From NCBI GenBank assembly GCA_902618205.1, contig CACMZL010000001.1, positions 248,001-312,000 on the forward strand: a DNA stretch of 64,000 nucleotides. The letters run 5' to 3'. The notes beneath the pieces were generated by a model. The model saw nothing but the letters and a program-made list of their open reading frames with translations. It did not search any database and had not been told where the DNA came from. Source of the DNA: an uncultured Pelagibacteraceae bacterium (GTDB taxonomy: Bacteria > Pseudomonadota > Alphaproteobacteria > Pelagibacterales > Pelagibacteraceae). Position numbers and translations under genes: made by a program. This document shows positions 1-64,000 of this stretch, in pieces. Numbering within the stretch: position 1 is the stretch's first letter; every line of letters starts with the position of its first letter.

Positions 1-95
1 TTTTTACTTCACCGCAACAGCTGCATTTAAATTCATCAAGTACGAAGTTCTTCCACTCTTCCTTCCACTCTGATTGTTCGCTTATGTAAGTTGAC
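1..95 (-). CDS. N-terminus of probable M15-type peptidase endolysin (partial)
   Basis: An ATG at 95 opens a frame that runs off the left edge after 31 complete codons. The visible part is acidic and Trp-rich and ends in LDEFKCSCCGEVK. An 'EFxCxCCG' stretch at the N-terminus is characteristic of phage peptidase M15 (D-Ala-D-Ala carboxypeptidase type) lysins, which cut the peptide cross-links of peptidoglycan. It overlaps the 3' end of the nuclease gene by about 60 nt in another frame and follows a holin-like gene, which fits a lysis module. The catalytic zinc ligands lie outside the window, so this is an inference from the leader only. Confidence 0.5.
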
Positions 96-329
96 ATAAA
101 TTAATTTAACTCCTAATTTTATTTGTAATTCTGATCGTTCTCTTTTTCGATGATGCTCGTCTGCATCTGTTTTGACATCAAAGAGATCGAACTGTTTTGT
201 TTTGATATTTAATCTGACTAGATCGATAGGACCTACTCCACAGAAATTTGTAAATACAAAGTGATCGTCATCAATAAGATGTTGTGCTGCTAATAGATGA
301 GCTTTGATACCTCTATTAAAGAACTGCAT
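36..329 (-). CDS. Putative PD-(D/E)XK-type small nuclease
   Basis: A 97-residue protein. The central pattern GPIDLVRLN, followed about ten residues later by FDLFDVKT, looks like the core of a PD-(D/E)XK nuclease or Holliday-junction resolvase: an Asp, then Asp-x-Lys on the next strand. An early GIKAHLLAAQHLI segment resembles the N-terminal helix of such enzymes. A role in DNA processing or host DNA breakdown is inferred. It overlaps the start of the upstream holin-like gene by 14 nt and the downstream endolysin by 60 nt, indicating translational coupling. There is no signal peptide. The family assignment rests on the short motif only. Confidence 0.5.
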   Translation of the reverse strand: MQFFNRGIKAHLLAAQHLIDDDHFVFTNFCGVGPIDLVRLNIKTKQFDLFDVKTDADEHHRKRERSELQIKLGVKLIYVNLHKRTIRVEGRVEELRT

Positions 330-507
330 TTAACAAGACAAATAGCTCACCTAAAACAACAATACCTACTGCACCTAAAATATATAAAATTCTATCTACA
401 TCTTTTTTAATATGCGCTAAGTGATTGTTTTCTAAGATGTCTAATTTTTGTTTTATTAGAGCAACATCCTTGTCTAGTTTTCTTATTGTATCTTCAGTTT
501 CAATCAT
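316..507 (-). CDS. Holin-like coiled-coil plus single TM protein (XhlA-like)
   Basis: A 63-residue protein. Residues 1-38 are charged with heptad-like Leu/Ile spacing (DTIRKLDKDVALIKQKLDIL). Residues about 41-62 form one hydrophobic membrane segment (YILGAVGIVVLGELFVLL). This coiled coil followed by a C-terminal TM is the plan of XhlA-type holin/haemolysin accessory proteins. Its position directly before the nuclease and endolysin supports a role in lysis, either as holin or as membrane anchor. T7's holin gp17.5 is similarly small and sits next to the fibre gene. The function is inferred from topology and context. Confidence 0.5.
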   Translation of the reverse strand: MIETEDTIRKLDKDVALIKQKLDILENNHLAHIKKDVDRILYILGAVGIVVLGELFVLLNAVL

Positions 508-511
508 AATT

Positions 512-1018
512 TTAACTTGCTAATAATATTATTGCAGCTTGTGTATAAATATCACCATTATTGGCTCTCGTATCACCATGGTCATGTCGACCAAAAAATT
601 CTATATAATCATCTGTAACTAAATTTGTAATTACACTTGTTCTTTGAATACAAGTTTGATTACCTGATTTATGCGCTCCACCTTCACTTGCAGCTATAGT
701 AGTTCCATTTTTTTTAATGTAACCTTGTAAACTTTTTCCATCTGTACTCAAATTAAAACTTATCTGCCAAACTATTAAATACTTACCTTGTGTCGTAGAG
801 GTAACTGTAAATCTACTACTAGAAAATAAATTATTTGTATCAACAATTTCATTATCTAAAGTTATTTTTGTGGCAGTTGCAGTAGCAACGTTTGTTCCAG
901 AGTTGGCTTGTGCAAATACTATTGGTGTATTATTTTCTCCAGCTCCACTGACGTTGCCAGTAAATGCAAAGTTATCTGCTAAATTTATTCCTTCCGCTTG
1001 TAATTTAATTATTGCCAT
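512..1018 (-). CDS. C1q-like tail fibre/appendage protein (short form 1)
   Basis: A 168-residue protein. The N-terminal 25 residues (EGINLADNFAFTGNVSGA) match the start of the protein at 2395..2922 and look like a shared virion-anchoring tag. The rest reads as a C1q/TNF-like jelly roll, with the pattern 'TKITLDNEIVDTNNLF', 'SSRFTVTSTTQGKYLI', 'GYIKKNGTTIA' and a final 'DYIEFFGRHDHGD' strand. Such domains end receptor-binding fibres in marine phages. It is one of four related genes downstream of the gp17-like fibre gene. A receptor-binding or decoration role is inferred. Confidence 0.6.
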   Translation of the reverse strand: MAIIKLQAEGINLADNFAFTGNVSGAGENNTPIVFAQANSGTNVATATATKITLDNEIVDTNNLFSSSRFTVTSTTQGKYLIVWQISFNLSTDGKSLQGYIKKNGTTIAASEGGAHKSGNQTCIQRTSVITNLVTDDYIEFFGRHDHGDTRANNGDIYTQAAIILLAS

Positions 1019-1026
1019 AATTTATC

Positions 1027-2019
1027 CTATTCTAAAATTTTAAAACCAGTAAATGTTGTTTGATATAAATTTACAGTACCACTATCAACTGTTCCAGTTG
1101 CATATATTTCATAATAATCGCCGACAGACGCATCATCTACAAAAGAATAATTTTGTCTGCTTTCTAACATTAAATTAGAATTATAATGTGCAGAATATTG
1201 ATCTCCCATCGCAGAACCATTTTTATAAAAATACATAACAGCATTTCTTAATTGAAAAACAGTTCCCGATCTTATTCTTGTTGAAGCATCAAAAAAATAA
1301 CGACCAGCTTTTCCAGATGGTACTGTAAATTTATCAGATGCAAAAGCATTATCTGTATCAAAAACTTCAGATTGAAAAGATATTTTAGTTAATGTATCTG
1401 AACTAAGTCCAGTTTGATTTGTTGTTTGTCTTACAGAAAAAGCTGGTGTCATATTTCCACCAGCTGCAGCAAAGCTAAGATTACCAGAGCCATCTGTTTT
1501 TAAAAATGTATCTGCTGAAATAGATTGTGGAAAAGTTAAAGTGTAACTTTGACCAGCACTATGAGGTGGTGATTTTAATTTTATACCATGAGTATTTTGA
1601 GAACAGTTAAGTTGAATATAACCGTCTTGAGAACTCCCATCTCCTTTTGCCTCTAAACTTGGTACTGAGCTAGTCGATATTAAATTTAATTTAGCTTCCG
1701 TAACCGCATCATCAGCAATTCTTGCAGTTGTTACAGATCCATCACTAGGAGCTGTAAGCACTCCAGTTCCTAAGTGAATAATAAAATTACAAGTGGATGA
1801 ACTAGCAATAGCTGTTCCAAAATCTATCGTTGATGATGAGACAGTAAAATTGCCTGACTGGACCACTCCATCAATTGATATAAGTATTGCTGCAGCGGAA
1901 GTTGGTACAAAATTAACTCCGCCTTTTTGTAAAGTGTAGCTTGATGCTCCGTTGAAAGTTATATTATCTAACGTCTCAATATTGCTTATTTTATCTACAC
2001 CTCTTCCAAGGTATGACAT
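1027..2019 (-). CDS. Tail fibre protein with C-terminal C1q-like domain
   Basis: A 330-residue protein with a mosaic layout. Residues 1-80 hold a small beta-domain typical of marine phage fibres ('SIDGVVQSGNFTVSSSTIDF'). About 95-125 is a short linker containing 'DGSVTTARIADDAVTEAKLN', the helical motif common before trimeric fibre shafts. About 125-190 is a 'FLKTDGSGNLSF'-type shaft repeat. About 195-330 is a C1q-like jelly roll ('KISFQSEVFDTDNAF', 'DKFTVPSGKAGRYFF'). It shares the terminal domain with its neighbours at 2395 and 2925, so it is probably a receptor-binding fibre or a branch of one. Confidence 0.65.
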   Translation of the reverse strand: MSYLGRGVDKISNIETLDNITFNGASSYTLQKGGVNFVPTSAAAILISIDGVVQSGNFTVSSSTIDFGTAIASSSTCNFIIHLGTGVLTAPSDGSVTTARIADDAVTEAKLNLISTSSVPSLEAKGDGSSQDGYIQLNCSQNTHGIKLKSPPHSAGQSYTLTFPQSISADTFLKTDGSGNLSFAAAGGNMTPAFSVRQTTNQTGLSSDTLTKISFQSEVFDTDNAFASDKFTVPSGKAGRYFFDASTRIRSGTVFQLRNAVMYFYKNGSAMGDQYSAHYNSNLMLESRQNYSFVDDASVGDYYEIYATGTVDSGTVNLYQTTFTGFKILE

Positions 2020-2039
2020 AAGTTTTTATTACTCCTTAA

Positions 2040-2375
2040 TTATTTTTTTGGATATTTAGCTTTGATAGCGTTGTTTCTACTAGCTAATGCGTCTGCTCCT
2101 TGCTCTACAATTATTTCTAATTGTTCAGCTGAGCTACCATATTCAGCAACTCTTTTTGCGACTTGAGCATTATTATACTCTTCGTCTGCAGCTGTTGCTT
2201 CGTAGGCATCTAATTGCTCTGTTGTTGGTTGAGCAATATCTAAGTTCCATGTATGTATAAAAGGACCAGCTCCGTCTGAATTGTCCTGTAACATAACATC
2301 CTTAGTAAAATCAATTGAGCTAACTCCGTTGTCAGCGCAATATAATTTAACCTTTGTTGATAGTTGACTTGCCAT
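2040..2375 (-). CDS. Small fibre-region protein, possible assembly chaperone
   Basis: A 111-residue protein with no known domain recognised. It is soluble, Ala-rich and mostly helical in its second half (residues 55-111, 'DAYEATAADEEYNNAQVAKRVAEYG'). The first half has a 'TWNLDIAQPTTEQLDAYEA' segment that recalls the W-x-x-x-x-x-PT-x-EQL pattern seen in phage tail-fibre assembly and XkdW-type proteins. It lies between fibre genes in the same transcript, which fits a chaperone for the C1q-like fibres. This is an inference from position and the short pattern. Confidence 0.45.
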   Translation of the reverse strand: MASQLSTKVKLYCADNGVSSIDFTKDVMLQDNSDGAGPFIHTWNLDIAQPTTEQLDAYEATAADEEYNNAQVAKRVAEYGSSAEQLEIIVEQGADALASRNNAIKAKYPKK

Positions 2376-2394
2376 ATTATTTACCTCCTAATTA

Positions 2395-2922
2395 TTAAAT
2401 AATTTTAAATCCATAAAATTCTGCATGAGTTGTTTGTAGATCAAAATTATTATTATAAAGTTGTCCATAAACTTGAACATAATCTCCTACAGATAAATCT
2501 TGAACTGTATATGCACCTATAAAATTGTTTGCATTAGCTTGAAAATTTGCAGTACCTAATTGGTCATGTCCTCTTGAAACTGCTGAACCATTTACATAAA
2601 TCCAACAGATTTTCATCTGATAACTAGCATCATGGCCATAATCATCTAAATTTAGATTTGCACCAATAAAATACTTTCCAGCTTTACCACTTGGAACAGT
2701 AAACTTAAAATTTGATGAAGTGTTAGTGTAAGCTCCATCTGTATCAAAAACTTCAGTATCAAAATGAACTAGATAAGCTGTGTTACTGGTTAAGTTTGTT
2801 TGTGCAGTTGACATAGTTGCTCTCCAAGCTGGTGTAAGACTTGAAGCACCACTGACCGTACCAGTAAATGCGAAGTTGTCGCTTAATAATAATCCTTCAC
2901 TTTCTATTTTTGTTAATGCCAT
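2395..2922 (-). CDS. C1q-like tail fibre/appendage protein (short form 2)
   Basis: A 175-residue paralogue of the protein at 512..1018. Both start with a near-identical tag (here ESEGLLLSDNFAFTGTVSGA). The C-terminal 145 residues form a C1q-like jelly roll with 'VHFDTEVFDTDGAY', 'FKFTVPSGKAGKYFIGANL' and a final 'YVQVYGQLYNNNFDL' strand. The 'EVFDTD' and 'VPSGKAGKYF' motifs recur in the fibres at 1027 and 2925. It starts only 2 nt after the stop of the upstream fibre gene, so it is co-transcribed. Its probable function is receptor binding or capsid/tail decoration. Confidence 0.6.
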   Translation of the reverse strand: MALTKIESEGLLLSDNFAFTGTVSGASSLTPAWRATMSTAQTNLTSNTAYLVHFDTEVFDTDGAYTNTSSNFKFTVPSGKAGKYFIGANLNLDDYGHDASYQMKICWIYVNGSAVSRGHDQLGTANFQANANNFIGAYTVQDLSVGDYVQVYGQLYNNNFDLQTTHAEFYGFKII

Positions 2923-2924
2923 AA

Positions 2925-3785
2925 TTATGCTCCTATTATCTTGTATGCTCCAAAGATTGTTCTTTCAGCACTATCGTTATAAAATTGTGCGTTACCACTT
3001 CCAACGCTTACTTCACCAAAACATTCTATATAATCACTAGAGCCATTCAAATCTACAATTTGATTTATTACTGGTGTTTTATTATTTACTTTGTTACTTC
3101 CATTATCAAATCTAGTTGATCCTATTGTTGTTCCATTTTTTTTCAAAGAAACTACACCAACAACTAATTGTCCATTAGTTTCTGCTCTAGTCATTATTCT
3201 TGCATAAACAAAATATTTTCCAGCTACATTTGGAGTAAATCTATAATTAGTAGAATTGTCATAACAATTATCTGTGTCAAAATTTTCTGTACTAAATTGA
3301 ACTTTTGTATCTGTATTATTACTTACAACTTGTGCTGATTGTGGTCTTTGAGCTTCAAAAGCTGGAGTATTAGAGGCTTTCAAATAACTGTAATCTATTC
3401 TTTTTAAAGTACCAGCATCACTAATAAGTAATTCGTCTGTATCATCTGGTGTTGCAGCTAATGCTGTTTGACCAGTAATAATTGTTGATGCAACTTCGTT
3501 GTTTCCAACAGATGCAGCTGAAGGATTTACTGTTTGAAAAGTTCTACCTACATAAAGGACCTGAACAACATCTGCGGAAACTAAAGAACCTCCGAGCGTT
3601 AGTGCAGTATTTGAAACAGTGTAATTATTATAGTCTTGTTTTACGTTATTTACCCAGACAACAATATCTTGAACTGAACTTACGGAGTGAGATAATGTTA
3701 CTCCAGTTCCAGTTAATCCTGTAAATCTATCTTTCTTTACAGCTTCAAAAGAAGTTGCTGGTTGCGAGCCAATGTATTTTGTCAT
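2925..3785 (-). CDS. Tail fibre protein with C-terminal C1q-like domain
   Basis: A 286-residue protein. Residues about 20-85 hold a fibre beta-domain ('SVQDIVVWVNNVKQDYNNYTVSNTALTL', then 'VVQVLYVGR'), which marks phage fibre segments of marine podo- and myoviruses. Residues 90-140 are a linker containing 'LLISDAGTLKRIDYSYLK'. Residues 145-286 are a C1q-like jelly roll ('KVQFSTENFDTDNCYDNSTNYRFTPN', 'AGKYFVYARI', 'DYIECFGEVSVGSGNAQFYN'). It is one of four related fibre genes in tandem. The start ATG at 3785 immediately follows the stop of the 106-aa gene. Confidence 0.65.
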   Translation of the reverse strand: MTKYIGSQPATSFEAVKKDRFTGLTGTGVTLSHSVSSVQDIVVWVNNVKQDYNNYTVSNTALTLGGSLVSADVVQVLYVGRTFQTVNPSAASVGNNEVASTIITGQTALAATPDDTDELLISDAGTLKRIDYSYLKASNTPAFEAQRPQSAQVVSNNTDTKVQFSTENFDTDNCYDNSTNYRFTPNVAGKYFVYARIMTRAETNGQLVVGVVSLKKNGTTIGSTRFDNGSNKVNNKTPVINQIVDLNGSSDYIECFGEVSVGSGNAQFYNDSAERTIFGAYKIIGA

Positions 3786-3786
3786 G

Positions 3787-4107
3787 TTATGCTATGTCCG
3801 TTAATAATTGTAATGCTACAGTTAAGTTACCGCTTGAATTATCTGATTGAGCTTTGATTATATCTGAACTCTGTAAAACTATTTTTGGTAGTTCTAAAGA
3901 TGATCCACTTGGTAAAGGAACATTTGTAAGTATAGAAAAATCAGTAGATGCAGATGCGTCTCTTTTCTTTACAGTTACATTTATTGCAGTAGTACCAGTG
4001 TTAGATAAAGTTCCAGCTATAACCAGAGATTTATTGCTAGCAGTAAAAATTGTCGTTAGCGAATTATTTGAAATTGCTACCGTAGCGTCTGAAAAGTTAT
4101 TTGCCAT
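3787..4107 (-). CDS. Small beta-rich virion protein of unknown function
   Basis: A 106-residue protein rich in Ser, Thr, Asn and beta-branched residues, with no membrane segment. The pattern is alternating strands ('LTTIFTASNKSLVIAGTLSNTGTTAINVTVKKRD', 'SGNLTVALQLLTDIA'), which suggests a beta-sandwich. It lies 3 nt after the gp17-like fibre gene and just before a C1q fibre gene. A structural role as adaptor between the fibre trunk and the C1q tips is a guess from position. I do not recognise a family. Confidence 0.5.
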   Translation of the reverse strand: MANNFSDATVAISNNSLTTIFTASNKSLVIAGTLSNTGTTAINVTVKKRDASASTDFSILTNVPLPSGSSLELPKIVLQSSDIIKAQSDNSSGNLTVALQLLTDIA

Positions 4108-4110
4108 TTA

Positions 4111-5220
4111 TTATCCTCCTAATGCGATTGAAAATGGAATTGAGTTATCTGCAGCTGCAACAGTTACAGTTTCGTTTCCGCCATCATTTGTTTCAGTTAA
4201 AGTTATGTTTGATCCAGCTGTAAGCTTAGCAAGTAGTAATCCAGCAGTTGTATCATTTGAAGATACTTTTACCGATGATGATCCAGATGCCGCTGCTGCT
4301 GCTGAACTAGCTGCTGCGGTTGCAGACGTTGCAGCGTTAGTTGCAGATGTTGCTGCAGCTGTAGCTGAGCTTGCTGCATTCGTTGCAGATGTCGATGCGT
4401 TGGATGCCTGAGTAGAAGCAGTGCTTGCTGAAGTCGATGCGTTAGATGCTTGCGTAGTAGCTGTTGATGCTGAACTTGCAGCTGCGGTTGCTGAGCTTGC
4501 TGCTGCTGTAGCAGATGATGCAGCATTAGTTGCTGAAGTTGTTGCAGATGCAGCATCTACAATTAAATCGTATTTTGCAGAGTTAGTATTAGTTGTAAGT
4601 GGCTGACTTCCAGATGAAGTGTGAGCTGAGTTTACAAAAAATATATTTCCAGTCGAAGTGTCTTTTACTAAATCTCGAACAGCATAAGAAGTAGAAGCTG
4701 CCCAGTTTCCTTTAAATGTTCCAAGTTCTTGAGTAACAGCAATTTCACCTGAGCTATCAAAAGATAAAATTTTATTTGCTCTATCAGTTGCACCAACTGT
4801 AAACTCAGTTGATGTCATCGTATTAGTTCTTGATAGTTTTATGGATCTATCGTTTGCTTCTTGTAGTTCTTGAGCAATAGAAGTTATTTTATCATGAGCT
4901 GTTTCTAAAGTATCAGCTGGCATTGGATCATTTTCAATTAGATCCATGCCTTGAGTTTGAGGAGTTGATCTTCTTAGTACAACAGTCTCACCTGAAGCTG
5001 GTATGTTACCACTTGTAAAAGTAACTGTACCTGAGTTGCTTCCAACTCCAGATACGTTGTAGTGAGTAGTTTTGGTTTTAACAGTCTCAACTCCAGTGCT
5101 ATCAGTTCTTATAATAACCTGAATGTCATCATCATCTGTAATTTTAAAACTATAAGTAAAAGCAGATGTAGATCCATTTCCGCTATAACTGTTTTTAATT
5201 GTTGTTGTAGATATAGTCAA
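4111..5220 (-). CDS. T7 gp17-like tail fibre protein
   Basis: A 369-residue protein. Residues 1-150 match the T7 gp17 N-terminal fibre domain that attaches to the tail: 'YSGNGSTSAFTYSFKITDDDDIQVII', 'VGSNSGTVTFTSGNIPASGETVVLRRSTPQTQ' and 'LETAHDKITSIAQELQEANDRSIKLS'. Residues 175-215 form a 'GNWAASTSYAVRDLVKD' carbohydrate-binding-like segment. Residues about 220-315 are a low-complexity Ala/Ser/Thr helix. The C-terminus is a short beta cap. It is shorter than T7 gp17 (553 aa), and the receptor-binding part appears to be on the separate downstream C1q genes. Confidence 0.85.
   Translation of the reverse strand: MTISTTTIKNSYSGNGSTSAFTYSFKITDDDDIQVIIRTDSTGVETVKTKTTHYNVSGVGSNSGTVTFTSGNIPASGETVVLRRSTPQTQGMDLIENDPMPADTLETAHDKITSIAQELQEANDRSIKLSRTNTMTSTEFTVGATDRANKILSFDSSGEIAVTQELGTFKGNWAASTSYAVRDLVKDTSTGNIFFVNSAHTSSGSQPLTTNTNSAKYDLIVDAASATTSATNAASSATAAASSATAAASSASTATTQASNASTSASTASTQASNASTSATNAASSATAAATSATNAATSATAAASSAAAAASGSSSVKVSSNDTTAGLLLAKLTAGSNITLTETNDGGNETVTVAAADNSIPFSIALGG
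4270..4560 (-). repeat. Ala/Ser/Thr coding repeat in the gp17-like fibre
   Basis: About 95 codons of degenerate tandem repeat encode units such as SATNAASSATAA and QASNASTSASTA. The DNA consists of repeated gctgca/gttgca/gatgca-type units on the plus strand. The translated product should be a long collagen-like or helical trimer rod. The repetition creates long open frames on other strands that are not genes. Copy number could vary by slippage, which would change the fibre length. Confidence 0.7.
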
Positions 5221-5221
5221 T

Positions 5222-8026
5222 TTACTCCTCCTCGAAATATTCGCCTGTTAGTGGCTTTCCAAAATTTAAAGTTAAAATTTTATTTTCAAATAATCGCTCA
5301 GCTTCATCATTAATTCTTTGAGCTGTATTTTCTGCATCATCGTATGCACCTAAAGAACCTTCAAAATCTTCACCTATAAGGTCAGCAAATGCAGCTTGTT
5401 TTGATTTAGCATGTAACTTTTTGCTAAGTCCTTGTTTGATAAAATTATCTCCATCTGCATATTCTTCGGTTTCAAAAAGTTCTGGAAAATATTGCATATT
5501 ATATTGTCCAGTTCTTTTTTCTAAAAAGCTTAGCTCAGCACTTGTATATTCAACCTTTATATTGACACCGTTTCTATTAAATGATTTTCCTTTTTTTACT
5601 GGTGTTAATTCTGTTTTTGTTTTTAACCACTCATCTGTAATAGGATGTTTTTTTTCAAAAGAGTAACCTCCCATCAATTCATTTTTTCTTCCAAGAAAAT
5701 CATAACTTAAATTTAGATCATTAAAGTTTAAAGATTTTTTAATATACTCATCAAACTCAACAGCTAACTTTGAATAATTATTATCTGTAAATGCACCAAT
5801 TGTTTTACCACCTTGTTTTAAAATACTAGGTACAAAGCTTGATCCAATATTTTTACCCCATCTAACAAAACCTTTTTCAAATCCTAAATTTTCAAAAGTT
5901 TGATAATCACTGATTGCTTTTCCAACACCGCTCATAAAAGTTGATGATGCTAAGTTTTCACCAGTAGAATAAATAAATGCTGTAAGTACTCTTGAAAAAT
6001 CACGCATTTGGTCGTGATCTTCAAATCCCATTTGCATTATTGCAGATAAATCAGCCGCTTGTTTAAAAGCCATAGCAACTGGATCAAAAGCAAGATTTTG
6101 CATATTAATTCTTAGTGTTGTATCACCGTATGGAATATTTAGCGTACCAGTGCCATAGCCTAATGTTTCCTTCATACCGTACTTAGAACCTTTTAATTTA
6201 AAATCAGTTCCAAGTTCAGGTGAAGTACCAGTAGCATAACCACCATAAGTCATACCCATTACTGTTGCAAAGAATGCTGATCCTAACATCATCTTTGCTT
6301 TAGCTTGATCTTGTAAAACTTTATTATCTCCAAATAAATCGTTTCTATATTTTTTCAAAGCTAAGTTAGCTATTGGAAATCTTTCCAAAACAAATCCAGC
6401 TACGTTAGTTGGAGTTTGTATAAATGGTAAATAATAATTAAAAAAAAACTGAGCTGGTCCACTTCCTGATTTCATAGCTTGAAGTTTTGCTCCTTGATCT
6501 AAGAAGTCTCCTCTAGTTCCAAGTTTTGTTTGAAACGTAGAATACTTAGCAGCTTCAAATGCTTGTTCAGTCATGCTCTTAGGTGGATTAGTTACTAAGT
6601 CAGCTAAATAAGCTGCAGCATTTTCTTTTTTTAATGCACCGTCTCTAATTAATTTAACAGTATCTCTATAAGCAATTGCATATAGTTCAGATCTATATTC
6701 TAAATTTTTAAAATAATTATCTGCCTGAGTTAAAAACTTTGTAGGTATTCTATTTAAAGTTAATACTTTTCCGCCAAAATCAAAGAAGTTACCAATTTTA
6801 CCTTCACTAATATTAAAATTTGCAGCAGTAAATTTACCAGCTCTTGTCTCTACTTTGTTTCCAGAGATCATGCTTTCAATAGACGGAAACTCACCTTTTT
6901 TTAGAGACTTGCTTATAGCAGCCCACATTTCAGTATAAGCTTGAGTTTTACCAAAAGCTTTTGCTATATCTTCGTATTCAGCAACACCACCTTTTTGAGC
7001 ATTACCCATTCGTGCTGCTATCTTTCTTTCAGCTTGAATAATACCTTGAGTAATCCAGTTTCCAGCAGTGTTTCTTACATGAGTTAATGGATTAGAAAGT
7101 ATTGCATTTATAAATACTTCAGAAAAAGCCTCAGAGATTTTTGTTGCAGTTCCAACTCCTTCAACAAGTTTTACTCTAGCTTTTGTGCTATTAGCTTCTT
7201 TTAAATAAACTTTAGCAAATCCTCTTATTTCATCCTCACCACCAAGCTCAAGTAGTAAGTCGTTTCTATTTAGTCTGTCGAGATCAACATTTTTAAATCT
7301 TGTATCTCCAGATGTTTTAATTCTAAATTGTTGTAATGCTCTTGCTGTTTCTGTTTGAACACCTTTTAAAATTTTTGTCAGCTCACCAGTTAAAGCCATG
7401 TGCTGTCTGAAAGCTAGAATATCATCTGGTGTACCTTCTATTGCTTTTTGAGCAAGTAAATCTAATTTTCTATATGAAGCTTCAACTAATTCTCTTGTAG
7501 CTAAAATATATTCAGCATTAAGTGTTTCACCTTTTTTGAGGTTTAGCAAAGTATTGGATAATTTAGTCTGGTCCTTTTGTAGTAATTTAGATAGTGCAAT
7601 TGTTTCTTCATTTGTTTGCACTCCTCTTTTTCTAACATTTATATCTTTTGCGTACTTCTTAGATACTTCATCAATAAATTTTATAATATCATCTTTGCTG
7701 TTCATCTTGTTGATATTAAAATCAGCAAGCATCTTTGGAGTGATTTTACCTCCAGCTTTGACAGCAAAAATTATTTCATCCGCTTTTTCATCTGGTTTTG
7801 GTACTTTTGTTTTTGTCTTTACAGTGGTAACCAGCTCACCATTGATAGTTTCTCTTTCTTCACCATCAACTTTAACTTTCTTTTTTATTTCTTTTTTTTT
7901 GATGAGGCTTTCTCTTTTAAAGTTTTCTCCTAATACTTTGTCATCTATTAGTTTTTTTGCATCATCGAGAAGTTCTTTAGCTTCACTTTTTGTAAATTTT
8001 TGACCTATAGCTCGTATATTAACCAT
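5222..8026 (-). CDS. Large internal virion protein (T7 gp16 position)
   Basis: A 934-residue protein just upstream of the gp17 fibre gene, the place of T7 gp16, the DNA-ejection channel protein. The first 130 residues are Lys-rich and helical. A conserved-looking stretch around 150-240 ('ELVEASYRKLDLLAQKAIEG', 'FRQHMALTGELTKILKGVQTETARALQQF') recalls the large pore/ejection proteins of podoviruses. A Gly-rich hydrophobic segment around 575-610 could enter a membrane. I see no lytic transglycosylase signature, unlike T7 gp16. It is shorter than gp16 (1318 aa), and part of that role may sit on the neighbouring 281- and 558-aa proteins. Confidence 0.7.
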   Translation of the reverse strand: MVNIRAIGQKFTKSEAKELLDDAKKLIDDKVLGENFKRESLIKKKEIKKKVKVDGEERETINGELVTTVKTKTKVPKPDEKADEIIFAVKAGGKITPKMLADFNINKMNSKDDIIKFIDEVSKKYAKDINVRKRGVQTNEETIALSKLLQKDQTKLSNTLLNLKKGETLNAEYILATRELVEASYRKLDLLAQKAIEGTPDDILAFRQHMALTGELTKILKGVQTETARALQQFRIKTSGDTRFKNVDLDRLNRNDLLLELGGEDEIRGFAKVYLKEANSTKARVKLVEGVGTATKISEAFSEVFINAILSNPLTHVRNTAGNWITQGIIQAERKIAARMGNAQKGGVAEYEDIAKAFGKTQAYTEMWAAISKSLKKGEFPSIESMISGNKVETRAGKFTAANFNISEGKIGNFFDFGGKVLTLNRIPTKFLTQADNYFKNLEYRSELYAIAYRDTVKLIRDGALKKENAAAYLADLVTNPPKSMTEQAFEAAKYSTFQTKLGTRGDFLDQGAKLQAMKSGSGPAQFFFNYYLPFIQTPTNVAGFVLERFPIANLALKKYRNDLFGDNKVLQDQAKAKMMLGSAFFATVMGMTYGGYATGTSPELGTDFKLKGSKYGMKETLGYGTGTLNIPYGDTTLRINMQNLAFDPVAMAFKQAADLSAIMQMGFEDHDQMRDFSRVLTAFIYSTGENLASSTFMSGVGKAISDYQTFENLGFEKGFVRWGKNIGSSFVPSILKQGGKTIGAFTDNNYSKLAVEFDEYIKKSLNFNDLNLSYDFLGRKNELMGGYSFEKKHPITDEWLKTKTELTPVKKGKSFNRNGVNIKVEYTSAELSFLEKRTGQYNMQYFPELFETEEYADGDNFIKQGLSKKLHAKSKQAAFADLIGEDFEGSLGAYDDAENTAQRINDEAERLFENKILTLNFGKPLTGEYFEEE

Positions 8027-8078
8027 GTATTGTAATTCCTGATTGAAGAGAAAATAATTATCTGAGGATATTTATTTA

Positions 8079-8924
8079 TTACTCTTTTTCTGTTTGTTCT
8101 GAAATAATATTGTTTTTGATATTATCTTGTACTTCTATTGCACCAGCTCCAGCAGCAGCAGATCCACCAGATACGACAGCAGCTTTTTTAGGATCAATCT
8201 TTCTCATTTCTTTGAATATTGGAGCTATCTTATTAAATGCAAAACCCATACCAGAAAACTCTACAAACTGAACAAGCTTATCAAATACTTCTTCAGCTGG
8301 ACTATTAGCGTCAATATCAATTGCTCTTTTAAAATCTCTAATTGTTTCTGTATCAAGCATAAAGCTTGTAGATTTATCAAATGCAAAAGTAGATCCTAAA
8401 GCAAATGAAATCGGTAAAGCAAACTGTTTTGGTATTCCGATAGATTTAAACTTTCTATATATTGGATATACGTAAGCTGCATCCTGACCAGCTGTAGCAA
8501 TAATCTTACTTACAAGTGGACTATCTTTATCCTGAGCATCAAGGTTTTGTTTAAATCTTTCAAGCTCATTATCAATAGTCTGAAAAACACTATCCTCTGG
8601 TATTTGTCTTGTTCCATAAGAAGCAGCTGCAGCTATATCTTTTATAAAATCAAATCCGTTTACTGATCCTCTAAGAACACTTGTTAAAAAGTCTGCTGGC
8701 ATGGATTTAACAAAATCCAACACTTCGCCAGTTAAATCTTCTTTTTGATTAGGCTCTTCTTTACCAAGCTCAATAACACCAGCATTTACATCTGGCTCTA
8801 AGTTTAAAAGTTGTGCTGTATCAACATTATTTTCTTTTAACAATTTATACTCTTTGCTTGAGTAAACTTCCTCTTCTTTTCTAAGAGGTAAGTAAAAATC
8901 ATCTATTAAATTTATCTCAGCCAT
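8079..8924 (-). CDS. Internal virion protein, possible fragment of the ejection apparatus
   Basis: A 281-residue protein between the 558-aa and 934-aa internal proteins. The N-terminal 70 residues are acidic and unstructured-looking. Residues 85-215 are helical with 'FLTSVLRGSVNGFDFIKDIAAAAS' and 'FALPISFALGSTFAFD' hydrophobic helices. The last 60 residues contain an Ala/Gly-rich membrane-like segment ('AAVVSGGSAAAGAGAIEVQD'). In T7 this space belongs to gp15/gp16, so a role in the inner core or trans-envelope channel is inferred from order. The overlap with the preceding gene is 1 nt. Confidence 0.55.
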   Translation of the reverse strand: MAEINLIDDFYLPLRKEEEVYSSKEYKLLKENNVDTAQLLNLEPDVNAGVIELGKEEPNQKEDLTGEVLDFVKSMPADFLTSVLRGSVNGFDFIKDIAAAASYGTRQIPEDSVFQTIDNELERFKQNLDAQDKDSPLVSKIIATAGQDAAYVYPIYRKFKSIGIPKQFALPISFALGSTFAFDKSTSFMLDTETIRDFKRAIDIDANSPAEEVFDKLVQFVEFSGMGFAFNKIAPIFKEMRKIDPKKAAVVSGGSAAAGAGAIEVQDNIKNNIISEQTEKE

Positions 8925-10600
8925 TAATTATTAAATCCTTCAAACATTTCACCAAACTTTTCTAAGAAACCTTTTTTCTTTGGTGGCGCAGCTTTTTTCT
9001 TTTTGATTTTAAATTTACCTAGATAGTCATCGTCTCCAAAAATAGTTTCTCTTACTTTGAAAACATCGTTAATTAAATCTAATCTTTTTATGTTTTCTCT
9101 ATACTCATAGATGTTTCCATCTTTCTTAAATTTATCTACTGCCTTTTTGTAAAGTGTATCAAAAGCATTATCTGGATTTTTATTTAAACTTTCTTTTACA
9201 CTTGAAAGTTCAAAACCAATAGGCATCGGCAACATTTCTGGAGATGGCAACTCTTGTTCAGTAAATTGTGATATTAATTCTAAATAAGCATCTTCAGGTG
9301 TATTACCTAGATTAATAAGTCTATTGTATTCTGATAAAGCATTTATAGATTTTTCTCTTGCTTTACTTCCATCATCGCCTTTGTCGATAAATCTAATTTT
9401 AACATTTGCAACATCTTTTACGTGAGTTTTTAATAGCTCTTGATATTTTTTGTAATCAGTAAGTCCAAGTACATCACCTTTATATTTATCAATTATTTTT
9501 GCAAACTCTACAACTTGAGTTGGATCAACATTATCTAATAAATTTTTATCTTCATTTAATGCTGCGTTTATATCGTCTAAATCAGAAACAGATCTTGCAG
9601 CTGCTATTTGTACATTAATAACATCTAATAATTCTGTATCGGTAAATCTTTCTGGATCTGCACTAAATTTTAACAAAGCATTGTATTGAGCTGTATTCAA
9701 AGAACCTATTTGATACAGATCATATATTTGATCTATTGTAGGCTTAGCTTTAGATGGATCTGTTTTATTAGTATTAATGTTATCAACTAACTTAGTAAAA
9801 TTATTTAATTGTTGAACAACAGTTGCTCTTTCTTCGTTCTTCTCGTTTTCTTCATCTAATAAAACTTGAGAGATTGTAATTGCTCTTGCTTTTTCTAATA
9901 AACCTTTTGCACCTAACTCACCAAAGTCTTGTTTAACTTTTTTTATAAATTCTGGATCTGTTAAATCAATTTCATTATTATTTATTCTTTTTATATAAAT
10001 ATTTTTTAAAACAAGATTATCTTTTTCTTTTTTTAATTTTTTTATATTTTCTTCTCCATAGAAAAGTATGTTTGCTGGATCTCTAAAAAACGTATTATAA
10101 TCTCTATTTCCGAAAATTCTTTTCTCTTCATCATCACTTGTCATATCCATGATGTAAGAATTTAATAAGCTTTCTTTTCTGGATCGTGATTTAGAAACAG
10201 AGTTATTTACTATTTTTTTTCCAAGGTCTAAACTTAAAGAATTTTTTTGCTTTCTAATATATTTACTGACTAGCTCATCGACTTGTTTGTTAGATCCTTC
10301 ATAAGTAATATTATCTACATCATTAGCAAAGTTTAAAATATCTCCAGATTTACTACTCTTTGAATACTTATTAAAATTTTCAGAAAGCTTTTGATTTACA
10401 TTATTTATTATATCTGAAGCCTCATTTGCATCTTCTTCAGCTTTATTTTCTAATGCAATCTTTTCAACTACAGCTCCGATAGATCCTAAAGCATTTCCAT
10501 ATTGTGTAGCTAATCCAACTGGTAATGTTAATGCTCCAGTGGTAGGAACTTTTGGAGATTGTGGTCTTACCTGACTTTCGTAAATTTTTAAAACTGCCAT
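8924..10600 (-). CDS. Internal virion protein (T7 gp15-like position)
   Basis: A 558-residue, highly charged, mostly helical protein. It begins 'MAVLKIYESQVRPQSPKVPTTG', a Pro-rich leader followed by long helices ('VVEKIALENKAEEDANEASDIINNVNQKLSENF'). It ends with a Lys-rich tail ('KFKIKKKKAAPPKKKGFLEKFGEMF'). It sits between the gp14-like gene (1-nt overlap) and the 281-aa gene, the position of T7 gp15, which assembles with gp14 and gp16 into the DNA-ejection tube. Similarity to gp15 cannot be proved by eye. The positional evidence is good. Confidence 0.6.
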   Translation of the reverse strand: MAVLKIYESQVRPQSPKVPTTGALTLPVGLATQYGNALGSIGAVVEKIALENKAEEDANEASDIINNVNQKLSENFNKYSKSSKSGDILNFANDVDNITYEGSNKQVDELVSKYIRKQKNSLSLDLGKKIVNNSVSKSRSRKESLLNSYIMDMTSDDEEKRIFGNRDYNTFFRDPANILFYGEENIKKLKKEKDNLVLKNIYIKRINNNEIDLTDPEFIKKVKQDFGELGAKGLLEKARAITISQVLLDEENEKNEERATVVQQLNNFTKLVDNINTNKTDPSKAKPTIDQIYDLYQIGSLNTAQYNALLKFSADPERFTDTELLDVINVQIAAARSVSDLDDINAALNEDKNLLDNVDPTQVVEFAKIIDKYKGDVLGLTDYKKYQELLKTHVKDVANVKIRFIDKGDDGSKAREKSINALSEYNRLINLGNTPEDAYLELISQFTEQELPSPEMLPMPIGFELSSVKESLNKNPDNAFDTLYKKAVDKFKKDGNIYEYRENIKRLDLINDVFKVRETIFGDDDYLGKFKIKKKKAAPPKKKGFLEKFGEMFEGFNN

Positions 10601-11055
10601 TAGCCTATCATCCCAAATTTTTGTCCTGTTGATAATAAAGAACCAAACGCTCTCATAGTTTCTGTTCTAGCTGTCAGATCACCTTTAAATCTTTCGCCAA
10701 CACCTTTTGCTTGTAGCAAGATAGATTGATTAATTTGATCTTGGTTATCCATCTCTGCATTGTAATCAAGTATTGCTAAATCAGTTGCTTGATTAATATT
10801 AAATTCTAATGCTGCAAGATAAGGACTATCACCTTCTCTAAACTCTGCACCTGAATTGTAGGCAGCTACTTTAAATTGTGAATATTGTTTTTTTGCATTT
10901 TTAACAAACAATGGTCTAGTGACTTGATTGTATGTTTTTAAATTTATATCTGCTTTTTTTTTAGCAAGTTGAGCTTGTTGATAATAAAGATCTGAATTGT
11001 ACTTACCAATTGCTTTTGCAGACTGAGCTGCTGCGAAATTTCCTATAAAACTCAT
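10600..11055 (-). CDS. Internal virion protein, T7 gp14-like
   Basis: A 151-residue helical protein starting 'MSFIGNFAAAQSAKAIGKYNSDLYYQQAQLAKKKADINLKTY'. The hydrophobic N-terminus followed by long Gln/Ala/Lys helices is typical of T7 gp14 (196 aa), the outer-membrane part of the ejection tunnel. It starts 4 nt inside the end of the gp13-like gene and overlaps the gp15-like gene by 1 nt. Order gp12-gp13-gp14-gp15 is preserved exactly. Confidence 0.7.
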   Translation of the reverse strand: MSFIGNFAAAQSAKAIGKYNSDLYYQQAQLAKKKADINLKTYNQVTRPLFVKNAKKQYSQFKVAAYNSGAEFREGDSPYLAALEFNINQATDLAILDYNAEMDNQDQINQSILLQAKGVGERFKGDLTARTETMRAFGSLLSTGQKFGMIG

Positions 11056-11504
11056 AAATAAACTTTTGCCATTAAATAATAGTCTGACTTGTCAGGTCCA
11101 TAACCTCTCATCAAACCTTCGTTTTTAAATCCTAAAAATTCTGCAAATCTCATTCCAGTAGTAAAATTTGCTTTGACTGAAGTTTGTAATCTCCAAATTT
11201 TATTTGCAGCACAAAGTATATCAGTTCTTTTTTTAATTAGTCTTGATGCTCTAATTCTGTTTTTAAATATTCTTTTGCTCGATATAACCCAGCCTTGAGC
11301 ATTTCCATTCCATAAAGGAATAATGCCGCCACTGCAAACGCACTCACCGTTGCATAGTAAAGTGTATGATAAAGCAGGCGTTTTAAAATCGATCCTATTG
11401 TCTTTAAATGTTGCGTCATGATCCATTAATTTATCGTTCAGTCCGTACGCAATCATGTCTTCACCATGTTGCGGATCGTAAGGAACTATTTCAAATTTAT
11501 CCAT
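11052..11504 (-). CDS. GNAT-fold protein in the T7 gp13 position
   Basis: A 150-residue protein between tail tube B and the gp14-like gene. The pattern reads as a GNAT acetyltransferase fold: strand 'YTLLCNGECVCSGGIIPLWNGNAQGWVIS', a helix with 'RASRLIKKRTDILCAA', then 'WRLQTSVKANFTTGMRFAEFLGFKNEGLMRGYG', which matches the last GNAT motif (F-x-x-x-L-G-F). T7 gp13 and its relatives have this fold and are needed for morphogenesis. Whether it acetylates anything is unknown. It overlaps gp12 by 8 nt and gp14 by 4 nt. Confidence 0.7.
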   Translation of the reverse strand: MDKFEIVPYDPQHGEDMIAYGLNDKLMDHDATFKDNRIDFKTPALSYTLLCNGECVCSGGIIPLWNGNAQGWVISSKRIFKNRIRASRLIKKRTDILCAANKIWRLQTSVKANFTTGMRFAEFLGFKNEGLMRGYGPDKSDYYLMAKVYL

Positions 11505-13503
11505 CGCTGGTTACAACTGTTGGAAAGATAGCCAACACCGTTAAAGGAAGTGGCTGATCTTGTTTAACAAATATGAAACCATCTGTATTGTAATCGTCTC
11601 TGAACTCTATCTCTTTATCACCAGCTAATAATGTTGGAACTGGTTGACCTAAAGCAGATGATGTTGTTCTAAACGGAATAGTTTCTAAACTTGTTAATGA
11701 TGGTCCAACTTTTGCACCAACTGTTTCAAATAATCTTAGTACTACTTTCGAAATTCTTTTTGTTTTACCTTGAGCTGTACCTTCAGCAGCTCCACCTTCT
11801 ATTCTCATGGTTTGTAAAATGCTGTCATAAGCAAGTCCAACAACAGCGCTAGTAACTGATCGATCCAGAGTTACTGCGCCTGAACTTACCACTTTATTTG
11901 CGTGTGCTGAGCCATCCGCTAGGATAGAAACAGTCTGACCTTCTAAATGAGACAGACCACTCAGGTTGCTGGTGGAAGAGCCACTATAAGTCAAGTGACT
12001 GTCCAAAAACCTAAAATCTGTTGATGTTTCTTCGTTAATATCAAAATCAGCAAAACACTCTACATATCTCTTAGTTGCTCCGTTAATTGTTCTTTTTACA
12101 ATAACCCAAAGCTGGTCCTCTGTAAGTTCACCAGAAATACTAGCAACACTTTCAACAACTCCATATCCAGTTGCGCTAGTTCCAGTTCCAAAAGTACCAC
12201 CAAGTTTATGTTGATGCCATGCAACAACATTTTCTGATCTTTGATATGTAAGACCAGCAAATATGCCATCGTCTCTCACGCACCATAAAATACTATCTGG
12301 CTCTTGTTGGTAAGCCATTTCATTTATTCCAGACTTTGTAACAATATCATTTAAAATTGTTAAATCTGGAGCAATATAACCATCGCTATCAAAGTTATAT
12401 TGTAGTTCTCTAATTTTTCTTTTTGCTTTTTGTAGAAATAAAGTTGCATTACCAGCAGTGATCGCATCTACATTAGCAGTACCATAAGAACTTTGTTTTT
12501 TAATAGTTACGTTTGTTGGAGTTACAGCAGCGTTAGTTCCATCTGCACTTACTGTAAACTCACCTCCAGTTGTTCCAACAATTAAAGTTCTTACAGATTT
12601 TAAATATCTAATCCTGTTTACTTGGTTTGATGCAATAGTATAAACCATAGCATCATCTGCATTAGTACCAGTGGTCATGTTTTCATAATCACCAGACTTT
12701 GAAAAAAATAATGTTTGTGGCTCTGTATCTGTACCAGCAAAAACTAATCTTTGTTCAAAGAAAGAGACTGTTGAAGGATGTCCAGTCGTATCTGAAAAAG
12801 CTCCAAGCTTCCAGTCTGTAACTGAACTCGTATTATCAAAATCATCTCTTACTGTTGCATTCACAACTGTTGCTGAAGTAAACCCAGTTATCTTTGCATA
12901 ACCGTTTGAAAATCTAACTAATCTATTTACATCTGTTGAAGCAAAAGTTGATGCAGATGCAGTGATTGTAATGTTACCAGTAGTAGCAGATGGTGTTAGT
13001 GTTGTTGCTGTATCATTAGCAATCAAATATGGACCATCTGTAAATTCTATTTCTGTTAAGGTCCAAGATGTATGTCCAGTCCTACTAAGTTTTCTAGCTC
13101 CTCTGTTTGGATGAACTATGTAAAGTACATCTGCAGACTGAGCAAATTTTAAATCAAATAGTTCAGCTTCTAAATATGGTGTTGATATTTCAAAAGCAGA
13201 TCCACCTGAGAGTACTTGTCCTTTGTCTTTATAAACTCTCATGTACTGATCTCCAAACTCTAATACATAAGCTTGAACAGTTGAGAACTCAAAAGGTATT
13301 AATCTTGTTTTCTTTGAACTTGTTTTAACTTCAGAAATAAATTGTGTACCTACTCTTCTTGTTGCTGCACCTTGAGGATGGATCAACATATTAGTAAGTT
13401 GTTTTGCTCCAGAATTATATTTAGCAAAATCTATTCTTCCTGATAATTTATCCCCAAGTTCTCCAGAAACAAAACTTGTTAGTGCAAGTGTAGTTCTTGG
13501 CAT
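11497..13503 (-). CDS. Tail tubular protein B (T7 gp12-like)
   Basis: A 668-residue protein, close to T7 gp12 (794 aa). The N-terminus 'SFVSGELGDKLSGRIDFAKYNSGAKQLTNMLIHPQGAATRRVGTQFI' is the hallmark of podovirus tail nozzle proteins. The 'FSTVQAYVLEFGDQYMRVYKDKG' and 'ADVLYIVHPNRGARKLSRTGHTSW' stretches follow the family pattern. It forms the lower part of the tail tube. The gene abuts tail tube A (stop and start share position 13503) and overlaps gp13. Confidence 0.9.
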   Translation of the reverse strand: MPRTTLALTSFVSGELGDKLSGRIDFAKYNSGAKQLTNMLIHPQGAATRRVGTQFISEVKTSSKKTRLIPFEFSTVQAYVLEFGDQYMRVYKDKGQVLSGGSAFEISTPYLEAELFDLKFAQSADVLYIVHPNRGARKLSRTGHTSWTLTEIEFTDGPYLIANDTATTLTPSATTGNITITASASTFASTDVNRLVRFSNGYAKITGFTSATVVNATVRDDFDNTSSVTDWKLGAFSDTTGHPSTVSFFEQRLVFAGTDTEPQTLFFSKSGDYENMTTGTNADDAMVYTIASNQVNRIRYLKSVRTLIVGTTGGEFTVSADGTNAAVTPTNVTIKKQSSYGTANVDAITAGNATLFLQKAKRKIRELQYNFDSDGYIAPDLTILNDIVTKSGINEMAYQQEPDSILWCVRDDGIFAGLTYQRSENVVAWHQHKLGGTFGTGTSATGYGVVESVASISGELTEDQLWVIVKRTINGATKRYVECFADFDINEETSTDFRFLDSHLTYSGSSTSNLSGLSHLEGQTVSILADGSAHANKVVSSGAVTLDRSVTSAVVGLAYDSILQTMRIEGGAAEGTAQGKTKRISKVVLRLFETVGAKVGPSLTSLETIPFRTTSSALGQPVPTLLAGDKEIEFRDDYNTDGFIFVKQDQPLPLTVLAIFPTVVTSDG

Positions 13504-14081
13504 TATAATCTCGCATCTGTAAATTCGTTGCTTTCTACAGTTCCAAGACTGTTTTCTGTAGCATCGATAAATCTAGCTTCTCTTAATCTTTCATCTGCAA
13601 TTGATTGATAATTATTTGATAAAGTTGCGTTGTTTGTAATTGCATAAGCAATATCTGCTGCCAAAGCTGCTGATAAAGCTTCATTAAAATAACTATCGTA
13701 AAGATTAGGATCTGTAATTAAAGCTATATAAACTAAGAATATTGTACCTTCATCTGTTTTAATTTTTCTTCCTTCAACAACGTATGGCAAATCATCTTTA
13801 ATACTATCTGTTGTACCAGTATGTACTTTCAAAACTCTCAAGCAATCACTTGGTAAAGTATATTGATTAGCAAATTCTACTACTGGAGCTGTACTGTCTT
13901 TTGCTAACTGAACTCTTTTTGTTGCAAAGTTCCAAGCATGACTTCTAAAAGTTCTATTTCTTATTGGTTCATATCTTTGATTACAAAGTCTAGCGTTTTT
14001 ACTATCCTCAGTTAAAGATGAAATTGTACTTGCTCCCAGCAAATTTAGCGCTGAGTTGCAGATGTCAACAACAGATGCCAT
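13503..14081 (-). CDS. Tail tubular protein A (T7 gp11-like)
   Basis: A 192-residue protein, equal in size to T7 gp11 (196 aa). The start 'VVDICNSALNLLGASTISSLTEDSKNARLCNQRYEPIRNRTFRSHAWNFATKRVQLA' is the standard gp11 family pattern: one helix, then the R-x-W-x-F-A-x-x-R motif. It links the portal to the nozzle (gp12). It overlaps the 77-aa gene and gp12 by 1 nt each, so it is part of one tightly coupled unit. Confidence 0.9.
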   Translation of the reverse strand: MASVVDICNSALNLLGASTISSLTEDSKNARLCNQRYEPIRNRTFRSHAWNFATKRVQLAKDSTAPVVEFANQYTLPSDCLRVLKVHTGTTDSIKDDLPYVVEGRKIKTDEGTIFLVYIALITDPNLYDSYFNEALSAALAADIAYAITNNATLSNNYQSIADERLREARFIDATENSLGTVESNEFTDARL

Positions 14082-14314
14082 TATATGTTTGCTCCTAATT
14101 TTTTACATTCAAATCTTACAGCTATCTTATGCTCGTTTATGTAATCTTTATCCCACTCTTCAAGTGCTTCTAAGTTTCTAAAAGTTTGTTGTGAAACTCC
14201 ATAACCAGCATTTACACAATCGTAATGATTTTCAAATTGATACATAGAGATAGTGCTTGAAGGACACTCTCCAGATACCATGCTGCATAGATATAAAACT
14301 AAAATATATTTCAT
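14081..14314 (-). CDS. Small secreted protein in the capsid-tail interval
   Basis: A 77-residue protein with an N-terminal signal-like segment (residues 1-16, MKYILVLYLCSMVSGE, with Cys10). The remainder is soluble and has three more Cys. It lies directly after the terminator hairpin behind the decoration gene and 1 nt before tail tube A. Similar small secreted proteins occur in pelagiphage-like genomes, but I recognise no function. A periplasmic role in lysis or exclusion is possible. Confidence 0.5.
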   Translation of the reverse strand: MKYILVLYLCSMVSGECPSSTISMYQFENHYDCVNAGYGVSQQTFRNLEALEEWDKDYINEHKIAVRFECKKLGANI

Positions 14315-14321
14315 TAAAAAT

Positions 14322-14355
14322 TTTTAATGACTAGGCAGCATTACACCGCCTAGTC
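14322..14355 (-). terminator. Hairpin behind capsid/decoration genes (T-phi equivalent)
   Basis: A perfect 8-bp inverted repeat, gactaggc (14329-14336) and gcctagtc (14348-14355), encloses an 11-nt loop. On the leftward transcript it is followed by ATTAAAAATTTTTAATG. It lies directly after the last head gene and before the tail genes. T7 has its main terminator (T-phi) at the same place, which keeps capsid mRNA abundant relative to tail mRNA. The U-run is imperfect, so partial termination is likely. Confidence 0.6.
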
Positions 14356-14365
14356 TAATTGCAGA

Positions 14366-14815
14366 TTATTCTACTGAGTAGTAAACCCAGCAAAAGATTG
14401 TACCAGAAGCAGATGCGCCTCCAGTAGTAATCAATATGTCTGTTTCCGCAGTTGTTCTATGACCTAATCCAGTCACAGCTGCAATTGGAGCGCCAGTTGA
14501 ACTACCAGCCAACATTGACTGAGTTTGTCCAGCTACGTTCCAAGTTCCAGTAACTCCGATGTATCTGTCGTCATCGTCTGCATCTCCAACTTTAAGAGTA
14601 ACAGAACCACCAAGCGCATCGCATTTTAATACAACGTCATGGATTGTTGCGTTCTTTGGTACTCTAGCAATTGTGATGTCAGATCCAGAAGCTAAAGATG
14701 ATGCTTCGAAAGTATCGTGTTGTACTCTCATTTTACCACCGAAAACTTCAGATGAGACTTTAACAATAGGAGTTGCGTCTATGTTTGTGATGTTTGCACC
14801 TTTTACACTAGCCAT
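14366..14815 (-). CDS. Small head protein, probable capsid decoration/minor structural protein
   Basis: A 149-residue beta-rich protein. It lies 18 nt downstream of the capsid gene and is probably expressed with it. The sequence contains 'MRVQHDTFEASSLASGSDITIARVPKNATIHDVVLKCDALGGSVTLKVGDADDDDRYI' and 'GLGHRTTAETDILITTGGASASGTIFCWVYYSVE', a pattern seen in small structural proteins next to podovirus major capsid genes. Its start is preceded by a good ribosome binding site (AGGAGG, 14823-14828 reverse). A head-decoration role is inferred. Confidence 0.6.
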   Translation of the reverse strand: MASVKGANITNIDATPIVKVSSEVFGGKMRVQHDTFEASSLASGSDITIARVPKNATIHDVVLKCDALGGSVTLKVGDADDDDRYIGVTGTWNVAGQTQSMLAGSSTGAPIAAVTGLGHRTTAETDILITTGGASASGTIFCWVYYSVE

Positions 14816-14833
14816 AATATATACCTCCTACTA

Positions 14834-15697
14834 TTACGCTTCGTGTGCTTCAATAGTTACGACTTTTTCTTCTTCCATTCTAGTCGCTCCCATAGTCATA
14901 CACACGTAAACTTGCGTTGCATATCCTTTGTCAGATCTCTCATCAATTCTAGTCATGATGTCTTGACCTAACGCAAGCTTGATACCATCCATAGCGTAAG
15001 CTAAGCAAAGTCTCTTACTTGATGCAATCGAAAGTCTGTTTGATACTACAAAGTTAAAACCTAAAAACGAATTGATCTCTCCATTCGCTAATGCTTTAAC
15101 AGTGTTAAAATCCGATGAAGTAACTTGAGTAGTTCCTAATAAATCAGAGATTTGTTTTGGACCTACAACAAGGTATCTCGGAATGCTCGGATCAACAGAT
15201 GAGCTATCGAATTTCTCTTTAGCTGATCTTAATTTTGCAATTGTTAATCCGTCTGTACCACTTTCAGTTATTTTCTGAGCAGATGGAAGCGCAACTGTAG
15301 TTGAGCCTGTCTCGCCTGAAAATGCGTTCCCAGTGATACCAGATATTATTTCGTCATCCATAGCTCTACCAAGTGCAAAAGCTGCAGCTTGAGCATAAGA
15401 AGACGTTGGATCAATGAGTGTTCTCACTTGATCTTGTTTGTCGATCAAGTCTGCATACTCATAATCCACCATAGATACTCTTCTTCTTGAGTGAGGAGTG
15501 TCAATCTGTGGAGTGTCTCCATGTCTTGAAACTCTTTTTACAGCTGTCGCTTGTCCCACTTGTTCGAAGAACGCATTCTTCGCTGCAACTGTTTCAGCAT
15601 CAACTGTATTTCTTAGAAGAGAACCTTTTTGTTGTGACAACATTTGTACGTTGTTTGAATACTGCTGTACAAAAGCTGTAGTTATTTGTGAACTCAT
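14834..15697 (-). CDS. Major capsid protein
   Basis: A 287-residue protein with an HK97-fold podovirus capsid pattern: 'TTAFVQQYSNNVQMLSQQKGSLLR' N-arm, 'RVSMVDYEYADLIDKQDQVRTLIDPTSSYAQAAAFALGRAMDDEII' spine helix, 'PRYLVVGPKQISDLLG' and a C-terminal 'MGATRMEEEKVVTIEAHEA'. This 'DYEYADLIDKQDQ' motif is typical of small T7-like capsids in marine phages. It follows the scaffold gene and a 86-nt leader with a strong GGAGGAA site. It is shorter than T7 gp10A (344 aa). Confidence 0.85.
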   Translation of the reverse strand: MSSQITTAFVQQYSNNVQMLSQQKGSLLRNTVDAETVAAKNAFFEQVGQATAVKRVSRHGDTPQIDTPHSRRRVSMVDYEYADLIDKQDQVRTLIDPTSSYAQAAAFALGRAMDDEIISGITGNAFSGETGSTTVALPSAQKITESGTDGLTIAKLRSAKEKFDSSSVDPSIPRYLVVGPKQISDLLGTTQVTSSDFNTVKALANGEINSFLGFNFVVSNRLSIASSKRLCLAYAMDGIKLALGQDIMTRIDERSDKGYATQVYVCMTMGATRMEEEKVVTIEAHEA

Positions 15698-15783
15698 AAT
15701 AAGTTCCTCCTATGATGTTTATTGATTTGATCGATTTGATTTTCCGATTACTCGGATCTCGTCTTTGCGTTTATAGTCTGCAA

Positions 15784-15975
15784 TTAGACTTTTTTTCGAG
15801 CGGTCTTTCGATTATCGCTAGAAATCTGTTTTACCCAGTTAAAATATTTTGTTGCTTTATCGAGCGGATCTCTTCGTTCGTTCTCAGGTCCAAACTCTGT
15901 AGCAAGTCTTAAACATTCTAATCTGATTTCAATATCTGTTATCTGTCCTTGAGGATCAAACTTTTCATTAGCCAT
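15784..15975 (-). CDS. Small protein of unknown function between scaffold and capsid
   Basis: A 63-residue charged protein ('MANEKFDPQGQITDIEIRLECLRLATEFGPENERRDPLDKATKYFNWVKQ'), mostly helical, with no membrane segment. It starts 8 nt inside the end of the scaffold gene, so it is translationally coupled to it. Small genes in this place are common in T7-like marine phages. I recognise no function. Confidence 0.6.
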   Translation of the reverse strand: MANEKFDPQGQITDIEIRLECLRLATEFGPENERRDPLDKATKYFNWVKQISSDNRKTARKKV

Positions 15976-16852
15976 TTAATTGCTCTCTAAGTTTGAAAAC
16001 TCTATCAACAGTTTTTGCATGGTTAGGATGAGTTTTGTTCCAGTATGGTGATCCATCTTCAGTAAGTTCAGATATTTCTTTTTCTATCTCACTTGCTGTT
16101 TGATAATCAATCCCATCACCTTTAACTAATTCATCTTCAGATAATTTATCTGCTAACATTGAAAAAGCTTTTACGACTTGAGCATTATCACCTAATCTAG
16201 TTCCATCATTAAGAACAGCATTATTTAAAATATCGTTTCCTAATGTTTCTACTGCAAGTCTTTTAGCTTGATCTAATCGCTTATTGTATTCTGGACCAAA
16301 CTCTTTTTTAAGTTCAGCCATGGCCTCAACTTGTTTTGCTTCAAAAGTTTTTACTCTATCTGCATCTGTTTGAGTATTAAGTTCATTATAAAACTTAATA
16401 ATACGTTCAGCTTGTTTTGGGAGTAAACCTATTCTATGAGCAGTCTCATTAAATTGTTTGAGTTGCTCAGGATCTACTTCATTATCAAATGAGTATTTAT
16501 AATCCTCAGGTTTGTTTGGTCTTCCTAATTTACTATAGACCTCTTCCCAGTCTTCCTCTGTTGCCATCTTATTAGGTATAGCAACTTTGTTAGCACCAAC
16601 TAAACTTTGTGCATTTAGGTATGACTTAACAAAATCATTCATATTAGAAAAATTTTGTAGAGCCTTTTCCTCTTTATATTCCTCAGGAATTAATTCTTTG
16701 AAATTAATTACTTGAGGCTCTTCAGTTTTAACTTCTTCAGTTTTTACTGGTTCAGCTAAAACACTTTCTTTTACCGCTGGCGTTGCCTCTGGTTGAGCAA
16801 CTTCCTTTGGTTGCTCAGATTGCTCCACTGGAGCAGTTGTCTGATCTGACAT
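15968..16852 (-). CDS. Scaffolding protein
   Basis: A 294-residue protein directly upstream of the capsid gene. The first 50 residues are disordered and rich in Glu, Pro, Val and Thr ('APVEQSEQPKEVAQPEATPAVKESV'). The rest is helical with 'ELIPEEYKEEKALQNFSNMNDFVKSYLNAQSLVGANKVAIPNK', the pattern of T7-like assembly scaffolds. It should fill the procapsid and be lost during packaging. It overlaps the following small gene by 8 nt. Confidence 0.8.
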   Translation of the reverse strand: MSDQTTAPVEQSEQPKEVAQPEATPAVKESVLAEPVKTEEVKTEEPQVINFKELIPEEYKEEKALQNFSNMNDFVKSYLNAQSLVGANKVAIPNKMATEEDWEEVYSKLGRPNKPEDYKYSFDNEVDPEQLKQFNETAHRIGLLPKQAERIIKFYNELNTQTDADRVKTFEAKQVEAMAELKKEFGPEYNKRLDQAKRLAVETLGNDILNNAVLNDGTRLGDNAQVVKAFSMLADKLSEDELVKGDGIDYQTASEIEKEISELTEDGSPYWNKTHPNHAKTVDRVFKLREQLNG

Positions 16853-16862
16853 ATTTACCTCG

Positions 16863-17075
16863 TTATTGTTTATGATTTATTAAGCTTTCCATAAATACGA
16901 CTAAAGATCTTTGACCTTCGTAAAAAGCGCTTTCGTGACTATCACCTTTTACATGAGACGTACTATAGAAGTGTGATCTCTTTTTGAGATCTTCTAAAAC
17001 TCTTTTACCTTCATCAGTTCCAAAAATAATTTGGTAATCTTTTATTAGTTGTTCAATCTTTTTATTAACTTGCAT
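16863..17075 (-). CDS. Small helical protein between portal and scaffold
   Basis: A 70-residue charged protein: helix 'MQVNKKIEQLIKDYQIIFGTDEGKRVLEDLKKRSHFYSTSHVKGDSHESAFYEGQRSLVVFMESLI'. The pattern 'GKRVLEDLxxR...F...S.ESAFxEGQRSLVVxI' recurs in small proteins between portal and scaffold of podoviruses. It overlaps the portal gene by 11 nt. It is probably structural or an assembly factor. The function is not known. Confidence 0.6.
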   Translation of the reverse strand: MQVNKKIEQLIKDYQIIFGTDEGKRVLEDLKKRSHFYSTSHVKGDSHESAFYEGQRSLVVFMESLINHKQ

Positions 17076-18678
17076 TATTTACTTCTTTAGCCAACGGAGC
17101 TGCATTCTTTGCAATTTGACTTTCTTGCATCTGCTGCATCATTTCTGCTTGTTGAGCTTGAACAGCTGCTCTTTCTTCTCTAAGCATCATTACTTCTTTG
17201 TCAGACTTAATCATTTTTGCTGGTAGTCCTAACAATGAAATAATATTTTTTATTAATCCGTTTTCATCGATGTAATCTTGTACTGGAGCAAGTGGCGCTA
17301 TTTGCGCAAACATTTCTAATCCTCTCATCAAGTTTGTTAGTTCTTGAGATCTTTGAGCCAATGCCATTGGTGATACATATTCAATATCTATTTCTTGATT
17401 AGCTAAAATTTCTGGAGCTTGTAAAAATAAATTATTTCTAAGCATGATATTAAAAACTCTTAATATCATTGGCTGCAGTAATTCTGATTGCAATCTACCT
17501 AGTACTGGACCAAGTATTCTCATCTTCTCTTCGTTTCTTTGAACAACTTCGGTTGCAGTCATTGTTCTGTTTGTTGAAACTACTAATTGGTCAACATGAA
17601 ACATTTTTGCAATTGCTTCTCTTCTTTGATTTTCTTGATTAAGAGTTACACTTGTTGCTTGGCCTATTTGTAATGGTTCAATTCTATCTCTGCTGCCTGA
17701 TCTATAATAATTTAAAGAACCAGCAGACATTCTAATAGGAGAAAGCATACTATCATCTGGAACAAGTAAAGGTGGATCTACTTGTTTAGCTGCAGCTTTC
17801 AATGCAGTCTCAACCATTTTATTTAAAACTTTTACATCTGGTAAAGCATTCATAGCTGGAGATCTTCCGTAAATCTCAGTTGATGCTTTTAAGTATCTTG
17901 GAATTACATAAGGTAGTTCTCTAAATCCACCGATAGATATTATATGTCCAGAATTATATTCAAAATATACACTTTGGAATGGCATATTCATTTTATCAAA
18001 TTTTTTATCATCAAACATAGATCTAGGTCTGACAACATGAACAAACTCTAATTCTTTGAATGGATCTTTTTGAATTGTTTGTTGACTTTCTTTTGATAAA
18101 TTTTCTAAACCAAATTTTTCTGCAGCTGCAATAGCTGCCATTTTAAATCTTCTATAAATTGTATCTACAAAACCTTTTTTATTTTCTTGGATATAAATCT
18201 CTTTTATATGTCTAGCAGAGAACCTGAGTATATCTTCTTGGTCCTCTTCAATCATCAAAGCTGAAGTTCCAAAACAAATAAGATCATGGTAACTCTCAAA
18301 TATTTCTTGTTGAAAGTTAGATCTTCCAAAAGCAAGATACATTTTATCAGTAGCATCTTGAAGCCATTCTTTAGCCTCATCGCTATCATTTAGGACATCT
18401 TCTTTATAACGTAAAGAAAACCACCTATTTGCTGAGCTTGTAAGCATACCATGCAAAGATGCAGCCAATAATTCTAAAGCATGAATAGCCGTTGCATCAA
18501 ATATAAGTACGTTTCTCTTGTCGCCTCTTGCTCGTTCTTTTGTGATCTCTGCTTTTCTTGGTTGGATATAGTCAGCGCATTCTTGCCAATGGCTCTCCCA
18601 TGTAGAACGCTTCTCCATCAACCTAGATAGGTTTGTCTTTAGCTCTCGAGCCAAATTTCTAAATTCTTGTTTTTGCAT
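17065..18678 (-). CDS. Portal protein (T7 gp8-like head-tail connector)
   Basis: A 537-residue protein, the same size as T7 gp8 (536 aa). Features typical of the family are 'STWESHWQECADYIQPRK' near the N-terminus, 'IFDATAIHALELLAASLHGMLTSSANRWFSL', 'YGRSPAMNALPDVKVLNKM' and 'MTATEVVQRNEEKMRILGPVLGRLQSELL'. The dodecameric ring docks terminase and the tail. The C-terminus is Gln/Met-rich. It starts directly after the stop of the 183-aa gene. Confidence 0.92.
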   Translation of the reverse strand: MQKQEFRNLARELKTNLSRLMEKRSTWESHWQECADYIQPRKAEITKERARGDKRNVLIFDATAIHALELLAASLHGMLTSSANRWFSLRYKEDVLNDSDEAKEWLQDATDKMYLAFGRSNFQQEIFESYHDLICFGTSALMIEEDQEDILRFSARHIKEIYIQENKKGFVDTIYRRFKMAAIAAAEKFGLENLSKESQQTIQKDPFKELEFVHVVRPRSMFDDKKFDKMNMPFQSVYFEYNSGHIISIGGFRELPYVIPRYLKASTEIYGRSPAMNALPDVKVLNKMVETALKAAAKQVDPPLLVPDDSMLSPIRMSAGSLNYYRSGSRDRIEPLQIGQATSVTLNQENQRREAIAKMFHVDQLVVSTNRTMTATEVVQRNEEKMRILGPVLGRLQSELLQPMILRVFNIMLRNNLFLQAPEILANQEIDIEYVSPMALAQRSQELTNLMRGLEMFAQIAPLAPVQDYIDENGLIKNIISLLGLPAKMIKSDKEVMMLREERAAVQAQQAEMMQQMQESQIAKNAAPLAKEVNNAS

Positions 18679-19230
18679 TTAATCGCCTAGTAAAATCTTT
18701 TTACTTAAAGTTGCTTTACTGTCGTCTTGTTTAAATTTTGTTCTTGTAACTTTGCCTCTTTTAATTTTAAGCAATCTTTCTTCTTCAGTCTCTCTAGCTT
18801 TTTCTACTGCACTCTCTGATCCAGTTTCATAAATTACTTCATCTGCTTGAGTTGAACTTGGAGCTGTAGCCAACATAGATTGATTGCCTCCAGCATCATC
18901 AGGCCTTTTTGATCCACTATCAGGTTGTCTTTTGTAACCAGCAGCTTCTAAAACTCTAAGTGCATCTGGTGAAGTTACATACTCTTTACTTTCTGAAAGA
19001 AGGTTTATTCCTTTTTTCTGAGCAAACTTTAATCTTCTTTTATAATTCATTTCATCTGCAAATCTGCCAGCAGCTTGTACAGATGGTAAACTACCAATAA
19101 GTTTTGATATTCCGCTTCGTTCTTTTACTTCACCTTTTTTTGTAATTGTAAAATTTTGTCTAAATTGTTTTGCGTATGAAGGAATATTTTTTTCTTCTCT
19201 ATCTTCACTGCTGCCTGTTGTTGTTCCCAT
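18679..19230 (-). CDS. Small head-region protein with C-terminal KKILLGD tail
   Basis: A 183-residue basic, disordered-looking protein upstream of the portal gene. The end reads 'KATLSKKILLGD', nearly the same as the end of the next small protein upstream ('KLKKPLLGD'). Proteins with a terminal '(K)KxLLG' motif are common between terminase and portal in T7-like phages of marine bacteria. Their function is not known; they are probably minor head proteins. It begins 3 nt after the 74-aa gene. Confidence 0.55.
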   Translation of the reverse strand: MGTTTGSSEDREEKNIPSYAKQFRQNFTITKKGEVKERSGISKLIGSLPSVQAAGRFADEMNYKRRLKFAQKKGINLLSESKEYVTSPDALRVLEAAGYKRQPDSGSKRPDDAGGNQSMLATAPSSTQADEVIYETGSESAVEKARETEEERLLKIKRGKVTRTKFKQDDSKATLSKKILLGD

Positions 19231-19233
19231 AAG

Positions 19234-19458
19234 TTAATCTCCTAATAATGGTTTTTTTAATTTTACAGCTTCGTCTTCTAGGTCTGGCTCTGTAAGAATT
19301 GTAGATCTTCGACCTTTTCTTTTTCTATTTCTTCTTCTCATTTCTTCAGCTTCAGCTGCTTCTCTTGCAGCATCCTCTGCAGATGGTACTTTGCTTTCAT
19401 CTGGTAATTCTACCTGAGGCATTGGAGGCATCTTCGGTCTTCTAAATAGTGAACCCAT
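19234..19458 (-). CDS. Small head-region protein with GRRSTILT and PLLGD motifs
   Basis: A 74-residue protein. The first half is Pro- and Glu/Ala-rich; residues about 42-56 are basic and contain 'RKGRRSTILTEP'; the C-terminus is 'KKPLLGD'. A R(G)R-x-STILT segment followed by a terminal K-x-LLG motif is a recurring pattern in small phage proteins encoded next to portal and terminase. It overlaps the terL start by 17 nt. The function is not known. Confidence 0.6.
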   Translation of the reverse strand: MGSLFRRPKMPPMPQVELPDESKVPSAEDAAREAAEAEEMRRRNRKRKGRRSTILTEPDLEDEAVKLKKPLLGD

Positions 19459-20713
19459 AATTATAATCTCTTTGAAAGTTTTGATTGTTGTTTATTTTTT
19501 CTCTTTGTAAACCAGTTGCCAAATATCTTAGAGCATCGTTAGCGTGACTGCTCCAGTCGTGGTTAGGTTTAGCAGAGTAGATGTTATCTTTTTCTTTATA
19601 CTTACGGTGATAATGTCTAAGCGCATTGATTAGCTTTGAACAATTATCAACATCAATATAGCATCGAGGCAGCAACATCTTAACTGCATGGATGCCGTCT
19701 TCTATATTTATTTTAGGAGCTATCCTAAATCTTAATCCCATCTGATAAGCAACTTCTCTTTTAGTTCTACCAGTGGTGAAATCTGTTTGTTCTAAATCGT
19801 GTGGTCCTATGTGTTCAGAATAGTTGTAATCTTTTTCTTTGAGTATCTGAGCATAGTGCGGAAACGCTTGATTATTGTTCTCGTAGTAGTCAATAATATT
19901 AACAGCGTGTCCAACATTCTGATAAAAAATGATAGCAGTACTATCATTATAACCAAGATCCCAAGCGGAATTAACACTGTAAGACGGATCATGAGGAACT
20001 CTAGTAATCCTTCTTTCATCTTCTAACTTAGTAATAATATCACCATAAATAGAGCCTTTTACGTTACCTATAAATGAACACTCAAACTCTTGATTATAAG
20101 TTGCTGTTCCCATTACTTTGAGAGCAGCTTCTAATTCTTCTTTATCTACTAAACCAGTTTCACTTGCTTTAGCAGTATATAAAAACCAGTCCTTGTCAGA
20201 CTGAGCTTTTAAATACAGCTCATAGAAAATATTGTTCATACCTTTTGGTGTCGAGCAAAGTGTCATCCAACCTTTTCTATCTGAAAGAGCTGGTCGTAAA
20301 ACTTCATCAACAAGTTCTCTATTTATTTGTGACGCTTCATCACAAACAACACCATCAAGATATATTCCTCTAATGCTATCTGGATTTTCAGCAGACAGCA
20401 GTTGTATTCTCGATCCGTTAAAAAAATCTGCACGCAACTCTGTTTCGTTATACTTTGTTTGCGGCAAACCTTTTGTATAAAATTTTAAATAATCCCAAGC
20501 TATCTTTTTTGCCTGAGAATATGTTGGTGCTATGTAAGCAAACCTTGGAGCATGATTTTGGTTTGTCATGCAACATTTGATAAGATGATTTATCAGCATT
20601 ACAGTTTTGCCAAATCTTCTATGACAACAAAGAACACTAAATCTTTTTTTATCTAATTCTTTATGAATGAAAGCTTGTTGCTTCCTTGGTGTATAAGGTA
20701 TCGTAACATCCAT
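19442..20713 (-). CDS. Terminase large subunit
   Basis: A 423-residue packaging ATPase and nuclease. The ATPase half shows a Walker A-like loop 'CHRRFGKTV' (residues 30-38) and Walker B 'VVCDEA' (122-127). The nuclease half shows 'SAWDLGYNDSTAIIFYQ' (about 250), 'HDLEQTDFTTGRTK' and a final acidic motif 'HANDALRYLATGL'. The architecture agrees with Terminase_6-type large subunits. The starting ATG lies 1 nt within the end of the upstream small gene. Its 3' end overlaps the 74-aa gene. Confidence 0.92.
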   Translation of the reverse strand: MDVTIPYTPRKQQAFIHKELDKKRFSVLCCHRRFGKTVMLINHLIKCCMTNQNHAPRFAYIAPTYSQAKKIAWDYLKFYTKGLPQTKYNETELRADFFNGSRIQLLSAENPDSIRGIYLDGVVCDEASQINRELVDEVLRPALSDRKGWMTLCSTPKGMNNIFYELYLKAQSDKDWFLYTAKASETGLVDKEELEAALKVMGTATYNQEFECSFIGNVKGSIYGDIITKLEDERRITRVPHDPSYSVNSAWDLGYNDSTAIIFYQNVGHAVNIIDYYENNNQAFPHYAQILKEKDYNYSEHIGPHDLEQTDFTTGRTKREVAYQMGLRFRIAPKINIEDGIHAVKMLLPRCYIDVDNCSKLINALRHYHRKYKEKDNIYSAKPNHDWSSHANDALRYLATGLQREKINNNQNFQRDYNYGFTI

Positions 20714-20922
20714 TAGTGAATAGTTGGTGGACCTTTTATGTGATGATAGTTCATACCTATTTTACTAAATAAATAATCTGCAAAGTCAGACATATCTAAT
20801 TCTTGATCGAAGCCATGGAAGACTACCATTAGCTCATCATTCATTGTCGTAAATGAGAAGCTCTCGACATTCTTAAATCTCTCTGGAATATATTTATGTT
20901 TAGGTTTCTGTTTCTTATTCAT
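20713..20922 (-). CDS. Small protein of unknown function before terL
   Basis: From the ATG at 20922 this is a 69-residue protein ('MNKKQKPKHKYIPERFKNVESFSFTTMNDELMVVFHGFDQELDMSDFADYLFSKIGM'). The frame stays open to a GTG at 21006, which would add 28 hydrophobic, Cys-rich residues. I prefer the ATG because the added part looks unlike the rest, but neither start has a clear ribosome binding site. The protein is small and mixed alpha/beta with no recognised family. Its stop overlaps the terL start, so the two are coupled. Confidence 0.55.
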   Translation of the reverse strand: MNKKQKPKHKYIPERFKNVESFSFTTMNDELMVVFHGFDQELDMSDFADYLFSKIGMNYHHIKGPPTIH

Positions 20923-21169
20923 CGGTAATTTACATATATAGACGGCAGCGCAGATTTTGGGTGCATACCTCTTGCAAAAAAACCAAAATGCAATCGCTGA
21001 CCTCACGTTTTTTACAATACTGCGATAAGTTCTCTAGCGCTCTAGCAAGTAAAATAAAAACAATTTGATGGTATGGTACGTATCTGGTCCGCATCCATAT
21101 CACTTTAGAATGATTTCAATTATTACTCGAACTCCATGATGCGTGCGAGACTATTTCAGTCCGCAACTA
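20923..21169. other. Terminase-side gap, candidate packaging site
   Basis: This 247-base stretch between terS and the small gene upstream of terL has no confident gene. It is slightly richer in GC than its surroundings and contains ctctagcgctctagc and a ggtatggtacgta motif. That motif shares the 8-mer atggtacg with the inverted repeat upstream of the integrase (30669). Packaging sites often lie near terS, so a pac or cos function is possible, but nothing in the sequence proves it. Confidence 0.3.
20930..21094 (-). CDS. Possible small Cys-containing protein
   Basis: An ATG at 21094 opens 54 codons ('MRTRYVPYHQIVFILLARAL', Cys at five places) and ends 8 nt before the next start. It fills most of the gap between terS and the small gene before terL. 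There is no good ribosome binding site and no recognised domain. The DNA could instead be a non-coding packaging or regulatory region. Confidence 0.25.
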   Translation of the reverse strand: MRTRYVPYHQIVFILLARALENLSQYCKKREVSDCILVFLQEVCTQNLRCRLYM

Positions 21170-21571
21170 CTAACGGTCTTCAGCTTCAACCACTTTCATT
21201 TGTTCTGGTTGCTGCCATTGAATTGTAATCTTTGTATCTTGTATAACTTCTTGCTTATCACCGTACAGACTAGGCAATAGCTTTGATGCTAGCCAACGAT
21301 AGTGATGCAGCTTCTCTCTTACAATACCAACATCTTTATTTGATACTGTTTCAAGTTCATCAATCATCTTGTCTAAATAAAACTGACAACCAACTTTTCT
21401 TGCTTGTATTATTTGTTTAGCAAATGATGGATCTTTATTAATAAGTCTATGTACAGTACTCAGGCTTGGCAAATCTTTGGCTTCGCAAATACGAGTAAGT
21501 GGAACACCACTCATTAACTTCTCACAAATCTGGTTTGTTATTTCTGTAGTTATCTGCAAAGCTTTTGTCAT
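21170..21571 (-). CDS. Terminase small subunit
   Basis: A 133-residue protein. The N-terminal helix-turn-helix part reads 'TTEITNQICEKLMSGVPLTRICEAKDLPSLSTVHRLINKDPSFAKQIIQARKVGCQFYLDKMIDEL', the standard TerS-like pattern (IC..i..G.sl..IC....p...TV..wl..d..F...i..AR). The end 'YRWLASKLLPSLYGDKQEV' is the usual oligomerisation or TerL-contact part ('W.asK..p..YGdk'). It should bind the packaging site and recruit TerL. It overlaps the upstream 79-aa gene by 50 nt in another frame. Confidence 0.85.
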   Translation of the reverse strand: MTKALQITTEITNQICEKLMSGVPLTRICEAKDLPSLSTVHRLINKDPSFAKQIIQARKVGCQFYLDKMIDELETVSNKDVGIVREKLHHYRWLASKLLPSLYGDKQEVIQDTKITIQWQQPEQMKVVEAEDR

Positions 21572-21761
21572 TCCGATACTGTTTTAAATTTTGTAATGCT
21601 TTTAATTTACCTTCTTTTGTTTTTGGACCAGTTGAAAGACCAGCATGGTTAGGACATCTATATCTCTTAGAAGTCTTGCAAAAGAAACCTTTTCTACGAC
21701 AGCGTACTGTATATTGACTTGATCTAGTAAAACTTTCGCACTGATCTGGTTTGAATTTCAT
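21522..21761 (-). CDS. Small Cys-rich protein with HAGLSTGPKT motif
   Basis: A 79-residue protein counted from the ATG at 21761 (a TTG three codons earlier is possible). It has four Cys ('DQCESF', 'RCRRKGFFCKTS', 'RCPNHAG') and the phrase 'CPNHAGLSTGPKTKEGKLKALQNLKQYR', a widespread phage motif (HGG.StGPkT.eG...) found in small proteins next to terminase genes. A zinc-knuckle with DNA contact is likely. The exact role is not known. It heads the packaging operon downstream of a leftward promoter at 21841. Confidence 0.65.
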   Translation of the reverse strand: MKFKPDQCESFTRSSQYTVRCRRKGFFCKTSKRYRCPNHAGLSTGPKTKEGKLKALQNLKQYRNDKSFADNYRNNKPDL

Positions 21762-21770
21762 AGTTAGCAA

Positions 21771-21932
21771 ACGCTGCTGGAATAAAAAAAAAGAAGTGAA
21801 AAAAAAATTTATTTTTTGGCAATACGCTTACAACAGTAAAATTATACAAGTGATTTCTAAACTGTCTATTATTATTATTTAATTTTTTATCCTATACTTT
21901 TTTTTTGAAAAACTAATTTGAAGATATTTAGA
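21771..21932. other. AT-rich intergenic gap in the late arm
   Basis: Apart from the predicted promoter at 21841-21868 this gap holds runs of A and T (21782-21817 and 21879-21909) and no credible ORF. It separates the regulatory genes 21933-23356 from the packaging and structural genes, a natural point for late-gene control. Confidence 0.5.
21841..21868 (-). promoter_or_regulatory. Predicted leftward sigma70 promoter for packaging/late genes
   Basis: Read leftward, TAGACA (21863-21868) and a perfect TATAAT (21841-21846) are separated by 16 nt. The site lies in a 171-base AT-rich gap, about 80 nt before the start at 21761. No phage RNA polymerase gene is seen, so host-type promoters for the late genes are expected. 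The prediction is from sequence alone. Confidence 0.5.
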
Positions 21933-22391
21933 TTAATTAAATATTTTGTCGTAAATGTAAAGATTATTTTTTAATTTATTTGATAACTTGTCTAAGATGT
22001 TCTCATACATTCTTTTAACTGTTGTTCGATGATAACCAAAGAAGTTACCAAGCTTGGTCCACTTAAACCTATTAGCTCTTAACCATAACAGCTTTCGTGC
22101 CTCTCTTGGATTATCTGATACTGTTTGATCTATCTCCAACAAAATATCTAAAGCTAAATTATATCTAGTCATCTGTCTTGGTGTTGCTCGCAAAACAAGT
22201 TTAGGTTTATCATAGTAACCAATATCTTTTTTCTCATAACAATAATCTAAGATCTTATACATTGAAGGACATCTTTTATTATTAGGCTTACTTATAAATC
22301 TTTCAGCATAAGCAGCATCATCTAGTATATCTACTATCATAGCTTCTAGTTTTATTTTTTCTTCAATTACTCGCTCTAAGCTTTTTCGCAT
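21933..22391 (-). CDS. DUF6362/ArpU-like HTH protein, possible late regulator
   Basis: A 152-residue protein. The C-terminal half ('QMTRYNLALDILLEIDQTVSDNPREARKLLWLRANRFKWTKLGNFFGYHRTTVKRMYENILDKLSNKL') is a sigma-like helix-turn-helix in the form typical of DUF6362 phage proteins: W.RA...kw..ia..fg.hrtTvkr. Such proteins often stand before terminase genes and probably control late transcription or packaging. It ends just before the AT-rich gap with the late promoter. It overlaps the upstream gene by 29 nt. Confidence 0.6.
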   Translation of the reverse strand: MRKSLERVIEEKIKLEAMIVDILDDAAYAERFISKPNNKRCPSMYKILDYCYEKKDIGYYDKPKLVLRATPRQMTRYNLALDILLEIDQTVSDNPREARKLLWLRANRFKWTKLGNFFGYHRTTVKRMYENILDKLSNKLKNNLYIYDKIFN

Positions 22392-22878
22392 TCTCGTAAC
22401 TCCAAGGATATTTTAAATCTGTTTTATTTATTTTTTTAAATTCTGCTGTTGGAAGTTTCACCAGCTGCTCTTCTAATTCGTACTGGTCCAACTTAGGATA
22501 TAGATAAGTTTTGTTTGTAGCTTTGTTTGATATGTGATCTTTTAATAACTTCCATCCTTTACTTGAGTTATATCTTTTGAAACCTAGATCTTTGATAAAG
22601 GTTCTATGTCTTGGCAAATCAAATACTAAATACTTACCAGCATCTTTTATTTTTATCAGCGGCTCACTATCAATTCTTATTCTAGTCATACGGACCAGAC
22701 TATGCTGCACTTGCTCAAGTGATAACTGAAACTGTCCAGCTATATCTACAAGTCTAATAAATGATGTTAGGTTTTTTACATTAAACTGTTTGCAACAGTA
22801 CGAATAAATTCTAAAGTCATCATCTTGTAATTTTAATTCAGTCAATACTTTAGGATCAGATAGATAAAAATTTGACAT
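22363..22878 (-). CDS. Putative winged-helix phage protein
   Basis: A 171-residue protein. The N-terminal 95 residues read as a winged helix: 'DDDFRIYSYCCKQFNVKNLTSFIRLVDIAGQFQLSLEQVQHSLVRMTRI' then a beta wing 'PLIKIKDAGKYLVFDLPRHRTF'. The rest is basic. This is the fold of Rep/DnaD-type initiators and of some regulators. It is transcribed leftward from the divergent control region. Function not established; replication initiation or gene regulation are both possible. Confidence 0.5.
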   Translation of the reverse strand: MSNFYLSDPKVLTELKLQDDDFRIYSYCCKQFNVKNLTSFIRLVDIAGQFQLSLEQVQHSLVRMTRIRIDSEPLIKIKDAGKYLVFDLPRHRTFIKDLGFKRYNSSKGWKLLKDHISNKATNKTYLYPKLDQYELEEQLVKLPTAEFKKINKTDLKYPWSYENAKKLRASN

Positions 22879-23356
22879 AGCTTTGTTGGCGAATAAATCT
22901 ATTTCCGCATTTATTGTTTTCTATTTTTCTAATTAAATAATCTTTGGCAGTGCAATCAGGTCCATGAGATTTAAGGCTCATGTGTTCCAGAAATTGCAGC
23001 ATATTATCTGGCGATAAGTTTCTCCACTTCTTATCGCTGTATGGTCTAATTCTATTTATATCAAAGCGAATGATTTCTCTGAGCCTAGTACTTTCATCAA
23101 CGGTATAAAATATTTCATAGTATGGAATATCAGATCCTTCAGCCAATACTTTGTATGGTCTTTGATGCCACCAGTCTTTGCCTTTAAATCTAAAGTCTAT
23201 ATTGTAGATAGTATCAGCTATAAATAGTGGAGCAGCGCAAGCTGGACAGATCCCAACTACGTCAATATCTGTCATATTTACTCCATCATGTTGCCTCCTA
23301 TGCCATGTAGAAAATGGACTATCTATGGTTGATTGTGAACGCTTATATCTAGGCAT
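22856..23356 (-). CDS. Zinc-ribbon-like phage protein of unknown function
   Basis: A 166-residue protein, the first leftward gene after the control region. It contains 'FSTWHRRQHDGVNMTDIDVVGICPACAAPLFIADTIYN', a CxxC knuckle in a globular alpha/beta context, plus two further Cys near the C-terminus ('GPDCTAKDY', 'NNKCGNRF'). The 'CPxCxxPLFIxDTIYN' pattern looks like a small family seen in marine phages. It overlaps the next gene by 23 nt. No known function. Confidence 0.5.
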   Translation of the reverse strand: MPRYKRSQSTIDSPFSTWHRRQHDGVNMTDIDVVGICPACAAPLFIADTIYNIDFRFKGKDWWHQRPYKVLAEGSDIPYYEIFYTVDESTRLREIIRFDINRIRPYSDKKWRNLSPDNMLQFLEHMSLKSHGPDCTAKDYLIRKIENNKCGNRFIRQQSYVKFLSI

Positions 23357-23400
23357 TAAAAATCCTTTAGTTTCCGAGGCTTATTTGTCAACAAAGAAAA

Positions 23401-23440
23401 TGGTCAAATTTGACTTGAATTATGGTTGTATAGGTATATA
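23401..23440 (+). promoter_or_regulatory. Operator O1 and promoter in the divergent control region
   Basis: tggtcaaatttgactt (23401-23416) is an imperfect copy of the perfect palindrome tggtcaagcttgacca at 24932. Its right half gives TTGACT (23410-23415), a good -35; tatata at 23435-23440 could be the -10 (19-nt spacer). The site sits between the leftward late-side genes (start 23356) and the repressor gene (start 23469), where an autoregulatory lambda-type operator belongs. Confidence 0.6.
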
Positions 23441-23468
23441 TGAGACCAACAAATAAATAATAAAATTT

Positions 23469-24641
23469 ATGAAATTTAGTATCAAATGGAACAAAGCTCC
23501 TCCGTCTGGCATAGCTGGCAAGCTAGAATATTTCGACATAGAACTTAGACAAAACTACGGATTACTTGAAGATGATTATGCTCAGGTTAAATCTCACTTC
23601 TCATATCAAACAGTAAAAAAAGGAAAGTTTTTTCCTGAAACAGAAACAAGAGTAAGAACTGTTTCTGGTAATCCAAAAGAAGTTTACGATTATCATTATG
23701 AAAGAGCCAGTGCATCAAGAGGTATGTTCGAGAGAGCTTGGCAAGTTGCAAAGAATAAAAATTTAGATAGCTTAACTGTCTTTCCATTTAAGCAAGCATA
23801 CACAAGTGAAAAATTACAGCATGAAATAAATAATACTTTTTATGGTGGAGCAAGAGAGTTTGCAGAAAAATCAAAAAAAGATTATTCAAATATCCATAAA
23901 GAATTAAAAGGAAAAAGAAAAATATCTTTAAACCAAGCAATAGAATATTCTAAGTTTTTAAATTGTGATCCAGCAAAATTACTGTTTGAAGATTTACAAA
24001 CCAAAGTATGGGCAGATGTAGATTTTATTCATCCAAGATCAAATGCAAATGAAGTTCTATATCCAGCTGGTCAATTAAAATTTTTAAATGAAGATAAATT
24101 TACAAAAGTTCCAAGAGATATTTGGAGACCATTAATTAGATGTGTAACTGTAAGATCAAAAGGATCATTCTTAGATAGACACAATTTATTTTATTATAAA
24201 TCAAAAGATAAAAGTCCACCTAACTGTCATGGCAAACTATGTCTTATTGGAATAAATGTTTTTGATGATGTGATGCCTGATTATGTTTCATACTTTGTAG
24301 GTATCTATGAAGAAGGACTAGGCGGTAAAATAAATATTGCTAATCCAGATCCGTTTGCAAAAAACAAATATATATTAATTGATGTACAAAATATAGAAGT
24401 TGTTGCTCCAATTGTTGCTGTTGTAAATCCAATGCTAGCAGATGATACAGATGTAAAAAATCAAATAGAAGATTACAAAAGAATTAAAGAAGATGAAGTT
24501 AAAGAAATGCAAATGATAATTAAGAAGCATGAAGAACTTCAAAAGGACCAAGAGAAAAAATTAAAACAAATACAAGATGAGCTTTATAATAAAATTAAAG
24601 AAACTGAAGCTAGATTAGATAGTGAGAAGAAACGTGCCTAA
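23469..24641 (+). CDS. Putative lysogeny repressor (HTH plus S24-like domain)
   Basis: A 390-residue protein. Residues 1-125 are of unknown type. Residues about 128-172 ('AREFAEKSKKDYSNIHKEL', then 'ISLNQAIEYSKFLNCDPAKLLF') are an XRE-like helix-turn-helix. Residues about 195-320 ('LYPAGQLKF', 'HNLFYYKS', 'CHGKLCLIG', 'DYVSYFVGIYEEG', 'YILIDVQNIEVVAPIVAVV') are a LexA/S24-type beta-barrel, but I see no obvious Ser/Lys catalytic pair. Residues 325-390 form a coiled coil. It is larger than lambda CI (237 aa) and has the HTH in the middle. The position at the late/early divergence next to two shared operators supports a repressor role. Confidence 0.7.
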   Translation: MKFSIKWNKAPPSGIAGKLEYFDIELRQNYGLLEDDYAQVKSHFSYQTVKKGKFFPETETRVRTVSGNPKEVYDYHYERASASRGMFERAWQVAKNKNLDSLTVFPFKQAYTSEKLQHEINNTFYGGAREFAEKSKKDYSNIHKELKGKRKISLNQAIEYSKFLNCDPAKLLFEDLQTKVWADVDFIHPRSNANEVLYPAGQLKFLNEDKFTKVPRDIWRPLIRCVTVRSKGSFLDRHNLFYYKSKDKSPPNCHGKLCLIGINVFDDVMPDYVSYFVGIYEEGLGGKINIANPDPFAKNKYILIDVQNIEVVAPIVAVVNPMLADDTDVKNQIEDYKRIKEDEVKEMQMIIKKHEELQKDQEKKLKQIQDELYNKIKETEARLDSEKKRA

Positions 24642-24921
24642 GATTGTTGGAAAGAAACAAACTCATAATTATTGCAAAGAAGAAATTTTAAAAAAAATAA
24701 AAAATAATCCGTCTTTAAAATTAACTGTAGGTCAGATATTAATATTGTTTCCAGACTATACTGCTAATCAATTAAAACATTTTAGATCAGCAGCATATAA
24801 AGGTAATGATGCTCCACCAGTTGATTTAAGATTTGGAAGACCACGTTATCAATACGATCAGTTTCTTGGATGGCATAAGAACACTGCGGACAAAACGGCA
24901 AAAACGGCAAAAGCATCTTAA
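24622..24921 (+). CDS. Small basic protein co-transcribed with the repressor
   Basis: A 99-residue protein. It overlaps the repressor's 3' end by 20 nt when started at GTG 24622, or by 8 nt from GTG 24634; both starts lack a strong ribosome site. The sequence is Lys-rich and helical with 'LKLTVGQILILFPDYTANQLKHFRSAAYKG', which could be a small DNA-binding helical domain. No family recognised. It lies in the repressor transcript, so expression in the lysogen is likely. Confidence 0.5.
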   Translation: MRRNVPKIVGKKQTHNYCKEEILKKIKNNPSLKLTVGQILILFPDYTANQLKHFRSAAYKGNDAPPVDLRFGRPRYQYDQFLGWHKNTADKTAKTAKAS

Positions 24922-24931
24922 AAGTCTATAG

Positions 24932-24970
24932 TGGTCAAGCTTGACCATTTTCATTGTATTAAAATTATAA
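24932..24970 (+). promoter_or_regulatory. Operator O2 and early promoter
   Basis: tggtcaagcttgacca (24932-24947) is a perfect 16-bp palindrome related to the site at 23401. It overlaps a -35 TTGACC (24941-24946), with a -10-like ttataa at 24965-24970 (18-nt spacer). The first early gene starts at 24989, only 19 nt downstream. Binding of the repressor here would block the early operon, as expected for lysogenic control. Confidence 0.7.
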
Positions 24971-24988
24971 GTCGTTATCTAGGCTTAT

Positions 24989-26002
24989 ATGAAAAAAAAC
25001 GATACAGTTTTAGATGATCCTTTAGATCATCCAGCTTTACCACTCTTTGGACAAAAGCTTGGCATAAATCATCACTCACCTACTCAAGCTTCATTACCAG
25101 ATGGTGCATGGCTTTTTAAATATTTAGTGCTTACTCAGGAACAAAGAAGAATGCTTCCAAGTAATGCTAACATGAAAGCTGGTGTAGCTGTCAATGAAAT
25201 ACTCCAACAGTTTTACGGAGATACTATTTGGAAATTAAATCCACTTACAAAAAAATTAATGCCATACGCAAATGCTTTGCAGTATGCAGACAAGCAAGAA
25301 TTAATTACAAAAAATTTAGATAAGTTTAAAGAGTATGATCCTGTCGATGATAAGGATAGAGAAAAATTTGAAAAGTATCAGGCAGAAATACCTGAAGTAT
25401 CATTACATGGTTTCTCAGCGCTTGAGAAGTTAGGAGCTGCAAATCTTGGTCCGATAGTTTGTGAAGAACAAATATCAATTACGCAAAGTTCTTCTCCATT
25501 GTTGCTTAGTGTAGTTGGTCGGACTGACTTTGCTTTTGGTGGTAGCTTAGATGCTACAATCCCATCACTGATTGTTGAGTTAAAAACATCTTGGTCGAAA
25601 CTTGGTAAGATCAGGAAAGATGGTAGTAGAGGATTTATTAGTTTGCCTTTACCAGCAGCTCCTTCATTCAATCACCTTACTCAATGTGCATTCTATGCAG
25701 CTAAATATAATTATGAAGCTCCAGTAGCTTTAGTCTATTTAACCAAAGCTGGTTATCAAATATTTAATAAAGATAATTGTTGGGATCTAACACCTGAAGG
25801 TCTTCAAAAAAATTTCAGGTTGATCTGTAACGTATTCAAAAGAAGAGAAAAAATATTAGCTCAGTTTGAAAAGAAGGATGCAATCGAAATTATAAAAGGT
25901 GCAGCATCTTTAATAGATCCAAACTTTGACCATCCTTGGGCATGGTTTTCTTTTGGTGATGAGAATTTGAAACAAGCAAAACGATTATGGAATTTTAACT
26001 AG
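24989..26002 (+). CDS. PD-(D/E)XK exonuclease (RecB/Cas4-like), recombination
   Basis: A 337-residue protein. The catalytic core is visible as 'SVVGRTDFAFGG' (D180) and 'SLIVELKTSW' (E197-x-K199), the motif II/III of PD-(D/E)XK exonucleases in the RecB/lambda-exonuclease group. The upstream part, with 'NMKAGVAVNEILQQFYG', is the usual motif I helix ('G..vh..l...'). It is followed 8 nt later by a probable ssDNA-annealing protein, so the pair should form a phage double-strand-break recombination system. It is the first gene of the early operon. Confidence 0.75.
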   Translation: MKKNDTVLDDPLDHPALPLFGQKLGINHHSPTQASLPDGAWLFKYLVLTQEQRRMLPSNANMKAGVAVNEILQQFYGDTIWKLNPLTKKLMPYANALQYADKQELITKNLDKFKEYDPVDDKDREKFEKYQAEIPEVSLHGFSALEKLGAANLGPIVCEEQISITQSSSPLLLSVVGRTDFAFGGSLDATIPSLIVELKTSWSKLGKIRKDGSRGFISLPLPAAPSFNHLTQCAFYAAKYNYEAPVALVYLTKAGYQIFNKDNCWDLTPEGLQKNFRLICNVFKRREKILAQFEKKDAIEIIKGAASLIDPNFDHPWAWFSFGDENLKQAKRLWNFN

Positions 26003-26010
26003 GAGGTTAA

Positions 26011-26610
26011 ATGTCAAAAGCAAAAACAAATATAATACCTGATGATTTAATCCTCTGCATTAATGATTTTAAAAAGTCATTGAACGGTCAGACGATTAGC
26101 ATCCATGGTAAAGATTATGCAACAGTTGCATTAAGACTTGCAGTGTTGCGTAGAAATCTTGGAGCTAAAGCTACGATCAATACAGCTATTGTTTCTATCG
26201 ATAAAGATACAGTTGTTTGTAAAGCAACGGTCCATGTTGGAGGAACATTAATTGCTACTGGTCACGCTGAAGAGAGACGTGCTGCTTCAAGAATAAATCA
26301 AACGAGTGCCTTAGAAAATTGCGAAACATCTGCAGTTGGAAGAGCATTAGCTTTTTGTGGTATTACAAATGATAGTATCGCAAGTGCTGAAGAAGTTGCA
26401 GCTGCAATAGAGCAGCAATCAAAAGAAATCCAGCAAGCCTTAAAAGATTTAGAGGCTGTTTCTCATGCTGGTAATTTCCAACAGTGGCTTACCAACAACA
26501 AGTCTATGTTAGCTAACCTGAAGGCTCAAAACCCAGTCAGCTATCAAGGCTTCATGGAGAAGTTCACTGTTATTAAAAATCAACTCAAACAAAAAGGAGT
26601 ATTACAATAA
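26011..26610 (+). CDS. Probable ssDNA-annealing protein (Rad52/DdrA-like)
   Basis: A 199-residue protein. The core 'DYATVALRLAVLRRNLGAKATINTAIVSIDKDTVVCKATVHVGGTLIATGHAEE' and 'RINQTSALENCETSAVGRALAFCGI' matches the 'YTALENAETSAIGRALA' pattern common to phage annealing proteins of the Rad52/DdrA-like superfamily. The C-terminal third is helical. A strong ribosome site (AGGAGG, 26002-26007) overlaps the end of the exonuclease gene. Exonuclease plus annealing protein is a classical pairing (Red-like). The assignment to a particular superfamily is moderate. Confidence 0.6.
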   Translation: MSKAKTNIIPDDLILCINDFKKSLNGQTISIHGKDYATVALRLAVLRRNLGAKATINTAIVSIDKDTVVCKATVHVGGTLIATGHAEERRAASRINQTSALENCETSAVGRALAFCGITNDSIASAEEVAAAIEQQSKEIQQALKDLEAVSHAGNFQQWLTNNKSMLANLKAQNPVSYQGFMEKFTVIKNQLKQKGVLQ

Positions 26611-26876
26611 TGTCTGAGGAGAAAAAAGAGAGACCACAATTAGGTCTTGCAATACCAGTTACCAACAAAGTTAAGAGTAGTTCTTATGACTTAAAAGGTA
26701 ACATAATTATAGACGGTAAATCCTATCGGTTTGGTGCATACAAAGCTCAAGCATCTGGTCAAGGTAAGATGGCTCAAGGTCAAGAGTACTTTTACTTTCA
26801 CAGAGTAGAGCCAATGGATGCAGCAGCTACAACTGCTGGTGCTACTGACTTTGATCCAAAAGAACTGGAGGCATAG
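26610..26876 (+). CDS. Small early protein of unknown function
   Basis: An 88-residue protein coupled to the annealing-protein gene by a TAATG overlap. It contains 'SSSYDLKGNIIIDGKSYRFGAYKAQASGQGKMAQGQEYFYFHRVEPM', a beta-rich core that resembles a small nucleic-acid-binding or accessory domain, and an acidic, Ala/Thr-rich tail ('ATTAGATDFDPKELEA') reminiscent of SSB tails. It could assist the recombination pair. This is an inference from position. Confidence 0.5.
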   Translation: MSEEKKERPQLGLAIPVTNKVKSSSYDLKGNIIIDGKSYRFGAYKAQASGQGKMAQGQEYFYFHRVEPMDAAATTAGATDFDPKELEA

Positions 26877-26880
26877 AAAT

Positions 26881-27051
26881 ATGAACCCAGATAAATTCAA
26901 ATCAGTTGCAATAAATATCAAGACATATCGATTGCTTGAAGAGTTATCGCAAAAGAAATTTGAATTGCCAATCAGTATGTCAAAGACTGTCGAGTTCTTA
27001 GTCCAAAAAGGACATGAGGAGTATAAATCTAATGCAAATAGAAAAGCTTAG
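26881..27051 (+). CDS. Ribbon-helix-helix protein (Arc-like)
   Basis: A 56-residue protein from the ATG at 26881, which has GGAGG 12 nt upstream at 26867-26871. The sequence 'FKSVAINIKTYRLLEELSQKKFELPISMSKTVEFLVQKGHEEY' is the beta-strand, helix, helix pattern of Arc/MetJ-type DNA-binding proteins. It could control early genes. The longer upstream frame overlaps the preceding gene and is not needed. Confidence 0.65.
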   Translation: MNPDKFKSVAINIKTYRLLEELSQKKFELPISMSKTVEFLVQKGHEEYKSNANRKA

Positions 27052-27340
27052 TAAAGAACTTAAAGAACTCAGAAAAATAAAATCCGATGAGTACGGACCA
27101 TTCAATAAGAAGATGCAAGCAATTGCAGATATATGGTCCATACTTGTTGGTAAAAGAATTAGACCGCATCAGGTGGCGCTCATGTATGCAGCAGCAAAAA
27201 TATTCAGAGCGAACAATGAATATAAATATGACAGTTACATTGATGCAATTAACTATTTAGTACAAGCAGATGAAATTCACCGAGAAGATGTCTCGGAGCT
27301 GGTCGATAGCTACTTTCCCAAAGGTGATGTCTCTTTATGA
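27032..27340 (+). CDS. DUF6378-like phage protein
   Basis: From the ATG at 27032 this is 102 residues. It contains 'QAIADIWSILVGKRIRPHQVALMYAAAKIFRANNEYKYDSYIDAINYLV', the typical pattern of DUF6378 phage proteins (DIWs.llg..i.p.qvalmm...Ki.R......dsyiDaigYla). Their function is not known, though they are often found beside nucleotide-metabolism and early genes. The start overlaps the RHH gene by 20 nt. Confidence 0.65.
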   Translation: MQIEKLSKELKELRKIKSDEYGPFNKKMQAIADIWSILVGKRIRPHQVALMYAAAKIFRANNEYKYDSYIDAINYLVQADEIHREDVSELVDSYFPKGDVSL

Positions 27341-27440
27341 GTTTAAATTGGAAATGGAGTTTTGCGGTTTCAGTTCTCAGAACGCAGAAAAATTTTACGA
27401 ATATTATTTAGATGAGTTGGAAAAAAAGAAATCAGAATAA
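27327..27440 (+). CDS. Very small acidic phage protein
   Basis: An ATG at 27327 opens 37 codons ('MSLYEFKLEMEFCGFSSQNA', then 'EKFYEYYLDELEKKKSE'). The reading frame overlaps the preceding gene by 14 nt and the next by 29 nt, fitting the tightly overlapped early arm. AAAGG lies just upstream at 27320-27324. The sequence is acidic and helical; no domain is recognised. Confidence 0.4.
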   Translation: MSLYEFKLEMEFCGFSSQNAEKFYEYYLDELEKKKSE

Positions 27441-27699
27441 CGTAGTGCCTTTTGCAAAAGGTGTAGCTAACAAGAAACAAATAGATCAAGCAAACAGATT
27501 AAATAAAATTATAGCCTCAATCGAAACAAAGATGCAGCAGCCATATTGGGATGTACTTCTCTTTGATGATGCTGAGTTAGAGGTCATGTCAAATTTTGGT
27601 GAAACGATAAAGTTTCCTTCACAGACAACAGCTGTCAGAGCGTTGTCTATACTATCAACATACATACTTAGAAAACACTCGGAGGATAGCTATGAGTAA
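27412..27699 (+). CDS. Small early protein of unknown function
   Basis: A 95-residue protein. The N-terminus is basic ('MSWKKRNQNNVVPFAKGVANKKQ'), followed by 'RLNKIIASIETKMQQPYWDVLLFDDAELEVMSNFGETIKFPSQTTAVRALSILSTYIL'. No family is recognised. It is co-transcribed, overlapping the next gene by 8 nt. Phage early arms commonly contain such unassigned host-takeover genes. Confidence 0.5.
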   Translation: MSWKKRNQNNVVPFAKGVANKKQIDQANRLNKIIASIETKMQQPYWDVLLFDDAELEVMSNFGETIKFPSQTTAVRALSILSTYILRKHSEDSYE

Positions 27700-27952
27700 G
27701 CAGCGTAAGCATACTGTATCAATTCATAAATCGGTCTATCATGATGTTAATACTGGTGCATACGCTGCACTAGGTGGACCGTTCTATATAAAAAAATTAT
27801 TAGGCAAAGCTCACTACTTGGTAAGAGCTTCAGATGCTTTTTATCATGAAGTATCACCAGCTTGTTTTGAAGCTACATTAGAAAACTCAAAACATCTGGA
27901 CACCTATTCCATCAAGAAGAAACTGGAGGCATTCCATGAACACCAGAGCTAG
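27692..27952 (+). CDS. Small early protein of unknown function
   Basis: An 86-residue basic protein ('SVYHDVNTGAYAALGGPFYIKKLLGKAHYLVRASDAFYHEVSPACFEATL'). It is alpha/beta with no signal or membrane segment and no recognised family. An ATG overlap with the upstream gene (8 nt) and with the downstream XRE gene (17 nt) shows a coupled transcript. GGAGG at 27681-27685 serves as ribosome site. Confidence 0.5.
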   Translation: MSKQRKHTVSIHKSVYHDVNTGAYAALGGPFYIKKLLGKAHYLVRASDAFYHEVSPACFEATLENSKHLDTYSIKKKLEAFHEHQS

Positions 27953-28310
27953 AAGAACAGATGCAGCAAATGTTCAGAATAAAATTATTGGAAAAAATTT
28001 AAGGTTTATTAGGCACTGTAGGAAGATGACGTTGGAGAGATTAGCAGCTGCAGCTGGTTGCAGATACCAACAGATAGGTAAGTATGAATTAGGAGTAGAT
28101 CAAATGTCTGCTTACAGAGTTCTTCAATTGTCACAAATTTTAAAATGCAAAATAAAATATTTTTTTGATGCAACATACATCGAAAGAATGAAAGCATATC
28201 ACAACAGAGTTTATCATGCTGCTATGCCACCTGAGCTGCTTGATATTGATGAGCTTCAAGCTGAGGCTATCAGAGACTATGACATGGCGGAATTGCAAGC
28301 GAGATTATGA
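27936..28310 (+). CDS. XRE-family HTH regulator
   Basis: A 124-residue protein. Residues about 15-75 form a Cro/C1-type helix-turn-helix: 'IGKNLRFIRHCRKMTLERLAAAAGCRYQQIGKYELGVDQMSAYRVLQLSQIL'. The C-terminal 45 residues are helical and acidic. GGAGG lies upstream at 27925-27929. It is a candidate Cro-like early regulator that could compete with the larger repressor for the shared palindromic operators. This is an inference; it might also act on host genes. Confidence 0.75.
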   Translation: MNTRARRTDAANVQNKIIGKNLRFIRHCRKMTLERLAAAAGCRYQQIGKYELGVDQMSAYRVLQLSQILKCKIKYFFDATYIERMKAYHNRVYHAAMPPELLDIDELQAEAIRDYDMAELQARL

Positions 28311-28311
28311 C

Positions 28312-28485
28312 ATGGCTAAGATCATTAAAATTACTACTGCAGAAGTGGCTTGTATTATTACGGAAGAATATGCAAGCGAAGCTGCTGCAAATAACGGTGA
28401 AGCTCCTAATGTTACAAGTGTCGAGATTACGGAGATCAAACCAGATCATATCAATTGGAAAAAAGGAGAAGTAGAAAATGAATAA
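28312..28485 (+). CDS. Small early protein of unknown function
   Basis: From the ATG at 28312, 57 residues: 'MAKIIKITTAEVACIITEEY', then 'ITEIKPDHINWKKGEVENE'. It starts 1 nt after the stop of the XRE gene and overlaps the next gene by 8 nt. No domain recognised. The longer frame from 28216 runs inside the XRE gene and is not preferred. Confidence 0.45.
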   Translation: MAKIIKITTAEVACIITEEYASEAAANNGEAPNVTSVEITEIKPDHINWKKGEVENE

Positions 28486-28759
28486 TTTACCTTACGACCT
28501 ACCTAAAGATAACAGACTAACAAGGATGAGGAAGAGGCTGCAAGGATTGCAAAGAGTTGCTGCAGCAATAAATGATTTATATATCTATGGTGTTTATCCT
28601 TCCAACTATCCTAATCTTACAACTGTATTAGAACAAGCTAAGGACCATACCAAACATATTATTAAAGAAACAAAAAAAGAGATCGCATTGTTCGATGATC
28701 CAATGGACCAATACGACTTAACAGAGCAAGACCAACTGGAGGTAATACAAGATGATTAA
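28478..28759 (+). CDS. Small helical early protein of unknown function
   Basis: A 93-residue charged helical protein ('RLTRMRKRLQGLQRVAAAINDLYIYGVYPSNYPNLTTVLEQAKDHTKHIIKETKKEIALFDD'). AAGGAG at 28464-28469 is a good ribosome site. It overlaps its neighbours by 8 nt at both ends. No family recognised. Confidence 0.5.
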   Translation: MNNLPYDLPKDNRLTRMRKRLQGLQRVAAAINDLYIYGVYPSNYPNLTTVLEQAKDHTKHIIKETKKEIALFDDPMDQYDLTEQDQLEVIQDD

Positions 28760-28958
28760 AAATCCATTATCAAAACAGAATAAAGCAATCAAGGAAGCTG
28801 CAGTAAAAGGAATATCCAAGGCTTCATTGGTACACAAAATTGAAACACTCATGGATGAGCTAAAGGTAATGACCGAGGAGAGAGATACTTTGAGTAAAGA
28901 GAATGAAAGACTTACTGAAGAGAACTCCAACTTGTCCATGGTAAGGAATAATAAATAG
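28752..28958 (+). CDS. Small coiled-coil protein
   Basis: A 68-residue protein whose C-terminal half is a heptad-repeat coiled coil ('LVHKIETLMDELKVMTEERDTLSKENERLTEENSNLSMV'). The first half is Lys/Ala-rich. GGAGG at 28738-28742 is its ribosome site. It may mediate oligomerisation with a regulator. It is the last well-supported gene of the early arm before the structured region at 28968. Confidence 0.5.
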   Translation: MIKNPLSKQNKAIKEAAVKGISKASLVHKIETLMDELKVMTEERDTLSKENERLTEENSNLSMVRNNK

Positions 28959-29092
28959 TGTTCAGATACGCCTACCGACACTTCTTTCTGAAAGACCTAT
29001 TCATATACGTTTGTCGGATCAGGCTTTTCATCATGTGCGTATATGGAAGGCAAAGCTGCAGTTGTGGGAGCTGCAGCAATAGCATACAATAA
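28958..29092 (+). CDS. Possible 44-aa early protein overlapping a structured RNA region
   Basis: A GTG at 28958 overlaps the preceding stop (TAGTG) and opens 44 codons. The product is hydrophobic and Cys-rich ('MFRYAYRHFFLKDLFIYVCR', then 'SCSCGSCSNSIQ'). The coupling is attractive, but the same DNA forms two strong hairpins and is GC-rich, which favours an RNA function. The two readings compete; the ORF is the less certain one. Confidence 0.25.
   Translation: MFRYAYRHFFLKDLFIYVCRIRLFIMCVYGRQSCSCGSCSNSIQ
28970..29077 (+). ncRNA. Candidate structured RNA or terminator behind the early operon
   Basis: gcct-a-ccgaca (28970-28980) pairs with tgtcgg-atc-aggc (29012-29024), followed by TTTT. A second perfect 7-bp hairpin, gctgcag/ctgcagc, spans 29055-29077 with a 9-nt loop. 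The region is clearly richer in GC than the phage genes around it, which in an AT-rich genome points to a folded RNA. It may be a terminator pair or a small RNA. No known family is recognised. Confidence 0.4.
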
Positions 29093-29095
29093 ATC

Positions 29096-29239
29096 ATGCA
29101 AGAAAAATTAGAAGTGATTTTAGATGAGCTATGTAAGATAACTGACAGAAATATAACTGTTTTTTATCCAGAGAAAAAAGAAGAGATTATTCCGTACTTA
29201 GTTACAGAAATCAAAAAGACGCTAGATTTAATAAAATAA
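29096..29239 (+). CDS. Small 47-aa protein of unknown function
   Basis: An ATG at 29096 opens 47 codons ('MQEKLEVILDELCKITDRNI', 'VFYPEKKEEIIPYLVTEIKK'). It has a typical amphipathic helix composition and normal codon use for this genome. There is no clear ribosome site. It lies between the folded region and the hairpin in front of the integrase 3' end. Confidence 0.45.
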   Translation: MQEKLEVILDELCKITDRNITVFYPEKKEEIIPYLVTEIKKTLDLIK

Positions 29240-29256
29240 AAGCTCCATAGAGCCAC

Positions 29257-29280
29257 GCAGACAGCGATTGTGCCGTCTGC
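29257..29280. terminator. Hairpin between converging early arm and integrase
   Basis: gcagacagc (29257-29265) and gccgtctgc (29272-29280) form a 9-bp stem with one A/C mismatch and a 6-nt loop. It lies between the end of the rightward genes and the end of the leftward integrase gene. There is no long T-run on either side, so it may act weakly or as an mRNA 3'-end stabiliser for either transcript. Confidence 0.45.
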
Positions 29281-29298
29281 ATGACCTCAGGTATAGAC

Positions 29299-30576
29299 TT
29301 ATTTTAGAAGTTTTATTGGAGTTTCTCTGTACTGCTCAATCTTAGCAGCCATACCTTGATGCTCTTCTTCATTAAAGAGATCGTGGTTTCCATAGATTTT
29401 TTCTGTTGTATCAAAATCGTCATGCCCCATAACTCTTTTGATATGGTCCTCTGATAGCTGCAAAATATTTTTAGATTGTATTAACTGGACAGCTTTTAGA
29501 TGCCTCCAAGTTTTATTTATGCAGCCTTTAAATTTACCTTCAAGAATAGTAAATGTTTTAGAGCCATTGTCATTGGACCACTTTATCTTTGCCATGCCAA
29601 GTATCTCGTAAGTTGCCCATACTATTTTTCTTAGCATGAATGGAGATAAAGGATTTTTACCTCTTGTTGCTGGAATTAAATAATCATTTGTTGGATTATA
29701 TTTCCAAGAATAATTTACAATCCATCGAAGCTTATTATGTGCCTCACCATTTGGAGCAAAGTAAACTTTTCTTTTTGATCCAGCATTCTTAGTTGTATGT
29801 CTAAAAATATATTGATCTGAAAAATCAAACATACCTTGAACATCAACGTAACACTTCTCAAGATCAACAGCTGACTTTTTCAAGCCTAACATTTCTGAAG
29901 GTCTGAAACCAAAATAGAAATTGATAGTAAATATCATGCAAGCATACGCAGCATAAACACTATCGTTCCTATGATCCCAAACAAATTGCAAAAGCTTGCT
30001 TGCTTCAGCTGGTGTAATAACAGTTGCTTTCACAGTATCTTTCAAATCAGGATCAGCTGGCTCATATTCTTTTGGTATTCTATATTCCAAAGCTGATTGA
30101 AAGTTATTGTGGTACTGTTGCTGTAAACACCATCTAAAAAATCTTCTCATGTTTGCAGTAACAAGCTTAGCAGTTTTGTACATCTCAGGTTTTCTTCCAC
30201 TGTCCAAAAGCTTATCAACAAACTCTCCCATAAGTTTACCACCAATTTTATGAACTGGTACATCTGGAAAGTTTGGCTGGATATGCAGATTGAAATGTCT
30301 CAAATAAATATCTCCAGCAGCTTTGGTCAGTACACTAGCATAATTTCTACCACCATCTTTTTTAAGATTTGCAAATTTTAGAAACAGCTCATGAAAGCTG
30401 TATTCTTTATCTACAACTATTCCTTCATGGTGAGCAATCTTATGCTTATCCACGTACTCTAGTGCTAATGTTTTATTAGGAAAGTCAGCTATTTGTTTTT
30501 GCTTACCTTCAACCAATTTAACGACACAAAATTTACCTCTTCTATGCCTTATCCAATATGTTTGTTTTTGATACAT
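29299..30576 (-). CDS. int: Tyrosine site-specific integrase
   Basis: A 425-residue phage integrase. Catalytic residues can be read: Arg225 in 'FGFRPSEML', Arg358 and His359 in 'TWRHLKAVQL', His385 in 'VMGHDDFDTT' and the nucleophile Tyr395 in 'EKIYGN'. The N-terminal half carries arm-type and core-binding domains ('YSFHELFLKFANLKK'). It lies 235 bp from the 3' end of tRNA-Met and faces away from it, the standard arrangement of an integrated tRNA-targeting prophage. It should catalyse attP x attB recombination. The upstream region holds a TTGACT -35-like box and an inverted repeat (30669-30692). Confidence 0.95.
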   Translation of the reverse strand: MYQKQTYWIRHRRGKFCVVKLVEGKQKQIADFPNKTLALEYVDKHKIAHHEGIVVDKEYSFHELFLKFANLKKDGGRNYASVLTKAAGDIYLRHFNLHIQPNFPDVPVHKIGGKLMGEFVDKLLDSGRKPEMYKTAKLVTANMRRFFRWCLQQQYHNNFQSALEYRIPKEYEPADPDLKDTVKATVITPAEASKLLQFVWDHRNDSVYAAYACMIFTINFYFGFRPSEMLGLKKSAVDLEKCYVDVQGMFDFSDQYIFRHTTKNAGSKRKVYFAPNGEAHNKLRWIVNYSWKYNPTNDYLIPATRGKNPLSPFMLRKIVWATYEILGMAKIKWSNDNGSKTFTILEGKFKGCINKTWRHLKAVQLIQSKNILQLSEDHIKRVMGHDDFDTTEKIYGNHDLFNEEEHQGMAAKIEQYRETPIKLLK

Positions 30577-30668
30577 ATTAATTGAATAATGCTTCGGACT
30601 TATTTGTAAAGCTCAAGTCAATGTAATGCGCTCGAATTTTAAAACCTATCCTTGAGAAACAAAAAAAG

Positions 30669-30692
30669 ATGGTACGCAATTGTACGTACCAT
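30669..30692. promoter_or_regulatory. 8-bp perfect inverted repeat upstream of the integrase
   Basis: atggtacg (30669-30676) and cgtaccat (30685-30692) flank an 8-nt spacer. The site lies between the integrase start and the tRNA-Met. It could be an integrase or excisionase arm site, or an operator for int. The octamer atggtacg also occurs at 21073-21080 in the terminase-side gap. On the plus strand no long T-run follows, so terminator function is less likely. Confidence 0.45.
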
Positions 30693-30811
30693 AATCCTAT
30701 TTTCTCAGAATGATTTGATTTTCCTATACTTTCCAAACCTGACCAAATCACTACTCGTACTCCTTTCTGTTAGTGTTTTTGATCTATTTGTTTTGAATAA
30801 GAATACTTTTT

Positions 30812-30888
30812 TGGTAGCGGGAAGTGGGATCGAACCACTGACCTCGGGCTTATGAGTCCCGCGCTCTAACCAACTGAGCTACCCCGCC
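30812..30888 (-). tRNA. tRNA-Met (CAT), elongator type; attR of the prophage
   Basis: The 77-nt gene, with CCA encoded at 30814-30812, starts GGCGGGG and ends TCCCGCT-A-CCA. The acceptor stem closes with G-U pairs at both ends. D-arm GCTCAGTTGGTTAGAGC, anticodon loop CTCATAA (CAT) and T-arm AGTGG-TTCGATC-CCACT are all present. The first pair is G-U, not the mismatch with C1 typical of initiators, so it is the elongator. An A/G opposition lies at the top of the anticodon stem. The 3' end faces the integrase, marking it as the phage attachment gene. Confidence 0.92.
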
Positions 30889-30893
30889 TTAAA
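30826..30893. repeat. 68-bp direct repeat, copy 1 (within intact tRNA-Met)
   Basis: This copy is identical to 32361-32428. It covers the tRNA from its 5' end to the start of the 3' T-stem strand. The 14 bp beyond it that complete the tRNA are present only here. An 86%-similar 43-bp block continues on the upstream side. Confidence 0.9.
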
Positions 30894-30940
30894 ATAAATG
30901 TTGATTTATACTACTTATATTTTTTCTTACAAACAAGAAA
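30893..30940 (-). promoter_or_regulatory. Promoter region of the intact tRNA-Met
   Basis: Leftward, a TATAAA -10-like box (30905-30910) lies about 17 nt before the tRNA 5' end, preceded by an A-rich stretch and cTTGTTTg. The 43-nt segment 30896-30938 matches 32430-32472, upstream of the truncated copy, at 37 of 43 positions. The conservation supports promoter function of both. Confidence 0.55.
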
Positions 30941-30961
30941 TTAAGAAATCGTCTTTAATAA

Positions 30962-31025
30962 GGGTTTCCCCGTGGACCGTGAGTGGACCAAATTTGGACC
31001 AGGATTTCTGGTCACGTGGAAACCC
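30962..31025. repeat. GC-rich long hairpin with GGACC repeats
   Basis: gggtttcc (30962-30969) pairs with ggaaaccc (31018-31025), and the pairing continues inward for about five more base pairs after one mismatch. The loop holds repeated tggacca units (30983-30990, 30995-31001). GC content is far above the local level. It stands 10 nt behind the stop of the 55-aa gene, so it may terminate that gene, or it may be a recombination end of the tRNA-bounded segment. Confidence 0.5.
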
Positions 31026-31034
31026 GTGCGTGAT

Positions 31035-31202
31035 TTATTTTTTTATCGTCCAACCGTTTTTTTTTAATGCTTTAATCAAGTTTTCACGCATCTGATCTCT
31101 TGATGTTTTTTGATCACCTATCTTTTCAAAAAATACAGGTTCTAATCCCCTATCCTTCTTTGACTTAAAATAGTTTTTTATTGATTGTATTATTATTTTC
31201 AT
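31035..31202 (-). CDS. Small 55-aa basic protein of the tRNA-bounded segment
   Basis: An ATG at 31202 preceded by a strong AGGAGG (31206-31211 reverse) opens 55 codons: 'MKIIIQSIKNYFKSKKDRGL', then 'ENLIKALKKNGWTIKK'. The product is Lys-rich and helical; no family is recognised. The strong ribosome site is unusual in this genome and supports real translation. It ends just before the GC-rich hairpin. Confidence 0.55.
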   Translation of the reverse strand: MKIIIQSIKNYFKSKKDRGLEPVFFEKIGDQKTSRDQMRENLIKALKKNGWTIKK

Positions 31203-31298
31203 TTGCCTCCTTTAGCGTTGTGTTTAAAGTCCCAGCAAGTAGAGTTTTTTTCTAAATCAGGACTATTTAGATTATAGTTAATTGAAAATAATATTCTA

Positions 31299-31709
31299 TT
31301 AAAATATGTTTTTCTTTTTTTGCTCTTCTATCTCTTTTTTAATATAATTTTCAAAGTATTTCACAGGATCAAAATTTTCAGACAGCGGCACACAACTCAT
31401 ACTTGGATTATAGATTTTTCCATCTTCTCTCCACATACTCCAAACTTCATCTTCAGTCCTATCCCAAAACTCTATAAGTCGCAGCTTTCTGATGACTTCA
31501 ACTTTATTATTTTTAAATTTATCTTTAGACCATAAAAATATTTTTTGAGCTGATTTATCATCATCTGAAATTAAAAAATATACACTTTGCGCTTTAGGAT
31601 GTTCAACATATTTGCACTCAATTCTTTTAACTTTTATTGGACCACCATCATCTGCAAATACAGCTGGAATAAAAAAAATTATATAAAATAATATTATAAA
31701 AAATCTCAC
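31299..31709 (-). CDS. Secreted protein of unknown function
   Basis: A 136-residue protein with a clear signal peptide (residues 1-19, 'MRFFIILFYIIFFIPAVFA' then DD). The mature part is charged, with two Cys ('IECKYVEHP', 'PSMSCVPLS'), which could form a periplasmic disulfide. The Trp-rich centre 'IEFWDRTEDEVWSMWREDGKIYN' and the Lys/Glu-rich tail show no known family. It is cargo of the tRNA-bounded segment and shares a 35-bp upstream repeat with the next gene. Confidence 0.55.
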   Translation of the reverse strand: MRFFIILFYIIFFIPAVFADDGGPIKVKRIECKYVEHPKAQSVYFLISDDDKSAQKIFLWSKDKFKNNKVEVIRKLRLIEFWDRTEDEVWSMWREDGKIYNPSMSCVPLSENFDPVKYFENYIKKEIEEQKKKNIF

Positions 31710-31720
31710 TTTTTTATCTT

Positions 31721-31755
31721 ATCAGTAGACCACCAGTGGACAAATATATATGTTT
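31721..31755. repeat. 35-bp direct repeat, copy 1 (gtagaccaccagtggac type)
   Basis: This copy agrees with 32302-32336 at 31 of 35 positions. Both copies lie 11 bp upstream of a leftward secreted-protein gene and together flank the 178-aa gene. The unit itself contains tandem (a)gtggacca motifs. It may be a shared promoter/operator or a recombination site of a gene cassette. Confidence 0.6.
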
Positions 31756-32290
31756 AACTGACAGTTTTGTGAAACTCTGAGTTTTTTAGTGGTTTTTTGA
31801 ATTGCTTTTTATCAAGGTTATAACATTTTCCAAACCAGCCAAAAATGTTTTTCGAAAGACTATTTTCTACTACTTCAGTTGTGCTATGATTTCCACTAGC
31901 TACCCAACTACCTCCATCAAAATTAATGTTTAATGTGAAATATGATTTAAAATTTTTGGTTTCCCAAATATCCTCAAAATCAAACCTTCTAATCTTTCCC
32001 TTTTCAGAATAGTTTCCATCACTCATTGAAAACTTATCTTTTTTTCCTTTTTCGTTAATTAAATAAAGTTTAAGTTTTTTAATACTTTTAATTGGTTTTT
32101 CACTTTTGGTTAGATCGAATTCCTCTTTAAATTCTACGAATAAAACTCTGTCTTGCAATAAAGCTCCCACGTTTAAATCACCAGCTTTAACAGTTGTAAT
32201 TTTGGGAATACACCTCAAAATTAATTCTTCAGCAGCAGTACTTGTAGATATAAACGAAACTAAAAATAAAATTCCAAAAATTTTTCTCAT
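31754..32290 (-). CDS. Secreted protein of unknown function
   Basis: A 178-residue protein with a signal peptide (residues 1-20, 'MRKIFGILFLVSFISTSTAA'). The mature part begins 'EELILRCIPKITTV' and has a second Cys near the end ('WFGKCYNLDKKQF'). The pattern 'FTLNINFDGGSWVASGNHSTT' suggests a small beta-barrel or beta-sandwich that might bind a ligand. Similar small periplasmic proteins are common in SAR11 but I do not recognise a family. It is flanked by the 35-bp repeats. Confidence 0.55.
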   Translation of the reverse strand: MRKIFGILFLVSFISTSTAAEELILRCIPKITTVKAGDLNVGALLQDRVLFVEFKEEFDLTKSEKPIKSIKKLKLYLINEKGKKDKFSMSDGNYSEKGKIRRFDFEDIWETKNFKSYFTLNINFDGGSWVASGNHSTTEVVENSLSKNIFGWFGKCYNLDKKQFKKPLKNSEFHKTVS

Positions 32291-32301
32291 AAAACTATAT
32301 T

Positions 32302-32336
32302 ATCAGTGGACCACCAGTGGACCAATAATTATGTTT
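32302..32336. repeat. 35-bp direct repeat, copy 2
   Basis: This copy contains two full agtggacca units in tandem with 11-bp periodicity (32304 and 32315). See the copy at 31721. It lies 11 bp upstream of the 178-aa gene and 25 bp from the truncated tRNA. Confidence 0.6.
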
Positions 32337-32360
32337 GCTTAAATTAATTAGGAAATCTAG

Positions 32361-32423
32361 GGGATCGAACCACTGACCTCGGGCTTATGAGTCCCGCGCT
32401 CTAACCAACTGAGCTACCCCGCC
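32361..32423 (-). pseudogene. Truncated tRNA-Met (first 63 nt, no acceptor 3' strand)
   Basis: The sequence is identical to the intact tRNA-Met from its 5' end into the 3' strand of the T-stem, then diverges (ctagatttcc on the leftward strand), so the T-stem and acceptor stem cannot close. The -10-like tttata of its promoter (32439-32444 reverse) is kept. This is the expected remnant when an element inserts within the 5' part of a tRNA gene. Confidence 0.85.
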
Positions 32424-32428
32424 TTAAA
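32361..32428. repeat. 68-bp direct repeat, copy 2
   Basis: This copy is identical to 30826-30893, 1,535 bp apart. It joins host sequence (a small basic-protein gene at 32475) on its right. The perfect identity over a functional tRNA part, against 86% in the promoter part, may reflect selection or recent recombination. Confidence 0.9.
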
Positions 32429-32474
32429 TAATTGTTGGTTTATACTACTTTTATTTTTTGATGCAAACAAGATT

Positions 32475-32588
32475 TCACTTGTTCTTTTTCTTATCTTTTT
32501 TAATTTTTCTTTTTTCCTTTAGAGAAAGTTTAGCTTTTTTCATTACACTAGAGTCTTTAAATGATTTTCCACTATATCTTTTTGACAT
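32475..32588 (-). CDS. Very small, highly basic protein
   Basis: An ATG at 32588 opens 37 codons ('MSKRYSGKSFKDSSVMKKAK', then 'EKRKIKKDKKKNK'). Over 40% of residues are Lys or Arg. It starts directly after the stop of the 149-aa gene, so it is probably co-transcribed. Small Lys-rich proteins of this type may bind RNA or ribosomes. No family is recognised. Confidence 0.5.
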   Translation of the reverse strand: MSKRYSGKSFKDSSVMKKAKLSLKEKRKIKKDKKKNK

Positions 32589-33038
32589 TTAATTTAATTG
32601 TTCAAAGAACTTATCTTTTAATTGATAGGTAAAAGGATATTCTTTTCCAAGTGGTTGGAATTTAGTCTTAATTACTATTACGTTTTGCTTATCAAGTTTA
32701 AATTTCCATGTTAATTTGATGTCTCCTGAAAACACTCTTAACTTGCCTAAGTTTGTAAATCTCCATCCATCTTCTGAAATAACTTTTCCATCTTGGTATC
32801 TTTTGTAATTTTTTTCATCAAATATATATGTTACAACACCTTGATTTCTCTCATCTTCAAGAGTTATTGCATAATTATTTAAAAATTCCGCCGTTTGAGA
32901 CTTATTCAAACTTTTCTTAGTTATAGATTTTAAAAAATCAGTAGTTTTATCAATGGTATCATCTATTTTATCTTTAGCTATTGAGATCGATGATAAAAAA
33001 AGAAAAATGGAAAGAATGCTAAATATTTTTTTAAACAT
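32589..33038 (-). CDS. Secreted protein of unknown function
   Basis: A 149-residue protein with a signal peptide (residues 1-21, 'MFKKIFSILSIFLFLSSISIA' then KD). The mature part is helical at first ('DKIDDTIDKTTDFLKSITKKSLNKSQTAEFLNNYA') and then beta-rich with 'GDIKLTWKFKLDKQNVIVIK'. It lies 3 nt behind the AEC carrier gene. A periplasmic role is likely; the family is not recognised. Confidence 0.5.
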   Translation of the reverse strand: MFKKIFSILSIFLFLSSISIAKDKIDDTIDKTTDFLKSITKKSLNKSQTAEFLNNYAITLEDERNQGVVTYIFDEKNYKRYQDGKVISEDGWRFTNLGKLRVFSGDIKLTWKFKLDKQNVIVIKTKFQPLGKEYPFTYQLKDKFFEQLN

Positions 33039-33041
33039 ACT

Positions 33042-33968
33042 TTAATAATTTAATAAATTTATTGTAAATAAAAAGGTAAATATTGAAGCAAATGTTGAAA
33101 TAAATATTGCCTTAATAATATTTTCTGGACTTACATTATATGCAGAACACATAACAATTGAGGTAGCTCCACATGGGCCAACACTAACCAACAAAGCTCC
33201 AGCAAAATTTATTGGATTTGATAAGCTAAAGAATGTGTACCCTAAAATTAGCAAAATCAGTGGTGATATAATAAGTTTTAATATTGAAATAGTAATTGTT
33301 AATTTATTGAAAACTTTTTTTGAGTAAAAAGATAGAATAATACCAATTGCAAATAGCCCAACTGGCATCACACATGCTGCTAGTCTTTGAAGAATATATT
33401 CAAATGGGGTTTCGTCTATATTGATTTTTGAAATTCTTATTATCAATCCAATTAAAATTGCTAATATCATTGGATTTAATATTAAATTTTTTAAAAACTG
33501 AAATAGTTTAATTTTTTTTTTAACAGTAAGCTCTAAAAAGAAACTAACTATGGATAATAAAACTACACTATCCATTAAAATAATACCTGATATTTGAGTT
33601 ATCGTGCTTCCAGCAAAGAAAATTTCTGCAATAGGTAAGACTAATATTACGTGATTAGATAAAGCAACTGTTAGGGCCCAAATAATAGATTCTTGCATTG
33701 ATCTTTTGAAAGTATTTTTAGTTAATGCGAAAGCAAATATTCCACTCGTTAATTGCATTAAAAAATATGATGAAATTTGAGACACATCTATTTCCCCAAC
33801 ATCACTTTGTGCAACTAGTTTTATGATTAAAGCTGGTACCGCTATATAAAATGAAAATAAATTAAATATTCTAGCCTTTTGTAAATCAAATATTTTAATA
33901 TATCCTAAAAGATAACCTATAAGCGTAATGCCTATAAATGGTGTTAATCCTAGAAATACCTGAAACAT
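33042..33968 (-). CDS. AEC (auxin efflux carrier) family permease
   Basis: A 308-residue membrane protein with about ten hydrophobic segments in two five-helix repeats. The starts of both halves are visible ('FIGITLIGYLLGYIKIFD' and 'ILNPMILAILIGLIIRI'), and a family-like 'ALLVSVGPCGATSIVMCSAYNV' lies near the end. Bacterial AEC carriers export or take up organic acids such as malate or malonate. It shares its first base with the stop of the dioxygenase gene upstream, so the two are coupled. Confidence 0.75.
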   Translation of the reverse strand: MFQVFLGLTPFIGITLIGYLLGYIKIFDLQKARIFNLFSFYIAVPALIIKLVAQSDVGEIDVSQISSYFLMQLTSGIFAFALTKNTFKRSMQESIIWALTVALSNHVILVLPIAEIFFAGSTITQISGIILMDSVVLLSIVSFFLELTVKKKIKLFQFLKNLILNPMILAILIGLIIRISKINIDETPFEYILQRLAACVMPVGLFAIGIILSFYSKKVFNKLTITISILKLIISPLILLILGYTFFSLSNPINFAGALLVSVGPCGATSIVMCSAYNVSPENIIKAIFISTFASIFTFLFTINLLNY

Positions 33969-34756
33969 TATTGGACAGTAATTCTATGCATAATTCTATT
34001 ACCTTTAAAGGCCGTTGCTTGATGTAGCATAGATCTGTTATCCCAAATGGCTAATTGGTTCTTTTCCCATTCTAAAGAATATTGAAAACTTTTTTTTAAT
34101 TGGTGTTTAAATAAATAAGTTTTTAATTTTTTATCAATTTTGCTGTTATTAAAACGAATAAAGTGTCCAGGACTACAGTATAAAGTATATTTACTATTTA
34201 TTTTTCTTATTAATTTATGCTTTGAAATAAGTTCTTTGGCTTTTTTTCCCTTTTCTTTCTCTCTTTCTAATCTTGTTACAGAAATGGGTCCTTCAGAAGA
34301 AAATATACATTTTTCGTTTTTAAACTTTCTTTTAAAGTTTGCTGGTAATTTATCATAAGCTAAATATTGGGAACAAAAATCTGTGTTTGCCTGACCTTTT
34401 TTTGGAACTAATTTAGATAATAACATAGTAAATCTAGGTGGTTTTTTAGTATAAATTGAGTCAGTATGAAATTGCTCACCAAAACTAGGGCCTTTATCTG
34501 TAGATTTTCTTTGAACAACAGTTATTTGAGGATATTTTTTATTCAATCCTTTAAGTCTTGGATAATTTGCAAGTTTTCCAAATTTTTTTGCAAATTTTAC
34601 ATAATGATCTGAACTCAATTTTTGGTTTCTAAAATAAATCATCCCATATTTTGAAAGAGCAGATTTTATTTTTTTTAATGTAAAATTATTAATTTTATTT
34701 AAATCACAGATTAATTCTGCACCTATATTTTTTTTATTAGGAATAATTTTAAGCAT
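33968..34756 (-). CDS. TauD/TfdA-type Fe(II)/2-oxoglutarate dioxygenase
   Basis: A 262-residue enzyme. The iron triad can be read: His97 and Asp99 in 'FGEQFHTDSIY' and His245 in 'DNRSMLHQATAF', with an Arg about ten residues later for 2-oxoglutarate. The pattern 'YGMIYFRNQKLSSDHYVKFAKKFGKL' is typical of the family. The substrate cannot be told; taurine, other sulfonates or carboxylates are known for relatives. It overlaps the hydrolase gene upstream by 8 nt and the AEC carrier downstream by 1 nt, suggesting one uptake/oxidation unit. Confidence 0.85.
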   Translation of the reverse strand: MLKIIPNKKNIGAELICDLNKINNFTLKKIKSALSKYGMIYFRNQKLSSDHYVKFAKKFGKLANYPRLKGLNKKYPQITVVQRKSTDKGPSFGEQFHTDSIYTKKPPRFTMLLSKLVPKKGQANTDFCSQYLAYDKLPANFKRKFKNEKCIFSSEGPISVTRLEREKEKGKKAKELISKHKLIRKINSKYTLYCSPGHFIRFNNSKIDKKLKTYLFKHQLKKSFQYSLEWEKNQLAIWDNRSMLHQATAFKGNRIMHRITVQ

Positions 34757-35624
34757 TTTTTAAAAAGAAATTTTTTAATTGTTTAATTGTTTCTTTGGGA
34801 TTTTGCTCTGGTATAAAATGTCCAGATTTAACAGCAACACCTAAAACTTTTTTATTTGAATATTTTTGCCAAATTTTAATTGGTTTAAATTGTTTACCTA
34901 TAACACCATTTTTTCCCCATAATACTTGAACAGGAATATTTAATTTTTTCTTTCGATCGTATCTGTCATGATCAAGATCAATAGTTGCAGATGCTCTATA
35001 ATCCTCGCAAGATCCATGTATTCTCTTTGGTTGCTTAAAGCACTTTAGATAGCCCTCTTCAACTTTCCCAAACTTATGATTCCCAGACCATTTATCTAAG
35101 CAATACTTCATCCATTTTCTTGGATCACTCATTATCATTCTTTCAGGTAACCACTTTGGCTGAATTAAAAAAAACCAATGAAAGTATGCTTTTGCAAAAT
35201 CTCTTGTTGTTAATTCATACATATCTAAAGTTGGACAAATATCTAATACACTTAGAGCAAGCACGTTTTTTTTATGATCTCTTGCCAATCTATGAGCAAC
35301 TCTTCCGCCCCTATCATGGCCAGCAACAAAAAATTTTGCATATCCTAATTTTACCATCATTTGTTTCATATCACTTGCCATTTCTCTTTTTGAATAATTA
35401 AAATGCTTACTATCAGATGAAGGTGCTAAACTATTTCCATAACCTCTAAGGTCTGCTGCAACCACTGTAAAACTTTTAGATAACTCTGGTGCTGTTTTGT
35501 GCCACATTAAATGTGTTTGAGGGTAACCATGGAGTAATAATAAAGGTGGTCCATCTCCTTTAACTTTACAAAAGACTTTCCCTTTTTTAACTTTTATGTA
35601 TCTGCTCTTAAATCCTTTAAACAT
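34749..35624 (-). CDS. Alpha/beta hydrolase, haloacetate dehalogenase-like
   Basis: A 291-residue protein. The oxyanion motif 'LLHGYPQTHLMWHK' (31-43), the nucleophile elbow 'AGHDRGGRVAHRLARDH' with Asp104, and His269 in 'SGHFIPEQNP' are all visible. The H-D-R-G-G-R signature is that of fluoroacetate/haloacetate dehalogenases, with an Asp nucleophile. Other members of the same group act on different esters or epoxides, so the substrate is open. It heads the leftward hydrolase-dioxygenase-carrier operon, divergent from guaC. Confidence 0.8.
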   Translation of the reverse strand: MFKGFKSRYIKVKKGKVFCKVKGDGPPLLLLHGYPQTHLMWHKTAPELSKSFTVVAADLRGYGNSLAPSSDSKHFNYSKREMASDMKQMMVKLGYAKFFVAGHDRGGRVAHRLARDHKKNVLALSVLDICPTLDMYELTTRDFAKAYFHWFFLIQPKWLPERMIMSDPRKWMKYCLDKWSGNHKFGKVEEGYLKCFKQPKRIHGSCEDYRASATIDLDHDRYDRKKKLNIPVQVLWGKNGVIGKQFKPIKIWQKYSNKKVLGVAVKSGHFIPEQNPKETIKQLKNFFLKNA

Positions 35625-35746
35625 TTATTTACTTTAATATATATTTTTATTATTCAATCAGTAATTTTAAAATTGTTCAAATACAACGTTAATAAGGTCA
35701 ATTATTAAATTGAATTATCATTCATTGGATGTATACCTTCATTTTT

Positions 35747-36781
35747 GTGAGAATAGAAGAAGAGCTAAAACTAGATTATTCCGACGTACTTTTTAGACCT
35801 AAAAGAAGCACTCTTAAAAGTAGAAAAGATGTTAATTTAAAGAGAACTTATCGTTTTAAATACAGTAAAAATGAATGGTCTGGAATTCCTATAATGGCAG
35901 CTAACATGGATGGTGTAGGTGTGCTTGGTGTTGCTGAAAAATTATCTGATTATGGAATGATTACATGTTTGACAAAACAACATGATGTAAAGAAAATTAA
36001 ACAATTTAAAAAAATAAAATCAATATATCCAAATGTAGCTTTAAGTATTGGAACAAAAAAAGAAGATTTTCAAAATTTAGATAAAGTTTTAAAAGAATTT
36101 AGTTTCATTAAATTCATTTGTATTGATGTTGCAAACGGATATTCAGAACATTTTAGTAAATTTTTAAAATCTGTTAGAGATAAATATCCAACGAAAACAA
36201 TAATTGCAGGTAACGTTGTTACTGCTGATATGACTCAAGAATTAATTTTATCCGGTGCAGATATTGTTAAAGTTGGGATTGGACCAGGAAGTGTTTGTAC
36301 GACGCGTATACAAACTGGAGTTGGCTATCCTCAATTAAGTGCAGTAATAGAATGCGCAGATGCAGCTCATGGATTAGGTGCGCATATAATTGCAGATGGC
36401 GGATGCACATGTCCAGGTGATGTTGCTAAAGCATTTGGAGGAGGAGCTGATTTTGTTATGCTTGGAGGAATGTTTGCAGGCCATGATGAAGGTAAAGGAA
36501 AATTAGTAAAATCTAATGGTTCTAAATATGTCGAATTTTATGGATCGAGTTCTGAAACAGCTAACAATAAACATTACGGCGGACTATCAGACTACAGAAG
36601 TAGCGAAGGAAGAACAGTCAGAGTGAAGTACCGTGGTAAAATTAATGATACCATTTTAAATATTTTAGGTGGTGTGAGAAGTAGTTGTACGTATGTTGGT
36701 GCACCCTCTTTAAAACAATTAAGTAAGTGCACAACTTTTGTCAGAGTTACTAAGCAATTTAACGATACATTCACTAAATAA
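35747..36781 (+). CDS. guaC: GMP reductase
   Basis: A 344-residue enzyme from the GTG at 35747, aligned with the E. coli GuaC start (MRIEEDLKL); the frame is open for six codons upstream to an ATG at 35729. It shows '[12 protein letters not shown]', the catalytic loop '[36 protein letters not shown]', '[26 protein letters not shown]' and the GMP-binding 'FYGSSSE'. It converts GMP to IMP with NADPH. It is a full-length cytosolic purine-salvage enzyme. The next gene starts directly after its stop. Confidence 0.95.
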
Positions 36782-37855
36782 ATGAAAGAATATTCAATAG
36801 CGTCAATTGCTGGTGACGGAATTGGAAAAGAAGTTGTACCTGAAGCGCAAAAAATTTTAAGAGAAATTTCTCAGCAACATCAATTTAAATTAAATATAGA
36901 AGATTATGATTTTGCATCATGTGATTATTATGAAAAACATGGAAAAATGATGCCAGACGACTGGAAAGAAAAGCTCACTAAACACGATGCAATTTTCTTT
37001 GGTGCAGTTGGCATGCCAGATAAATACCCTGACCACATAACACTTTGGGGATCATTGTTAAAATTTAGAAGAGAGTTTGATCAATTTATTAACTTAAGAC
37101 CCGTAAAACTTTTTGAAGGTGTTAATGCACCACTAGCTAGTAAAAAACCTGGTGATATTGACATGATAATTGTTAGAGAAAATACTGAAGGTGAATACTC
37201 ATCAGTCGGTGGAAGAATGTATCAGGGAACTGATAGAGAAGTTGTTATTCAAGAAACAGTAATGTCAAAATATGGAATAGATAGAGTTCAACAATTTGCA
37301 TTTGAATTAGCTAAAAAAAGAAAAAGAAAAAAACTAACAAGTGCTACTAAGTCTAATGGTATATCAATAACAATGCCTTATTGGGATGAGAGATTTAACG
37401 AAAATAAGAAAAATTACTCTGATGTAGAAACTGATCAATATCATATCGATATATTGGCTGCTAGATTTGTTTTAAGTCCTGAACGCTTTGATGTGATAGT
37501 TGCATCGAACCTTTTTGGCGATATTTTATCAGATCTCGGGCCAGCATGTACTGGAACTATTGGAATTGCACCATCTGGAAATATTAATCCAACAAATAAA
37601 TACCCATCTTTATTTGAACCCGTTCATGGATCCGCACCAGATATTGCGGGACAAGGGATAGCTAATCCAATTGGTCAAATTTGGTCAGCTGCAATGATGT
37701 TAGATTACTTAGGTGAAAAAGAAGCTTCTGATAGAGTAATAAATTCAATTGAATTAACTCTTAAAGATAAAAACAGTCGAACAAAAGATCTTCAAGGCTC
37801 TAGTAATACAGAACAATGTTCAAAAAAAATTTTAGATAATCTTAGTTCAGTCTAA
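36782..37855 (+). CDS. Tartrate/D-malate dehydrogenase family protein
   Basis: A 357-residue member of the isocitrate/isopropylmalate dehydrogenase family. 'IAGDGIGKEVVPEA' is the nucleotide-side start; 'LWGSLLKFRREFDQFINLRPVKLFEG' and 'IIVRENTEGEYSSVGGRMYQGT' are specific to the tartrate dehydrogenase/D-malate dehydrogenase (TtuC/DmlA) branch rather than LeuB; 'NLFGDILSDLGPACTGTIGIAPSGNI' is the metal/NAD part. It oxidises and decarboxylates D-malate or tartrate with NAD. The gene follows guaC by 0 nt, yet a functional link is not clear. Confidence 0.85.
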   Translation: MKEYSIASIAGDGIGKEVVPEAQKILREISQQHQFKLNIEDYDFASCDYYEKHGKMMPDDWKEKLTKHDAIFFGAVGMPDKYPDHITLWGSLLKFRREFDQFINLRPVKLFEGVNAPLASKKPGDIDMIIVRENTEGEYSSVGGRMYQGTDREVVIQETVMSKYGIDRVQQFAFELAKKRKRKKLTSATKSNGISITMPYWDERFNENKKNYSDVETDQYHIDILAARFVLSPERFDVIVASNLFGDILSDLGPACTGTIGIAPSGNINPTNKYPSLFEPVHGSAPDIAGQGIANPIGQIWSAAMMLDYLGEKEASDRVINSIELTLKDKNSRTKDLQGSSNTEQCSKKILDNLSSV

Positions 37856-37870
37856 AATTTAATCAAAATT

Positions 37871-38752
37871 ATGAATTTAATTAAAAATAAATCTATTGCC
37901 AAAGTTATAATTTTATCAATATCAGGTTTTTTTATTTTAGTTTGCCAAGACTCTACTGCAAAATATTTAGGAACATTAATGCCATTAAATCAAGTAATTT
38001 GGGGCAGATTTTTTTTTCATTTTGTTATTATTTTAATTTTATTTGCTGTGTTAAAACCGAAATTGAATTTAAAAAAAAATTTCAATATCAATATTATTAG
38101 ATCTATACTAATGGTTTTTGCTACTTTTTTTTTCATTCATTCTTTACAAAAATTTGACCTTGTAGATATCTATGTGGTTTTCTTCTCAGCTCCATTAATA
38201 GTATCAATTCTGACAGCATTGTTTTTAAAAGATATCCTTTCTCTTAAAGGTATAATTTTAATGTTGTTAAGCTTTGGATGTATAATTTATTCAATGAGTC
38301 CAAGTATGAAAGTTTTAAGTTTAGACTTAATTTTTCCTTTAGTACCACCAGTATGTTGGGCTTTATATCAATTTTTTACAAAATTTATTTCTGGTAATAA
38401 TGATCCTTTAGTGGCGTTATTTTATGCTGCTGTTGTAGGGGCTATTGTTTTTTCTATTTATGTAATTTTAGACTGGACTCCTATTGAAAATAAAAGGTTG
38501 TGGGTTTGGTTGATATTTTTAGGTGTATTAGGTTTTACTAGTCACCTTTTAATTATATTTGCAATTCAACTATCAAATTTATCTTTTGTAACTAATTTTC
38601 AATATTCACAGTTAATTTGGTCAACATTAATCAATTTTTATATTTTTGGTGTACCTTTTGATTTTAATAAAATTTTTGGAGTTATTGGAATAATAGTTTT
38701 TGGAGTTTTATTTGTTCAAGTCGAAAGTAGAAAGAAGAAAATTAGTTCTTAA
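37871..38752 (+). CDS. EamA/DMT-family transporter
   Basis: A 293-residue protein with ten hydrophobic helices in two EamA halves. The first half shows 'MPLNQVIWGRFFFHFVIILI' and 'FFIHSLQKFDLVDIYVVFFSAPLIVSILTALFLKD', characteristic of drug/metabolite exporters such as the RhaT-like group. The substrate is unknown. Its 3' end overlaps the converging dehydrogenase gene by 11 nt, so the two transcripts collide in a terminator-free junction. Confidence 0.85.
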   Translation: MNLIKNKSIAKVIILSISGFFILVCQDSTAKYLGTLMPLNQVIWGRFFFHFVIILILFAVLKPKLNLKKNFNINIIRSILMVFATFFFIHSLQKFDLVDIYVVFFSAPLIVSILTALFLKDILSLKGIILMLLSFGCIIYSMSPSMKVLSLDLIFPLVPPVCWALYQFFTKFISGNNDPLVALFYAAVVGAIVFSIYVILDWTPIENKRLWVWLIFLGVLGFTSHLLIIFAIQLSNLSFVTNFQYSQLIWSTLINFYIFGVPFDFNKIFGVIGIIVFGVLFVQVESRKKKISS

Positions 38753-41180
38753 AATCCTTATAGTTTAAAGGTTTTTCTAATACCTCAACTGGATATTTTT
38801 GTTTTTCAACTTCAATATAAATATTTTTGTCTTTTAATGTTTCAACTGTATTTCCAGAATTGACATATCCAAATGAAAGATTTTTATCATAACAAAAAGA
38901 ATAATTTCCTGAAGTTGTTCTGCCAATTATTTTGTCATCCATATAAATAGGTTCTTCATGTAGTAAAAGTGGCTCACCAGGTTTGCTGTCTTTAAGAGTA
39001 AACATCATCATCCTCTTATCTAATTTTTGGTCTTTAATTTTCAATAAAGCATCTTTTCCAATAAAGTTGACATTTTTTTTATAACTAATTGCAAATTTTA
39101 AACCTGCTTGATACTGATTTTCTTCAGGTGAAATATCATTTCCCCAATGAACAAATCCACTTTCCATTCTCATAATATCCATTGCATGCATTCCACAATG
39201 AGATAGTTCGTAGTTTTTCCCCTCTTCAATTAGAATTTCATATAAATCCTTAGCTAAACTTGATTCAACATAAAGCTCAAATCCTAATTCACCTACGTAA
39301 GAAAGTCGTTGAGCCCAAGCTTTAACACCATTTATCATTACGAACTTTCCAGTTCCAAACTTAAATTTATCGTTACTAAAATCATCATTGCTTATTTTCG
39401 AGATCATCTCTCTACTCTTTGGACCAAACAATCCTAAACAACAAATATCTTCTGTTACATCTTTAAAAGATACTTCTTCATCTAAATACTTTAAGATATG
39501 GTACTTATCGTGTTCTCTTGTAGCTGCAGAGCTTACAACTCTAAAAAAGTTTTTATCCATACATACAACAGTTAAATCTGTTTCTATTCCCCCATCTTCA
39601 TTCAGCATATGAGTATATGTTGTTTTACCAATTTCGTTTTTAATGTTTGCGGTACATAACTTTTGAAGTTCTTGATGAGTTTTTTCCCCTTTTAAATCAA
39701 ACTTTGAAAAAGTTGAAAAATCAAAAAGTCCAACATTTTTTCTTGCATTTAAAGTTTCATGCTTTGCTGATGGGTACCAGTTTTGATAATTAAAACTATA
39801 TTCATACTTAGGTTCTTTACCATTTAATGAATACCACATTGGTCTTTCAAAACCTCCTGCAACTCCAAAACAAGCTCCAGCATTTTTTAATTCCTCGTGA
39901 TAAGGTAAAAGCTTTTGATTTCTTGATGTATTGTGCTGTTTAAATGGCCAATGCATTCCATACAAATCACCTAATGTTTCTGTAACTCTTTCCATAATAA
40001 AGTTTTTTGAAGAGTGGAATTTCTGAAATCTTTTAATATCTAGAGAAAATAAATCTTCGTTAATATATCCATTCATCATCCATTCTGCTGTTACTCTACC
40101 CGCACCACCTGAACTTGCTATTCCAATACTATTAAAACCACAACACGTGTATAAATTTTTTACCTCAGGAGTTTCTCCTAATAAGTATTGCGTATCTGGA
40201 GTAAAAGATTCTGGGCCTGAGAAAAATTTTCTAATTCCTGCACTTTCTAACATTGGTAATCTATGAAATGATTTTTCTAAATATGGTTCAAAATGATCAA
40301 AATCATCGGGAAGTTCGCCGAAAGAAAAGTCATCAGGTACTCTTCCCGTCTCCTTAAATGCTGGTTTTGCATTTGGTTCAAAAATTCCAACAAGCATTTT
40401 CCCTGCATCTTCTTTCAAATATAAACAAGCATTATAATCTCTTAAAACTGGAAGATTTTGAGGTAAATCTTTCATTGGCTCAGTGATTATATAAAAATGT
40501 TCATTTGGGTATAAAGGAACACTAACATTAATTTCTTCGCCTAGTTGTCTTGACCACATTCCTGTAGCCATCACTACATACTCACAATCTATAATACCTT
40601 TTTCTGTTTCTACCCCACTTATTCTTGAATTCTTTGTAAGAATTTTTTTTACAGGAGTTTTTTCAAAAATTTGAGCACCTTCCATTTTTGCAGCTTTTGC
40701 AAGTACGTTAGTAACTCCAACAGGATCTGCTTGTCCATCTTTTGGCATGTAAACACCACCTACAAGATCTTCACTATGAATCACTGGATATAATTCTTTT
40801 AATCTTTTGTGATCTAAGACTTCTACTTCAACATCAGACAATTGTGCAGTCGTTGCTTGTCTTAGCAATTCTTGCATTCTTTCTTTAGTAGATGCAACTG
40901 TAATTGCACCATTTTGCTTCATCCCAGTTGATAATCCTGTAGTCTTTTCTAATTCTTTATAAAGATCTAAAGAGTATTTTCTAATTTTAGTAATTGTAGA
41001 AGATGCGCCTAATTGACCTAGAAGACCTGCAGCATGCCAAGTAGTTCCTGATGTTAATTGATCTCTTTCAAGCAATATTACATCTTTCCAACCAAATTTT
41101 GCCAGATGATAAGCGCATGATGTTCCGGCAACACCTCCGCCTATAATAACTACTTGAGTACTTTTTGGTAAGTCTTTCAT
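38742..41180 (-). CDS. Dimethylglycine/sarcosine dehydrogenase-like FAD enzyme (paralogue 1)
   Basis: An 812-residue protein. Residues 1-390 are a DAO-type FAD domain ('VVIIGGGVAGTSCAYHLAKFGW', '[15 protein letters not shown]' with the His for covalent flavin). Residues about 420-812 are GcvT-like ('YSFNYQNWYPSAKHETLNARKNVGLFDFSTFSKFDLKG', 'GELGFELYV', 'GMHAMDIMRMESGFVHWGNDISPEENQYQAGL') and should bind tetrahydrofolate. The enzyme demethylates dimethylglycine, sarcosine or a related N-methyl compound, passing electrons to ETF. It differs from the paralogue at 52683 in its linker and C-terminus. Confidence 0.88.
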   Translation of the reverse strand: MKDLPKSTQVVIIGGGVAGTSCAYHLAKFGWKDVILLERDQLTSGTTWHAAGLLGQLGASSTITKIRKYSLDLYKELEKTTGLSTGMKQNGAITVASTKERMQELLRQATTAQLSDVEVEVLDHKRLKELYPVIHSEDLVGGVYMPKDGQADPVGVTNVLAKAAKMEGAQIFEKTPVKKILTKNSRISGVETEKGIIDCEYVVMATGMWSRQLGEEINVSVPLYPNEHFYIITEPMKDLPQNLPVLRDYNACLYLKEDAGKMLVGIFEPNAKPAFKETGRVPDDFSFGELPDDFDHFEPYLEKSFHRLPMLESAGIRKFFSGPESFTPDTQYLLGETPEVKNLYTCCGFNSIGIASSGGAGRVTAEWMMNGYINEDLFSLDIKRFQKFHSSKNFIMERVTETLGDLYGMHWPFKQHNTSRNQKLLPYHEELKNAGACFGVAGGFERPMWYSLNGKEPKYEYSFNYQNWYPSAKHETLNARKNVGLFDFSTFSKFDLKGEKTHQELQKLCTANIKNEIGKTTYTHMLNEDGGIETDLTVVCMDKNFFRVVSSAATREHDKYHILKYLDEEVSFKDVTEDICCLGLFGPKSREMISKISNDDFSNDKFKFGTGKFVMINGVKAWAQRLSYVGELGFELYVESSLAKDLYEILIEEGKNYELSHCGMHAMDIMRMESGFVHWGNDISPEENQYQAGLKFAISYKKNVNFIGKDALLKIKDQKLDKRMMMFTLKDSKPGEPLLLHEEPIYMDDKIIGRTTSGNYSFCYDKNLSFGYVNSGNTVETLKDKNIYIEVEKQKYPVEVLEKPLNYKDFKN

Positions 41181-41206
41181 ACTTAACGTGATTTATACAA
41201 TTAAAT

Positions 41207-42262
41207 TTAAAAGCAAACAATATGATCGATATGGATGGGTCTTTTTATACCAAATTTTTCATCAACTTCATGTTGATGAATATGATGAGAATGCACAAAA
41301 ACTGGTATTAATTTATTACTTAATGTTTTTAATGTATAAATAAAATTTGATCCTCTAAATTTTCTATCTACTACTTCAAGTTTGAGATTACTCGCATCAT
41401 CATGCTGTAAGTCCTCTGGTTGTATTAATAATTTTACTTTAGATCCTATTGGAAACGGTCTAGCGAAATTTCCAGTTATTGTACCTAAATCTTCATTTTC
41501 AAGACTTTTCGGACTGGTAACTTCTGCTGGTATTAATGTACCTCTATTTAAAAAATTAACTACTTCTACTGAATTTGGTAAATGATAAACGTTATATGGA
41601 TCATCATATTGCTTTAATTCACCATCTAATATTATTCCACATTTACTGCCTAGATAAAAAGCTTCATAAGAATCATGTGTTACAATTATTGTTGTTATTT
41701 TAGAATTTGTTAAAATTTGCTTTAATTCAACTTGAATTTCCTCCTTAAAACTTTGATCTACATTAGATAATGGCTCATCAAGCATTAATAAATCTGGTTG
41801 AGAGACCAATGACCTTGCTAAAGATGCTCTTTGGGCTTCACCAGCACTAATCTCATGTGGAAATTTATTTAATATTTTATTTAAGTTTAAAAAATTAATT
41901 ACTTCTTTAGTTTGTATTTTTTTATCATCTTTCACTCTATCTGAACCAAGATTAATATTTTTTTCTATATTGTAATGAGGAAATAAGCTGTTCTCTTGAA
42001 ATGATAGAGCAATATTACGATTTTCTGGTTCGATATGAATATTTTCAGAAGAAATTGTTCTACCTTTTAGATTAATTTTACCTTTATTAATTTTTTCTAA
42101 ACCTGCAATAGTTCTTAATATTGTGGTTTTACCTATGCCAGAGGGGCCAAGTAAACATACAATTTCTCCTTCATTTTCAATTTTTAAAGAAACATTGTTA
42201 ACTTTATTTTTCCCACCAGCAGCAAAAGATACATTTTCAATTTCAAAAAAATTATTAGCCAT
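41207..42262 (-). CDS. fbpC: Fe3+ ABC transporter ATP-binding protein
   Basis: A 351-residue ATPase. Walker A 'LLGPSGIGKTT' (about 35-45), Q-loop 'LSFQENSLFPH', signature 'ISAGEAQRASLARSL' (slightly changed from LSGGQ), Walker B 'LLMLDEPLSNVD' and the H-loop 'IVTHD' are visible. The C-terminal 130 residues form a TOBE-type regulatory domain. The gene overlaps the permease stop by 1 nt. Together with the neighbouring permease and binding protein it imports ferric iron. Confidence 0.9.
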   Translation of the reverse strand: MANNFFEIENVSFAAGGKNKVNNVSLKIENEGEIVCLLGPSGIGKTTILRTIAGLEKINKGKINLKGRTISSENIHIEPENRNIALSFQENSLFPHYNIEKNINLGSDRVKDDKKIQTKEVINFLNLNKILNKFPHEISAGEAQRASLARSLVSQPDLLMLDEPLSNVDQSFKEEIQVELKQILTNSKITTIIVTHDSYEAFYLGSKCGIILDGELKQYDDPYNVYHLPNSVEVVNFLNRGTLIPAEVTSPKSLENEDLGTITGNFARPFPIGSKVKLLIQPEDLQHDDASNLKLEVVDRKFRGSNFIYTLKTLSNKLIPVFVHSHHIHQHEVDEKFGIKRPIHIDHIVCF

Positions 42263-43872
42263 TAGTCTTTCAAAATAAATTTAGACGTAATCAAAATAAA
42301 TGTACTTGCAATTAATATCAAGAATAATGATGGAACTGCTGCAGCCTCTAAGAGATCTTGAGATGCAAAAATATATGCTGTTGTAGCGAATGTTTCAAAG
42401 TTAAATGGTCTCAATATCAAAGTTATAGGTAATTCTTTTATTACTTCTATAGTAATCAATATCCCTATAAGAAAAACAGAATTTTTTAAATAAGGAACAT
42501 GAATTCCTAAAAAAGTTTTTGTTTTCGAGTAGCCAAGAAGATAAGAACTTTCATCAATTGACCTATTTATTCTTTCATAACCAGTTTTCAAGCCGTTATA
42601 AGCTAATGAATAAAATCTGATAAAATAAACTATTACTAAACCAAAAATAGATCCTATAAATACTCTCTTTATAGAATTAAATTCAAAGGCTTTTATAAAA
42701 GTATTATCAAACCAAGCAATAAAAGTGATGAATGCTACAGCTAAAATTACACCAGGGATTGCATAACCAGTAATAGAAAATGTTGTAAGATAATTTAAGA
42801 ATTTACTTTTAGTTACTCTGTTTCCATAATTTGAAATAAATGAAAAAATTACTAGAACAACACTTGATAAAAATACCAGGTAAATTGTGTTTTTAAATAA
42901 TTGAAAAGTATTTAAATCAAATAAATTTTTTGGAAAAATTATTGTCCAATACAACATTTGTAAAACAGGGAATAAAAAACTGACTAAAAAAACTAAAAAA
43001 CAAAATCCGAATGCTAAAAACCCTTTTGAAAAGTTTAATTTAATTTTTTTCTTTTCTTTAATTCCTCCCTTAACTGGAGAGTGATATTGAGCTTTTTTTC
43101 TTGAGATATTCTCAATAAAAAAAAGTCCTAGAATAAATAATAGTAAAAAAAATGAGAGTTGATTTGCAAAAGCTAAATCATCAAAAGATATCCATGAATC
43201 ATATATTCCGGTAGTAAGAGTTGCTATTCCAAAAAATGATACTGCTCCAAAATCTGATAATGTTTCCATAGCAACTAATGCCAAACCCGCGACTATCGCT
43301 GGTCTTGCAGATGGTAAAATGATTTTAAAGAAAGACTTATATTTTGAAAAACCTAAATTTTGTCCTAATTCAATTAAATTTTGAGACTGATAATGAAAAG
43401 ATGCTCTAGTTAGAACGTAAACATATCCAAATAGGGAAAAAGAAACTGATAAAATAGCACCAAACATACCATCAAATTTTGGGATGGATTGATTATATTC
43501 ACCAGGTCCAAATAAAGATTTCAATATTGAGTATAGTGTTCCAAAGTTTTCAAAGAAAGCAGTTAATGAATAAGCATAAATGTAAGCAGGTACTGCAAAA
43601 GATAATATTAGCGCCCATTTAAAAAATTTAACTCCTGGAAAATCATAAAATGAAACTACATATGCACAGCCAACACCTAAGAATAATGTAAGAACTAAAA
43701 CTCCTAAAAGTAATATTAAGGAATTATGAATATATTCAATTAAAAATGTATTTTTTAAAATATCAAAGTAATTAGTTGTTTCTTGGAAGAAACTTGCAAA
43801 CACAGTTAAAATTGGAATTGCGACAATAAATGAAACTATAAAAGATGATAAGTACCAGGAATTAAATTTCAT
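42262..43872 (-). CDS. fbpB: Fe3+ ABC transporter permease (fused two-unit form)
   Basis: A 536-residue membrane protein with about twelve helices in two halves. Both halves carry the EAA coupling loop ('ELGQNLGFSKYKSFFKIILPSARPAIVAG' and 'ESSYLLGYSKTKTFLGIHVPYLKN'). 'AMETLSDFGAVSFFGIATLTTGIYDSWISF' is diagnostic for FbpB/AfuB ferric permeases. It couples to the ATPase at 41207. The start is preceded by an 83-nt gap that separates it from the 57-aa gene. Confidence 0.92.
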   Translation of the reverse strand: MKFNSWYLSSFIVSFIVAIPILTVFASFFQETTNYFDILKNTFLIEYIHNSLILLLGVLVLTLFLGVGCAYVVSFYDFPGVKFFKWALILSFAVPAYIYAYSLTAFFENFGTLYSILKSLFGPGEYNQSIPKFDGMFGAILSVSFSLFGYVYVLTRASFHYQSQNLIELGQNLGFSKYKSFFKIILPSARPAIVAGLALVAMETLSDFGAVSFFGIATLTTGIYDSWISFDDLAFANQLSFFLLLFILGLFFIENISRKKAQYHSPVKGGIKEKKKIKLNFSKGFLAFGFCFLVFLVSFLFPVLQMLYWTIIFPKNLFDLNTFQLFKNTIYLVFLSSVVLVIFSFISNYGNRVTKSKFLNYLTTFSITGYAIPGVILAVAFITFIAWFDNTFIKAFEFNSIKRVFIGSIFGLVIVYFIRFYSLAYNGLKTGYERINRSIDESSYLLGYSKTKTFLGIHVPYLKNSVFLIGILITIEVIKELPITLILRPFNFETFATTAYIFASQDLLEAAAVPSLFLILIASTFILITSKFILKD

Positions 43873-43955
43873 ATATTATAATCCGCCTTATAATCATGAA
43901 AATCAAAAGTGTCCATGGCTTGAGAGACCAAACCATAGGCACAAACTTTAGAAAA

Positions 43956-44129
43956 TCAAAAATTAAATACTTTTAGGATATGCGGAACCTCCTTAGTTTT
44001 AATTTCAGACAATTTTCTATTATTTACACGTTTATTGATTTTTTCACACTCCGAAGCACATGCAGGACAAGCTTTGGTAGATTTATTATAATCAACTTCC
44101 GTAGTAAATTTTTTTTTAACAGCTGTCAT
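43956..44129 (-). CDS. Small Cys-rich protein (CPACxSEC) in the iron operon
   Basis: An ATG at 44129, directly after the stop of the binding-protein gene, opens 57 codons ('MTAVKKKFTTEVDYNKSTKA', then 'CPACASECEKINK'). The CxxCxxxC arrangement with surrounding charged residues suggests a metal or Fe-S site. It lies between the ferric binding protein and the permease in one transcript. It could be a metal chaperone, an iron-sensing peptide or a maturation factor. No family recognised. Confidence 0.5.
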   Translation of the reverse strand: MTAVKKKFTTEVDYNKSTKACPACASECEKINKRVNNRKLSEIKTKEVPHILKVFNF

Positions 44130-45152
44130 TTACTTCCAACCAGCAGCTAACATTACTTCTAATGCATCTGCTTGTTTTGCACCGTATGACTTAACACTTG
44201 TTTTAGTATCCATTACAAAGTTCATCTCTTTACCTGGAACTAAATCATTAGGTGTTACACCACCTATCATTGGATACTCAAAAGTATTATTTACAATGTG
44301 ATTTTGAGCCTCTGTTGATAATAAAAACTCAACTAATTTTACAGCATTAGCTTTGTTTGGTGCATGTTTAAGCATACCAGCTCCACTAATATTAATGTGC
44401 GTTCCTCTATCTTGTTGATTCGGGAAAAAAGGCATTACTTTTTTTGCTGCTTCTTGTTGTTCAGCACCTTTTTTTCCGGATAACATCAACGCATGATAGT
44501 ACGTGTTTGCAACAGCAATATCAGCTTCTCCTGCAGCAACAGCCATGATTTGAGCACGGTCGTTACCTTTTGGAGTTCTTGCCATGTTTGCTACAACAGC
44601 TTTAGACCATTCTGCAGTTTTTGCTTTACCATTATTCTTAACAAGTGAAGCAACTAAAGATTGGTTATAAATGTTGTTAGATTTTCTTATTACTAATCTA
44701 CCTTTCCATTTAGGATCAGCTAGACCTTCATAAGTCATACCATTAAGTTCGTTTGCACTTACTCTTTCAGGTGAATAATAAATTATTCTTGCTCTCTTAG
44801 CTATTCCAGTCCATTTTGCAGATCTGAATTGCGATGCAACTGCATCCTTAATAGCTTTTGACCAACCTGCATTTTGCATCATTCCTTTTGCTGCAAATGC
44901 ACCTAATCTGCCAGCATCAGCTGTGATGTATAAATCTCCAACACAGTCTGCTCCCTCTTCAGTAATTCTTTTCTGCAGGGCTTTATCTTTACCTGATACT
45001 ACGTTTACTTTAATTCCTGTTGCTGCTGTGAACTTTTCATATAATTGAATGTCAGAATCATAGTGTCTTGCACTAAAAATATTGACCTCAGCTGCAATCG
45101 TAAAACTTGAAATTAAAGCAAAAAACAATGAAATTATTGTCAATTTTCTCAC
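44130..45152 (-). CDS. fbpA: Fe3+ ABC transporter periplasmic binding protein
   Basis: A 340-residue protein from the GTG at 45152, chosen because AAGGAG (45157-45162 reverse) precedes it and a signal peptide (VRKLTIISLFFALISSFTIAA) begins there; the frame runs a further 23 codons upstream without support. 'EVNIFSARHYDSDIQLYEKFTAATGIKVNVVSGKDKALQKRITEEG' is typical of ferric binding proteins, and Tyr residues for iron ('ANTYYHALM') are present. It captures Fe3+ in the periplasm. It is the first gene of the operon behind Fur-like palindromes. Confidence 0.92.
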   Translation of the reverse strand: MRKLTIISLFFALISSFTIAAEVNIFSARHYDSDIQLYEKFTAATGIKVNVVSGKDKALQKRITEEGADCVGDLYITADAGRLGAFAAKGMMQNAGWSKAIKDAVASQFRSAKWTGIAKRARIIYYSPERVSANELNGMTYEGLADPKWKGRLVIRKSNNIYNQSLVASLVKNNGKAKTAEWSKAVVANMARTPKGNDRAQIMAVAAGEADIAVANTYYHALMLSGKKGAEQQEAAKKVMPFFPNQQDRGTHINISGAGMLKHAPNKANAVKLVEFLLSTEAQNHIVNNTFEYPMIGGVTPNDLVPGKEMNFVMDTKTSVKSYGAKQADALEVMLAAGWK

Positions 45153-45225
45153 TCTACTCCTTAAATTTATATTTATATTAAACGTAATTTGTCCTGCAAT
45201 GCGGATGATAACTATTCTCAATGTA

Positions 45226-45269
45226 AATGATAATCAATTGCAATAATGTCGCAATTGATAATCAATCGC
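45226..45269 (-). promoter_or_regulatory. Tandem Fur/Irr-like boxes upstream of fbpA
   Basis: GCAATTGATAATCAATCGC (45251-45269) is a near-perfect 19-bp palindrome around GATwATC. A second copy, aatgataatcaattgcaat (45226-45244), lies 27 bp away with the same GATAATCAATtGC core. A third, partial match is ggatgataactattctc (45202-45218). Such palindromes match the form of Fur-family boxes (GATAATGATAATCATTATC) and should repress fbpA when iron is plentiful. Whether the regulator is Fur or Irr cannot be told. Confidence 0.65.
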
Positions 45270-45296
45270 AATTAGTGATGTTTTTTTGATGATTTT

Positions 45297-46187
45297 TTAA
45301 AATTCCCACTCAGAAATTTTACTGTAAAGGAAGTTTCTAAAAGCTTGAACTCTAGCAACATTTTTAAGTGATTGAGGGTATACAAAGTGTGCCTCAGTAG
45401 TTGGACCTTGAACGCTTGGTAAAACTTTTACTATATTTGGTTGTTTCACAGTTAAGTAATCTGGAATTGCGGCTAATCCTACACCGCTTTGAACGGCTAA
45501 TAGTAAACCATAAACACTATTCACTCTCATTACAGTTTTTCTTTTTTTATTATCTTTCATTCCAAGTTTTAATGCCCAATCTGGATTATAAACTGGAGAT
45601 GGAGCCCCTCTACCAAATGAAATAAAATTGTGCTTATTTAAGTCATTCACTGTCTTAGGATATCCATGTTTTTCTAGGTATTTTGGCGATCCGTAGATAT
45701 GATAATTAATATCTATAAGCTTTTTTTGGATATAATTAAGTTGTTTTGGTCTTCTCATAAATATTCCAATATCTGCTTGTCTAGTGCTTAAATCTAGCTC
45801 TCTATCATCAAATATAAGTTCGACCTCAATTTCTGGATTTAATTGCATAAATTCTTGTATTCTTGGCGTTAACCATGTTGTTCCAAAACTTACTACAGTT
45901 GTTACTGATAATTTTCCGGAAGGTTTGGTTTTTTTGTCTCCTAAAGTTGTTTCTACCTCTTTTAATTTAGAGATAACTTCATGAGCTGTTTTAAATACAT
46001 ATTCACCGTTCTCAGTTAGTGTTAATCCTCTAGCATGTCTCTCAAATAACTTAACTTTTAAGTCTTCCTCTAAAGATTGAATTTGTCTACTAATTGCAGA
46101 TTGGCTAAGATTTAGAATAACTGTAGCGCTTGTAAAACTACCTGCTTCAGCAACAGCATGAAATATCTTTAATTTATCCCAATCCAT
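45297..46187 (-). CDS. LysR-family transcriptional regulator
   Basis: A 296-residue regulator. Residues 1-60 form the winged HTH ('LKIFHAVAEAGSFTSATVILNLSQSAISRQIQSLEEDLKVKLFERHARGLTLTENGEYVF'). Residues 90-296 are the periplasmic-binding-type effector domain. It shares position 46187 with the end of the AcuI-like gene, so the two are co-transcribed and may be functionally linked. The target and effector are not visible. Confidence 0.92.
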   Translation of the reverse strand: MDWDKLKIFHAVAEAGSFTSATVILNLSQSAISRQIQSLEEDLKVKLFERHARGLTLTENGEYVFKTAHEVISKLKEVETTLGDKKTKPSGKLSVTTVVSFGTTWLTPRIQEFMQLNPEIEVELIFDDRELDLSTRQADIGIFMRRPKQLNYIQKKLIDINYHIYGSPKYLEKHGYPKTVNDLNKHNFISFGRGAPSPVYNPDWALKLGMKDNKKRKTVMRVNSVYGLLLAVQSGVGLAAIPDYLTVKQPNIVKVLPSVQGPTTEAHFVYPQSLKNVARVQAFRNFLYSKISEWEF

Positions 46188-47188
46188 TATTTATTTACAT
46201 CCACTACTATTTTATTTTTTAAATTTCCTTTTAATATATCGGGATAGACATTTAATAATTCATCTAATCCAATAGTATTTACAGATTTTTCTAAAATATT
46301 AAAATCTAACAAAGCAGGAAATTCTCCCCATACAAACTCTTTTCTTTTCTTACTGATATTAACCGAGTCTACTCCCCACAATTTGACTGCTCTTAAAATA
46401 AATGGAATTACTGAAGTATTTAATTTATTGCCACTAGCATTTCCACATATAGCAACAATTCCTTTTGGTTTAGTTTGAGCTATTGCATTAGATAAAATGT
46501 TACCGCCCACAGTATCTACAACACCATCCCATGTTCCTTTATCTATTAATCTTGCTTCACCTTCAAATTCTTTACGATCTATAACGTTTTTAGCACCAAG
46601 TTCTTTTAGATAATTTGCTTTATCTGGTTTACCAGTTATCGCTGTAACATTAATACCCATTTTAGCAAGAACCATAACTGCCACCATTCCAACACCTCCT
46701 GTAGAACCAGTTACTAATACATCATTAACTTTTGACTGCATCAATAGCTCCTCTCTTGCTTTAACTGCAAAAGCGCATAATAAACCTGTAAGACCAGCAG
46801 TTCCTAAAATCATAGCTTGTTTGTTTGTCATTCCCTCAGGTGTTTTTGTAATATGATCCTTTTTAACTTTTGCGTATTGAGAATATCCACCATCAAAAAG
46901 TTCACCTGCCCTACAACCTGTTAATATAACTCTGTCTCCTTCTTTAAATTCTTCACCATCGCCTTGTGCAACAATTCCAGAAAAATCAATACCAGGTATT
47001 CTTGGATACTCTTTTACTAATTTGCCACCATCTTTTAGTATCATTGCATCTTTCCAATTAAGGTCAGAATAATCTATCTTAACTAGCACATCACCATCTT
47101 TAAAATGGTCTAAACTTAATTCTTTGACTTCTCTTGTAAAATTTTCGTTCTGATTGTTTATTACAACTGCTTTAAATGAGTCCGCCAT
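46187..47188 (-). CDS. acuI: YhdH/AcuI-family acryloyl-CoA reductase
   Basis: A 333-residue zinc-independent MDR oxidoreductase. The pattern 'YSDLNWKDAMILKDGGKLVKEYPRIPGIDFSGIV', the NADPH site 'VLVTGSTGGVGMVAVMVLAKMGINVTAITGK' and 'VDTVGGNILSNAIAQTKPKGIVAICGNASG' are those of YhdH/AcuI. AcuI reduces acryloyl-CoA to propionyl-CoA, a detoxification step in marine bacteria that degrade DMSP, and in others protects against acrylate. The YhdH and AcuI names are used for the same family, so the exact substrate is inferred. Confidence 0.85.
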   Translation of the reverse strand: MADSFKAVVINNQNENFTREVKELSLDHFKDGDVLVKIDYSDLNWKDAMILKDGGKLVKEYPRIPGIDFSGIVAQGDGEEFKEGDRVILTGCRAGELFDGGYSQYAKVKKDHITKTPEGMTNKQAMILGTAGLTGLLCAFAVKAREELLMQSKVNDVLVTGSTGGVGMVAVMVLAKMGINVTAITGKPDKANYLKELGAKNVIDRKEFEGEARLIDKGTWDGVVDTVGGNILSNAIAQTKPKGIVAICGNASGNKLNTSVIPFILRAVKLWGVDSVNISKKRKEFVWGEFPALLDFNILEKSVNTIGLDELLNVYPDILKGNLKNKIVVDVNK

Positions 47189-47203
47189 GTTTATAAGTAA
47201 ATA

Positions 47204-47806
47204 TTATTTTGCAATAAATCGCAAATATCTATTTTGATAACTTAAATCGTCTTTAAACTGTCCAAGATAAAAATTTGTAACTGTTGTAGCTTGCTCTTTT
47301 TTTATACCTCTCATAGTCATACACTGATGAGTTGAATCTATTGTTACCGCAACTCCTTTTGCATCCAACGACTCCATTAAAGTATTAGCGATCTGAACAG
47401 TTAATCTTTCTTGTGTTTGTAATCTTTTTGAAAATACTTCTACAACTCTTGCTATTTTACTTAATCCTACAACTCTTTGATTTGGAATATATGCTACATG
47501 AGCAATTCCTATAATTGGTGCCATGTGATGTTCACAATGACTTTGTACTGAAATATTTTTTTGAACAACCATATCGCTATAGCCTTCAACATCACCAAAT
47601 GTTTTATCTAAGACTGCTTTAGGATCTTCTTTATATCCCTTGAAATATTCTTTAAATGCTTTTGTTACTCTTTTTGGAGTTTCCAATAAACCTTCTCTAG
47701 TAGGATCTTCACCTAACCATTTAAGGATTTTGACAAAAGCTTCTTCAGCTTCTTTGTCAGTTACTTCATTAATTTTTTTTTCGTTTTCGTTTTTTACTAA
47801 TTTCAT
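47204..47806 (-). CDS. folE: GTP cyclohydrolase I
   Basis: A 200-residue enzyme with zinc ligands in 'VQSHCEHHMAPIIGIAHVAYIPNQRVVGLSKIARVVE' (Cys-x-x-His) and the second Cys in 'STHQCMTMRG'. The 'FSKRLQTQERLTVQIA' stretch completes the GTP pocket. It makes dihydroneopterin triphosphate, the first step of folate synthesis. This suits a window with several tetrahydrofolate-using demethylases. It is divergent from hisI. Confidence 0.95.
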   Translation of the reverse strand: MKLVKNENEKKINEVTDKEAEEAFVKILKWLGEDPTREGLLETPKRVTKAFKEYFKGYKEDPKAVLDKTFGDVEGYSDMVVQKNISVQSHCEHHMAPIIGIAHVAYIPNQRVVGLSKIARVVEVFSKRLQTQERLTVQIANTLMESLDAKGVAVTIDSTHQCMTMRGIKKEQATTVTNFYLGQFKDDLSYQNRYLRFIAK

Positions 47807-47863
47807 GACGTGCTTTTATATATATAAAACCTTAATTTTAAAATATTTATTATATTTATTATT

Positions 47864-48352
47864 ATGTTAGATAATTCCACATATATGTTTAAAAAAAGAG
47901 AAAATGTAGCAGAAATAGAAGAAGGCAAGCTTTTATCTCCTAAATTCGACAATGATGGATTGATTCCAGTCATTACAACATGCTCAAAAACGAAAGAAAT
48001 ATTAATGCACGGATATATGAATGTCGAAGCCTTCAAGTTAACAATCGAAACCAAAGAAGCTCATTACTGGAGCAGATCAAGACAATCAATTTGGCACAAA
48101 GGAAAAACAAGTGGGTTTGTTCAAAAAGTAAAGGAGATTCGAATTGATGATGATCAAGATGCAGTTTGGATGACTGTAGATATTGGCGAAGGCTCTAGTT
48201 GTCACGTTGGGTACAGATCCTGTTTTTACAGATCTGTTCCTTTGGGTAAAATTGATAATGCAAGACAAATCGAAATGAAATTTGAAGAAGAAGAAAAAAA
48301 ATTTGATCCAGAGGTTGTTTATAAAGGACAACCTAATCCAACAAAAATATAA
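47864..48352 (+). CDS. hisI: Phosphoribosyl-AMP cyclohydrolase
   Basis: A 162-residue protein. 'LIPVITTCSKTKEILMHGYMNVEAFKLTIETKEAHYWSRSRQSIWHKGKTSG' and the metal-binding 'IDDDQDAVWMTVDIG', 'SCHVGYRSCFYRSV' are the complete HisI signature. It opens the ring of phosphoribosyl-AMP in histidine synthesis. It is a single-domain form without HisE. A second start at 47885 (MFKKRENV) is equally plausible. The gene stands alone, not in a his operon. Confidence 0.93.
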   Translation: MLDNSTYMFKKRENVAEIEEGKLLSPKFDNDGLIPVITTCSKTKEILMHGYMNVEAFKLTIETKEAHYWSRSRQSIWHKGKTSGFVQKVKEIRIDDDQDAVWMTVDIGEGSSCHVGYRSCFYRSVPLGKIDNARQIEMKFEEEEKKFDPEVVYKGQPNPTKI

Positions 48353-48359
48353 AAAATTA

Positions 48360-48968
48360 ATGAAAATTTTAAGTCCCTTTGGACCAAAAATTGCTGTTAT
48401 TAAAATTCCATTAAACTTGGTAAAAAAAATTAATGATGAAGTTGAAAGTATTATTAAAGATAAAAAAAAATCAAGATTAAATGACTATTCAAAAAAGTTG
48501 GTAGGTCAAGTAGAACAAGAAATTGAATTAAAAAATAAATTTATAAAAAAAAATTTAAAAAGTTTTATTTCTAAAAGTGTAAATAAATATTTAAAAAAAA
48601 ATCTTAATAAACAGTCTAAAAATATAAAAATTAAGAATTTATGGGTCGTAAGACAATTTAAAAATGATTACAATCCTATTCATTTCCATGATGGTAATGT
48701 TTCTGGAGTTGGTTATTTAAAAATTCCTAATAATTTAACAAAGGGACATAAAAAAATTAAAACTAACGGAACAATTGATTTTATTTACGGTTCTAAATCT
48801 TTTTTGAACAATTCTATATTTAATCATAAACCAAAAGTTGGTGATCTTATTTTGTTCCCGAATAATTTAATGCATACTGCATATCCATTTAAATCTGATG
48901 GTGAAAGAAGATCATTTTCATTTAACATAGATATTGATAAAAAATTAACAGAATTATTTCATGGCTGA
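48360..48968 (+). CDS. Putative Fe(II)/2-oxoglutarate oxygenase
   Basis: A 202-residue protein from the ATG at 48360; a longer frame from 48282 lies inside hisI and is not preferred. The iron triad His-x-Asp ... His can be read in 'YNPIHFHDGNVSGVGYLKIP' and 'LILFPNNLMHTAYPF', with Arg in 'GERRSFSFNI'. The first 100 residues are Lys-rich helices. This is the pattern of the small 2OG-Fe(II) oxygenase family common in marine bacteria and phages. The substrate is unknown. The next gene overlaps by 8 nt. Confidence 0.7.
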   Translation: MKILSPFGPKIAVIKIPLNLVKKINDEVESIIKDKKKSRLNDYSKKLVGQVEQEIELKNKFIKKNLKSFISKSVNKYLKKNLNKQSKNIKIKNLWVVRQFKNDYNPIHFHDGNVSGVGYLKIPNNLTKGHKKIKTNGTIDFIYGSKSFLNNSIFNHKPKVGDLILFPNNLMHTAYPFKSDGERRSFSFNIDIDKKLTELFHG

Positions 48969-49335
48969 TAAACAAAAAAATGTTTTAGATGAAGATTTGG
49001 AGTTATGCTCTAATGATCCTTTAACAGGATGGTATAGAGACGGATGTTGTAATACAGATGAAAATGACCATGGTATTCATACTGTATGTGCAAAAGTAAA
49101 TACTGAATTTTTAGAATGGTGCAAAGAAGCAGGGAATGATCTAATTACACCTCATCCTGAGTTTGGTTTTCCAGGTTTGAAAGATGGTGATAGTTGGTGT
49201 GTGTGTGCAGGTTGGTATGCTAGAGCTTTAGAAGCCGGAAAAGGATGTCCAATTTATTTAAAGAAAACTCATAAAAACACTTTGAAACTTATTCCAATTG
49301 AAACTTTGAAAAAGTTTGCAATCGATTTATCTTAA
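48961..49335 (+). CDS. DUF2237 family protein
   Basis: A 124-residue Cys-rich protein. The pattern 'LELCSNDPLTGWYRDGCCNTDENDHGIHTVCAKVNTEFLEWCKEAGNDL' and 'FGFPGLKDGDSWCVCAGWYARALEAGKGCPIYLKKTHKNTL' is that of DUF2237, a widely conserved bacterial family. Its role is not known. It overlaps the oxygenase gene by 8 nt and abuts the converging ETF:quinone oxidoreductase gene at 49335/49336. Confidence 0.88.
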   Translation: MADKQKNVLDEDLELCSNDPLTGWYRDGCCNTDENDHGIHTVCAKVNTEFLEWCKEAGNDLITPHPEFGFPGLKDGDSWCVCAGWYARALEAGKGCPIYLKKTHKNTLKLIPIETLKKFAIDLS

Positions 49336-50955
49336 TTACATATTCCCATATTTAGGTCCACCCCCACCTTCTGGAGTGACCCAAGTAATATTTTGAGATG
49401 GCTCTTTAATATCACATGTTTTACAGTGTATGCAGTTCTGTGCATTTATTACAAATTTTTGAACAGAATTTACTTCTTGAACTTCATAAACTCCTGCTGG
49501 ACAATATCTTTGTGCAGGCTCATCAAATTGTTCTAAAGTATATTTTATAGGCAAATCTGGATCTTTAAGTTTTAAATGGACTGGTTGATTATCATCATGA
49601 ATTGTACCCGTTAAATAAACCGAACTTGTTTTATCAAAAGTAATAATGTTATCAGGCTTAGGATAATCAATTTTTGGCATTTTATCTGCTGGTTTTAAAG
49701 CTTCATGATCAGCATGTTTATGCTTTAATGTGAAAGGAAGCTTTCCTCTAAATAAAATCTGGTCAATTCCAGTAAATAATATACCCAAAATTAATCCCCA
49801 AGAAAAACTTGGTTTTACATTTCTGGCTTCATGTAATTCTTTGTAAACCCAACTTTCTTTAAATTTTTGTTCATATGTAGATAAATTTAAATTTTTTGTA
49901 AGATGCTCATAAATTGTTTCAGCAGCGATCATCCCACTCTTCATTGCAGTATGAGACCCTTTTATTTTAGGCATATTTAATGTTCCTGCATCACATCCAA
50001 CTAACAAAGCACCTGGCATAAACATCTGAGGTAAACTCTGTATGCCACCCTCAATTAAAGCTCTTGCGCCATAAGAAATTCTTTTTCCACCTTCAATTAT
50101 TTTTTTTATATCTGGATGAGTTTTAAATCTTTGGAATTCATCGAAAGGTGAGAGATGAGGATTTTGGTAATCTAATCCAATTACGTAACCAAGAAAAACT
50201 TGTTTATTTTCTGCATGATACATAAAACTTCCACCGTAGGTGTTATTGTCTAAAGGCCATCCAGCAGTATGCATTACTAAACCTTCTGTATGATTTTTTT
50301 CATCTATCTCCCAAATTTCTTTAAAACCAATTCCATATTGTTGAGGATTTTTGCCTTTGTCTAATTCAAATTTCTTTATTAATTCTTTTCCTAAATGACC
50401 TCTACATCCTTCTGCAAATACTGTGACTTTTGCATGCAATTCCATTCCTGGTTCATAAGTATCTTTTTTGTTTCCCTCTTTGTCGATACCCATATCTTGG
50501 GTTGCAATACCTTTAACTGATCCATCATCATTATATAAAACTTCACTTGCTGGAAATCCTGGGAATATTTCGACTCCTAATCCCTCAGCCTGCTCTGCCA
50601 ACCATCTACAAAGATTTGCAAGACTTATAATATAATTGTTATGATTTTGTTGAACCTTGGGAAGTAACCATGTTGGCCAACTTAATGATTTTTGTTTTCC
50701 TAAAAATAAAAATTTTTCTTTTGTAACTTTTGTTTTAATTGGAGCATTTAATTCTTTCCAATTAGGTATCAGTTCATCTAAAGCACGTGTTTCAAACACG
50801 TTCCCTGATAAAATATGTGCACCTATTTCAGATGCTTTTTCTAAAAGGCAGACATTAATATCTGGATTTAACTGCTTTAATTTAATTGCAGTTGAAAGTC
50901 CTGATGGTCCGCCACCTACGATAACAACATCGTATTCCATCACTTCTCTGGACAT
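49336..50955 (-). CDS. Electron transfer flavoprotein:ubiquinone oxidoreductase
   Basis: A 539-residue membrane-associated flavoprotein. The FAD site 'YDVVIVGGGPSGLSTAIKLKQLNPDINVCLLEK' and 'VTVFAEGCRGHLGKELI' are present; the 4Fe-4S cluster motif reads 'NCIHCKTCDIKEPSQNITWVTPEGGGGPKYGNM' at the C-terminus. It takes electrons from ETF and reduces ubiquinone. The gene is the last of a leftward unit with etfA, etfB and a dimethylglycine dehydrogenase, so the whole chain from substrate to quinone is encoded together. Confidence 0.96.
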   Translation of the reverse strand: MSREVMEYDVVIVGGGPSGLSTAIKLKQLNPDINVCLLEKASEIGAHILSGNVFETRALDELIPNWKELNAPIKTKVTKEKFLFLGKQKSLSWPTWLLPKVQQNHNNYIISLANLCRWLAEQAEGLGVEIFPGFPASEVLYNDDGSVKGIATQDMGIDKEGNKKDTYEPGMELHAKVTVFAEGCRGHLGKELIKKFELDKGKNPQQYGIGFKEIWEIDEKNHTEGLVMHTAGWPLDNNTYGGSFMYHAENKQVFLGYVIGLDYQNPHLSPFDEFQRFKTHPDIKKIIEGGKRISYGARALIEGGIQSLPQMFMPGALLVGCDAGTLNMPKIKGSHTAMKSGMIAAETIYEHLTKNLNLSTYEQKFKESWVYKELHEARNVKPSFSWGLILGILFTGIDQILFRGKLPFTLKHKHADHEALKPADKMPKIDYPKPDNIITFDKTSSVYLTGTIHDDNQPVHLKLKDPDLPIKYTLEQFDEPAQRYCPAGVYEVQEVNSVQKFVINAQNCIHCKTCDIKEPSQNITWVTPEGGGGPKYGNM

Positions 50956-50979
50956 AATGATAATTTCTTACAGTATTTG

Positions 50980-51933
50980 CTATTTTTGTATAGTGTTTAA
51001 TTTGTTCAATTCTGACAAAAACTGAGGAAGCGCCTCAAAAAGATCTGCTTCTAATCCGTAATCTGCGACACTAAAAATTGGAGCTTCACCATCTTTATTT
51101 ATAGCTACAATAACTTTACTTTCTTTCATTCCTGCTAAGTGCTGTATCGCACCTGAAATTCCAACTGCAATATATAAATCTGGGACCACAACTTTACCCG
51201 TTTGTCCTACTTGATGATCATTTGTAATATAACCAGCATCAACTGCGGCTCTTGATGCACCTATTGCTGCATTAAGTTTATCAGCAATATCACTGATTAA
51301 TTTGAAATTTTCACCATTTTGCATTCCTCTTCCACCAGAAATAACTATTCTAGCTGTTCCAAGCTCTGGTCTGTCTGATTTAACTTCTTCTTTCTTTAGA
51401 AATTTAGTTGATGAACTAGCTTCTGCTGGATCAGATTTTGTAATTTCAGCAGATCCACCACTCTTATCAGCAGGGTCAAACGACGTCGGTCTAATAGTAA
51501 CACATTTTTTTTTGTCATTACTTTTAACTGTAGCAAAAGCATTTCCTGCATAAATTGGTCTTAAAAAAGTATCCTCAGAAATAACTTTAATTATATCGCT
51601 CACTTGCGAAGTATCTAGTAATGCTGCAATTCTTGGCATTAAATTTTTACCAAATGTATTTGCTGAGCTTACAATATGTGAATAACTTTCTGCATGCTTA
51701 ATTATTGCTGCTGTATAATTTTCAGCAATGTAGTTTTCATAAATTTCATTATCAACGTGAATAACTTTTTTTACATTTGGAACTTCAGATAAAGATTTTG
51801 CAACATCATCAGCTTGATGACCTAAAACCAAAACATGAAGATCCTCATTTATTTGAGAAGCTGCAGTTATAGCATTATAGGTAAATGGTCTAACCTCTTT
51901 ATTATTATGTTCTGCAATTAATAATACTGACAT
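50980..51933 (-). CDS. etfA: Electron transfer flavoprotein alpha subunit
   Basis: A 317-residue protein. The C-terminal FAD domain is clear: '[40 protein letters not shown]', '[29 protein letters not shown]' and '[30 protein letters not shown]'. It binds the flavin that shuttles electrons from dehydrogenases. etfB starts directly upstream with no spacer. Confidence 0.96.
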
Positions 51934-52683
51934 TTAAATTACCTTAGCCTCATTTTTTAATTTTTGCACTAATTCTTCTACACTAGCGACTTTTATTCCA
52001 GCTTTTCTTTTTGGTGGTTCTTCAACTTTAATTTGTTCGATTCTAGGATTAATATCAACTCCTAAATCTGAAGCATTTATCTGTTCTATTGGTTTTTTCT
52101 TAGCTTTCATAATATTTGGAAGCGAAGCATATCTTGGTTCATTTAATCTTAAATCGCATGTAACAATAGCTGGAACATTTACTTCAATAGTTTCTAAACC
52201 TTCATCAATTTCACGAGTTACTTCTAATGCATTATCTTTAACTTCAATTTTCGATGCAAAAGTTGCTTGAGGCCAATTTAATAAAGCTGCAAGCATCTGA
52301 CCCGTTTGATTGCAATCATCGTCAATTGCTTGTTTTCCCATAAACACCAAATCAGGATTTTCTTTTTCTACAATTTTTTTCAAAATTTTTGAAACTGCTA
52401 ATGGCTCAATCACATTATCAACTTTGACATGTATTCCTCTATCCGCTCCAACAGCTAATGCTTTTCTAACTGTTTCTTGAGCTTTTTCTTCACCGATTGT
52501 AATTGCAACTATTTCTTTAGCTTTGCCAGCCTCTTTAATTTTTACTGCTTCTTCTATTGCATTATCATCTGGTGGATTTGTTGACATTTTAACGTTGTCA
52601 GTAACAACGCCAGAACCATCTTCTTTAACTCTTATTTGAACGTTGTAATCAATAACTCTTTTAACTGCGACTAATATTTTCAT
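51934..52683 (-). CDS. etfB: Electron transfer flavoprotein beta subunit
   Basis: A 249-residue protein. '[18 protein letters not shown]', '[29 protein letters not shown]', '[38 protein letters not shown]' and the signature '[27 protein letters not shown]' are standard EtfB. It binds AMP and docks the partner dehydrogenase. It overlaps the dimethylglycine dehydrogenase stop by 1 nt. Confidence 0.96.
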
Positions 52684-55115
52684 TAAGCTCTTAATAAATT
52701 GTTATCTGGATCGTAAGGACTTTCATTTAAAATTGTAGCGTCATATTTCTCACCTAATATTTCAATTTTAAGTTTCTGTCCAACATTTGCTAATTCTGGT
52801 TTAACCATTCCTAATGCTAATGATTTTCCAATTCTAAAACCAAAGTCTCCACCTGTGGCTCTTCCTATTACACTTCCATTTTCATAAATAGGATTGTTGC
52901 CTAATACATCTGCATCTTTTGGATTGTGAACCTCCAAGGTAACAAGTTTGTTATCAAAACCTTTTTCTCTCCACTTGTTCAATGCTTCAAGTCCAATAAA
53001 ACTTCCTTTATTAGGATGTATAAATCTATCAAGACCACTTTCATAAGGTGAGTATTCTATTGATAATTCTGTTCCAACCAATTTATACGATTTTTCTACT
53101 CTCAAACTATTCATGGCTCTAATACCATATGGCTTTAGTCCAAGATCTTGTCCTGCTTCCATAAGTTTATCAAAAATGTGATTTTGATATTCAATTGGAT
53201 GATGAAGTTCCCATCCTAATTCACCAACAAAGTTAACTCTCATAGCATTTACTGGTGCATAACCTACATCAACCATTTTTGCACTTAGCCATTTAAAGTT
53301 TTCATTTGAAAAATCATCTTTTGAAACTCTTTGCATTAACTCTCTTGCTTTTGGACCTGAAACAACCAAAACCCCATTACTATTAGTTAAATTTTCAAAC
53401 TGTACCGAGCCATCTGAAGGCATCCATTTTAAAATCCAATCATGATCTAATCTTTGGAAAGCTCCTGCTGATACTAGATAAAAGCTATCATTTGACTCTC
53501 TCATAATAGTAAATTCAGAATGAACTCCGCCTTTAGTATTTAAAGCGTGACATAAATTAATTCTTCCAACTTTTTTTGGTAATTTGTTTGCAACTAAATT
53601 ATCTAAAAATTCCTCAGCACCAGGTCCTTTAATTCTACATTTTGCAAATGCAGTCATATCTAAAAGACCAACATTTTCTTTTACATTTTTGCATTCTTTT
53701 TCCATTGCATTGAACCATTTTGATCTTCTAAATGACCAATCATCTTTTTGCTCCATTCCATCAGTCGCAAAAAAATTAGGTCTTTCCCATCCAAATTTTT
53801 GACCAAACACTGCTCCTAAATTTTTCATTCTGTCATAACATGGCGCTGTTCTTAATGGTCTTGCTGCTGGTCTTTCTTCATCAGGAAAGTGAGTTATAAA
53901 AACGTGACTGTAGGCTTCTTCATTTTTAGCTTTTAAATATGATTTAGAGCAATAATCTCCATACCTTCTTGGTTCAACACCAAGCATATCAATAGTTGGT
54001 TCACCATCTACTATCCATTCAGCAAGTTGCCATCCTGCTCCACCTGCTGCTGTGATACCAAAACTATGACCTTCATTTATCCAAAAATTTTTCAATCCCC
54101 AAGCTGGTCCAACAATTGGGTTACCATCTGGAGTATAACAAATTGCACCATTATAAACTTTCTTAACTCCTACTTCTCCAAATGCAGGCACTCTGTGTAT
54201 TGCACCTTCAATATGAGGAGCCAATCTATCCAAATCTTCCTGAAATAATTCATATTCAGAATCTTTTGATGGTCCATCTACATAACAAGCTGGTGCACCA
54301 TCTTCATATGGTCCTAAAATTAATCCACCTGCTTCTTCTCTCATATACCATCTACTATCACTATCTCTTAAAACTCCCATCTCTGGTAATCCATCTTTTT
54401 TTCTTTTTTGAATTTCTGGATGAGGTTCAGTAACAATGTATTGATGTTCAACTGGAATGACCGGGATATCTAAACCAACCATCTTTCCAGTTTGTCTTGC
54501 AAAATTTCCTGAGCAAGAAATAATATGTTCACATTCTATGGAACCTTTATCTGTTTCAACAACCCAGCCATCTTTAGTTTGTTTCATTCCAATAACATTT
54601 GTATTTCTATAAATTTCTGCTCCTCTATTTCTTGCACCTGTTGCAAGTGCTTGAGTTAAATCAGCTGGTTGAATATATCCATCTTCAGGATGTTGTATTG
54701 CACCAACTAAATCTGATGTATTACATAATGGCCATATTTCTTTAACTTGATCTGGAGTTAAAAATTTTACATCAACACCTATTGTTTGAGCAACACCAGC
54801 GTATTGAAAGTATTCATCCATTCTATCTTTAGTGCTTGCTAATCTAATATTAGATACAACGCTGAAACCTACATTCTTGCCTGTCTCTTCTTCTAAAGTT
54901 TTATACAAATTGACAGCATACTTATGAAGTTGTCCCACAGAATAACTCATATTAAATAGTGGTAATAAGCCAGCTGCATGCCAAGTTGAGCCTGAAGTTA
55001 GTTCTTTTCTTTCAATTAAAACAACATCTGACCAACCTTTTTTTGCTAAGTGATAGAGTGCGCTAACTCCTACTACTCCACCACCAACTACAACAACTTT
55101 TGCTTTGGATTTCAT
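52683..55115 (-). CDS. Dimethylglycine dehydrogenase (paralogue 2, ETF-linked)
   Basis: An 810-residue protein. The FAD domain shows '[22 protein letters not shown]' and '[20 protein letters not shown]' (covalent-FAD His). The GcvT-type C-terminal half shows '[33 protein letters not shown]' and '[37 protein letters not shown]'. It removes a methyl group from dimethylglycine (or a related amine), loading it on tetrahydrofolate, and gives electrons to the ETF encoded just downstream. Linkage to etfBA and the quinone oxidoreductase makes this the better supported of the two paralogues for the ETF pathway. Confidence 0.92.
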
Positions 55116-55161
55116 TATCAGATTCCTACTAAATTTTAATTACTAACGAAACAAAATTCTA

Positions 55162-55365
55162 TTATTCATCATCTGCGTCACGCCAGCCCATTCTGAACAT
55201 TAAATAAGCGGCAACTATAACAGAAATTGTACCTACTACCATGCCAATATTAATCCCAACTTCACTTCCCCAAAAATACCATCCAAGTTGAGTGGATGAA
55301 ATTGTTGGAAAGCATAATATAAACATTAGAATTGCGTACCTAATATACATTGGAGGCTTTTTCAT
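55162..55365 (-). CDS. Small two-TM membrane protein
   Basis: From the ATG at 55365, which overlaps the upstream stop (TAATG), it is 67 residues; the longer frame from 55419 lies in the preceding gene. Two membrane segments are seen ('YIRYAILMFILCFPTISS' and 'VGINIGMVVGTISVIVAAYLMF'), followed by 'RMGWRDADDE'. The function is not known. It is coupled to the DUF4864-like protein, which suggests that they act together at the inner membrane. Confidence 0.6.
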   Translation of the reverse strand: MKKPPMYIRYAILMFILCFPTISSTQLGWYFWGSEVGINIGMVVGTISVIVAAYLMFRMGWRDADDE

Positions 55366-55826
55366 TATATTGATGATCCCATTGGTATTGGTTGTGAAAC
55401 TGCTGTTGTTAGCCAGCAATCTAAAAGATTGCCTTCTTTATTATTCTTTTCAACTTTCCATTTAAATTTAAAATATTGTTTGTCCTTATCCAAGACAACA
55501 ACTTCATAAGTTGCCATTGTACTTGATTTGTAAACTTCAGTTACTGTATTTTCCTTGTGATCAATCAGCATCGAGTATGAAGCCCCTTTTAACATTCTTT
55601 TAAATCTATCTAACGGACCTGTCATCCTTTGATTATTTGGATGCGCAAATTCCCATGTTTGCTCAATCCCTCTATCTTTATATGGACTGTCATTTTTCAT
55701 TAACGCCTTTAATTGAATTAAAACAACTTGTTTCGGATTTATATTCACGCTTGGTTTTAAAACATCGGCAAATGAAGAATTAAAATAAAAAAATGTAATT
55801 AAAAAAAATAAAATTTTGAATTTCAT
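55365..55826 (-). CDS. Secreted DUF4864-like protein
   Basis: A 153-residue protein with a signal peptide (residues 1-20, 'MKFKILFFLITFFYFNSSFA' then DV). The mature part 'NPKQVVLIQLKALMKNDSPYKDRGIEQTWEFAHPNNQRMTGPLDRFKRMLKGASYSMLIDHKE' follows the NTF2-like pattern of DUF4864. It is presumably periplasmic. It precedes a small membrane protein by translational coupling. No function is known for the family. Confidence 0.65.
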   Translation of the reverse strand: MKFKILFFLITFFYFNSSFADVLKPSVNINPKQVVLIQLKALMKNDSPYKDRGIEQTWEFAHPNNQRMTGPLDRFKRMLKGASYSMLIDHKENTVTEVYKSSTMATYEVVVLDKDKQYFKFKWKVEKNNKEGNLLDCWLTTAVSQPIPMGSSI

Positions 55827-55892
55827 ATTTTAAATTTATCTTAAATTTTAAATGAAATAAAAGGTCTTAATATCACACTTAATAATTTGATA

Positions 55893-56318
55893 TTATATAG
55901 TTTTGAATAATCTATCGTATTCGTTTTTAATACATTTATTAGAGATATAATAAATTTTATTTTGAGAGACTAATTTAGCTGCATTTTCGTTGTGAATTCC
56001 TAATTGCAACCATAATACATTTGCACCAATTTCTATTGTTTGTTTTGCTATTTCCTCAGCCTCCTCACTAGGTCTAAAAACATTAACAATTCCAACATGA
56101 TCTTTAATATCCGTTAGTTTTTTATAAACTGGTTCGCCATGTATAATTTTATTATCTGTTACTGGATTAACGGGAAAAACTTTGTAACCTGTATTTCTTA
56201 AATATTTCATTATTATATTGGAAGTTTTTTTTGAGTCTGGGCTTGCTCCGACAATTGCTATCGTCCTATAACTTAAATATAGTTCTTTTATTTTTTCATC
56301 TAAAAGTGTTGTATCCAT
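55893..56318 (-). CDS. CoA-binding domain protein (YccU-like), copy 2
   Basis: A 141-residue Rossmann-type protein: 'SYRTIAIVGASPDSKKTSNIIMKYLRNTGYKVFPVNPVTDNKIIHGEPVYKKLTDIKDHVGIVNVFRPSEEAEEIAKQTIEIGANVLWLQLGI'. This is the CoA_binding family known from E. coli YccU. It lies 8 nt behind a second copy. Ligand and function are unclear. Confidence 0.85.
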   Translation of the reverse strand: MDTTLLDEKIKELYLSYRTIAIVGASPDSKKTSNIIMKYLRNTGYKVFPVNPVTDNKIIHGEPVYKKLTDIKDHVGIVNVFRPSEEAEEIAKQTIEIGANVLWLQLGIHNENAAKLVSQNKIYYISNKCIKNEYDRLFKTI

Positions 56319-56326
56319 AATTTGAT

Positions 56327-56776
56327 TTAAATTTTAAGATCTAGTCGCGGTTTCCAAAATGGTCTGAAGAGTTCAATTTTTGGACATCTATTCATAACTA
56401 CTTTTAAACCCGCATCTTCAGCAATTTTTGCTGCATCATGGTTAATTACACCGATTTGTCCCCATAATACTTTTGCTCCAATTGATATTGCCTCTTCAGC
56501 AATTCCATAAAGATCCTCAGATTTTCTAAATACTTCAACCATATCAACAGGTCTATCGATAGCAGATAAATTTGGATAAACTTTTAAATTTCTAATTTCC
56601 TTTATACCTGGTTTAGGATTTACAGGTATCATGTCATAACCAGTTTCATGCAAAACTCTTAGCACACCATAACTAAATTTAGTTTTATCTGGACTAGCAC
56701 CAACCATTGCAATTGTCTTAACTGAGCTTAAAATATCTTTTAAATATTCAGCGCTATAAGGTTCGTTATGGTTCAT
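56327..56776 (-). CDS. CoA-binding domain protein (YccU-like), copy 1
   Basis: A 149-residue protein with the same pattern as its neighbour ('SVKTIAMVGASPDKTKFSYGVLRVLHETGYDMIPVNPKPGIKEIRNLKVYPNLSAIDRPVDMVEVFRKSEDLYGIAEEAISIGAKVLWGQIGV'). The two differ in the C-terminus; this one keeps 'VVMNRCPKIE' with the family Cys, and copy 2 has 'YISNKCIKNEY'. It follows the ferredoxin by 2 nt. The tandem arrangement may reflect a heterodimer or two ligands. Confidence 0.85.
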   Translation of the reverse strand: MNHNEPYSAEYLKDILSSVKTIAMVGASPDKTKFSYGVLRVLHETGYDMIPVNPKPGIKEIRNLKVYPNLSAIDRPVDMVEVFRKSEDLYGIAEEAISIGAKVLWGQIGVINHDAAKIAEDAGLKVVMNRCPKIELFRPFWKPRLDLKI

Positions 56777-56778
56777 TT

Positions 56779-57144
56779 TTATTTTTTTTCATCCTTTTTA
56801 CTTGCGATGTCTGCTTTTAATTCGTGTGGCTCTAAAGGATCAAGAAAAGGATTTCGGTATAATTTATCATGACTTTCAACTCCTATCTCAATTGTGCAAT
56901 CTGTTTTTGCTTTAGCAACACATAAAATAATATATCCATCATTTATTTGTCTGTTATTTAAAGCAACTTGAGAACGTTGATCCACTTCTCCATTAATTAG
57001 TTTAGCTGCACATGTAATACATCCTCCGTACTGACATCCGTAAGGAAGATCAACCCCTTGATCTCTTAATTCATTTAATAAAGGTTTTTTTCCAGTTACT
57101 TCAAATGCACTATTATTTCTGTTTGAGATTGTAATCTTTGTCAT
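56779..57144 (-). CDS. 2Fe-2S ferredoxin (plant/bacterial type)
   Basis: A 121-residue protein from the ATG at 57144 (MTKITIS); the frame extends to 57165 inside the preceding gene. Ligands Cys37, Cys42 and Cys45 ('PYGCQYGGCITC') and Cys75 ('IILCVAKA') form the Fer2 arrangement. The C-terminal tail of about 35 residues is Lys-rich. It follows the methanethiol oxidase with a 4-nt overlap. It may carry electrons for the Rieske oxygenase farther upstream or for another redox enzyme in the run. Confidence 0.9.
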   Translation of the reverse strand: MTKITISNRNNSAFEVTGKKPLLNELRDQGVDLPYGCQYGGCITCAAKLINGEVDQRSQVALNNRQINDGYIILCVAKAKTDCTIEIGVESHDKLYRNPFLDPLEPHELKADIASKKDEKK

Positions 57145-58493
57145 AGCCAGATGTCGCTTGTGCAATCTCCACCTGGATATCTACTTTCATGGCATCTACT
57201 AGGTCCATTTGGTTCTTTACCAAAATCAACAATAAAATCTTTATTAATTTTCATTCCCCCATTTTCAACATCACAATCAATCATAATCATTGCTCCGCCC
57301 TGTTTTCTTATTTCAGGATAAAATTGATTATCCCAAGTAGAAAATAATGATGTTGTTACATACATCCTTTTACCATCTAAAGATAATTGATACATTTGAG
57401 GTCCACCAGCAATTTTAACACCATTTACTTCTGGAGCCTTTCCTAACAATCCACCCATCCAAACTTGACCAGTTAATTTAGGTTTGTGCGGATCTGAAAT
57501 ATCATATTGCCTCATATCTCCATGAAGCCAATTATTTATATAGAGATATTTATCATCCATAGAAACTAATATCGCTGACATAACTCCAGGCACTGGGATT
57601 GGCCAATCAGGATGAGGTTCGTTTTCAACATCAATTATTTTTTCCCATTCCCATTTTCCATCTTTTGATTTCCAAAAATGAATTACATTTGCACTTAGCG
57701 CTGCACCACAAAATCCATGGCTACTATCAGGATTATGCATAAATTTAACTTCTAATGGTATTAAACCATCTTCACCTAAATACATTGTTTGAACTGGTTC
57801 TTTTTTTTTAAAATCCCAAACATGAAGTCGTCTACCATATTTTAAATGACCGACTTCCTCTAAATCAAATCCGGGCATAAAAGTATTAGGAGCAGCCCAT
57901 TCGGAACTAACCATTACATTATGTCTTGGCTGATACCAGAAGTCATAACTAAAAGGTATGTCTCCCATTGAATTTTCCCACCTACCGACAATTTCAAAAT
58001 CCTTATTTAAATGTAAATACCCTCCTGGCGCTTCTCCTCGAGCATCTCCAAGAAAAGAAATGATAATTTCAGAACCTAGGCAATGAACTGTATGTGGTCC
58101 TGATAAATTAGTTTTTTTCTTTATTTCAGATCCATCTACTACTTTATGTATTTTTGGAGCTCTAGGATCGGATGCAGTATCAACAACATAAATATTATTT
58201 GATCTAACACCTGGAACTAATAAATATTTTCTGCTCATGTTTGAGTCACCATGACAAGAAGAGCATGCATTCCATCCCATATGGTGCAATTCATCACCAA
58301 TACCTGGCATTTCAAGTCTATGAATTACTTTAGAATAAGTAGGGCTTTGAGGATCAACATCAACTGTTGCTAAGTAGTCTGGTTTTTGTATTCCTGTTCC
58401 TGTGTAAATAGCTATTGTATATAAAAGCTTTTCTTTTGGTGCTTTTATTGCTTCTGCAGGACTAGCATATCCAGGGCCACAACATCCATCCAT
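57141..58493 (-). CDS. SBP56-family selenium-binding protein, methanethiol oxidase
   Basis: A 450-residue protein of the SBP56 family: 'KEKLLYTIAIYTGTGIQKPDYLATVDVDPQSPTYSKVIHRLEMPGIGDELHHMGWNACSSCHGD', 'GPHTVHCLGSEIIISFLGD' and 'MLDEKYLYINNWLHGD'-like 'MDDKYLYINNWLHGDMRQYDISDP'. Bacterial members are copper-dependent methanethiol oxidases that turn CH3SH into formaldehyde, sulfide and H2O2. The His-rich metal motifs are kept. The N-terminus 'MDGCCGPGYASP' has a Cys pair. SAR11 makes methanethiol from DMSP, so a role in sulfur use is expected. Confidence 0.9.
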   Translation of the reverse strand: MDGCCGPGYASPAEAIKAPKEKLLYTIAIYTGTGIQKPDYLATVDVDPQSPTYSKVIHRLEMPGIGDELHHMGWNACSSCHGDSNMSRKYLLVPGVRSNNIYVVDTASDPRAPKIHKVVDGSEIKKKTNLSGPHTVHCLGSEIIISFLGDARGEAPGGYLHLNKDFEIVGRWENSMGDIPFSYDFWYQPRHNVMVSSEWAAPNTFMPGFDLEEVGHLKYGRRLHVWDFKKKEPVQTMYLGEDGLIPLEVKFMHNPDSSHGFCGAALSANVIHFWKSKDGKWEWEKIIDVENEPHPDWPIPVPGVMSAILVSMDDKYLYINNWLHGDMRQYDISDPHKPKLTGQVWMGGLLGKAPEVNGVKIAGGPQMYQLSLDGKRMYVTTSLFSTWDNQFYPEIRKQGGAMIMIDCDVENGGMKINKDFIVDFGKEPNGPSRCHESRYPGGDCTSDIWL

Positions 58494-58553
58494 GATTGAT
58501 TTTCTCCTTTAATTACAACTTAATCTTTTTTTTAAGTGACTTCAACTTAATGG

Positions 58554-59327
58554 TTATTTGTTTTTCCAACTTGGATTTCTTTTTTCGATAAATGCACTTA
58601 TACCCTCTTTGGCATCATAAGATGACATATTAAGTGTCATCATCTTACTTGTATAATCATAAGCTTTGTTTAGGGGCATTTCTAATTGTTTATAAAAACC
58701 TTTTTTACCTATTTTGATTGTTAAATTTGATTTTGATGATATTTTTTTTGCAACTTCTAACACTTTCTTATTTAAAGTTTTTGGACTGTAATGATCATTA
58801 ATCAAACCTATTTCCTTTGCATATTTTGCACTAATTGGATCTCCAGTTAGAAGCATTTCCATCATTCTTTTTCTACTAATTTTTCGACTGACAGCTACCA
58901 TTGGTGTACTACAAAATAATCCAATTTTTACTCCAGGTGTAGCGAATGTTGCTGAGTTTGTACTATATGCAAGATCACAACTGGCTGCTAATTGACATCC
59001 TGCTGCGTAAGCTGCTCCATGTACTTTCGCTATCACTGGTTTGTTTCCCTCCACAATTTGCATCATAAGTTTTGAACAAAGTTTAAAAAGTTTTAGATGA
59101 TTAGATCTATTTTTTATACCTCTTACCTCTTTTAAGTTATGGCCTGCACTAAATCCTTTTCCAGCTCCTTCTAAAATAATGACCCTTGTTTCTTTATCAT
59201 TATCTAATTTTTTGAATGCCTTTAATAAAGATGAAAGAGTTTTGTAGGATAATGAATTATAAGTTTTTGGATCATTAATTAATATTCTTTTAACGCCAGG
59301 TGATAATTTATTTATTTTTACAGTCAC
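58554..59327 (-). CDS. Enoyl-CoA hydratase/isomerase family protein
   Basis: A 257-residue crotonase-fold protein: 'TRVIILEGAGKGFSAGHNLKEVRG' (oxyanion hole), 'GNKPVIAKVHGAAYAAGCQLAASCDLAYSTNSATFATPGVKIGLFCSTPMVAVSR' (second oxyanion part) and 'MLLTGDPISAKYAKEIGLINDHY'. Residues usually Glu in the catalytic pair appear as changed (here 'GVKIGLFCS'), so its reaction is uncertain; it may be a DMSP-pathway or fatty-acid enzyme. It abuts the nucleotidyltransferase gene with no spacer. Confidence 0.85.
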   Translation of the reverse strand: MTVKINKLSPGVKRILINDPKTYNSLSYKTLSSLLKAFKKLDNDKETRVIILEGAGKGFSAGHNLKEVRGIKNRSNHLKLFKLCSKLMMQIVEGNKPVIAKVHGAAYAAGCQLAASCDLAYSTNSATFATPGVKIGLFCSTPMVAVSRKISRKRMMEMLLTGDPISAKYAKEIGLINDHYSPKTLNKKVLEVAKKISSKSNLTIKIGKKGFYKQLEMPLNKAYDYTSKMMTLNMSSYDAKEGISAFIEKRNPSWKNK

Positions 59328-59702
59328 TTATTTTAATTTACCTTCTTCTCTCATCTTAGCTCTAATTTTAGTTGCTGAAATTTTTTGAATTTCTTCAGGT
59401 AAAACTATTTCTTCAATTTTATATCCAACACCTCTTCCATAACAAATATTTGTAATATTAGGTACAAGCATAATTTTGAACCTACCCTCAAACTCTGGAT
59501 TAAGTTTTTCCTCAATATTTTTTTTTACAGTTTCAAAATCAAATGGGTTATCATCAACACCTTGTACATCTCTAATTTGAATACATACTTGTCCTGTTTT
59601 TTTTATAATTTCCTTAAATAGAGTATAGTGACCATCATGAAACGGTTGCCATCTTCCTAACATTTGGGCTGTTGGTTTTTTGTTATCCCATTGATACGTC
59701 AT
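59328..59702 (-). CDS. HxGH nucleotidyltransferase
   Basis: A 124-residue protein from the ATG at 59702, which overlaps the kinase stop (ATGA). The cytidylyl/adenylyl-transferase signature 'LGRWQPFHDGHYTLFKEII' (H-x-G-H) and 'ISATKIRAKMREEG' (the ISxTxxR loop) are visible. The acceptor is not known; phosphopantetheine, NMN and phosphocholine-type enzymes share this fold, and the size is that of small adenylyltransferases. It forms a coupled pair with the APS-kinase-like protein. Confidence 0.8.
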   Translation of the reverse strand: MTYQWDNKKPTAQMLGRWQPFHDGHYTLFKEIIKKTGQVCIQIRDVQGVDDNPFDFETVKKNIEEKLNPEFEGRFKIMLVPNITNICYGRGVGYKIEEIVLPEEIQKISATKIRAKMREEGKLK

Positions 59703-60109
59703 TTTTTTATCTCCTCTAAAATCTTTGGTGCCCAAGACTTAGCGTCCTGAGAGGTAACGTGAAAGTCATATTTCTCAGGTTTTACAAACATTTTATTCGT
59801 ATCATCAAATCTACCCTCTTTTATTGTATCTACCCAAATTACATAATCTGCTGGGAATAAGCTTCTAGCTTTTGGAGTTGGGCAAACAAAATCTGCAACA
59901 ACATAATTTCCTTCATCTTTTAATTTTAAAGCAAAGTCTGCCATTCTTTTTGCTTGTCTTGATCTACCTTCTTCTGAAAAATCCCAATCATTTGCAGCTT
60001 TTCTTACTTCATCTGCGTTTAATCTTTTTGCATTTAATAGTGGTGCTAATTCTTCAGCTAAAGTTGTTTTGCCAGCTCCTGGCAGTCCCATGATTAATAT
60101 AATTTTCAT
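59699..60109 (-). CDS. Small P-loop kinase, APS kinase-like
   Basis: A 136-residue protein. 'IILIMGLPGAGKTTLAEELAPLL' is a Walker A loop; 'AKRLNADEVRKAANDWDFSEEGRSRQAKRMADFAL' and 'NYVVADFVCPTPKARSLFPADYVIWVDTI' follow the order of adenylylsulfate kinases. It is shorter than CysC (about 200 aa) and lacks the later PAPS-side part, so another small-molecule kinase is possible. Coupling to the nucleotidyltransferase suggests a phosphorylation-then-nucleotidylation step. Confidence 0.75.
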   Translation of the reverse strand: MKIILIMGLPGAGKTTLAEELAPLLNAKRLNADEVRKAANDWDFSEEGRSRQAKRMADFALKLKDEGNYVVADFVCPTPKARSLFPADYVIWVDTIKEGRFDDTNKMFVKPEKYDFHVTSQDAKSWAPKILEEIKK

Positions 60110-60124
60110 GTTTTAGTTTTACCT

Positions 60125-61300
60125 TTAAATTAAATTACCAGCAACCCACTTATGAAAATGATGGGTTGGGTTGTCCATCTTTAGAGAAAAATTACCACCA
60201 TTATAAGCTGGAGAGTTTCTGCCTATTTGCATACTTTGAATTATATCTACATCTTCTTTTTGAATATCTTCCCATTGTTTATGATTTTTTTGTCTTAGAG
60301 ATTTATACTTTGTTGAATTTGCTGCTTCATCTCCAACATAATAAATTTCCATATGTTCTATTGTAAACTCATGATTGATTGGCTCTAACCAATAAGCATA
60401 ATAATGATCTTTGTGAATTCCTAACATTACATTTGGGAATAGCGCTACATACTCAGCTATATTTTCCTTATCTTTAGGCCAATTAGGAAAGCATGGGAAC
60501 TTTTCATTTCCTTCAAAACTTGGGTTGTAAACCACTGTTCCTTGTCCGGCGAAACGATTTGGCAGTCCTTGAATATGATAGTGATCTTCTAACTTTGAAT
60601 AAGAATTTAATCCTGGATGAACCCAAGGCAAATGATAGCTTTCACAATAATTTTCAATTGCAAATTTCCAATTACATTTTGCATCTAATTTAAAATAACC
60701 ATAATCATTTGCATGATGAATTAATTCTCTATCTTTTAAGGGCCAAAATTTTTCCCATCTTTGACTTAAAGGACTAATATAATCCTCAAATGAAATTTCA
60801 TTTTTGTTAATATTAATCATAATTAGATCTAACCAAATATATGATCTTATCTCTTTTAAATTACTTTTTGATTTATCAAATTCAGGTATTTGATGAATAT
60901 TCATGCCTCCTATATGAGGTGTAGCAACTAATTTTCCTTCTAAATCATATGACCATGAATGATATGAGCACCTCATAACATTTCTAATTTTGCCAGCTTC
61001 TTTAACTAATTTAACTCCTCTATGACTACAAATATTATGAAAAACTTTTATTTCTTTATTTTTTGTTCTAACAATAAGTAAAGGTATTCCAAGTAAATCA
61101 ATTGGTTTCACATCACCTTCATCTGGAATAGAACTTCCAACTCCAATGACGATCCACTTATCTTCAAATAATTTTTTTCTTTCAATTAAAGTATATTCTT
61201 TACTGATGTAACATTCATTTGGTAAACCATGAGCTTCACTAATTGGTTTAGATACAATATCTAACTTTTGTTTATCTATAATATTGTAAATTTCTGACAT
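60125..61300 (-). CDS. Rieske-type non-heme iron oxygenase, alpha subunit
   Basis: A 391-residue protein. The Rieske cluster ligands are Cys91, His93, Cys111 and His114 ('HNICSHRGVKLV', 'RCSYHSWSYDL'). The catalytic mononuclear iron site is read in 'FAIENYCESYHLPWVHPGLNSY'. The group includes aromatic-ring hydroxylases and betaine/carnitine-type monooxygenases; the 'NYxExYHxxxxHPxL' form resembles the latter. The substrate could be a trimethylammonium compound, possibly connected with the methyltransferase and EgtD nearby. No reductase is adjacent, though a ferredoxin lies downstream. Confidence 0.85.
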   Translation of the reverse strand: MSEIYNIIDKQKLDIVSKPISEAHGLPNECYISKEYTLIERKKLFEDKWIVIGVGSSIPDEGDVKPIDLLGIPLLIVRTKNKEIKVFHNICSHRGVKLVKEAGKIRNVMRCSYHSWSYDLEGKLVATPHIGGMNIHQIPEFDKSKSNLKEIRSYIWLDLIMININKNEISFEDYISPLSQRWEKFWPLKDRELIHHANDYGYFKLDAKCNWKFAIENYCESYHLPWVHPGLNSYSKLEDHYHIQGLPNRFAGQGTVVYNPSFEGNEKFPCFPNWPKDKENIAEYVALFPNVMLGIHKDHYYAYWLEPINHEFTIEHMEIYYVGDEAANSTKYKSLRQKNHKQWEDIQKEDVDIIQSMQIGRNSPAYNGGNFSLKMDNPTHHFHKWVAGNLI

Positions 61301-61303
61301 GGT

Positions 61304-61933
61304 TTATTTTATCACTTGATATAACCCTAACCAAGCATTTACGTCTTTACTCGCAATGTAATCTGATTTAAAAAATTTTATTTCTTTCCATTTATTTTGC
61401 TCTTTAAGTTGTTCAATTTTTTTATCAAAACCATATTCTTCATGTATTCCCTCATTAATAGTAAAACAGATAAATCCATCATTCTTTGTAATCCTGATAA
61501 ATTCCTCTAAAGCTGGTGGCTTTACATGTCCAAAAGTAAATGTACCAACACACATAACAGAGTCATATTCGTCATCTTTTTTATTAATGGGTTTATTCAA
61601 GTCTACTTGTTCAAGTTTTTCATAAAGATCATTTGGTACTAATTCTAATAACTTTTTTGAAAGATCTGCCCCATGAAAATTTTTAAAACCATATTTTTTT
61701 AATTCAACACCCACCAATCCAGTTCCACAACCAGCATCATAAATTTTTGCATCTTTATTTTTTTGGAATTCTGAAAATACTTTTGTTGTTTCTATTGGTC
61801 CTGTGTAATTCCAATCGACCATATCCTTATCATATTTATTACCATCTCCCCACTCATCATAATATTTCATTACTTCATCAGTGTCTTTTAGCTTATAGAT
61901 GGGAATTTTGTTACCTACGTCTTTTTGAGCCAT
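61304..61933 (-). CDS. Class I SAM-dependent methyltransferase
   Basis: A 209-residue protein. 'AKIYDAGCGTGLVGVELKKYGFKNFHGADLSKKLL' is the SAM motif I (D-A-G-C-G-T-G), followed by 'LEQVDLNKPI' and 'YDSVMCVGTFTFGHVKPPALEEFIRITKNDGFICFTINEG'. The substrate is unknown. It stands between EgtD and the Rieske oxygenase with spacers of 3 and 8 nt, so it belongs to the same unit. Confidence 0.88.
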   Translation of the reverse strand: MAQKDVGNKIPIYKLKDTDEVMKYYDEWGDGNKYDKDMVDWNYTGPIETTKVFSEFQKNKDAKIYDAGCGTGLVGVELKKYGFKNFHGADLSKKLLELVPNDLYEKLEQVDLNKPINKKDDEYDSVMCVGTFTFGHVKPPALEEFIRITKNDGFICFTINEGIHEEYGFDKKIEQLKEQNKWKEIKFFKSDYIASKDVNAWLGLYQVIK

Positions 61934-61941
61934 AATAAAAC

Positions 61942-62904
61942 TTACTTCACTTTTAATAAAAAAACTCCAAAATAATTTTTTTTATCTGTAAAATGTTTTA
62001 AGACTTTAAAGCCTGATTTATTAACTAATTTAACAAAGTTATTTTTTGAATATTTGTGAGAATTTTCAGTGTGAATTGTTTCGTCTTTAGTAAATTTTAT
62101 ATTCTTTTTATTAATTTTTAACGTGAAATTTTTTTTTGAAATAAGATGCATTTCAATTCTATTTTTTTTTAAATTGTAGAATGCTTTATGATCAAAATTC
62201 TTAGTTTGAAAATTTGAATTACAAATTTTGTTTACTACATTTAATATATTTTTATTAAATTTAGCTGTAACTCCCAATTTATCATTGTAAGCATTTTCAA
62301 TGGTCTTCTTATTTTTGATTAAATCTACCCCAATTACTAAATAAGAATTTTTGCCTATAATTTTTGAAAAATTTTTTAGTATTTTTTTTGCATTTTTAGG
62401 TAAATAATTTCCTATGGTCGATCCTGGAAAAAAACTGACTATTTTTTTTTTATTTTTTAAAATTTTATTTAATCTATTTGTTTGACTAAAGTCTGCACAT
62501 ATTGCAGTTACTTTTAAATCAGAGAATTTTTTTGCAATTATTGATGCATTTTCAAACAAATATTCCTTGCTAATATCTATAGGAATGTATTCTTTAGGTT
62601 CACTCAATGATTTTATAAATTTATTAATTTTTTTATTTGAGCCACTACCAAATTCTACAATTGTTGAATTAATTGGTAATTTCTTTCTTATTTCTTTTTG
62701 TAAGTTTCCTAGTATTCCTAACTCTTTATTTGTTGGGTAATATTCTTTGAGGTTTGTAATTTTATTAAATAACTTCGAACCTTTTTCATCATAAAAATAT
62801 TTAGATAGTAAATATTTTTGTTTTTTATTTAATAATCCTTTTAAGATTAATTTTTTATCATCTTGAATTTGATTGTTTATGTTTATTAATTTTAAATTAG
62901 TCAC
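61942..62904 (-). CDS. egtD: L-histidine N-alpha-methyltransferase
   Basis: A 320-residue protein. 'KKQKYLLSKYFYDEKGSKLFNKITNLKEYYPTNKELGIL' is the signature of EgtD; 'STIVEFGSGSNKKINKFIKSL' and 'YIPIDISKEYLFENASIIAKKF' form the SAM site; 'VSFFPGSTIGNYLPKNAKKIL' completes it. It trimethylates histidine to hercynine, the first step of ergothioneine synthesis. It shares the base at 62904 with the end of egtB. Confidence 0.92.
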   Translation of the reverse strand: MTNLKLININNQIQDDKKLILKGLLNKKQKYLLSKYFYDEKGSKLFNKITNLKEYYPTNKELGILGNLQKEIRKKLPINSTIVEFGSGSNKKINKFIKSLSEPKEYIPIDISKEYLFENASIIAKKFSDLKVTAICADFSQTNRLNKILKNKKKIVSFFPGSTIGNYLPKNAKKILKNFSKIIGKNSYLVIGVDLIKNKKTIENAYNDKLGVTAKFNKNILNVVNKICNSNFQTKNFDHKAFYNLKKNRIEMHLISKKNFTLKINKKNIKFTKDETIHTENSHKYSKNNFVKLVNKSGFKVLKHFTDKKNYFGVFLLKVK

Positions 62905-64000
62905 TAGATGTCATCAGCTAGTCTGACACCACAAAACTGCCAAGCATCACTTGGGTAAAAGAAATTTCTATAAGATGCTCTAATATGGTTAATAGACGTA
63001 GAATGTGAGCCACCTTTTAAGACAAACTGATTACACATGAACTTATTATTATATTCTCCTAGATTTCCTTCATATGGTTTATATTTTTTGTAAGGTGTGT
63101 AATTACTACTTGTCCAAGCCCATAGATTTCCATAAACATCATCTGTTTTTTCTTCTACTTCATGAAAAATTTTATTTTCTAAAAAATTACCTTTTTTCTC
63201 AGATTGTTTTAAAAAATATTCTAATTCAAATTCAGTTGGTAATCTTTTGTTTTTGTATCTTGCATAAGCATCTGCTTCATAGAAACTTATATGAGAAACT
63301 GGCTTTTCATTATCAATTTTTTTTACACCGTTTAATGTAAAATAATTATTATTATCTATCCAATACATTGGTTTTTCTAATTTGTTATTATTTACAAAAT
63401 CCCATCCATCAGATAGCCAATACTCATGATTTTTATATCCACCATCAATAATAAATTCTTTCCACTCTCCATTAGTAACAAATGAATATATTTTAAAAGG
63501 ATCTAATTGTGTTTCTGATACTGGTAATTCGTTATCGTAACAAAAAATATCCTCGCTGTTTCCATATTTAAATTTTTTACTAGTTTCTAATGTCAATTCA
63601 TTTTCTTCTTTAGCAGTTGGTTTATCGTCCTTAGAATTGTAAGTCGGCATCAATGGATTGTTGTAAAAAATATTTTTAATATCCATTAACATTAATTCTT
63701 GATGTTGTTGTTCATGATTAGAACCCAGTTCAACTAAAAATGATGTCCTGTTATTTTTTGTCCTTTTTAAAAAATCAATAATATTTTCAGTTACATAATG
63801 TCTATATTTTACAACATCTTTTAAGATGGGTCTATTTAGTGAACCTCTCTTATTTCGAGGATTGTACTCACCTACAGAATTATAATACGAATTAAATATA
63901 TAATTATAATCTTTGTTATAAGGTTTGTAACTTTCATCCAATTCTGACAAGATGAATTTTTCGAAGAACCATGTGGTGTGACCAAGATGCCACTTAAGAG
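62904..64000 (-). CDS. egtB: Ergothioneine sulfoxide synthase EgtB (5' end outside window)
   Basis: The coding frame runs leftward from beyond the right edge to 62904; at least 365 residues are visible, and the family is about 420-450. The edge part encodes 'KWHLGHTTWFFEKFILSE', the DinB-type N-terminal motif with iron-binding His; 'SNHEQQHQELMLMDI' gives the next two His. The C-terminal FGE-sulfatase-type domain shows 'PVSHISFYEADAYARYKNKRLPTEFELEYF' and 'LKGGSHSTSINHIRASYRNFFYPSDAWQFCGVRLA'. It joins hercynine with a sulfur donor (cysteine or gamma-glutamylcysteine) and oxygen. Confidence 0.92.
   Translation of the reverse strand, partial: LKWHLGHTTWFFEKFILSELDESYKPYNKDYNYIFNSYYNSVGEYNPRNKRGSLNRPILKDVVKYRHYVTENIIDFLKRTKNNRTSFLVELGSNHEQQHQELMLMDIKNIFYNNPLMPTYNSKDDKPTAKEENELTLETSKKFKYGNSEDIFCYDNELPVSETQLDPFKIYSFVTNGEWKEFIIDGGYKNHEYWLSDGWDFVNNNKLEKPMYWIDNNNYFTLNGVKKIDNEKPVSHISFYEADAYARYKNKRLPTEFELEYFLKQSEKKGNFLENKIFHEVEEKTDDVYGNLWAWTSSNYTPYKKYKPYEGNLGEYNNKFMCNQFVLKGGSHSTSINHIRASYRNFFYPSDAWQFCGVRLADDI

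Follow-up and report, generated by a model that had tools for sequence, protein, structure and literature searches.

Matched palindromes at two control points of an HTVC010P-type pelagiphage and their likely recognition by a CI-like regulator

A prophage of the HTVC010P type (Ubiqueviridae), resident in a Pelagibacter (SAR11) genome of 1.376 Mb, carries a common palindrome at two control points 1.53 kb apart, one (O1) at the divergence between the leftward operon and a regulator gene and the other (O2) ahead of the first early gene. We propose that O1 and O2 are most likely the two cognate operators of the 390-aa protein, reg, encoded between them, which would serve as the phage's own CI-like lysogeny/immunity repressor. 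This reading draws chiefly on comparisons between related phages, in which the palindromes are conserved in place and covary with each other; the same comparisons bear out the proposal of an earlier note that a temperate phage here shares one operator between two control points, as well as the placement it gave them at the divergence and before the first early gene.

The palindromes and their setting in the prophage

The window (i.e., the whole stretch of DNA analyzed, 64,000 nucleotides) shows the order lef (−), O1, reg (+), small ORF (+), O2, nuc (+), with the packaging/structural operon to the left of O1, and reg, a 99-aa gene, O2 and the early genes, nuclease first, to the right. The prophage terminase shares 71% identity with its counterpart in Pelagibacter phage HTVC028P, with the next matches coming from other HTVC010P-type pelagiphages. 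The latter are assigned to the Ubiqueviridae, HTVC028P itself being placed in the genus Vigintioctopevirus of that family (PMC10504331). The principal features are:

22856–23356, − strand: lef, the first leftward gene, 166 aa, function unassigned, heading the packaging/structural operon
23401–23416, no strand: O1, putative operator TGGTCAAATTTGACTT, lying where the leftward operon and the regulator gene diverge
23469–24641, + strand: reg, 390-aa CI-like regulator with domain, PHROG and fold matches; operator type appears to track it alone
24622–24921, + strand: 99-aa protein whose gene overlaps the 3′ end of reg; relatives swap in unrelated small ORFs
24932–24947, no strand: O2, putative operator TGGTCAAGCTTGACCA, centre 49.5 bp upstream of the nuclease ATG
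24989–26002, + strand: nuc, the first early gene, a 337-aa putative nuclease homologous to HTVC028P gp07
27936–28310, + strand: 124-aa XRE protein, encoded at the distal end of the early operon
29299–30576, − strand: tyrosine integrase (Pfam PF00589 and PHROG integrase), related to the HTVC028P integrase
30812–30858, no strand: right attachment site, the 47-bp 3′ part of tRNA-Met

A check of the sequence agrees with the earlier note on the coordinates and form of both sites: O2 is a perfect 16-bp palindrome, lying 10 bp past the stop codon of the 99-aa gene and with 41 bp between its end and the nuclease ATG at 24989, and O1 is a 16-bp palindrome with two mismatches. High-frequency random occurrence in the host, which that note had named as a refutation, was not encountered in the genome scan: the perfect O2 16-mer occurs once in 1,376,173 bases, and both the 12-base core common to O1 and O2, TGGTCAANNTTGAC, and the string TGGTCAA-N2-TTGAC are confined to O1 and O2. 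A further operator match with two mismatches, TGGTCAAATTTGGTCA at 37672–37687, lies outside the prophage, lacks the shared core and is probably due to chance.

Two small reading frames accompany reg. Between O1 and reg lies a six-codon mini-ORF (MRPTNK stop, 23440–23460). Five close relatives were checked for it: four (L002, L003, L004 and L006) retain six codons, and L005 has a shorter version (MRQ stop). The small ORF following reg is always present in the relatives, ranges from 79 to 132 aa and belongs to several unrelated families; it is possibly an exchangeable partner, for instance an anti-repressor.

Operator types and their covariation across relatives

Searches with reg, the 99-aa protein and the nuclease yielded relatives among viral contigs and Pelagibacter-family genomes, as well as in phage HTVC028P. 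Dozens of viral contigs, and HTVC028P too, share the order lef, O1, reg–small ORF, O2, nuc. Close relatives have TGGTCAA sites at both places, with O1 invariant in all type-A relatives sampled. Distant relatives bear other palindromes, yet in nearly every lineage a single palindrome is common to O1 and O2. Labels assigned by eye from the operator sequences distinguish about ten operator types between lineages:

Type A (window): TGGTCAA-N2-TTGACCA
Type B: TTGTACA-NN-TGTACAA
Type C: TTGTCAA-NN-TTGACAA
Type D: TTGCCAA-NN-TTGGCAA
Type E: TTGTAA-N4-CTACAA
Type F (HTVC028P): AGAC-N5-GTCT
Type G: TTATCCA-N3-TGGATAA
Type H: TTATCC-N5-GCATAA
Type I: TAGTCA..TGACTA
Type J: TTCTACA..TGTAGAA
Types K and L: poorly defined

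Types A, C, D and I are close variants of one another, and the position of O2 is kept across the types. Scanning the regulator alignment against the genome contigs returned no match.

Covariation was assessed on 17 representatives of regulator clusters (<60% identity) as the best ungapped 16-base match between the O1 and O2 regions, a score that contains no palindrome criterion. The O1 and O2 regions of one phage match on average at 14.5 of 16 bases, as against 12.2 when partners are swapped, a value that none of 100,000 permutations reaches; an earlier run on shorter regions gave 14.1 versus 12.0 (0 of 20,000 permutations). HTVC028P, with an own match of 12/16, does no better than its swapped pairs. 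In a held-out test, the viral collection was scanned with a pattern consisting only of the type-G operator and a −10 downstream of it; 15 contigs matched, every one of which carries the lef, O1, reg, O2, nuc switch. Among nine of these type-G contigs that were checked at O1, seven have a perfect type-G site and one a type-H-like site, and no clear site was found in the ninth (L127). The type-A 16-mer by itself is unspecific, 5 of the 12 viral contigs containing it having the switch module.

Promoters flanking the operators and the mode of action of reg

Three promoters are predicted around the palindromes:

24954–24981, + strand: predicted early promoter of nuc; −35 TTGTAT (24954–24959), 16 bp, −10 TATCTA (24976–24981)
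23415–23442, + strand: predicted reg promoter; −35 TTGAAT (23415–23420), sharing its first bases with the last two of O1, 16 bp, −10 TATATG (23437–23442)
23364–23391, − strand: predicted leftward promoter; −35 TTGACA (23391–23386), 16 bp, −10 TAAAGG (23369–23364)

Aligning the relatives on the centre of O2 reveals a conserved −35 (TTGNA, TTTACA or TAGACA) starting 13–14 bp past that centre, followed by a 16–17 bp spacer, a −10 of TATNTA or TATATG and 6–8 nt to the ATG (7 nt for nuc of the window); the distance from O2 centre to −35 holds in almost all of 24 loci spanning types A–K. O1 lies near or over the reg promoter, with a geometry relative to it that depends on the type, and its centre is 5–17 nt from a conserved leftward TTGAC(A/T) −35, which reads TTGACA or TTGACT in most types and TTTACA in type J. 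The predicted reg promoter is kept with small changes in L004–L006, L070 and L072, and the predicted leftward start falls at about the ATG of the leftward gene.

These alignments alter two parts of the earlier account. It had taken a TTGACC overlapping O2 for the −35 of the early promoter: the string is present in type-A O2 and is unlikely to act as a −35 because the operator changes between types while the promoter stays, the conserved element being instead TTGTAT, 13–14 bp past the centre in nearly all types. It had also read the imperfect O1 and the perfect O2 as weak and strong sites by design. The two mismatched bases of O1 are, however, the first two of the predicted reg −35 TTGAAT and are invariant in the sampled type-A relatives, so that membership in this −35 can account for the imperfect arm and tuned affinity is not needed; O1 and O2 of other types are equally symmetric.

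The predicted −10 boxes (24976–24989; 23364–23356) end 6–8 nt before the ATG in most relatives. A leaderless mRNA is probable for nuc, and transcripts of the early and the leftward operon may alike lack a leader.

We posit that a reg dimer would bind each of O1 and O2. At O1 it would limit its own promoter together with the abutting leftward (late) promoter, and at O2 it would sit just upstream of the early −35 and shut the early promoter, conceivably through contact with RNA polymerase or through O1–O2 bridging across 1.53 kb. Lineages with differing palindromes would be heteroimmune.

A different and rather unlikely reading retains O1 and O2 as reg operators and has reg activate from upstream of the −35 at O2, and perhaps leftward too. 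Such a place is typical of activators as well as repressors, almost all types hold the operator centre at about 49 bp ahead of the nuc start and 13–14 bp upstream of the −35, and several types show an equal operator-to−35 spacing at the reg promoter. Repression is nevertheless favoured because the many diversified specificities fit immunity repressors rather than activators, because reg is missing from lytic relatives that share the nuclease (the HTVC024P region has nuc and no reg), and because reg keeps company with an integrase: among the phages of the collection, HTVC028P alone has reg, together with a related integrase. Further, the fold and PHROG matches of reg are to repressors.

Far less probable still is that O2 is an intrinsic terminator hairpin ending the reg–99-aa operon and resembles O1 incidentally. 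In its favour, the RNA of O2 folds with an energy of −9 kcal/mol (z −2.7), TTTTC follows the stem, and the site lies 10 bp past the stop codon. The hairpin is genuine in type A. In most of the other types, however, either the palindrome is not followed by a T-run or the stem cannot form, and the covariation of O1 with O2 contradicts a terminator role in general. Partial termination may be a second role of O2 in type A.

The regulator and its likeness to known immunity repressors

The earlier note had offered both the 390-aa and the 124-aa proteins as binders of the shared operator. The 124-aa XRE protein is of the Cro/C1 HTH type, which lends some appeal to the idea that it, or a Cro-like action of the 99-aa protein, replaces reg at O1 and O2. 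This idea too is very doubtful, for both proteins can be closely similar across differing operator types. The XRE protein is 100% identical between type-E and type-L phages and 87–90% in types G and F. For the small ORF, identity reaches 87% between types C and G and is about 80% for A against C, and within type A unrelated versions occur. Reg, in contrast, does not exceed 53.5% identity between operator types, and its HTH recognition region changes with them, reading DYSNIHKELKG in type A, DYSNLFRELKG in type B and AAPSLYHHVSG in type G. Since sequences of the XRE protein and the small ORF are common to differing operator types, reg is left as the specificity determinant, and operator type, as judged from these comparisons, follows reg and its recognition helix and neither of the other two proteins. 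The covariation likewise speaks for the 390-aa protein as the recognizer. Half-site distance correlates weakly with recognition-helix distance (r 0.32; 250 of 10,000 permutations), a relationship confounded by phylogeny. A chance pair of functionless palindromes is scarcely credible: taken by itself, the window leaves the pair suggestive and not beyond chance, with six operator matches at ≤3 mismatches against 3.7 expected (13 of 100 shuffles reach six) and four perfect 16-bp palindromes in 64 kb, but conservation, position and covariation across dozens of relatives settle the matter.

Reg comprises an N-terminal domain, an HTH at about residues 128–173, a LexA-like C-terminal domain at about 173–325 and a coiled-coil tail. 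Pfam HTH_3 is detected in 15 of 27 homologs, the PHROG matches are to transcriptional repressor families, and both place the HTH mid-protein. In Foldseek searches, the AlphaFold2 model of reg matched the lambda-186 hybrid repressor (7jvt) and lambda repressor (3bdn) in the PDB, alongside CI-named phage repressors; the matches have low TM-scores of 0.2–0.5, and the same PDB search also returned phosphonate enzymes (MPnS/HEPD) at low TM-score. Modelled alone, the C-terminal domain attains a pLDDT of 90.8, and its four best matches are LexA (best E 0.009, TM about 0.4–0.5). By a correspondence drawn from motif and fold, not from a solved structure, the Ser of the LexA motif is the invariant Ser233, and the position of the catalytic Lys is Gly278 in 27 of 27 homologs; the Ala–Gly cleavage dipeptide is not conserved among these 27. 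Reg hence lacks the full set of catalytic Ser, catalytic Lys and cleavage dipeptide expected of RecA-cleavable S24/LexA-type proteins. RecA-driven self-cleavage appears unlikely because of the invariant Gly at the catalytic Lys position, and repression would be relieved by another route. The domain, PHROG and fold matches are consistent with the CI-type architecture of a Cro/C1-class HTH repressor with a C-terminal oligomerization domain, and the palindromes, apparently specific to their repressor, lie at the early and divergent promoters as would be expected of CI-type operators.

In the lambdoid immunity regions (lambda, 434, P22; also 186 CI), heteroimmune types arise in which repressor and operator change together. 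Like lambdoid CI, reg combines an HTH with a LexA/CI-like C-terminal domain and is associated with short palindromes next to early promoters. Unlike lambdoid CI, it has an internal rather than N-terminal HTH, a long coiled-coil tail and Gly at the catalytic Lys position. The locus, too, differs from its lambdoid counterparts in flanking the repressor operon with single operators, one per end and 1.53 kb apart, where lambdoid phages have tandem triplets, in lacking a Cro gene back to back with reg, and in placing O2 upstream of the conserved early −35 rather than over it. Of the lambda-like switch envisaged earlier, the sharing of one operator between two control points is supported; three operators with divergent, back-to-back cI/cro are not seen, there being one site per control point.

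A parallel in evolutionary behaviour is offered by the Cluster A mycobacteriophages, related temperate phages whose repressors and binding sites diverge together, yielding homo- and heteroimmunity (PMC6550527). They differ in carrying 20–30 asymmetric sites throughout each genome, as opposed to two symmetric sites at two promoters in the pelagiphage. HTVC028P resembles the window prophage in gene order, integrase, O1/O2 arrangement and a reg homolog, gp05 ("putative DNA binding protein"), and differs in its type-F operator AGAC-N5-GTCT and a reg only about 31% identical.

A CI repressor, operators and heteroimmunity are already known kinds of part. We tentatively suggest, as a broader possibility, that the temperate branch of the Ubiqueviridae has an immunity locus that is hypervariable, spanning at least ten repressor/operator specificities, in which a non-cleavable LexA-like repressor acts at a fixed site upstream of the −35, perhaps as a dual repressor/activator with O1–O2 bridging. 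The locus would then allow the heteroimmunity groups of SAR11 phages to be mapped from sequence. A literature search, made without the main HTVC010P-type pelagiphage paper, found no description of lysogeny control in HTVC010P-type phages, nor of an operator at each end of a repressor operon, a Lys-less LexA-like domain or this number of specificities. SAR11 is the most abundant bacterial group of the ocean, and phages of the HTVC010P type rank with the most abundant of its viruses; co-changing repressor–operator pairs could allow prediction from metagenomic contigs of which prophages should exclude which phages, and the operator types offer natural matched pairs for studying the co-evolution of HTH recognition helices and operators.

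The integrase gene adjoins tRNA-Met, and the 47-bp 3′ tRNA repeat recurs about 35 kb away, at contig C1:243682, with 45 bp of it found again at C1:245322. These two repeats (47 and 45 bp) lie beyond the left end of the prophage, separated by 1.64 kb (L103:12683–14367; contig C1:243682–245366), and enclose a single 346-aa ORF, an ArsP_1 permease (PF03773), which suggests that this attachment site holds another small insertion or a remnant.
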